DNA of 21,739 nt from a virus. The stretch spans positions 1-21,739 of the IMG/VR virus record IMGVR_UViG_3300008113_000834. One strand, given 5' to 3'. The translations under genes were made by a program, and so were the position numbers. Of this stretch, positions 1-21,739 are shown one piece after another (position 1 is the first letter of the stretch; each line of letters begins with the position of its first letter). Below the pieces are notes generated by a model. The model had not been told where the DNA came from. It saw only the letters and a list, made by a program, of their open reading frames with translations, and made no database searches.

Positions 1-84
1 CCAGGTTGAACGATAAATGATATTTGTTGAATCTCCACGATATTTTTGTGGATTTCTTGGTGTAAATTTGCCCTTGTATGCCAT
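1..84 (-). CDS. 4: Head completion protein, gp4-like (N-terminal fragment)
   Basis: Read on the minus strand from ATG at 84-82, the first 28 codons stay open to the window edge, so the rest of the gene lies outside. The peptide starts MAYKGKF, followed by PRNPQKYRGD and NIIYRSTW. This closely follows the start of T4 gp4 (MAYSGKW...KYRGD...YRSNWE), the small head-completion protein that acts after DNA packaging and before tail joining and whose family has a nuclease-like fold. The assignment is from recalled T4 sequence, not a search. The gene is the only minus-strand one seen and is divergent from gp48; its start codon overlaps the plus-strand late promoter box at 84-91. The catalytic part cannot be seen because only the N-terminus is present. 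Confidence 0.85.
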   Translation of the reverse strand, partial: MAYKGKFTPRNPQKYRGDSTNIIYRSTW

Positions 85-91
85 ATAAATA
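84..91 (+). promoter_or_regulatory. T4-type late promoter TATAAATA
   Basis: This is an exact match to the T4 late promoter consensus TATAAATA, which is recognised by the phage sigma factor gp55 with the sliding clamp gp45. With T4 spacing, transcription would start near position 97, giving a leader of about 27 bases before the gp48 ATG at 124. It is correctly placed and oriented for the 48-53-hub-spike cluster. Its first base is also the first base (complement) of the divergent gp4 start codon. Experimental start-site data are absent, and the box is AT-rich, but its position in the only divergent gap supports it. Confidence 0.75.
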
Positions 92-123
92 TGTATATTA
101 CTTTCTTAAAATAAGTCTTCAAA

Positions 124-1236
124 ATGCCAGAATTTACTATAGACAGCTTCAAACAAACGGTTAACGGAATAATAGGACCTTTAGCTCCGTTATACGATAA
201 CCGATATCAAAGCACCACTCTTAGGTATCCAAGAGATTTGGGGTCAAATCCAAGTAGAAAACATTCGATTGTTTTTACAGTTCGTCAAGCGGATCCAGCA
301 AAATTGGGTGAAGTCACTGGAGAATTTATTACAACTTTAGGTGATGTGACTTCGGGGTTGGCAGCAGATGTTAAAAAGAAATATGATAGCATAGTCGATC
401 AAGCTAACGGTGATCCTAGAAAACTTTTATCTGGATTAAAAAATATAGGTTTAGAAGATTTTAAAAACAATTTGGATGCAGGACAAAAACTGAGTAAAGC
501 CACAAAGTCATTATCAACATCACTATCTACACTGAACAGAAAAAATGGTGAAACAATTGGATTATATATTCCCGACACAGTGAACGTTGCATATGATGTG
601 GGATATGATTCAAATTTTGAGTTATCAACTGCACTAGGTAAACCATATTTTTTAGCACAGGGTGCCGCATCTTTATACAATACGTTTAAGGATCAGGGTG
701 ACTTGAAATTGACAAATATTGTTAATGCTGCCGGCAATGACCCCTTTGTTAGAGATTTTGTTGCATCTCAATTAGGTAGGGTAACTGGTACTGATTTGGC
801 CAGATTGGGATTGAATGCAGGTGGCTATGCAGTTAATCCACAATTGCAAGTGTTATTTTCGGGTGTAGGATTCAGACAGTTTCAATTTGACTTTATTTTT
901 ACTCCTTATAGTCAGGAAGAAGCACGAACAGTAGAAAATATAATTCAAACATTTAAGTTGGCTTCGGCTCCTGAAATTGTACCAAATGGCATTTTCACAC
1001 AAAGTTTATATATGAAAGTGCCTGATGCATTTGATATCAAATTCTTTTATGGTAATGTGGAAAACACTAAAGTTCATAAAATTGGTGAATCAGTTTTAAC
1101 AAACATAAATGTTGATTATGTGGGGAGTGGCCAATGGGCAACATTTGATGATGGTTCACCTGTGCAAATAAGAATGACTTTACAGTTCTTAGAAACGGTC
1201 ATTATTGACAAAAATAGAATTAATAAAGGATATTAA
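124..1236 (+). CDS. 48: Baseplate tail-tube cap, gp48-like
   Basis: This 370-residue protein is close to T4 gp48 (364). In the family it sits on top of the central hub and nucleates tail tube polymerisation together with gp54. An N-terminal YPRDLG motif (residues 35-40) precedes a positively charged stretch and a beta strand, as in related marine phages. The best signature is the C-terminal tube-like domain with FRQFQFDFIFTPYSQEEA (250-267), followed by an amphipathic helix, an FK turn and a P-rich segment ending in beta strands. The ATG at 124 follows the late promoter by 32 bases; only a weak Shine-Dalgarno is visible. The gene overlaps gp53 by one base (TAATG). A gp54-type protein is the main alternative, since gp48 and gp54 share a fold, but the length and C-terminus favour gp48. 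Confidence 0.85.
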   Translation: MPEFTIDSFKQTVNGIIGPLAPLYDNRYQSTTLRYPRDLGSNPSRKHSIVFTVRQADPAKLGEVTGEFITTLGDVTSGLAADVKKKYDSIVDQANGDPRKLLSGLKNIGLEDFKNNLDAGQKLSKATKSLSTSLSTLNRKNGETIGLYIPDTVNVAYDVGYDSNFELSTALGKPYFLAQGAASLYNTFKDQGDLKLTNIVNAAGNDPFVRDFVASQLGRVTGTDLARLGLNAGGYAVNPQLQVLFSGVGFRQFQFDFIFTPYSQEEARTVENIIQTFKLASAPEIVPNGIFTQSLYMKVPDAFDIKFFYGNVENTKVHKIGESVLTNINVDYVGSGQWATFDDGSPVQIRMTLQFLETVIIDKNRINKGY

Positions 1237-1868
1237 TGTTATATTTTGACACCTTACCAAAAACAATCACGACAGATCAAAATGGTACTTATATCATTTT
1301 GACAAATTTACTTACTCGTGCAAAGTTGTTGGATGAATTGCAGAATAATCCAATGCTATTCTACACATATTCAATACAGGACGGCGACACACCAGAGATC
1401 GTAGCAGACAAATACTATAATGATCCATTTGCGTTTTGGATCGTACTTTATTCAAATCAAATTCTTGATCCAATTTGGAATTGGCCACTTACATATTTGG
1501 AGTTTTTACAATATATTGATTCAAAATATGCAACAGAATCTGCTGATGCAGATATGACTCCATTTGAATATACAAATACAACAGTTAAATCTTACCAGAA
1601 AATAACACGAACCACCGATAATTTATCTCAAATAGAAAATGTTGAATATGTTACACTCACTCAAAGCGACTACAACTCATTAACACCATCAACCGAAACA
1701 TATACTCTACCTTCAGGTTCAACATGTATTGTGTCCATCGAAAAAACTTATACCACAATATATGATTATGAATATAATTTAAATGAAACTAGGAGAGATA
1801 TCAAATTGTTGAATTCAACATATCTGAGACAAATGGAAAAAACGTTCACACAAGTTATGGGTAGTTAA
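1236..1868 (+). CDS. 53: Baseplate wedge protein gp53
   Basis: This 210-residue protein (T4 gp53 is 196) is the wedge subunit that helps join six wedges around the hub. Residues 43-72 (YTYSIQDGDTPEIVADKYY, then FAFWIVLYSN) are a LysM-like segment that aligns with T4 YYIKGSPRPEELANAIY and YWVLLMCN; the following DP (78-79) and W83 also match. The C-terminal helix RRDIKLLNSTYLRQMEKTF is the counterpart of the T4 gp53 C-terminal RQIKI...IMEKS segment. The start overlaps the gp48 stop codon and has AAAGGA just upstream, so translation is probably coupled. The middle part (about residues 110-170) is rich in Thr, Ser and Tyr and less conserved. Confidence 0.9.
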   Translation: MLYFDTLPKTITTDQNGTYIILTNLLTRAKLLDELQNNPMLFYTYSIQDGDTPEIVADKYYNDPFAFWIVLYSNQILDPIWNWPLTYLEFLQYIDSKYATESADADMTPFEYTNTTVKSYQKITRTTDNLSQIENVEYVTLTQSDYNSLTPSTETYTLPSGSTCIVSIEKTYTTIYDYEYNLNETRRDIKLLNSTYLRQMEKTFTQVMGS

Positions 1869-1871
1869 AGA

Positions 1872-3287
1872 ATGGCAGATGATCTTGGAACAATAACAGT
1901 AACGGCCAATAGACCAAAGCCGGCCACAGCACAAGATGGTATTGTAACTGCTGATGATTACTATATTGCAGAAATCAATTTAATCACACCCGTTGATACA
2001 CTTGATATACGAAGCATGGTTGCTGAAATCTCATATTATGAAGATATTTTTAGGGGTTCGGTTACTGGACATTTATTAATGACAGACTCAATAAGTTTGA
2101 TTGAGCGTTTGAGTATGAGTGGTTCAGATTTTGTATATTTGAGTTTTAGAAAAACAAAAACTGACAAAGGAGAAAATTCCAAAGTTGAAAAGTTTTTTAG
2201 AATATATCGTGTCAGTGAAAGACAATTAACCAATCAAGAAACCGAAAATTATGCATTACATTTTTGTTCAGAAGAATTGTTATTATCTGAACAAATGAAA
2301 GTTAGTAAATCCTACACGGGTCAAAAGATAAGCACAATTATTAATGATGTGTTAATTAACAGTATGAAAATACCACCAAAGTTGGTAAAAATTGAAGAAA
2401 CACAAGGTCTATACGATTTTGTTATACCTTATAAAAAACCCTTCGATGCAGTTAACTGGTTATCAAGTTATGCACTATCAAATAAATCTGGTGCGGATTT
2501 TGTTTTTTTTGAAAACATCGAAGGTTATAATTTTAAATCTTTGCAATCGTTGTATATGCAAAGTACATATAACGATTATATGTACACAGCAAGAAACCTA
2601 TCACCCGGTAGTGTCGGTTTAGATAGTAGAGCAATTAAATCATATACGTTTTTAGACACGTTCGACTCATTATATGGAACAACAACAGGAGCATTTGCAA
2701 ATCGACTGATAACAATTGATCCATTGACTCGGCAGTATCATAAGACAGATTATGATTATGAAAAAGATTATTTAAGTAAAAATACAATGCTCAATAATAA
2801 CGGTTCCATTATCACAAACTTACAAAATAGGTTAGGTAAAACAGCAAACCAAAACTATGAAGCCGTGCTAAAAGTGTCGGTATCAAATAGAGATCAGAAA
2901 AAAGCTAACGGTATTTCTCATATGCCATGGTCGGTTGCAAATGATATTAAAGCCGAAACATATATTCCACACCGAACCGCACAGATGGCTTTATCTCACT
3001 ATTCTAGAATAAAAATAGTGGTATCAGGTGATCCAAATTTATCTGTGGGTAGAACAATTAGAGTTGAATTACCGACAGGTGTAAACTCCAAACAAAGTTC
3101 AGGACTAAATGAAGGTCTGGCCGACCCTTTTAATAGTGGCACATATCTAATTGCCGCAGTTAGACATAAAATTAATACTGAAATGAAATATGAAACGGTT
3201 TTAGAAATCGTTAAAGATAGTTTTGCACAAACAGTATCAAACTATAAAAACAATCCAGATAATGCGTCTAAAGGGCAAACAAAATGA
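1872..3287 (+). CDS. 27: Baseplate central hub ring protein, gp27-like
   Basis: This 471-residue protein is longer than T4 gp27 (391). It belongs to the hub family that forms a trimeric ring of pseudo-sixfold tube-like domains connecting the sixfold tube to the threefold spike. The pattern EINLITPVDTLDI (34-46), a stretch on secondary-structure elements with YYEDIFRGSVTGHLLMTDS, then an SYTGQKISTIINDVL helix and YDFVIPYKKPFDAVNWLSS, is typical of gp27-like hub proteins. The C-terminal part (about 320-455) contains beta strands with SVGRTIRVELP and YLIAAVRHKI, as in gpD/VgrG-type hub domains. The N-terminus carries an ITVTANRP tag (8-15), a short motif seen at the ends of several phage structural proteins. 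The gene starts four bases after the gp53 stop and overlaps the next gene by ATGA. Confidence 0.85.
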   Translation: MADDLGTITVTANRPKPATAQDGIVTADDYYIAEINLITPVDTLDIRSMVAEISYYEDIFRGSVTGHLLMTDSISLIERLSMSGSDFVYLSFRKTKTDKGENSKVEKFFRIYRVSERQLTNQETENYALHFCSEELLLSEQMKVSKSYTGQKISTIINDVLINSMKIPPKLVKIEETQGLYDFVIPYKKPFDAVNWLSSYALSNKSGADFVFFENIEGYNFKSLQSLYMQSTYNDYMYTARNLSPGSVGLDSRAIKSYTFLDTFDSLYGTTTGAFANRLITIDPLTRQYHKTDYDYEKDYLSKNTMLNNNGSIITNLQNRLGKTANQNYEAVLKVSVSNRDQKKANGISHMPWSVANDIKAETYIPHRTAQMALSHYSRIKIVVSGDPNLSVGRTIRVELPTGVNSKQSSGLNEGLADPFNSGTYLIAAVRHKINTEMKYETVLEIVKDSFAQTVSNYKNNPDNASKGQTK

Positions 3288-4528
3288 GCGAATTTCAAAA
3301 TAGATTAGGTCAAGATAATTTTGTATGGTGGATTGGTGTCGTTGAAGATCGAATGGACCCTCTTTTATTGGGTCGTTGCAAAGTTCGCATTTTTGGTTCA
3401 CATACTGATGATTTGAATTTGATTCCAACATGGTCCTTACCTTGGGCTTCACCACTATATCCCGTTAATGATTCGAAAACATATTCATCACCGATGGAAG
3501 GTGATTATGTTTTCGGTTTCTTTATGGACGGGTTAAGCTCACAGGCTCCAACAATGCTGGGTGTTTTTTCATCTATACCACAAGCTGAACCTAAACCGGG
3601 AACAGGATTTTCTTCACTTGCAAAAGTTTATTCACCTTTGATAGATCAGAGTGAAGCTGAAACACAAAGACTTTTACGACAAAACTCTCAAGTTTCGAAA
3701 AATCAACCTGTTGTTCCGGCAGTTGCTCCTGCTATGAAGTTGGTTCAACCCGGTAAACCAACTACACCAGCAAATGCTTACACCGCAAATAATACCGTAT
3801 TATCTTGGACAAATAACAATTTGGCTCATGGTTGCGATTTTAGGTTTTTGATTAACATTGGTGATTTGAGTGTTGGTGTAATAGAAAATCCAATAACACT
3901 AATTCAAGAAGCAATTGCAGGTTCAAAAAACAAAGCGGCCGCAATTATTCGGGCATTGCTCGCACAATTATTGACCGGCTTTAGGATTGGATTTAAAACA
4001 ATCACGGCTACATTAAACTTAGACCCTACAGGACAACTATCCGCAGCATTTTCGAAAGTTCGTGAGGTGGTAAGAACTATCAATTATTATTCCAGAAAAC
4101 TGGCAGAAATTGTTGGTGAAGTTGCACTTGTTGTAGCATTAGTGCAAGAACTACAACAAATTGTTGAATGGATTAAAACTCTACCGGAAAAAGTTTTAGC
4201 ATTATTGAAAGATTGTTTAACAACTTTTGTAGGTGCAATTACGGCTGCCACCAGCCAAATACAAGCATTACCTGGTCAAATAAGCAATGGTTTAGTTGGA
4301 GCATTTCAATCTTTAGAAACAAGTGCAAAAAGCACAATAGAACAGGCTCAAGAGGCGGCAACTTCTGCTAACGTGCCAAACACTATGATTACATTGATTA
4401 CTTCTCCGGATACAGCAAATGTTAATGTCATAACACAATACATATCAAGTGAATATCCAAATTCAAACGTGATTATTGCAAATAATGAATCAAATTCGTT
4501 TAATGTTGCAAATTCTTCCACACCATAA
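3284..4528 (+). CDS. 5: Baseplate hub subunit, gp5-like OB domain plus helical region, no lysozyme
   Basis: The N-terminal 100 residues are the gp5/VgrG-type OB fold: FVWWIGVVEDRMDPLLLGRCKVRIFG motif region (13-38), an LPWASPL segment and SPMEGDYVFGFFMDG (about 69-83). In T4 gp5 this domain binds the gp27 ring. T4 gp5 then has a lysozyme and a beta-helix; here neither is present. Instead residues about 205-375 are long hydrophobic or amphipathic helices (AAAIIRALLAQLLTGF, EVALVVALVQELQQIVEWI, LPEKVLALLKDC). The C-terminal 50 residues are Asn/Ser/Thr-rich. The protein is 414 residues against 575 for T4 gp5. ATG overlaps the hub gene stop (ATGA) with AAAGGG upstream. The spike is encoded by the next gene. 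The hub role is well supported; the role of the helical part is unknown. Confidence 0.85.
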   Translation: MSEFQNRLGQDNFVWWIGVVEDRMDPLLLGRCKVRIFGSHTDDLNLIPTWSLPWASPLYPVNDSKTYSSPMEGDYVFGFFMDGLSSQAPTMLGVFSSIPQAEPKPGTGFSSLAKVYSPLIDQSEAETQRLLRQNSQVSKNQPVVPAVAPAMKLVQPGKPTTPANAYTANNTVLSWTNNNLAHGCDFRFLINIGDLSVGVIENPITLIQEAIAGSKNKAAAIIRALLAQLLTGFRIGFKTITATLNLDPTGQLSAAFSKVREVVRTINYYSRKLAEIVGEVALVVALVQELQQIVEWIKTLPEKVLALLKDCLTTFVGAITAATSQIQALPGQISNGLVGAFQSLETSAKSTIEQAQEAATSANVPNTMITLITSPDTANVNVITQYISSEYPNSNVIIANNESNSFNVANSSTP

Positions 4529-4537
4529 GGACATATA

Positions 4538-5392
4538 ATGACTGCACAACCTAGTTTTTACAAAGGATGGACTGAACCCGAATCGGCAGCAAACACCGCA
4601 TCACCCCCAGATTACGGACACAACAATAGTACAGCGACCGAATCTGGCCACACCTTCGAGATGGATGACAGCCTTGGGCGTGAAAGAATTCGTTTATCAC
4701 ACCGAACAGGTACATTTATAGAAATGCATCCAAATGGAGACGAGGTACACAAAGTTTATGGAAATAACTACATTATCACGGTAAAAGATAATAATGTATT
4801 GATACAAGGTAGTTGCGTAGTTACTATTGACGGTGATTCTTTCCTACATATTAAAGGTGACAAAGTAGAACAAGTTGATGGTAATTATGAATTGTATATT
4901 AAGGGTAACCATACACAGGTAGTGGAAAAAACATCAAATATCACCACAAAAAATGATATGAAAATTCTTGCGGGTGCATCTTTCGGTGGCGGTGCATTAA
5001 CACTAGCGGCAGCCGATGTGGTTTACGTGGAATCTGATGTGGCTATTGATGGTGAATTAACCGCATTGAAGATATTGTCAAATGGACGAGTAGATGCATT
5101 AACCGGAATGTCAGCAGGTCCTTTAGGATTTGTTACTGGAAGCGGTGGTATTTCAGTTGGTTTTCCAACACCTGTATCACCTGTGGCTGTTCCTGGGCAA
5201 ATTATGGCAATTGGTAATATACTGAGTGCAATGAGCGTTAATGCTTTGGTTGGTGTGAACGCACCGATAGGAAGTTTTGGTACAATGACTTCCGTATTAA
5301 TGACAGACTTAATTAATACTGCAATTTATAATACACACCTTCATCCTTCACCCAAAGGACCGACAGGTATACCAACATTACCAATGATTTAA
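4538..5392 (+). CDS. Baseplate central spike, beta-helix with HxH tip (gp5 C-terminal/gpV-like)
   Basis: This 284-residue protein corresponds to the membrane-piercing spike. Residues 37-63 (GHTFEMDDSLGRERIRLSHR and TGTFIEM) match the start of the T4 gp5 C-terminal and VgrG beta-helix. Short alternating repeats follow (about 66-135: GNNYIITVKDN, GSCVVTIDGDSFLHIKGD, GNYELYIKGN), as expected for an intertwined trimeric triangular beta-prism. The C-terminus (residues 235-284) has NTHLHP with His267 and His269. In P2 gpV and phi92 gp138 an HxH motif from three chains coordinates an iron ion at the spike apex, so the same is inferred here. AAGGA lies upstream of the ATG, nine bases after the gp5-like gene. 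No PAAR cap gene is seen next to it. Confidence 0.85.
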   Translation: MTAQPSFYKGWTEPESAANTASPPDYGHNNSTATESGHTFEMDDSLGRERIRLSHRTGTFIEMHPNGDEVHKVYGNNYIITVKDNNVLIQGSCVVTIDGDSFLHIKGDKVEQVDGNYELYIKGNHTQVVEKTSNITTKNDMKILAGASFGGGALTLAAADVVYVESDVAIDGELTALKILSNGRVDALTGMSAGPLGFVTGSGGISVGFPTPVSPVAVPGQIMAIGNILSAMSVNALVGVNAPIGSFGTMTSVLMTDLINTAIYNTHLHPSPKGPTGIPTLPMI

Positions 5393-5401
5393 GGAAATAT
5401 T

Positions 5402-6181
5402 ATGGCCAGTATAGGAATTTTTGATAGATTGAACTTTCCAGCTTCTATGTCGAATAACACAATAGAATTTTCGGAAAATACACAGAAAAGTTTAGCCAAT
5501 TTGCCACCTATTTTAACAACGTGGCAAATGCAGGACATTGCAAATAGTAATACCTCGAATTATTTTACTAATCCTGTGTCAGTCTATGCAAACACAATTT
5601 TTTCAACATTAATTTCAATAAAAACAAGCGCAAATTCTGGTAATTTAACAACAATAGAGTCTACTGCCAATTCGGTAATAAATTCGAATACATACATTGA
5701 TTTTATTAGCCACACCAATCGAATATCCGGCGTTTCTCCAATTGATACTGAGAATTCATTATTACCACAATACAATAATTGTATTGGTATAGGTAAGGCG
5801 TTAACATATATTATATATCAAAGTGACGGTATTTCAAATAATGCCGTATTAATGGGTAATTTTGGTTCTCTATATACAGCAAACACCTTGACTGAATACT
5901 CATCAAATTTAGCAAATGATTTGATTTTGATAGAAAATAGTATTTCTGATGGCAATAGCAATTTGTCAGCAGGAGAAATATCTTCGATCATATCGAAAAT
6001 TAATAGCACAAACAATTTCATTTATTCATCGGTAACACAGGATGTGGATTTTTACAACAATTCCAGAGCTGTTATTAACGATTATAATTCGGTTAAAGGT
6101 TTTGGTCACATGGGTGATACTGAAAAGTACCTTGTTAACACTTTAATTGGCACAGATAAACTAAAAGAAAGAATTTCTTAA
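5402..6181 (+). CDS. Uncharacterised 259-aa structural-cluster protein
   Basis: I do not recognise this protein. It is predicted mostly helical and very rich in Asn, Ser, Thr and Ile, with a single cysteine (NNCIGIGKAL). There is no signal peptide, convincing membrane segment or catalytic motif. The most distinctive block is the C-terminal 45 residues, with SRAVINDYNSVKGFGHMGD and a charged helix ending in DKLKERIS. It has a clear AAGGA Shine-Dalgarno, starts nine bases after the spike gene and closes the hub transcription block before the 95-bp gap. The position suggests a hub or spike-associated protein or an assembly factor, but this is inference from neighbours only. Confidence 0.85.
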   Translation: MASIGIFDRLNFPASMSNNTIEFSENTQKSLANLPPILTTWQMQDIANSNTSNYFTNPVSVYANTIFSTLISIKTSANSGNLTTIESTANSVINSNTYIDFISHTNRISGVSPIDTENSLLPQYNNCIGIGKALTYIIYQSDGISNNAVLMGNFGSLYTANTLTEYSSNLANDLILIENSISDGNSNLSAGEISSIISKINSTNNFIYSSVTQDVDFYNNSRAVINDYNSVKGFGHMGDTEKYLVNTLIGTDKLKERIS

Positions 6182-6276
6182 AATTCGAAAATTTCGTTCC
6201 GGCCGCTAAAAAAATTAGCACTGGTTAAAAAGTTCCGAAATGTCATTTTACTCCTACACATTAGATAAATAATAAA
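6182..6276 (+). other. Longest intergenic gap, with weak hairpin
   Basis: This 95-bp gap separates the hub/spike block from the wedge block. It holds an inverted repeat GCTAA-AAAAA-TTAGC at 6205-6219, which could be extended by CC/GG across a small bulge. No U-tract follows, so it is a poor intrinsic terminator on the plus strand. A second palindromic stretch CGAAAATTTCG lies at 6186-6196. The right end carries the GATAAATA box described separately. No small ORF with a plausible start was seen. Confidence 0.4.
6264..6271 (+). promoter_or_regulatory. Late-promoter-like box GATAAATA before gp25
   Basis: This sequence differs from the T4 late consensus TATAAATA only in the first base; cyanophage relatives have been described with an NATAAATA form. 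It sits in the longest gap and immediately before gp25. With T4 spacing, transcription would start at about 6277, the A of the gp25 ATG, giving a leaderless or nearly leaderless transcript. No Shine-Dalgarno is visible before that ATG. Chance occurrences of ATAAATA are expected in DNA this AT-rich, so the support is positional. Confidence 0.45.
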
Positions 6277-6672
6277 ATGGTACAGACACTAACACGAAGA
6301 TATTCAGATATAGATTTTACTTTTACTCGCACGCCGGGTAGAAATGATATCGCATTGAGTTATGATGAAATGGCGGTAGTTCGTTCCCTCCGAAATTTGT
6401 TATTAACAAAAAACTATGAGAGACCATTTCAACCAAACTTAGGCTCAAAAGTGAATAACCTTTTATTTGAACCTTTAGATTTCCTAACAGCACAAAGTAT
6501 TAGGGGTGAAATTGAAACCGTGATTGCAAATCATGAGCCTAGAGTTAGTCTGGTGAATATTATTGTTCAAGAAAATAGTGATAAAAATTCATATGAGGTT
6601 TCATTGGAATTTTTTATTGGTAATAATGTTGAACCAACAGCAATCAGTTTAATCCTTGAGAGGACCCGTTAA
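6277..6672 (+). CDS. 25: Baseplate wedge protein gp25
   Basis: This 131-residue protein has the length of T4 gp25 (132). It belongs to the gp25/TssE/gpW family, which with gp6 and gp53 forms the conserved core bundle of the wedge and contacts the sheath. Visible family marks are the N-terminal RRYSDIDFTF segment, RSLRNLLLTKNYERPFQPNLG in the position of T4 RSIKNSL...RPFDPEFG, a LLFEPL turn, and the near-invariant EPR triplet (87-89) in NHEPRVSL. The start has no Shine-Dalgarno and follows a GATAAATA box by five bases. It overlaps gp6 by one base (TAATG). Confidence 0.93.
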   Translation: MVQTLTRRYSDIDFTFTRTPGRNDIALSYDEMAVVRSLRNLLLTKNYERPFQPNLGSKVNNLLFEPLDFLTAQSIRGEIETVIANHEPRVSLVNIIVQENSDKNSYEVSLEFFIGNNVEPTAISLILERTR

Positions 6673-8615
6673 TGTCATCCGCTAATTCAGGCCTACAAAT
6701 CACTAACCTTGACTTTGGTTCGATCAAATCAAGTTTAAAAACCTTTTTATCACAACAAGACACACTTCAAGATTACAATTTTGATGGCTCGGCGCTTTCT
6801 GTATTGGTGGATTTATTAGCATATAATACACAATACAATGCATACTATTTAAACATGGTAGCAAATGAAATGTTTTTGGACTCCGCTGTTCAGCGTGGTT
6901 CTGTAGTTTCACATGCGAAACTATTAAATTATGTGCCACAATCGGCAGTTGCACCAAAGGCTACAGTACAAATTACAGTAAATGGCGTAACAACATCAAC
7001 ACTCACACTTCCGAAATTCACACCTTTCATATCCGAAGCCATTGATAACGTAAACTATACATTCCTTACAACAGACGCATCAACAGTAAATGTAACGGCA
7101 AATACAGCAACCTTTAATGATATCATTATTTCACAGGGTATATCTTCATCATTCTCCTACACAACGGATTACATCGATTTAACACCAAGTAGCAAAGTAT
7201 ATTTTTTAGAAGAAGGAATGAACGGAAACTATAACATATATTTCGGTGATGGTTTATTAGGAAAATCACTTGTAAACGGAAACATAGTTAATTTAACATA
7301 TATCACAACATCAGGCACCTCAGCCTTTGGTGCAAACTCTTTCACAGTCATGTCGAACATTGGTGGTTTTTCAAACACCGTAGTAACATCAATCACATCA
7401 GCATCACTAGGTTCAGAAAAAGAATCAATTGAATCTATTAAATATACTGCACCAAAAGCATATGCGGCACAAGGTCGTGCAGTCACAAAAGAAGATTACA
7501 TATATCTCATTCAAAACAATTCTACGAATCTGCCAATAGATTCAGTTTCAGTCTGGGGCGGAGAGGAAAATGATCCACCAGTTTACGGTCAAATCTTTTG
7601 TGCTGTTAAACCATCAGGCGGTTATACATTAACTCCTACACAGAAACAAAAACTTATTACTGAAGTTATTAAACCAATCTCAGTTTTGACTGTTGTACCA
7701 AACATTGTTGATCCAGATTACACTTATGTAAAAATCAATACAAAAGTTCTTTATGACGTAAAGAAAACCACATTAACAAGCAATCAAATTCAAAATGATG
7801 TGGTGTCAGCAATTAATAACTTTACTTCTTCCACACTCAATACATTTAATTCGGTTTTCAAATTACCAGAATTGATTTCAAGTGTACAGGCAGCAAACCC
7901 AGCTATCATTACGAATGAATCAACAATACGACTACAGAAAAAATTCTATCCTACATTAAATGCTAGAGCAACATACATTCTTGATTTTGGTGTACCACTA
8001 AAGAGAAATTACTTTAATGCGGGTCTTTCTTCTTCACCTTCTTTTTCCAAAACAGACGTTACATCATTATCCAGCATAAGAACAGGTATATTTTTAGAAG
8101 AAGTTCCCACAACAACTGGTGGTATTGCAACCATTAACGTTATCAATCAAGGTTTTGGTTACACAAAAACACCTACAGTAACAATCACCGGTAACGGACA
8201 AAATGCAAGTGCATATGCAGTTCTTGTGGCTGGTCGTGTAAACAATATTGTGATAACCGATCCAGGATATAATTACACTGAAGCATTTGTCACGATCACA
8301 CCACAGGACGGCGATACATCAGGTGCATTAGCATATGCATCTCCTGTACTAGAAGGTTCAGAGGGTGTTATTAGATCGTATTATTATTTAAATAATGTTA
8401 AGACAATTTTCGATCCAAATGCTGGAACAATTAATTACCTTACTGGTAGAGTGACATTAATAGACTTTGCACCACTTGAAATTAATAATCCGCTAGGACA
8501 ATTTACTATTTCTGTTGTACCAGACTCAACAATTGTATCATCTACTTTTAATAAAATAATTGCAGTTGATGAATTTGATCCAGAAGCAACCACAGTAACT
8601 GTTAGTGTACAATAA
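6672..8615 (+). CDS. 6: Baseplate wedge protein gp6
   Basis: This 647-residue protein (T4 gp6 is 660) forms the inner ring of the baseplate, where gp6 dimers link the wedges; its core belongs to the gpJ/gp6 family. The N-terminal part matches T4 well: LQDYNFDGSALSVLVDLLAY (32-51) against T4 FLDYDFEGSRLNVLCDLLAY, then the SVVSHAKLLNYVPQSAVAPKA segment. NYNIYFGDGLLG, the AVTKEDYIYLIQ helix and the IFCAVKPSGGYTLTPTQKQK segment also correspond to T4. Residues about 483-562 form a Gly-Tyr/Pro-Thr-Val beta-module not present in T4 gp6. GAGGA precedes the ATG, which overlaps the gp25 stop; the stop overlaps the next gene by one base. Confidence 0.93.
   Translation: MSSANSGLQITNLDFGSIKSSLKTFLSQQDTLQDYNFDGSALSVLVDLLAYNTQYNAYYLNMVANEMFLDSAVQRGSVVSHAKLLNYVPQSAVAPKATVQITVNGVTTSTLTLPKFTPFISEAIDNVNYTFLTTDASTVNVTANTATFNDIIISQGISSSFSYTTDYIDLTPSSKVYFLEEGMNGNYNIYFGDGLLGKSLVNGNIVNLTYITTSGTSAFGANSFTVMSNIGGFSNTVVTSITSASLGSEKESIESIKYTAPKAYAAQGRAVTKEDYIYLIQNNSTNLPIDSVSVWGGEENDPPVYGQIFCAVKPSGGYTLTPTQKQKLITEVIKPISVLTVVPNIVDPDYTYVKINTKVLYDVKKTTLTSNQIQNDVVSAINNFTSSTLNTFNSVFKLPELISSVQAANPAIITNESTIRLQKKFYPTLNARATYILDFGVPLKRNYFNAGLSSSPSFSKTDVTSLSSIRTGIFLEEVPTTTGGIATINVINQGFGYTKTPTVTITGNGQNASAYAVLVAGRVNNIVITDPGYNYTEAFVTITPQDGDTSGALAYASPVLEGSEGVIRSYYYLNNVKTIFDPNAGTINYLTGRVTLIDFAPLEINNPLGQFTISVVPDSTIVSSTFNKIIAVDEFDPEATTVTVSVQ
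8118..8357 (+). repeat. GxGY/PTVTI beta-module in gp6
   Basis: Residues 483-562 of gp6 carry two half-repeats: ATINVINQGFGYTKTPTVTI and NNIVITDPGYNYTEAFVTIT, separated by a Gly/Ala-rich strand. The same pattern (strand, G-x-G-Y, x3-P-T-V-T-I, Gly-Asn/Ala loop, A-x-A-x-V, x-V-x-x-I-x-V) recurs in gp7, gp8 and the 551-aa protein. It reads as a short beta-sandwich or beta-solenoid unit. Confidence 0.7.
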
Positions 8616-11572
8616 TGACTACTGATTTCGCCAAAAAAACCTCGTTAAAAGTTCCTTATCAGCTACCTGAATTTATCAGGTCTGATGATAACTACCAAAC
8701 TTTTGTTGCATTCATACAAGCATATTATGAATGGATGGAACAGCAGAACATTGGTTCAAATAAAAGCGGTGTCATTTATGGTACACAAAACTTATTAAAC
8801 TATCAAGACCTGAATTTTGTTGAACCCGGAGAATCATTTAATAAGTTTATTGATTATTATATCAATCAATTTTTACCAAATTTTCCAGCAGATTGTCTTG
8901 CCGATAAGAGTAAACTGATTCGAGCGGCAAAGGAATTATACTCTAAAAAGGGTACACCTTCCTCATATCAATTCTTGTTCAGAGCATTGTATAATTCAGA
9001 TGCTGATATTTTCTTAACACGAGATGTTATTTTCAAAGCGTCTGATGGTAAATGGTACATCTCAAAAAGTTTACGTCTTGACACTAATGACGAGCAATGG
9101 CTGTCAACAAATAATTTTAGATTGTTCGGTGAGAGTTCAAAGTCTATTGCAACAATCGAAAGAGGTATTGCGGTTTCTAATAGAACAGAAATCTATATTG
9201 CAAACATTGAACGCTTGTTTATTTCAGGTGAAGATGTTGTCGTTGTAGATAATAACAATCAAATATTATATTTCAAAGATTCTAAGGTTGTACCACAAAG
9301 CACTGTTGGTGCAACTCCACTTCGTGCTAAGATTCTAGGTTCTATCTCAGCAGTCAACATCAATCCAACAAAACGTGGCCAACTTTATGTTGGAAGAAGT
9401 CAAACATACCTTGGCGATCCAGTTGTATTTTATGGTGGTCTAAACTCACCAACAGGTGCTGGCGCTTCTGCATATGTTTATGAGACAACATCGGGTTCTC
9501 TCCGTGATATTACCGTTGTTAATGGTTCATATGGTTATAGACCAGATCCGAACACATACATTAGAATAACTGGTGGAGGTGGTTCGGGTGCAATTGCAAA
9601 TGTGTCAACCGTTAATCCTGCCGGTGAAATTAATGTTGCTTTTATTCCACAAAATTATATGAGTTTGAGTTTATTTTCAGCCACGCAAATAGGTGCAAAT
9701 TCTTATCCATTTTTCCCAGCAAACACGGCAGCAAACTCGGTTTGTTCTCTAGCAAACGCATTCACTTTTGTTGGTTTTTCGACTTATCCAATATCATCAG
9801 TTGTACTCAATAACGGTGGTGGTGGGTATACAACACTACCAGCAGTAAAAGCATTTTCACTCTATGATACTACTGATCCCCAGCCAACAGAAAGTTTAAA
9901 ACTGAAGGGTTATCTCGGTTCATTGGGCATGTTGGGTCCAATCCAAATCGTTACACCCGGAACTGGATATGCTAACGGTGATATCATCAGCTTCAACAAT
10001 TCTGCTGGAGGTGTAGGTGCCCACGCAAACGTAACAGTAAATGCAACAGGTTCTATCATATCTACAGAATATACCTACTCCAATACAACAAACGGTGTAG
10101 CCACGTATCCGAAAAATGGCTTAGGATATAAACAAACCAGTTTACCAACACTCTCTGTCGCAACGTCAGGTGGTTCTGGTGCAGATTTGCGTGTCAACAC
10201 GATTCTAGGTGAAGGTGCTGAGTTGACACCAGTTTCTGATGAACGTGGTATTGGTGCTATCACATCTTTCATTATTGAAAATTTTGGTGAAGATTATATT
10301 GAGGCACCAAAGATTTCATTAAAGGTTCGTGACTTGGTAGTTACAAATGTGATACCTTCTAATATTATCAAAACAGGTGAATTAATTTATCAAGGTTCTA
10401 ATGTGAACACAGCAGTGTTCAAAGCGTATGTTGATTCTATTAGCTTATTGCAATCCGATCCAGTGCAAGCAAACTCAAAGTATGTTTTGAGAGTTTATAA
10501 TTATACATCAAATACAAAAACTAATTTACAATTGAATTCAACAGACCGTGATGCTGCGGCAAACATATACTTGGACTTGGACACAACATATAACACAATT
10601 AATAATGAGACTGGTGACTATATTTACCAATCGGGTATCAGAACATATGGTAATGGTGCTGCCGTAGCAACAGCTAAGTTCTTAAATGGTTTAATTATAG
10701 GTACTGGACAATATCTAAACGATGATGGCTTTGCAAGTTCAAATCAAATTCTTGAGAATGAAGACTACAATAACTTTACATATAACTTGATTGTACAGAA
10801 ATCTTTTGATGCATACAAAGACGTATTGTATAAGTTGTTACACCCATCAGGAACAAAAGTTATTCCAATCAATGCATTGAAGTCGGAGAAAACTATTGTT
10901 GTGGATGTGGAAACACACCAAGCAAACACACAAACACTTGGGCACTATACAGGGGATCCAGGTTCGAATGCATCAATGTATTCTACTTTTGAGAATGCAA
11001 GTAACAACATCATTAAGTTTGATGCTCTTGTTGGCGCAAACATTACGGAGATTGCACTACCAGGATCTCTGATAAGTTTGAACCAGAATAATGGTCCAAA
11101 TGTTTACTCAGAAATTATATCTGTTAATTACACAAGTAACACCGCAGTTATTCGTGATAACGTGTTTATGTCTTTTGCAAACGTTGCTACAGCAAACGTA
11201 ACAACGTCCAACAATAGAATAAATATACTGTCTACGACTGGTGAATATGATGTAATCAACAACGGAGAGTATAGCAATACAGCAAACGAGATACGTGATA
11301 TCATTTTTGCTGGAGATAGAATCAGAGTTGTAAGTGGATCAGATACTTTCCATGGTACAGTAAGTTGGATTAGCTATTCGAATAACGTAATTGCTGCTAA
11401 CACAACTATACCGTTCTCATCCAATTCAGCAAACGTTTCAATTGGAAGAACCATAGCAACATCAAATGTACAGTTCTTTAATTCTCTGGGTACCGTGTTC
11501 TATCCAGAACTGGTGACACAAGATGGTCTGAACCTTATAACCCAAGACAACAAAGAAATTATTCTAGGATAA
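8615..11572 (+). CDS. 7: Baseplate wedge protein, gp7-like core with large beta-rich insertion
   Basis: This 985-residue protein occupies the gp7 position after gp6. Residues 17-127 (LPEFIRSDDNYQTFVAFIQA, then YYEWMEQQN, ending in SKKGTPSSYQFLFRALYN at 110-127) match the late part of T4 gp7 (AFCEAYIQYL ... STKGIEASYKFLFKVLYN). YKDVLYKLLHPSG (734-746) matches T4 KSDVIRFVHPVG. In T4 these two blocks lie about 80 residues apart near the C-terminus. Here about 600 residues lie between them, including Gly-Tyr beta-modules (about 280-575). The T4 N-terminal domains are missing. A further beta-rich, Asn/Ala-rich C-terminal tail (about 765-985) ends in LVTQDGLNLITQDNKEI. In T4, gp7 clamps the wedge core and links it to gp8 and gp10. 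The start overlaps the gp6 stop. Confidence 0.75.
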   Translation: MTTDFAKKTSLKVPYQLPEFIRSDDNYQTFVAFIQAYYEWMEQQNIGSNKSGVIYGTQNLLNYQDLNFVEPGESFNKFIDYYINQFLPNFPADCLADKSKLIRAAKELYSKKGTPSSYQFLFRALYNSDADIFLTRDVIFKASDGKWYISKSLRLDTNDEQWLSTNNFRLFGESSKSIATIERGIAVSNRTEIYIANIERLFISGEDVVVVDNNNQILYFKDSKVVPQSTVGATPLRAKILGSISAVNINPTKRGQLYVGRSQTYLGDPVVFYGGLNSPTGAGASAYVYETTSGSLRDITVVNGSYGYRPDPNTYIRITGGGGSGAIANVSTVNPAGEINVAFIPQNYMSLSLFSATQIGANSYPFFPANTAANSVCSLANAFTFVGFSTYPISSVVLNNGGGGYTTLPAVKAFSLYDTTDPQPTESLKLKGYLGSLGMLGPIQIVTPGTGYANGDIISFNNSAGGVGAHANVTVNATGSIISTEYTYSNTTNGVATYPKNGLGYKQTSLPTLSVATSGGSGADLRVNTILGEGAELTPVSDERGIGAITSFIIENFGEDYIEAPKISLKVRDLVVTNVIPSNIIKTGELIYQGSNVNTAVFKAYVDSISLLQSDPVQANSKYVLRVYNYTSNTKTNLQLNSTDRDAAANIYLDLDTTYNTINNETGDYIYQSGIRTYGNGAAVATAKFLNGLIIGTGQYLNDDGFASSNQILENEDYNNFTYNLIVQKSFDAYKDVLYKLLHPSGTKVIPINALKSEKTIVVDVETHQANTQTLGHYTGDPGSNASMYSTFENASNNIIKFDALVGANITEIALPGSLISLNQNNGPNVYSEIISVNYTSNTAVIRDNVFMSFANVATANVTTSNNRINILSTTGEYDVINNGEYSNTANEIRDIIFAGDRIRVVSGSDTFHGTVSWISYSNNVIAANTTIPFSSNSANVSIGRTIATSNVQFFNSLGTVFYPELVTQDGLNLITQDNKEIILG
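9454..10335 (+). repeat. Tandem GxGY beta-modules in gp7-like protein
   Basis: About five degenerate copies are visible by eye in residues 280-574: RDITVVNGSYGYRPDPNTYI, SSVVLNNGGGGYTTLPAV, GPIQIVTPGTGYANGDII, GLGYKQTSLPTLSVATSGG, and TSFIIENFGEDYIEAPKISL. Each has a hydrophobic strand, a Gly-rich turn with Tyr, then a Pro-containing strand. Boundaries are approximate. The copies are diverged at DNA level, so this is an old protein repeat rather than a recent DNA duplication. Confidence 0.65.
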
Positions 11573-11575
11573 AAA

Positions 11576-13156
11576 ATGGCAACAGTAAAAATAACAGACT
11601 TACCTTCGATCACGACAATCAATGCCAATACAGCCAACACCGTGTTGGTTGGTGTTGATATACCAACCAACATTACGGGTAAGATTACACTTACAACACT
11701 TGCGGCAGGTCTTTACTCAAACAATAACTTGGTTGTGGGTAATAATTTCACAGTTTTACCTAACGTTGTTGGTCAGTTTACAGGTAACTCTGCCACATAC
11801 ATTCAGGTTAACATAGAAAATCTGAATTCAACAGGTTCAGGTGATTATGTTGCAACGGCTGACGATGGTACGGACACCGACCATTATATCGATATGGGTA
11901 TAAATGGTTCAACTTATTCCGATCCAACATACTCAGCACTCAAAGCACATGACGGCTATTTGTATGTTGCATCATCGGGTGCGGGTAAAGGTAACTTAAC
12001 AATTGGTTCAACAAACTCAACGGGTAGAGTTAACTTTGCGGTGGGTGGTTTAGAGACTGCTAACATTGTAGGTTACGTAGACTCATCTGGTATCTGGTCG
12101 CCTGCTATCAACTCAGTTGTAACAGCAAATGCAACTTCTGCTAACTCGGTAATCAATACAAGAATTTCCGCTAACGTTGCAACCCTCCGTGGTGAAATAA
12201 CCGCTAATGCAACCTCTGCCAACTCGGTTATTGATACAAGAATTACTGCTAATATCTCCACAGCAAACGTATTTACACAAGCGGCATTCGACAAAGCAAA
12301 CTCTGCGATTGCAAATACGAATGGTGTGTTTACAGCAGGAGATTTTTATATTTCTGGTGATGGTTTCGTTAACGGTACATTCACACTGTCTAACTCTACG
12401 TTTGGTGCAACCGAATCGGCAATGACCATCAAAGCTACTGCAACAGTACAAACACCATCCCAATCCGGAACAATGTTACATGTTTCAGGTAAAGCTGACA
12501 CACCCTCAAGAGTTATCATTGATTCTTTCAGCACAACCGGTTCTGCCTATGGTATTATTGCAGGTAGAACAGCACGTGGTACTGTAACTTCACCAACAGC
12601 AACACAAAACAATGACATTCTACTTCGTATGGCAGGCAATGGTTGGGGCACAACGGGTTTTGCACCACTTGGTGTTGCTCGTATTGATGTTGTTGCAACA
12701 GAAAACTACAGCGATACGAACCGTGGTTCAAAAATTGTTTTCTATAATGTTCCAAATGGATCAAACGTAGTCAATGAAATTGCATCATTCAATGCAGAAA
12801 CTGTTACATTTGATGGTGTAGTAAATCCAGCAAAAGGATTCATTTACACACCAAGAATTTATACTGGTGCTCAGACAGCCATTACAATTGACTTTGCAAC
12901 AGACTCAATGATTAGAGCAACATATAGTTCAACACTCACATTGTCTTTCTCAAACTACACAAATGGTAAAGTTGTTGAGGTGTGGTTAACAAACACGGCA
13001 GGCACTGGTCAGACAGTAAACTTGGGTGTTTTAGCAAACAATTCAACGACAGGTTCAACAACACTTTCTGTGGCTTCACTGCGATCAGCAAAGCTACAAT
13101 ACTTTAGTGTTGATGGTGATTTGGCAAACACTTTCTGTGCAATTACATACGCATAA
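11576..13156 (+). CDS. Fibre-like structural protein (526 aa)
   Basis: This gene lies between gp7 and gp8, where T4 has none. Residues 83-160 (SGDYVATADDGTDTDHYIDM, then INGSTYSDPTY, HDGYLYVAS, GNLTIGS) form a beta domain I associate with tail-fibre or appendage proteins of aquatic phages. Two copies of a 19-residue element in a 26-residue period follow (183-227), then AAFDKANSA, a motif typical of helical shaft repeats. The C-terminal 110 residues (TPRIYTGAQTAITIDFATDS, then YSSTLTLSFSN, GKVVEVWLTNT, and LQYFSVDGDLANTF) resemble a recurrent C-terminal domain of phage fibre and tail proteins. No S74 peptidase or enzyme motif is seen. TAGGA precedes the ATG. A trimeric appendage anchored on the wedge is the best guess. 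Confidence 0.7.
   Translation: MATVKITDLPSITTINANTANTVLVGVDIPTNITGKITLTTLAAGLYSNNNLVVGNNFTVLPNVVGQFTGNSATYIQVNIENLNSTGSGDYVATADDGTDTDHYIDMGINGSTYSDPTYSALKAHDGYLYVASSGAGKGNLTIGSTNSTGRVNFAVGGLETANIVGYVDSSGIWSPAINSVVTANATSANSVINTRISANVATLRGEITANATSANSVIDTRITANISTANVFTQAAFDKANSAIANTNGVFTAGDFYISGDGFVNGTFTLSNSTFGATESAMTIKATATVQTPSQSGTMLHVSGKADTPSRVIIDSFSTTGSAYGIIAGRTARGTVTSPTATQNNDILLRMAGNGWGTTGFAPLGVARIDVVATENYSDTNRGSKIVFYNVPNGSNVVNEIASFNAETVTFDGVVNPAKGFIYTPRIYTGAQTAITIDFATDSMIRATYSSTLTLSFSNYTNGKVVEVWLTNTAGTGQTVNLGVLANNSTTGSTTLSVASLRSAKLQYFSVDGDLANTFCAITYA
12122..12256 (+). repeat. 26-codon tandem repeat in fibre-like gene
   Basis: Copy 1 (12122-12178) encodes TANATSANSVINTRISANV and copy 2 (12200-12256) encodes TANATSANSVIDTRITANI, offset by 78 bases. 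They differ mostly at synonymous or conservative positions. The Ala/Asn/Ser-rich pattern suggests a helical shaft segment. A diverged continuation may lie in the AFDKANSAIAN region just downstream. Confidence 0.8.
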
Positions 13157-13168
13157 TAGGACTTTATA

Positions 13169-14545
13169 ATGTCAGCAAACACAGGTATTTTAACAAACGG
13201 TAACGGATCATACCAAACATCAACGGTATATTATTCACCGTCTTCCACTATTGCATCAACAGGTGAGGTTCTCGGAACTCTTTATTGCTTTCTTTCACGG
13301 GTGAAACCATGGGAAACAGATACTGTACCTCCAGCACCGACACAAGACCTAAAGTACATAAAGGATACTTTTAAGAACATGTTTGTTGCAAAAAAAATTA
13401 ATTCGAGTGACATGTCTCCGGTGATCGAACGTATAAATTGGACTTCAGGTGAAGTGTATGATTATTACAGAGATGATGTTAACATGTTTGCACTCGACAC
13501 TAATGGAACGATTTTGAAAAGGTTCTATGTTAAGAACCGTTTCGATCAAGTATTTAAATGCCTATGGAATAATAATGGTGGTGTAGTGAGCACAGAACCA
13601 TCATTTGAACCCGGAACTTTCAATGCAAACCAAATCTTCCAGGGTGCAGACGATTATAAATGGAAATATATGTACACTATTACTTCAGGTAATAAACTGA
13701 AGTTTATGGATGATGCATGGATGCCGGTGCCAGTCAGTACAACACCACCAAATCCTGTTTATACTTTTGCTGGTCGTGGAAGCATTGATGTAATTAATGT
13801 AACTGATGGTGGGACTGGTTATGACCCGGCAAATGCAGTAATTACCATATCTGTTACAGGTGACGGTGCATATGCAACGGCAAATGCTACTGTAGTTTCT
13901 GGCTCAATTACTGATATCGTTGTAGCAAACACCGGTTCAAATTATTCATATGCAAATGTATCAATTGTTTCAGCACTGGGTTCGGGTGCAACTGCGATTG
14001 CTCCAACATCACCAATTGGTGGCCATGGATCTAGCATTGTAACTGAGTTGGGCACTCGTCATATTATGTTAACTGCCAGATTTAACAGAGATGAGAGTGG
14101 AAAATTACCAACCGATATAGATTTTAGGCAACTTGGTGTGATGGTAAATCCATTCGCATATTTTGGTACTGCCATCGGCCGTGCTAATGGAGATGTATAC
14201 AAAACAACCACAGACTTTGTTGTTTCAGGTGGGTTTGGTGCATACACACCAGATGAAACGGTATATCAATCAGTGAATGGATTGTTATCTTCATCTACAT
14301 TTACTGCAACAGTTTTAAGTTTCGATTCAACAACCAATACGGTAAAGTTGATAAATACACAAGGAACCGCAAACAATAGTGCCTTAATATATGGCGCTAC
14401 ATCAGGTACTTCAAGAGTGGTAGTACAACAACAATTACCAGATTTCATACCATTTTCAGGATATTTGACCTACTTAGAAAATAGGGAACCAGTGCAAAGA
14501 AACTCTGATGGTTCTGAAATTTTTAAATTGGTTTTAGGATACTAA
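13169..14545 (+). CDS. 8: Baseplate wedge protein gp8
   Basis: This 458-residue protein is a longer form of T4 gp8 (334), which forms a dimer in the wedge and binds gp7 and gp10. Matching segments are YCFLSRVKPWETD (39-51; T4 FITFGRSEPWSSN), DDYKWKYMYTI (161-171; T4 DGYVWEYLFEI), FRQLGVMVNPF (319-329; T4 FRQISIITNPL) and the C-terminal LENREPVQRNSDGSEIFKLV (436-455; T4 MENRPPIIMAMDQTEEINIL). The added length is mainly a Gly-Tyr beta-module at residues 206-289 and extra strands at about 355-420. TAGGA lies before the start, 12 bases after the fibre-like gene. Confidence 0.9.
   Translation: MSANTGILTNGNGSYQTSTVYYSPSSTIASTGEVLGTLYCFLSRVKPWETDTVPPAPTQDLKYIKDTFKNMFVAKKINSSDMSPVIERINWTSGEVYDYYRDDVNMFALDTNGTILKRFYVKNRFDQVFKCLWNNNGGVVSTEPSFEPGTFNANQIFQGADDYKWKYMYTITSGNKLKFMDDAWMPVPVSTTPPNPVYTFAGRGSIDVINVTDGGTGYDPANAVITISVTGDGAYATANATVVSGSITDIVVANTGSNYSYANVSIVSALGSGATAIAPTSPIGGHGSSIVTELGTRHIMLTARFNRDESGKLPTDIDFRQLGVMVNPFAYFGTAIGRANGDVYKTTTDFVVSGGFGAYTPDETVYQSVNGLLSSSTFTATVLSFDSTTNTVKLINTQGTANNSALIYGATSGTSRVVVQQQLPDFIPFSGYLTYLENREPVQRNSDGSEIFKLVLGY
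13784..14034 (+). repeat. GxGY beta-module in gp8
   Basis: Residues 206-289 of gp8 read IDVINVTDGGTGYDPANAVI, then VTGDGAYATANATVVSGSIT, then DIVVANTGSNYSYANVSIV, followed by a Gly/Ala-rich loop. This is the same two-half-repeat architecture as in gp6, and it is absent from T4 gp8. It falls between the conserved DDYKWKYMYTI and FRQLGVMVNPF blocks, so it looks like a domain insertion. Confidence 0.7.
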
Positions 14546-14554
14546 AGGATAAAA

Positions 14555-17500
14555 ATGCTTAACTTCAATGTCGATCCATACTTTGACGATTTCGACCCGA
14601 GCAAGAACTTTCATCGGGTTTTATTTAAACCCGGTCGTGCCGTTCAAGCTAGAGAACTGACACAATCACAGACGATCCTACAAAATCAAATTACAAATTT
14701 TGCAGACCACTTTTTTAAACAGAATACACCCATTAAAGGTGGAAATGTTACAATTGATTTAAATGTAAATTCACTAAAATTAAATTCAACATATAATGAT
14801 AATGATATTGTTGCATCGGATTTTTTAAATCAAATTATTACAGATGATACAGGCTTGGTTGTCGCAAAAGTTATTGCAACGGAAGAAGCAACTTCTACTG
14901 AAGCACCGACACTTATTCTAACCTATTTTTCTGGTGGTCATTTTGCTAACAGTGCTAATATTTTTTCCACAAGTACCACATCAGTTGCACAAACAGTTAG
15001 TGCAGATGCCGATGGCCTTGCTTCTGTAGCATCAGTTTCGAACGGTATATTTTATATTGTAAGTGGATATAACTATTCGACAACACAAAATGATGACGGA
15101 ACATATAATAGATATTCTATTGGTAATTTCGTTGAAGTTTTACCTCAAACTATTATTCTAAACAAGTATAGTAATATACCAAATAATAGAATTGGTTTGG
15201 AAGTTTCGGAATATATCAGTGATTACGTAACCGATCCATCACTTTTAGATCCCGCTGTTGGTGCAACAAACTACCAAGCTCCGGGTGCAGATAGATATAC
15301 TGTATCGCTGACACTGACTTCTAAGGCACTGGAGTCAACAGGTGTTAATGACCAAAACTTTATTGAACTGGTTCGGGTAGACAATGGTATAATAGTTAAA
15401 CAAGTTTCAAGCACTGCGTACTCCGAAATTGATAAATATTTTGCAAAGCGTACATATGAAACTAACGGTGATTATATTGTAAAACCATTTACAATAACAC
15501 CTAGCGCAAACACAGATACAAATGGAGATGATAAGTATTTAATTACTATTGGCCCAGGTACAGCATATGTGCAAGGTTACCGTGTTGAAAACCAATCACA
15601 AATAACTATCAATGCAAACCGTTCAAGAACCACTGCAAACGTAAATAATAATATTTTGACTCCAGCATATGGAAATTATTTCTATGTGAACACTTTGCTT
15701 GGTGCAAACGGTCAAATTTTTGATGCAACCTCTATACAATCCGTGGATTTTCACGTTGGTGGTGTGGCTAATGCTAACGTGATTAGTCAAAACACATACA
15801 ATTCCACAGTTGCGGCTAGTGGCTTTATACGAAGCATTTCTTATAGTTCAAGTGGAACAGACTCGAACACACAGTCTTACATTTATAAGGCTTATGTTTC
15901 AGATTTGTCAACAAAAGTTTTATCAAGTAATGTTTCTTCCGCAACATCAAATACCGTAACACTATTCGATAATACAGACACGTTCAGTCGAAAAGATAAC
16001 GTATACAATGGTGTAGTTCTTTCTATTGATTCTGGAACAGGCATCGGACAAACAAGAACGATTACTGGTTATGTTGGCTCAACAAAAGTTGCTACTCTAG
16101 ATGTACCATTTAATATTATTCCAACATCATCATCTGTAGTATCTTTAAAATTTGCTGTAAAAGATATTGAATGTATGATTCGTGCGGGTACAGGCACAAG
16201 TTCCAACTTATCAATTTTTGGTACGGCAGCAATTGATAATCAAAGTAAAGTGAATCAGATAAGTACAGGAAATACAAATCTAATAGATGCAGATGAGCCA
16301 CAACTCATCTTCCCATTGGGTTTGAATTATGTTTCTTCTGTGTCGGATACTTCTTATACATCATTGAAGATTCACAGAGGTATAACATCAACGTCTTCTG
16401 GTGGTGGTTCAGTTATCACATTAACAACAGGAACATCTGTTGTTAATTACATTCGTTCAGGTGCGGCCGAAGCGGCAGATTCAATCAAACAAAACTTTTT
16501 AGTTATTGTTCGAGATCCATTATCAAGCGGTCTAACGAAAGGTAGTATCGTTGACTTCACGAATACTCCAACTAGAACGGTTGTGGTAAGCTCAGATAAA
16601 CAGACCGCAACATTGACTGCTACAGATTTGGGTCCTTTCACGGCCGACATTTATGTAAAAGTTTCAATAGTCGATGCAGATAATACAAGTATTGTACTTA
16701 AACAAAAAACCCTTGTTACAGCAAACACAACAGCTTTGGGTATCTCAGGTGCAACAGGCACTGTAGGAAACACATTGATTGATTTGACAAAAGGTCAGAT
16801 TTATATAAATTCAAACACAGCCGTGAATGGTTATGGCACTGCACAAAATTTATATGTAGCTGACGTTAAGAAAATTGTAAAAATTATTGACACGAAAGGT
16901 GCAACACCTACATTGTCAATGTTAACAAATACAATTTATGATGTTACAAGTAACTATACATTTAATAATGGTCAAAAAGATAGTTATTATGGACATGCCT
17001 CGATTTCATTGAAAGCTGGTGCTCCGAAACCAACAAGACTTTGGATTTTATTCGATCACTACCAAACATCTGGTGGAGATGGATATTATAGCAAAGAGTC
17101 TTATATTAATGAGGGCTTTGCTGATATACCTTCTCACACTACCGCAGACGGTACAACATACAATTTGAGGGATTGTATAGATTTCCGACCAATTGTTAAG
17201 AATGCACAAGCTGCTTTTGAATACCGTTATAGCGTTACACCAAACTCAAGCAACTGGTATGGTTCATTGTTGCCGCAAGACTTATCAAATTTCACAAATG
17301 ATTATTCATATTATCTTGCAAGAACCGACCTATTGTTATTGACTAGAGAGTCCACATTTTCTATAATTGAGGGTACACCGGCAATAAATGCAGTTGAACC
17401 TACCACACCAACGTCCGGTTTAGTTCTGGCTAAAATGTATCTCGACCCATATACTGCATATGTTCCAGGTGAAGTGGCCGGCGTCATACCGAATCTATCA

Positions 17501-19621
17501 TTGAAACCGGTTCCACATAAAAACTGGCAAATGAAAGACATTTCTAATATTCAAGATAGATTAAATAATCTGGAATATTACACATCTCTAAATTTGTTGG
17601 AACAATCAGCAACAAACCTACAAATTCAAGACAGTGAAGGATTGAATAGATTTAAAAATGGTATTCTCGTTGACGATTTTTCATCGTTCTCAGTAGCAGA
17701 TACATTTAATAATGACTATAAAGCATCTATTGATACAACAAGAAACATACTTGCACCAGCAATTTTTGTTACCAATTATCAATTGCAAAACAGTGTAACA
17801 CTCGATGCTATCAATTATGGAAACTTATCTGATGCCGCACAAACAAGTATAGGTATCAAACTAAACAAGTATGGTAAGTCCAATATTATTACATTGCCTT
17901 TTGCTGAAGAAGCCATGATTGTTCAAAAATTGGCAAGTAGAGATGTGGATGTAAACGCCTTTTCTGTTAGAAACACAGAAGGATATATGAATTTAACTCC
18001 ACCGATGGACAACTGGGTGGATACTGAAGTGGAACCATCTTTGTTATTTGTTGATCCGACATTGAGAACATTTAAAGCCACAACAACCGGTGAAACAAAT
18101 CTGTTGAATGTTGGAAATTGGCAATATATTCCAGGATCATACTATAATTACAACAACACAACATCCAGCACTTCAGGTTATGTTACCAATTATACAACAA
18201 CAAACTATACGGGTATAGATTACACCAGAAAATTGTATTATGGTAATTACACTGAAGCGTCTTCACAAAAAGGTAACTATGTAACCAACGTGAACTTGCA
18301 ACCGTATATTCGTTCACAACAAATACAATTTAGTGCAACAAATTTATTGGTTAATACTACATTAAATGCCTTCTTTGATAACAAACGTGTAACTCGTTTA
18401 ATTAGAAAAGCAAACATTGTTGAATTGACAAACGTTTCAGGTACCTTTAAAGTTGGTGATGCTATTGGTTACATATCTAGTGGCTCTTTCGTCTATACAG
18501 GTAAAGTTTTAGATGTATATAAAAATGGAACAAACACTCGACTATATGTGATCGATGATAATGCTGCAACAGGGTATGGTCCAGGTACAGTTGTCGCAGC
18601 ATCATTTAATTCGACAGGATCATCATATACTTCATTGGCCACAGGAACACTATCAACACAAACACACTATGCGGGAATACTACCTTCAACAGGAAGTTCA
18701 ACATCAAGTGTGACACTGAATGTGAAAGCGTCTTCAACTAATAGCTATTATGTTGGTATGCCATTCTATATTGTTGGTGGAAGCACAACGGGTATAACTT
18801 CAATCGGTAAAGGCCTTGGTGCATATATCGGTACATACAACGGTTCAACAAAAGTTGCTACACTTGTCGATAAAGATGGAAATCCATTTACAATATCACA
18901 TACTGCCGGTGATGTTTATTCTATAGGCAACATACAATCGAATGAAATTGGTAATGTATCTGGTGTGTTCTATGTGTATGGTGGTTACTTCCAAACAGGT
19001 GAAAGAATCTTCAGATTGGATAATAGGATTATAACACAAACTGCAACAGAGTTCATTTATTCAAATGGCACTGAAACAACATATAGTGAAGCAAAATTTG
19101 TTGCACAGGGTTTAACACAGAAAACTCAAGAGTTGGAATTCTCATCATCATTTGATTCCGCATCGAAGGTAACTTATGTCAATGATGCATTGCAGGTTCG
19201 AAACCAATACATATCAAACCAATGGGTTGTAGATAATACTCCTCAAAGTAGTGGTTGCTGTGTGGTTGCAACAGCACTTCAGGATACTGGAGTATGGACA
19301 ACAGAACGTAAAGATATGTTGGTTGAATGGTGTGAGAAATATTTACACGATAAAATGCTTGGTGAATGTTTCCGCCGTGGCTATCAAGTTGTTGCATCAA
19401 AAGCTGGTGTGCCGTTGCTTAAGAGCCAAAATCCTATTGCAAAAGCTGTGTCTAAATACTATGTCTGGTCTTGGAACAACGGAACTAATATGGTAATGGG
19501 TAGGAAATTTAATCCACTATCAATACCAAATAGCGCATTCTGGATTACAGTATTCATGGCAGTTGGTGCAGTTGTGACCAAAAACTTTGCAGATAAAACT
19601 TGGAAAAAATTGTATAATTAA
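14555..19621 (+). CDS. Large DUF4815-type baseplate/tail protein with Cys-rich C-terminal module (1688 aa)
   Basis: The N-terminus (YFDDFDPSKNFHRVLFKPGR, then AVQARELTQSQTILQNQI, residues 9-46) is the hallmark of DUF4815, a family of large tail proteins in aquatic T4-like phages. Other family blocks are YTFNNGQKDSYYGHASISLK with GAPKPTRLWILFDHY and YNLRDCIDFRP (about 800-880), and YIRSQQIQFSATNLLVNTTL with AFFDNKRVTRLIR (about 1251-1286). Function is inferred as a peripheral baseplate or short-fibre component, taking the place where T4 has gp9-gp12. Residues 1568-1688 are a distinct module: GCCVVATAL, an amphipathic helix with WCEKYL, then CFRRGYQVVASKAGVPLLKS, YYVWSWNNG, and a hydrophobic segment FWITVFMAVGAVV (about 1662-1674). 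AAAGGA precedes the start, nine bases after gp8. Confidence 0.85.
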   Translation: MLNFNVDPYFDDFDPSKNFHRVLFKPGRAVQARELTQSQTILQNQITNFADHFFKQNTPIKGGNVTIDLNVNSLKLNSTYNDNDIVASDFLNQIITDDTGLVVAKVIATEEATSTEAPTLILTYFSGGHFANSANIFSTSTTSVAQTVSADADGLASVASVSNGIFYIVSGYNYSTTQNDDGTYNRYSIGNFVEVLPQTIILNKYSNIPNNRIGLEVSEYISDYVTDPSLLDPAVGATNYQAPGADRYTVSLTLTSKALESTGVNDQNFIELVRVDNGIIVKQVSSTAYSEIDKYFAKRTYETNGDYIVKPFTITPSANTDTNGDDKYLITIGPGTAYVQGYRVENQSQITINANRSRTTANVNNNILTPAYGNYFYVNTLLGANGQIFDATSIQSVDFHVGGVANANVISQNTYNSTVAASGFIRSISYSSSGTDSNTQSYIYKAYVSDLSTKVLSSNVSSATSNTVTLFDNTDTFSRKDNVYNGVVLSIDSGTGIGQTRTITGYVGSTKVATLDVPFNIIPTSSSVVSLKFAVKDIECMIRAGTGTSSNLSIFGTAAIDNQSKVNQISTGNTNLIDADEPQLIFPLGLNYVSSVSDTSYTSLKIHRGITSTSSGGGSVITLTTGTSVVNYIRSGAAEAADSIKQNFLVIVRDPLSSGLTKGSIVDFTNTPTRTVVVSSDKQTATLTATDLGPFTADIYVKVSIVDADNTSIVLKQKTLVTANTTALGISGATGTVGNTLIDLTKGQIYINSNTAVNGYGTAQNLYVADVKKIVKIIDTKGATPTLSMLTNTIYDVTSNYTFNNGQKDSYYGHASISLKAGAPKPTRLWILFDHYQTSGGDGYYSKESYINEGFADIPSHTTADGTTYNLRDCIDFRPIVKNAQAAFEYRYSVTPNSSNWYGSLLPQDLSNFTNDYSYYLARTDLLLLTRESTFSIIEGTPAINAVEPTTPTSGLVLAKMYLDPYTAYVPGEVAGVIPNLSLKPVPHKNWQMKDISNIQDRLNNLEYYTSLNLLEQSATNLQIQDSEGLNRFKNGILVDDFSSFSVADTFNNDYKASIDTTRNILAPAIFVTNYQLQNSVTLDAINYGNLSDAAQTSIGIKLNKYGKSNIITLPFAEEAMIVQKLASRDVDVNAFSVRNTEGYMNLTPPMDNWVDTEVEPSLLFVDPTLRTFKATTTGETNLLNVGNWQYIPGSYYNYNNTTSSTSGYVTNYTTTNYTGIDYTRKLYYGNYTEASSQKGNYVTNVNLQPYIRSQQIQFSATNLLVNTTLNAFFDNKRVTRLIRKANIVELTNVSGTFKVGDAIGYISSGSFVYTGKVLDVYKNGTNTRLYVIDDNAATGYGPGTVVAASFNSTGSSYTSLATGTLSTQTHYAGILPSTGSSTSSVTLNVKASSTNSYYVGMPFYIVGGSTTGITSIGKGLGAYIGTYNGSTKVATLVDKDGNPFTISHTAGDVYSIGNIQSNEIGNVSGVFYVYGGYFQTGERIFRLDNRIITQTATEFIYSNGTETTYSEAKFVAQGLTQKTQELEFSSSFDSASKVTYVNDALQVRNQYISNQWVVDNTPQSSGCCVVATALQDTGVWTTERKDMLVEWCEKYLHDKMLGECFRRGYQVVASKAGVPLLKSQNPIAKAVSKYYVWSWNNGTNMVMGRKFNPLSIPNSAFWITVFMAVGAVVTKNFADKTWKKLYN

Positions 19622-19623
19622 TT

Positions 19624-20040
19624 ATGGGAATTTCAGTAGCTGATTACTTTGCACAAAAAGAAGCATGTTCAGATTGCTTAGAACATGGTGACGAAGAACA
19701 TTGCGTCACAACATTACTAAGCCGTGCGGAAAATTGCTTCTTTTATAATGCAACACATATGAATATAGGTGATTATTCTGAAGAAGACCGAGAAATTGTT
19801 AGAAATATGAGAAACAATTTATCAGAAGAAGAACTTGTTGAGTATTATGTTCGAGGTGAAAATATCATTGAACATATGAAATTGTTTGAGAAACCACATT
19901 ATGAACAATATGCAATTATTACTAGAATTGATTTCAATCACTTACAAAAGATTGTAAGAGAAGTCAAAAACAATAACAAAGAAAAAGTTTTTAGCATGGT
20001 AACATACATGCTAGACGAAATAGAAAAAGAATATTCATAA
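19624..20040 (+). CDS. Small acidic protein with four spaced cysteines (138 aa), unknown
   Basis: I do not recognise this protein. The N-terminal 40 residues have Cys15, Cys18, Cys27 and Cys38 (C-x2-C-x8-C-x10-C) with His21 and His26 between, which could bind a metal. The rest is a strongly charged helical stretch (EEDREIVRNMRNNLSEEELV, then VREVKNNNKEKVF and DEIEKEYS), quite unlike the Thr/Asn/Gly-rich structural proteins around it. It begins two bases after the stop of the 1688-aa gene without a visible Shine-Dalgarno, so its translation is probably coupled. Its composition and position suggest an assembly chaperone or a partner of one of the flanking proteins rather than a virion shell component. 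This is inference. Confidence 0.8.
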   Translation: MGISVADYFAQKEACSDCLEHGDEEHCVTTLLSRAENCFFYNATHMNIGDYSEEDREIVRNMRNNLSEEELVEYYVRGENIIEHMKLFEKPHYEQYAIITRIDFNHLQKIVREVKNNNKEKVFSMVTYMLDEIEKEYS

Positions 20041-20049
20041 GGAATATAA

Positions 20050-21705
20050 ATGGCCATTACCGTACTTGATCCTGTTGCACAGACATTCATTATTGATAAG
20101 GATTCTTTCCCAGAGGGAGCATTCTTGAGTTCAATTCGTCTATTTTTTAGAAGCAAACCCTCAAACAATGTTCCAATTAAGTTGAGCATTGTACCCACGG
20201 TCAATGGTTTTCCCTCAGGTAATCCGTTAGACTACTCACAGGTTACATTGTATCCGAATGATGTAAAGGTATCTGAAAGTCCACAGTATGTTGACTCTAC
20301 GACATATACAAATTTCACATTCCCTGTACCAGTTTTTATTAGGCCTGATGCGTTGTATGCAATGATTATTCAGAGCAATGCTTCTGGGTATAAACTATGG
20401 ACGGCAGCACAGAATGATATACCATTGGCATCTTCGGTAAAAGAACTTCCAACAGATGCAACACCAACATCTTTGACAAAGATATCAAAGTCACCTTATG
20501 TTGGTTCATTCTTTGAATCGCAGAACGGTATTACTTATACTGCGGATCAAACAAAAGATTTGATGTTTGTTATTAATAGATGTAGTTTTAGCACAACAGC
20601 AAATCCAAGTTTAGATTTTGTTGTTCCAGCTGGACTACAACAAAGAAAATATATAGAACAAACTTTCACAAAGCAAACAGCAAATGTTACGTATGATGAG
20701 TTGAACATTTCAACCACACATTTTGTACCAACAAGTACAAACATTAATTATTCATATATTTCAACTTTAAATTCTGATGGTTCATCTACTGGAGCACTTA
20801 ATGTTACTCCAGGTGAATTAGGCACTCCATTATCACAGAACATTAAATTGAATGATAACAGAGGTTTAAGAGTTCTTGTTGCAAATTCAAATACATCATT
20901 CATTTTGAATGCTACACTGCAAACAAGTGATAATAGAATGTCACCAATACTCTCTGATGACGGTCTTTCACTTTACACCGTGAAATATAATATCAACAAC
21001 TTAGGTTTATCAAACACCGATTTCTCAATAATCAGTGGTGGAACAGGATATTTGGGTGGCGCCAGTGGCGATCTTGTAGGTAATGTTACAATATCTGCAC
21101 CAAATGAAGTTGGAGGTGAGCAAGCATATGTTACAGCTAATGTAACTTCCGGTAACATCACTTCAATATACGTAACAACTGAAGGTTCTGGTTATAGCAA
21201 GACACCAACAATTACAATCTCTGCGGCAAACACAACTTCTGCACAACTTGCGGTTACTGGAGAAACATCAACAAGCGGTGGAAATGCAAAAGCAAGATAC
21301 CTGACTTATCCTGTAACGCTTGCACAAAATAGTGACTCAGGTGACCTCCGTGTTTTCCTTACTTCTTACAGACCAACAAATACAAACATATATGTTTATT
21401 ATAAATTGTTGTCAAGAGAAGATACACAAACGTTCGAACAGAGTGATTGGCAATTAATGACCATCACTAATAATTCTACCAAATATTCCAGAAATGAAAC
21501 GGAATTATATGAATTTGAATTTGCTCCTGGAATTAATGGAGTAGAAGATAATTTTGTTTCTTATATAAGTAAAGCATCTGGCTATACATATAACTATTTT
21601 TACAAATATGCTATCAAAGTTATAATGACCACGACAGATTCAACGATTTCACCTTATTTAACCGACATAAGAGTTCTTGCATTACCACCAGGTAGCAGTC
21701 TATGA
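20050..21705 (+). CDS. DPVAQTF-type tail protein (551 aa), separate counterpart of DUF4815 C-terminal part
   Basis: Residues 5-40 (VLDPVAQTFIIDKDSFPEGA and FLSSIRLFFRSK) begin a beta-sandwich-like domain, continuing with PIKLSIVPTVNGFPSGNPL and the FTFPVPVFIRPDALYAMIIQ strand pair. SFFESQNGITYTADQTKDLM follows. In cyanophage-type proteins, as I recall them, this domain is often the C-terminal part of the large DUF4815 polypeptide. A Gly-Tyr module occupies about residues 324-410. The end has TSYRPTNTNIYVYYKLLSRE and FYKYAIKVIMTTTDS, also typical of that family. The gene has a good AAGGA site nine bases after the 138-aa gene and overlaps the next gene by ATGA. A peripheral baseplate role is inferred. 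Confidence 0.75.
   Translation: MAITVLDPVAQTFIIDKDSFPEGAFLSSIRLFFRSKPSNNVPIKLSIVPTVNGFPSGNPLDYSQVTLYPNDVKVSESPQYVDSTTYTNFTFPVPVFIRPDALYAMIIQSNASGYKLWTAAQNDIPLASSVKELPTDATPTSLTKISKSPYVGSFFESQNGITYTADQTKDLMFVINRCSFSTTANPSLDFVVPAGLQQRKYIEQTFTKQTANVTYDELNISTTHFVPTSTNINYSYISTLNSDGSSTGALNVTPGELGTPLSQNIKLNDNRGLRVLVANSNTSFILNATLQTSDNRMSPILSDDGLSLYTVKYNINNLGLSNTDFSIISGGTGYLGGASGDLVGNVTISAPNEVGGEQAYVTANVTSGNITSIYVTTEGSGYSKTPTITISAANTTSAQLAVTGETSTSGGNAKARYLTYPVTLAQNSDSGDLRVFLTSYRPTNTNIYVYYKLLSREDTQTFEQSDWQLMTITNNSTKYSRNETELYEFEFAPGINGVEDNFVSYISKASGYTYNYFYKYAIKVIMTTTDSTISPYLTDIRVLALPPGSSL
21019..21280 (+). repeat. GxGY beta-module in 551-aa protein
   Basis: Residues 324-410 read DFSIISGGTGYLGGASGDLV, then NVTISAPNEVGGEQAYVTAN, then ITSIYVTTEGSGYSKTPTIT, followed by an Ala/Thr-rich stretch. 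The second half is nearly the consensus of the unit seen in gp6 (GFGYTKTPTVTI against GSGYSKTPTITI). Confidence 0.7.
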
Positions 21706-21739
21706 AGAACCTTCCGGAAACAATAAAAGTTGAAGGTAC
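21702..21739 (+). CDS. Start of next gene (truncated by window end)
   Basis: An ATG at 21702 overlaps the preceding stop (ATGA) and opens MKNLPETIKVEG before the window ends. The ATGA junction matches the coupling style of other genes in this cluster, and a purine-rich AGG lies 12-14 bases upstream. Only 12 full codons are visible, so the product cannot be named. Confidence 0.6.
   Translation, partial: MKNLPETIKVEG

What the first reader, a model, noticed from the sequence alone, without database searches (positions are those of the whole stretch)
14555..21705. DUF4815 and DPVAQTF parts apparently split around a small gene
In related aquatic phages, as I recall, the DPVAQTF beta domain and the YYK...FAIK ending sit at the C-terminus of the DUF4815 polypeptide. 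Here the DUF4815 gene ends in a Cys-rich module, then a 138-aa gene, then the DPVAQTF domain as its own gene. It looks like a cassette (Cys module plus small gene) inserted between two formerly joined parts, with both halves kept in order and tightly coupled.
Basis: partly seen in the sequence, partly recalled or inferred. Interest (0 to 1): 0.6.

Follow-up and report, generated by a model that had tools for sequence, protein, structure and literature searches.

The report
Phage baseplate protein split by cassette
In this uncultured T4-like phage, a giant baseplate protein that most relatives make as one chain is cut in two by a swappable end-module and its small partner gene, and the same kind of cut has arisen several times in aquatic phages.

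Summary
The finding is confirmed and its interpretation is largely supported. The window has a 1688-aa DUF4815 gene ending in a Cys module, a 138-aa gene and a 551-aa DPVAQTF gene, all adjacent and in one direction. Twenty-five distinct relatives in the same survey, every cultured outgroup checked and one solved PDB chain carry both parts on a single chain. The cassette sits where single-chain relatives have a ~19-residue linker.

The picture is broader than one insertion. The linker is a slot for exchangeable C-terminal modules (Cys, 'KIIC', Hint, peptidase-S74 or a short tail), swapped between close relatives with flanking DNA conserved. The split at DPVAQTF is not one clade (four changes on the tree; AU p=0.0002), so it is recurrent. 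Cys and KIIC modules also cap unrelated phage proteins. There the KIIC-module gene is usually followed at -44 to +6 nt by a small gene (31/39 versus 13/132 control genes). The window's 138-aa gene belongs to one such partner family and also follows KIIC modules elsewhere.

Best reading: a mobile module plus co-translated partner, probably an assembly or chaperone pair, that splits the baseplate protein. Function is inferred.

The parts
14555..19162 (+). DUF4815 baseplate protein (VriC/VrlC family), N-terminal 1536 residues shared with single-chain relatives
   Evidence: Pfam PF16075 1.9e-57; phrog_358 8.9e-234; PDB chain 9euf ORF65 2.2e-28; 44-56% identity to relatives
19163..19255 (+). linker between the DUF4815 part and the Cys module (residues 1537-1567); breakpoint region
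   Evidence: 19-residue linker in fused L008; G-rich in L087 and L045
19256..19618 (+). Cys module (CCVVATAL...W..GY..W..G..W), C-terminal domain of the DUF4815 gene, with a hydrophobic segment near its end
   Evidence: profile alignments A2, A3, A6; found on DUF4815 and on unrelated proteins; no Pfam, NCBIfam, PDB or cultured-phage match
19624..20040 (+). 138-aa partner gene, 2 nt after the previous stop and without an obvious ribosome-binding site of its own
   Evidence: dN/dS 0.01-0.21; present after the Cys module in every contig of this layout; homologue P0001 in Synechococcus phage SynMITS9220M01 at E 1.3e-10 and further homologues after KIIC modules
20050..21705 (+). DPVAQTF-domain protein, 551 aa, C-terminal part of the single-chain form; starts 6 residues before DPVAQTF
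   Evidence: phrog_358 1e-75 from position 1421; 50-60% identity to C-termini of fused relatives; profile matches PDB ORF65 residues 791-957 at 3.4e-20
21702..21739 (+). start of the next gene, overlapping the stop by ATGA and running off the contig; orthologues are a 70-87 aa coiled-coil-like gene followed by a long tail-fibre-like gene
   Evidence: sequence after 21690; order in relatives

Best explanation
The window shows a gene fission in a baseplate protein. In the inferred ancestral state the DUF4815 part and the DPVAQTF part are one ~2080-residue chain. In this clade a two-gene unit, a C-terminal Cys module and a translationally coupled 138-aa partner, occupies the linker and turns the chain into two. 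The upstream chain now ends in the module, and the downstream chain starts at DPVAQTF and keeps its place in the operon. The slot accepts other modules in relatives (KIIC, Hint, S74, short tail). Inferred, not shown: both halves still assemble in the same two-layered baseplate, because order and coupling are kept. The module is a terminal assembly or attachment domain of a fibre-like end, and the 138-aa protein is its cognate chaperone, made 1:1 by coupled translation and shielding the module until assembly, by analogy with fibre-chaperone pairs such as Pam3 gp24-gp25. Estimated likelihood: fission with a two-gene cassette about 0.85; chaperone role of the partner about 0.45.
For: Fused relatives and outgroups and one solved chain carrying both parts in the same order. 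Exact breakpoint in the linker. The clade with this layout has support 100/99. Module swaps in the same slot with clean DNA boundaries: L060 versus L065, flanks 88% and 90%; L044 versus L050; L045 versus L044. L006, nested in the same clade, has a Hint domain where the window has the Cys module and lacks the small gene. Module plus small gene occur together on unrelated carriers: L113 and L115, Synechococcus phage QJT70041/QJT70042, and 31/39 KIIC-module genes versus 13/132 control genes, Fisher p 1e-16. Partner homology E 1.3e-10 with a profile built without it. Two other modules in the slot are classes known for self-processing or chaperoning: Hint/intein (Pfam Intein_splicing 3.3e-8) and Peptidase_S74 (6.9e-5).
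Against: The partner is missing where the Cys module sits in the other split type, so the module can work without it. The hydrophobic segment (Kyte-Doolittle 1.58 in the window, up to 2.4 in relatives) would also suit a membrane-active domain. Direction of change is not proven for each event.
Confidence: 0.62

Rival explanations
1. The separate genes are ancestral in this part of the tree, and single-chain relatives are later fusions.
For: Split and fused states are interleaved: six changes on the careful tree. L050 and L057 are single chains nested among split relatives and look like re-fusions. Phages L002 and L004 are fused but lie among split lineages.
Against: The outgroup side of the rooted tree is fused: Bacillus, Ackermannviridae, Vibrio, Rhizobium phages and cyanophages. 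The solved ORF65 is one chain. Split forms use different modules and breakpoints, unlike one inherited split.
Confidence: 0.15
2. The Cys module is a membrane-active or host-acting domain delivered at infection, and the 138-aa protein is an antidote that protects the producing cell.
For: A hydrophobic segment near the end of most Cys and KIIC modules. A tightly coupled small partner of several families, as in toxin-immunity pairs.
Against: The module occurs without the partner in many split-B phages. Its slot is also filled by Hint, S74 or nothing, which suits assembly better than an effector. No toxin family match.
Confidence: 0.15
3. The 138-aa gene is an unrelated extra gene that happens to sit in the gap.
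For: Small extra genes are common in phage structural operons; it is absent next to the Cys module in split-B phages.
Against: Present in all 17 contigs of this layout. Homologues follow module-bearing genes in unrelated phages at -1 to +1 nt. Small coupled genes are strongly enriched after KIIC modules.
Confidence: 0.1
4. The two chains are rejoined after translation by a split intein or other trans-splicing.
For: L006 has a Hint domain with Cys1, TxxH and a terminal HN at the same breakpoint, so such chemistry is possible there.
Against: The window has no intein match, and the downstream protein has only six residues before DPVAQTF, too few for a C-terminal intein half. In L006 the residue after HN is Gln, not Cys, Ser or Thr.
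Confidence: 0.03

Closest known systems
DUF4815 / VriC-VrlC baseplate protein (Pfam PF16075, PHROG 358; PDB 9euf ORF65)
   Same: Same domains in the same order, same place after gp8 and before the tail-fibre region; described as part of two-layered baseplates (PMC7029224) and as resembling phi812 and A511 baseplate proteins (PMC11721090)
   Different: One chain in all annotated isolates checked; two chains with a cassette here
Tail fibre plus downstream assembly chaperone, e.g. cyanophage Pam3 gp24-gp25 (PMC9608196)
   Same: A small downstream partner for the terminal part of a fibre-like, Gly-rich protein
   Different: No sequence relation tested or found; partner is coupled to a separate mobile C-terminal module; function unproven here
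Peptidase S74 / endosialidase-type intramolecular chaperone
   Same: A C-terminal assembly module; one relative (L016) carries it in the same slot
   Different: The window's module is a different sequence family
Hint / intein-like domains
   Same: C-terminal Cys-initiated module after a Gly linker; in L006, L056 and L082 in the same slot
   Different: The window's module has no Hint signature
Module-partner pair of Synechococcus phage SynMITS9220M01 (QJT70041, QJT70042)
   Same: Partner is homologous to the 138-aa protein; module gene and partner overlap by 1 nt
   Different: Carrier is a Gly/Pro-rich protein, not DUF4815; module is KIIC, not Cys

Membership tests
DUF4815 / VriC-VrlC baseplate protein | DUF4815 domain above Pfam cut-off | tested here: met
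   195 bits against a cut-off of 30
DUF4815 / VriC-VrlC baseplate protein | DPVAQTF domain downstream of the DUF4815 part | tested here: met
   phrog_358 matched consecutively by both genes; PDB ORF65 matched by both, but on a separate chain here
DUF4815 / VriC-VrlC baseplate protein | Located in the virion baseplate | not testable with these tools
   only inferred from family and gene order after a gp8-like gene
Split intein / Hint | Intein or Hint motifs in the two halves | tested here: not met
   no Pfam, NCBIfam match in the window; six residues before DPVAQTF
Tail-fibre plus assembly-chaperone pair | Small gene directly downstream of and coupled to the fibre-end gene | tested here: met
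   2-nt gap; enrichment 31/39 versus 13/132
Tail-fibre plus assembly-chaperone pair | Partner binds the fibre end and is needed for assembly | not testable with these tools
Peptidase S74 chaperone | S74 domain at the C-terminus | tested here: not met
   no match for the window's Cys module
KIIC module | Sequence homology of the Cys module to the KIIC module | tested here: inconclusive
   profile-profile probability 7%, E 0.005 over 52 columns

The most novel reading that the evidence does not exclude
Aquatic phages share an undescribed mobile two-gene system, an exchangeable C-terminal module (Cys or KIIC) with a co-translated cognate partner, which is grafted onto many fibre-like virion proteins and has repeatedly split the giant DUF4815 baseplate protein into two chains.
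Probability: 0.5. Interest if true: 0.75.

Novelty: new variant of a known kind. Interest (0 to 1): 0.6.

Why it matters
It shows a core baseplate protein being cut, re-joined and re-capped at one linker in related phages, at the head of the region described as the hypervariable host-recognition cluster (PMC7029224). Close pairs that differ only in the module give a natural experiment on what the module does. The recurring module-plus-partner pair suggests an uncharacterised assembly or attachment system in many uncultured aquatic phages, and gives annotators a way to recognise both halves and the small gene.

Tried and rejected
Cys module and 138-aa protein in cultured phages by tblastn: none. 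Cys module in bacterial and archaeal genomes: none confirmed. Weak PHROG hits phrog_1507 and phrog_2614 followed up and dropped. NCBIfam SLATT_6 hit to the small gene (E 0.039, cut-off 100 bits) judged chance. Homology of Cys and KIIC modules: not shown. Homology of the 98- and 96-aa genes of L113 and L115 to the 138-aa family: suggestive only (E 0.02 and 5.3, reverse 0.0087). A resemblance of the Cys module to the 'CFI-box' C-terminal domain is from memory only; no match or paper supported it. Split intein rejected for the window. No paper on fission of this protein found; the library holds only open-licence papers.

Full report
Observation. The three ORFs are real, adjacent and in one direction. 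The DUF4815 gene matches Pfam PF16075. A single 2056-position PHROG profile is matched first by the DUF4815 gene and then by the DPVAQTF gene, so they are two consecutive pieces of one known polypeptide. The window is a whole IMG/VR fragment of 21739 bases. The cassette lies between residue 1536 of the first protein and residue 4 of the third, where the single-chain relative L008 has 19 residues.

Single-chain relatives. Of 78 distinct sequences put in the DPVAQTF-domain tree, 25 close relatives are single chains of about 2080-2127 aa without insert, 8 are single chains with a PA14-like insert, 28 are split at another place, 13 have the window's layout, one (L006) is a three-piece variant and three are fused outgroups. 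All annotated isolates checked are single chains: cyanophages S-RIM2, P-RSM4 and ACG-2014f, Rhizobium N34, Sinorhizobium phiM9 and phiM12, Ochrobactrum OC, E. coli PhaxI, Vibrio D510 and Bacillus SBSphiJ7. The DUF4815 part and the DPVAQTF part both match one solved chain, PDB 9euf ORF65 of 1152 aa, at residues 3-608 and 791-957.

The layout is a clade-wide trait. The window's arrangement occurs in 16 other viral contigs, always with the 138-aa gene (two contigs end inside it). A tree of the DUF4815 part puts them in one clade with support 100/99, with L006 inside. L006 has an intein-like Hint domain exactly where the window has the Cys module, and no small gene.

The linker is an exchange slot. 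In a sister clade the chain is split about 120-170 residues earlier, after a PA14-like domain and a Pro/Gly linker. The upstream protein then ends in one of five things: Cys module, KIIC module, Hint, S74 or a short tail. The labels change often on the trees; starred branches force at least six changes for the Cys module in the DUF4815 tree. Close pairs show clean replacement: L060 (Cys) and L065 (short tail) are 88% and 90% identical on the two sides and unrelated in between. L044 (KIIC, split) and L050 (single chain) are 76% and 78% identical on the two sides, and L050 has only 48 nt between them.

Recurrence at the window's breakpoint. DUF4815 genes ending in KIIC and followed by a separate DPVAQTF-type gene are found in L169, L172, L184, L185, L197, L199 and L228; L170 is in three pieces. 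L197 even has a small gene between, 61 aa and of another family. On a 40-row tree, splits at this junction need four changes, and a single clade for them is rejected (AU p=0.0002). The counts do not tell fission from fusion event by event; the fused outgroup side favours fission, and L050 and L057 look like re-fusions.

Module and partner travel together. The Cys module also ends unrelated proteins in phages where no DUF4815 match was found (L104, L113, L115); in L113 and L115 a small gene follows with a 1-nt overlap. In the cultured Synechococcus phage SynMITS9220M01 a Gly/Pro-rich protein ends in a KIIC module, and the next gene overlaps by 1 nt and encodes a homologue of the 138-aa protein (E 1.3e-10 with a profile that does not contain it). 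A scan for KIIC modules gave 80 loci. Among 39 distinct module genes on carriers other than DUF4815, 31 are followed by a coupled gene of at most 150 aa, against 13 of 132 control genes (Fisher p 1e-16). Clear members of the 138-aa family follow KIIC modules in L166-L168, L171, L174-L176, L180 and L231. The small genes belong to several families.

Likely mechanism. Shown: the order, the coupling (2 nt between stop and start, no clear ribosome-binding site), the selection on both parts, the swaps and the partner association. Inferred: both halves still belong to the baseplate, which the literature places DUF4815/VrlC in (PMC7029224, PMC11721090). The module is an assembly or attachment end, since its slot also takes S74 and Hint domains, and the partner is its chaperone, as in the Pam3 fibre-chaperone pair (PMC9608196). 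Both modules carry a hydrophobic segment near the end (Kyte-Doolittle 1.2-2.4 apart from one KIIC variant, against a mean of 0.84 in other segments), which a chaperone might shield but which also leaves a membrane-active role open.

Limits. The Cys and KIIC modules are not shown to be homologous. The partner is absent in split-B phages that carry the Cys module, so the pair is not obligate. Small-gene enrichment used a simple longest-ORF gene model.

Noticed in passing
L006:8486-9982: A 498-aa fragment of the DUF4815 chain ends in a Hint domain with Cys1, TTH and a terminal HN followed by Gln; the neighbouring piece ends in a PA14-like domain at a third breakpoint (about residue 1165).
   Followed up: partly
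L050:4679-11677 and L057:4742-11677: Single chains nested among split relatives, with the PA14-like insert (and, in L050, the Pro/Gly linker) but no module: probable re-fusions.
   Followed up: partly
L153-L232: KIIC modules on many ~300-640 aa Gly-rich proteins, followed by several apparently different families of small coupled genes (for example 'DHLTHFFNT' and 'LTQNIL.L.K.DQ' types).
   Followed up: partly
L166-L168:5414-6301, L174-L175:5414-6292: The partner homologue after the KIIC module is part of a larger protein of about 290 aa.
   Followed up: no
L171:2755-5489: Two consecutive overlapping genes each end in a KIIC module, followed by one partner of the 138-aa family.
   Followed up: no
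window:13169-14545 and window:20050-21705: The gp8-like protein and the DPVAQTF protein both contain a GGTGY...GSGY beta repeat that matches other structural families (PHROG 460, 719).
   Followed up: no
window:11576-13156: 526-aa gene between the 985-aa and gp8-like genes without a convincing family match (only a PHROG regulator hit at E 0.005).
   Followed up: no
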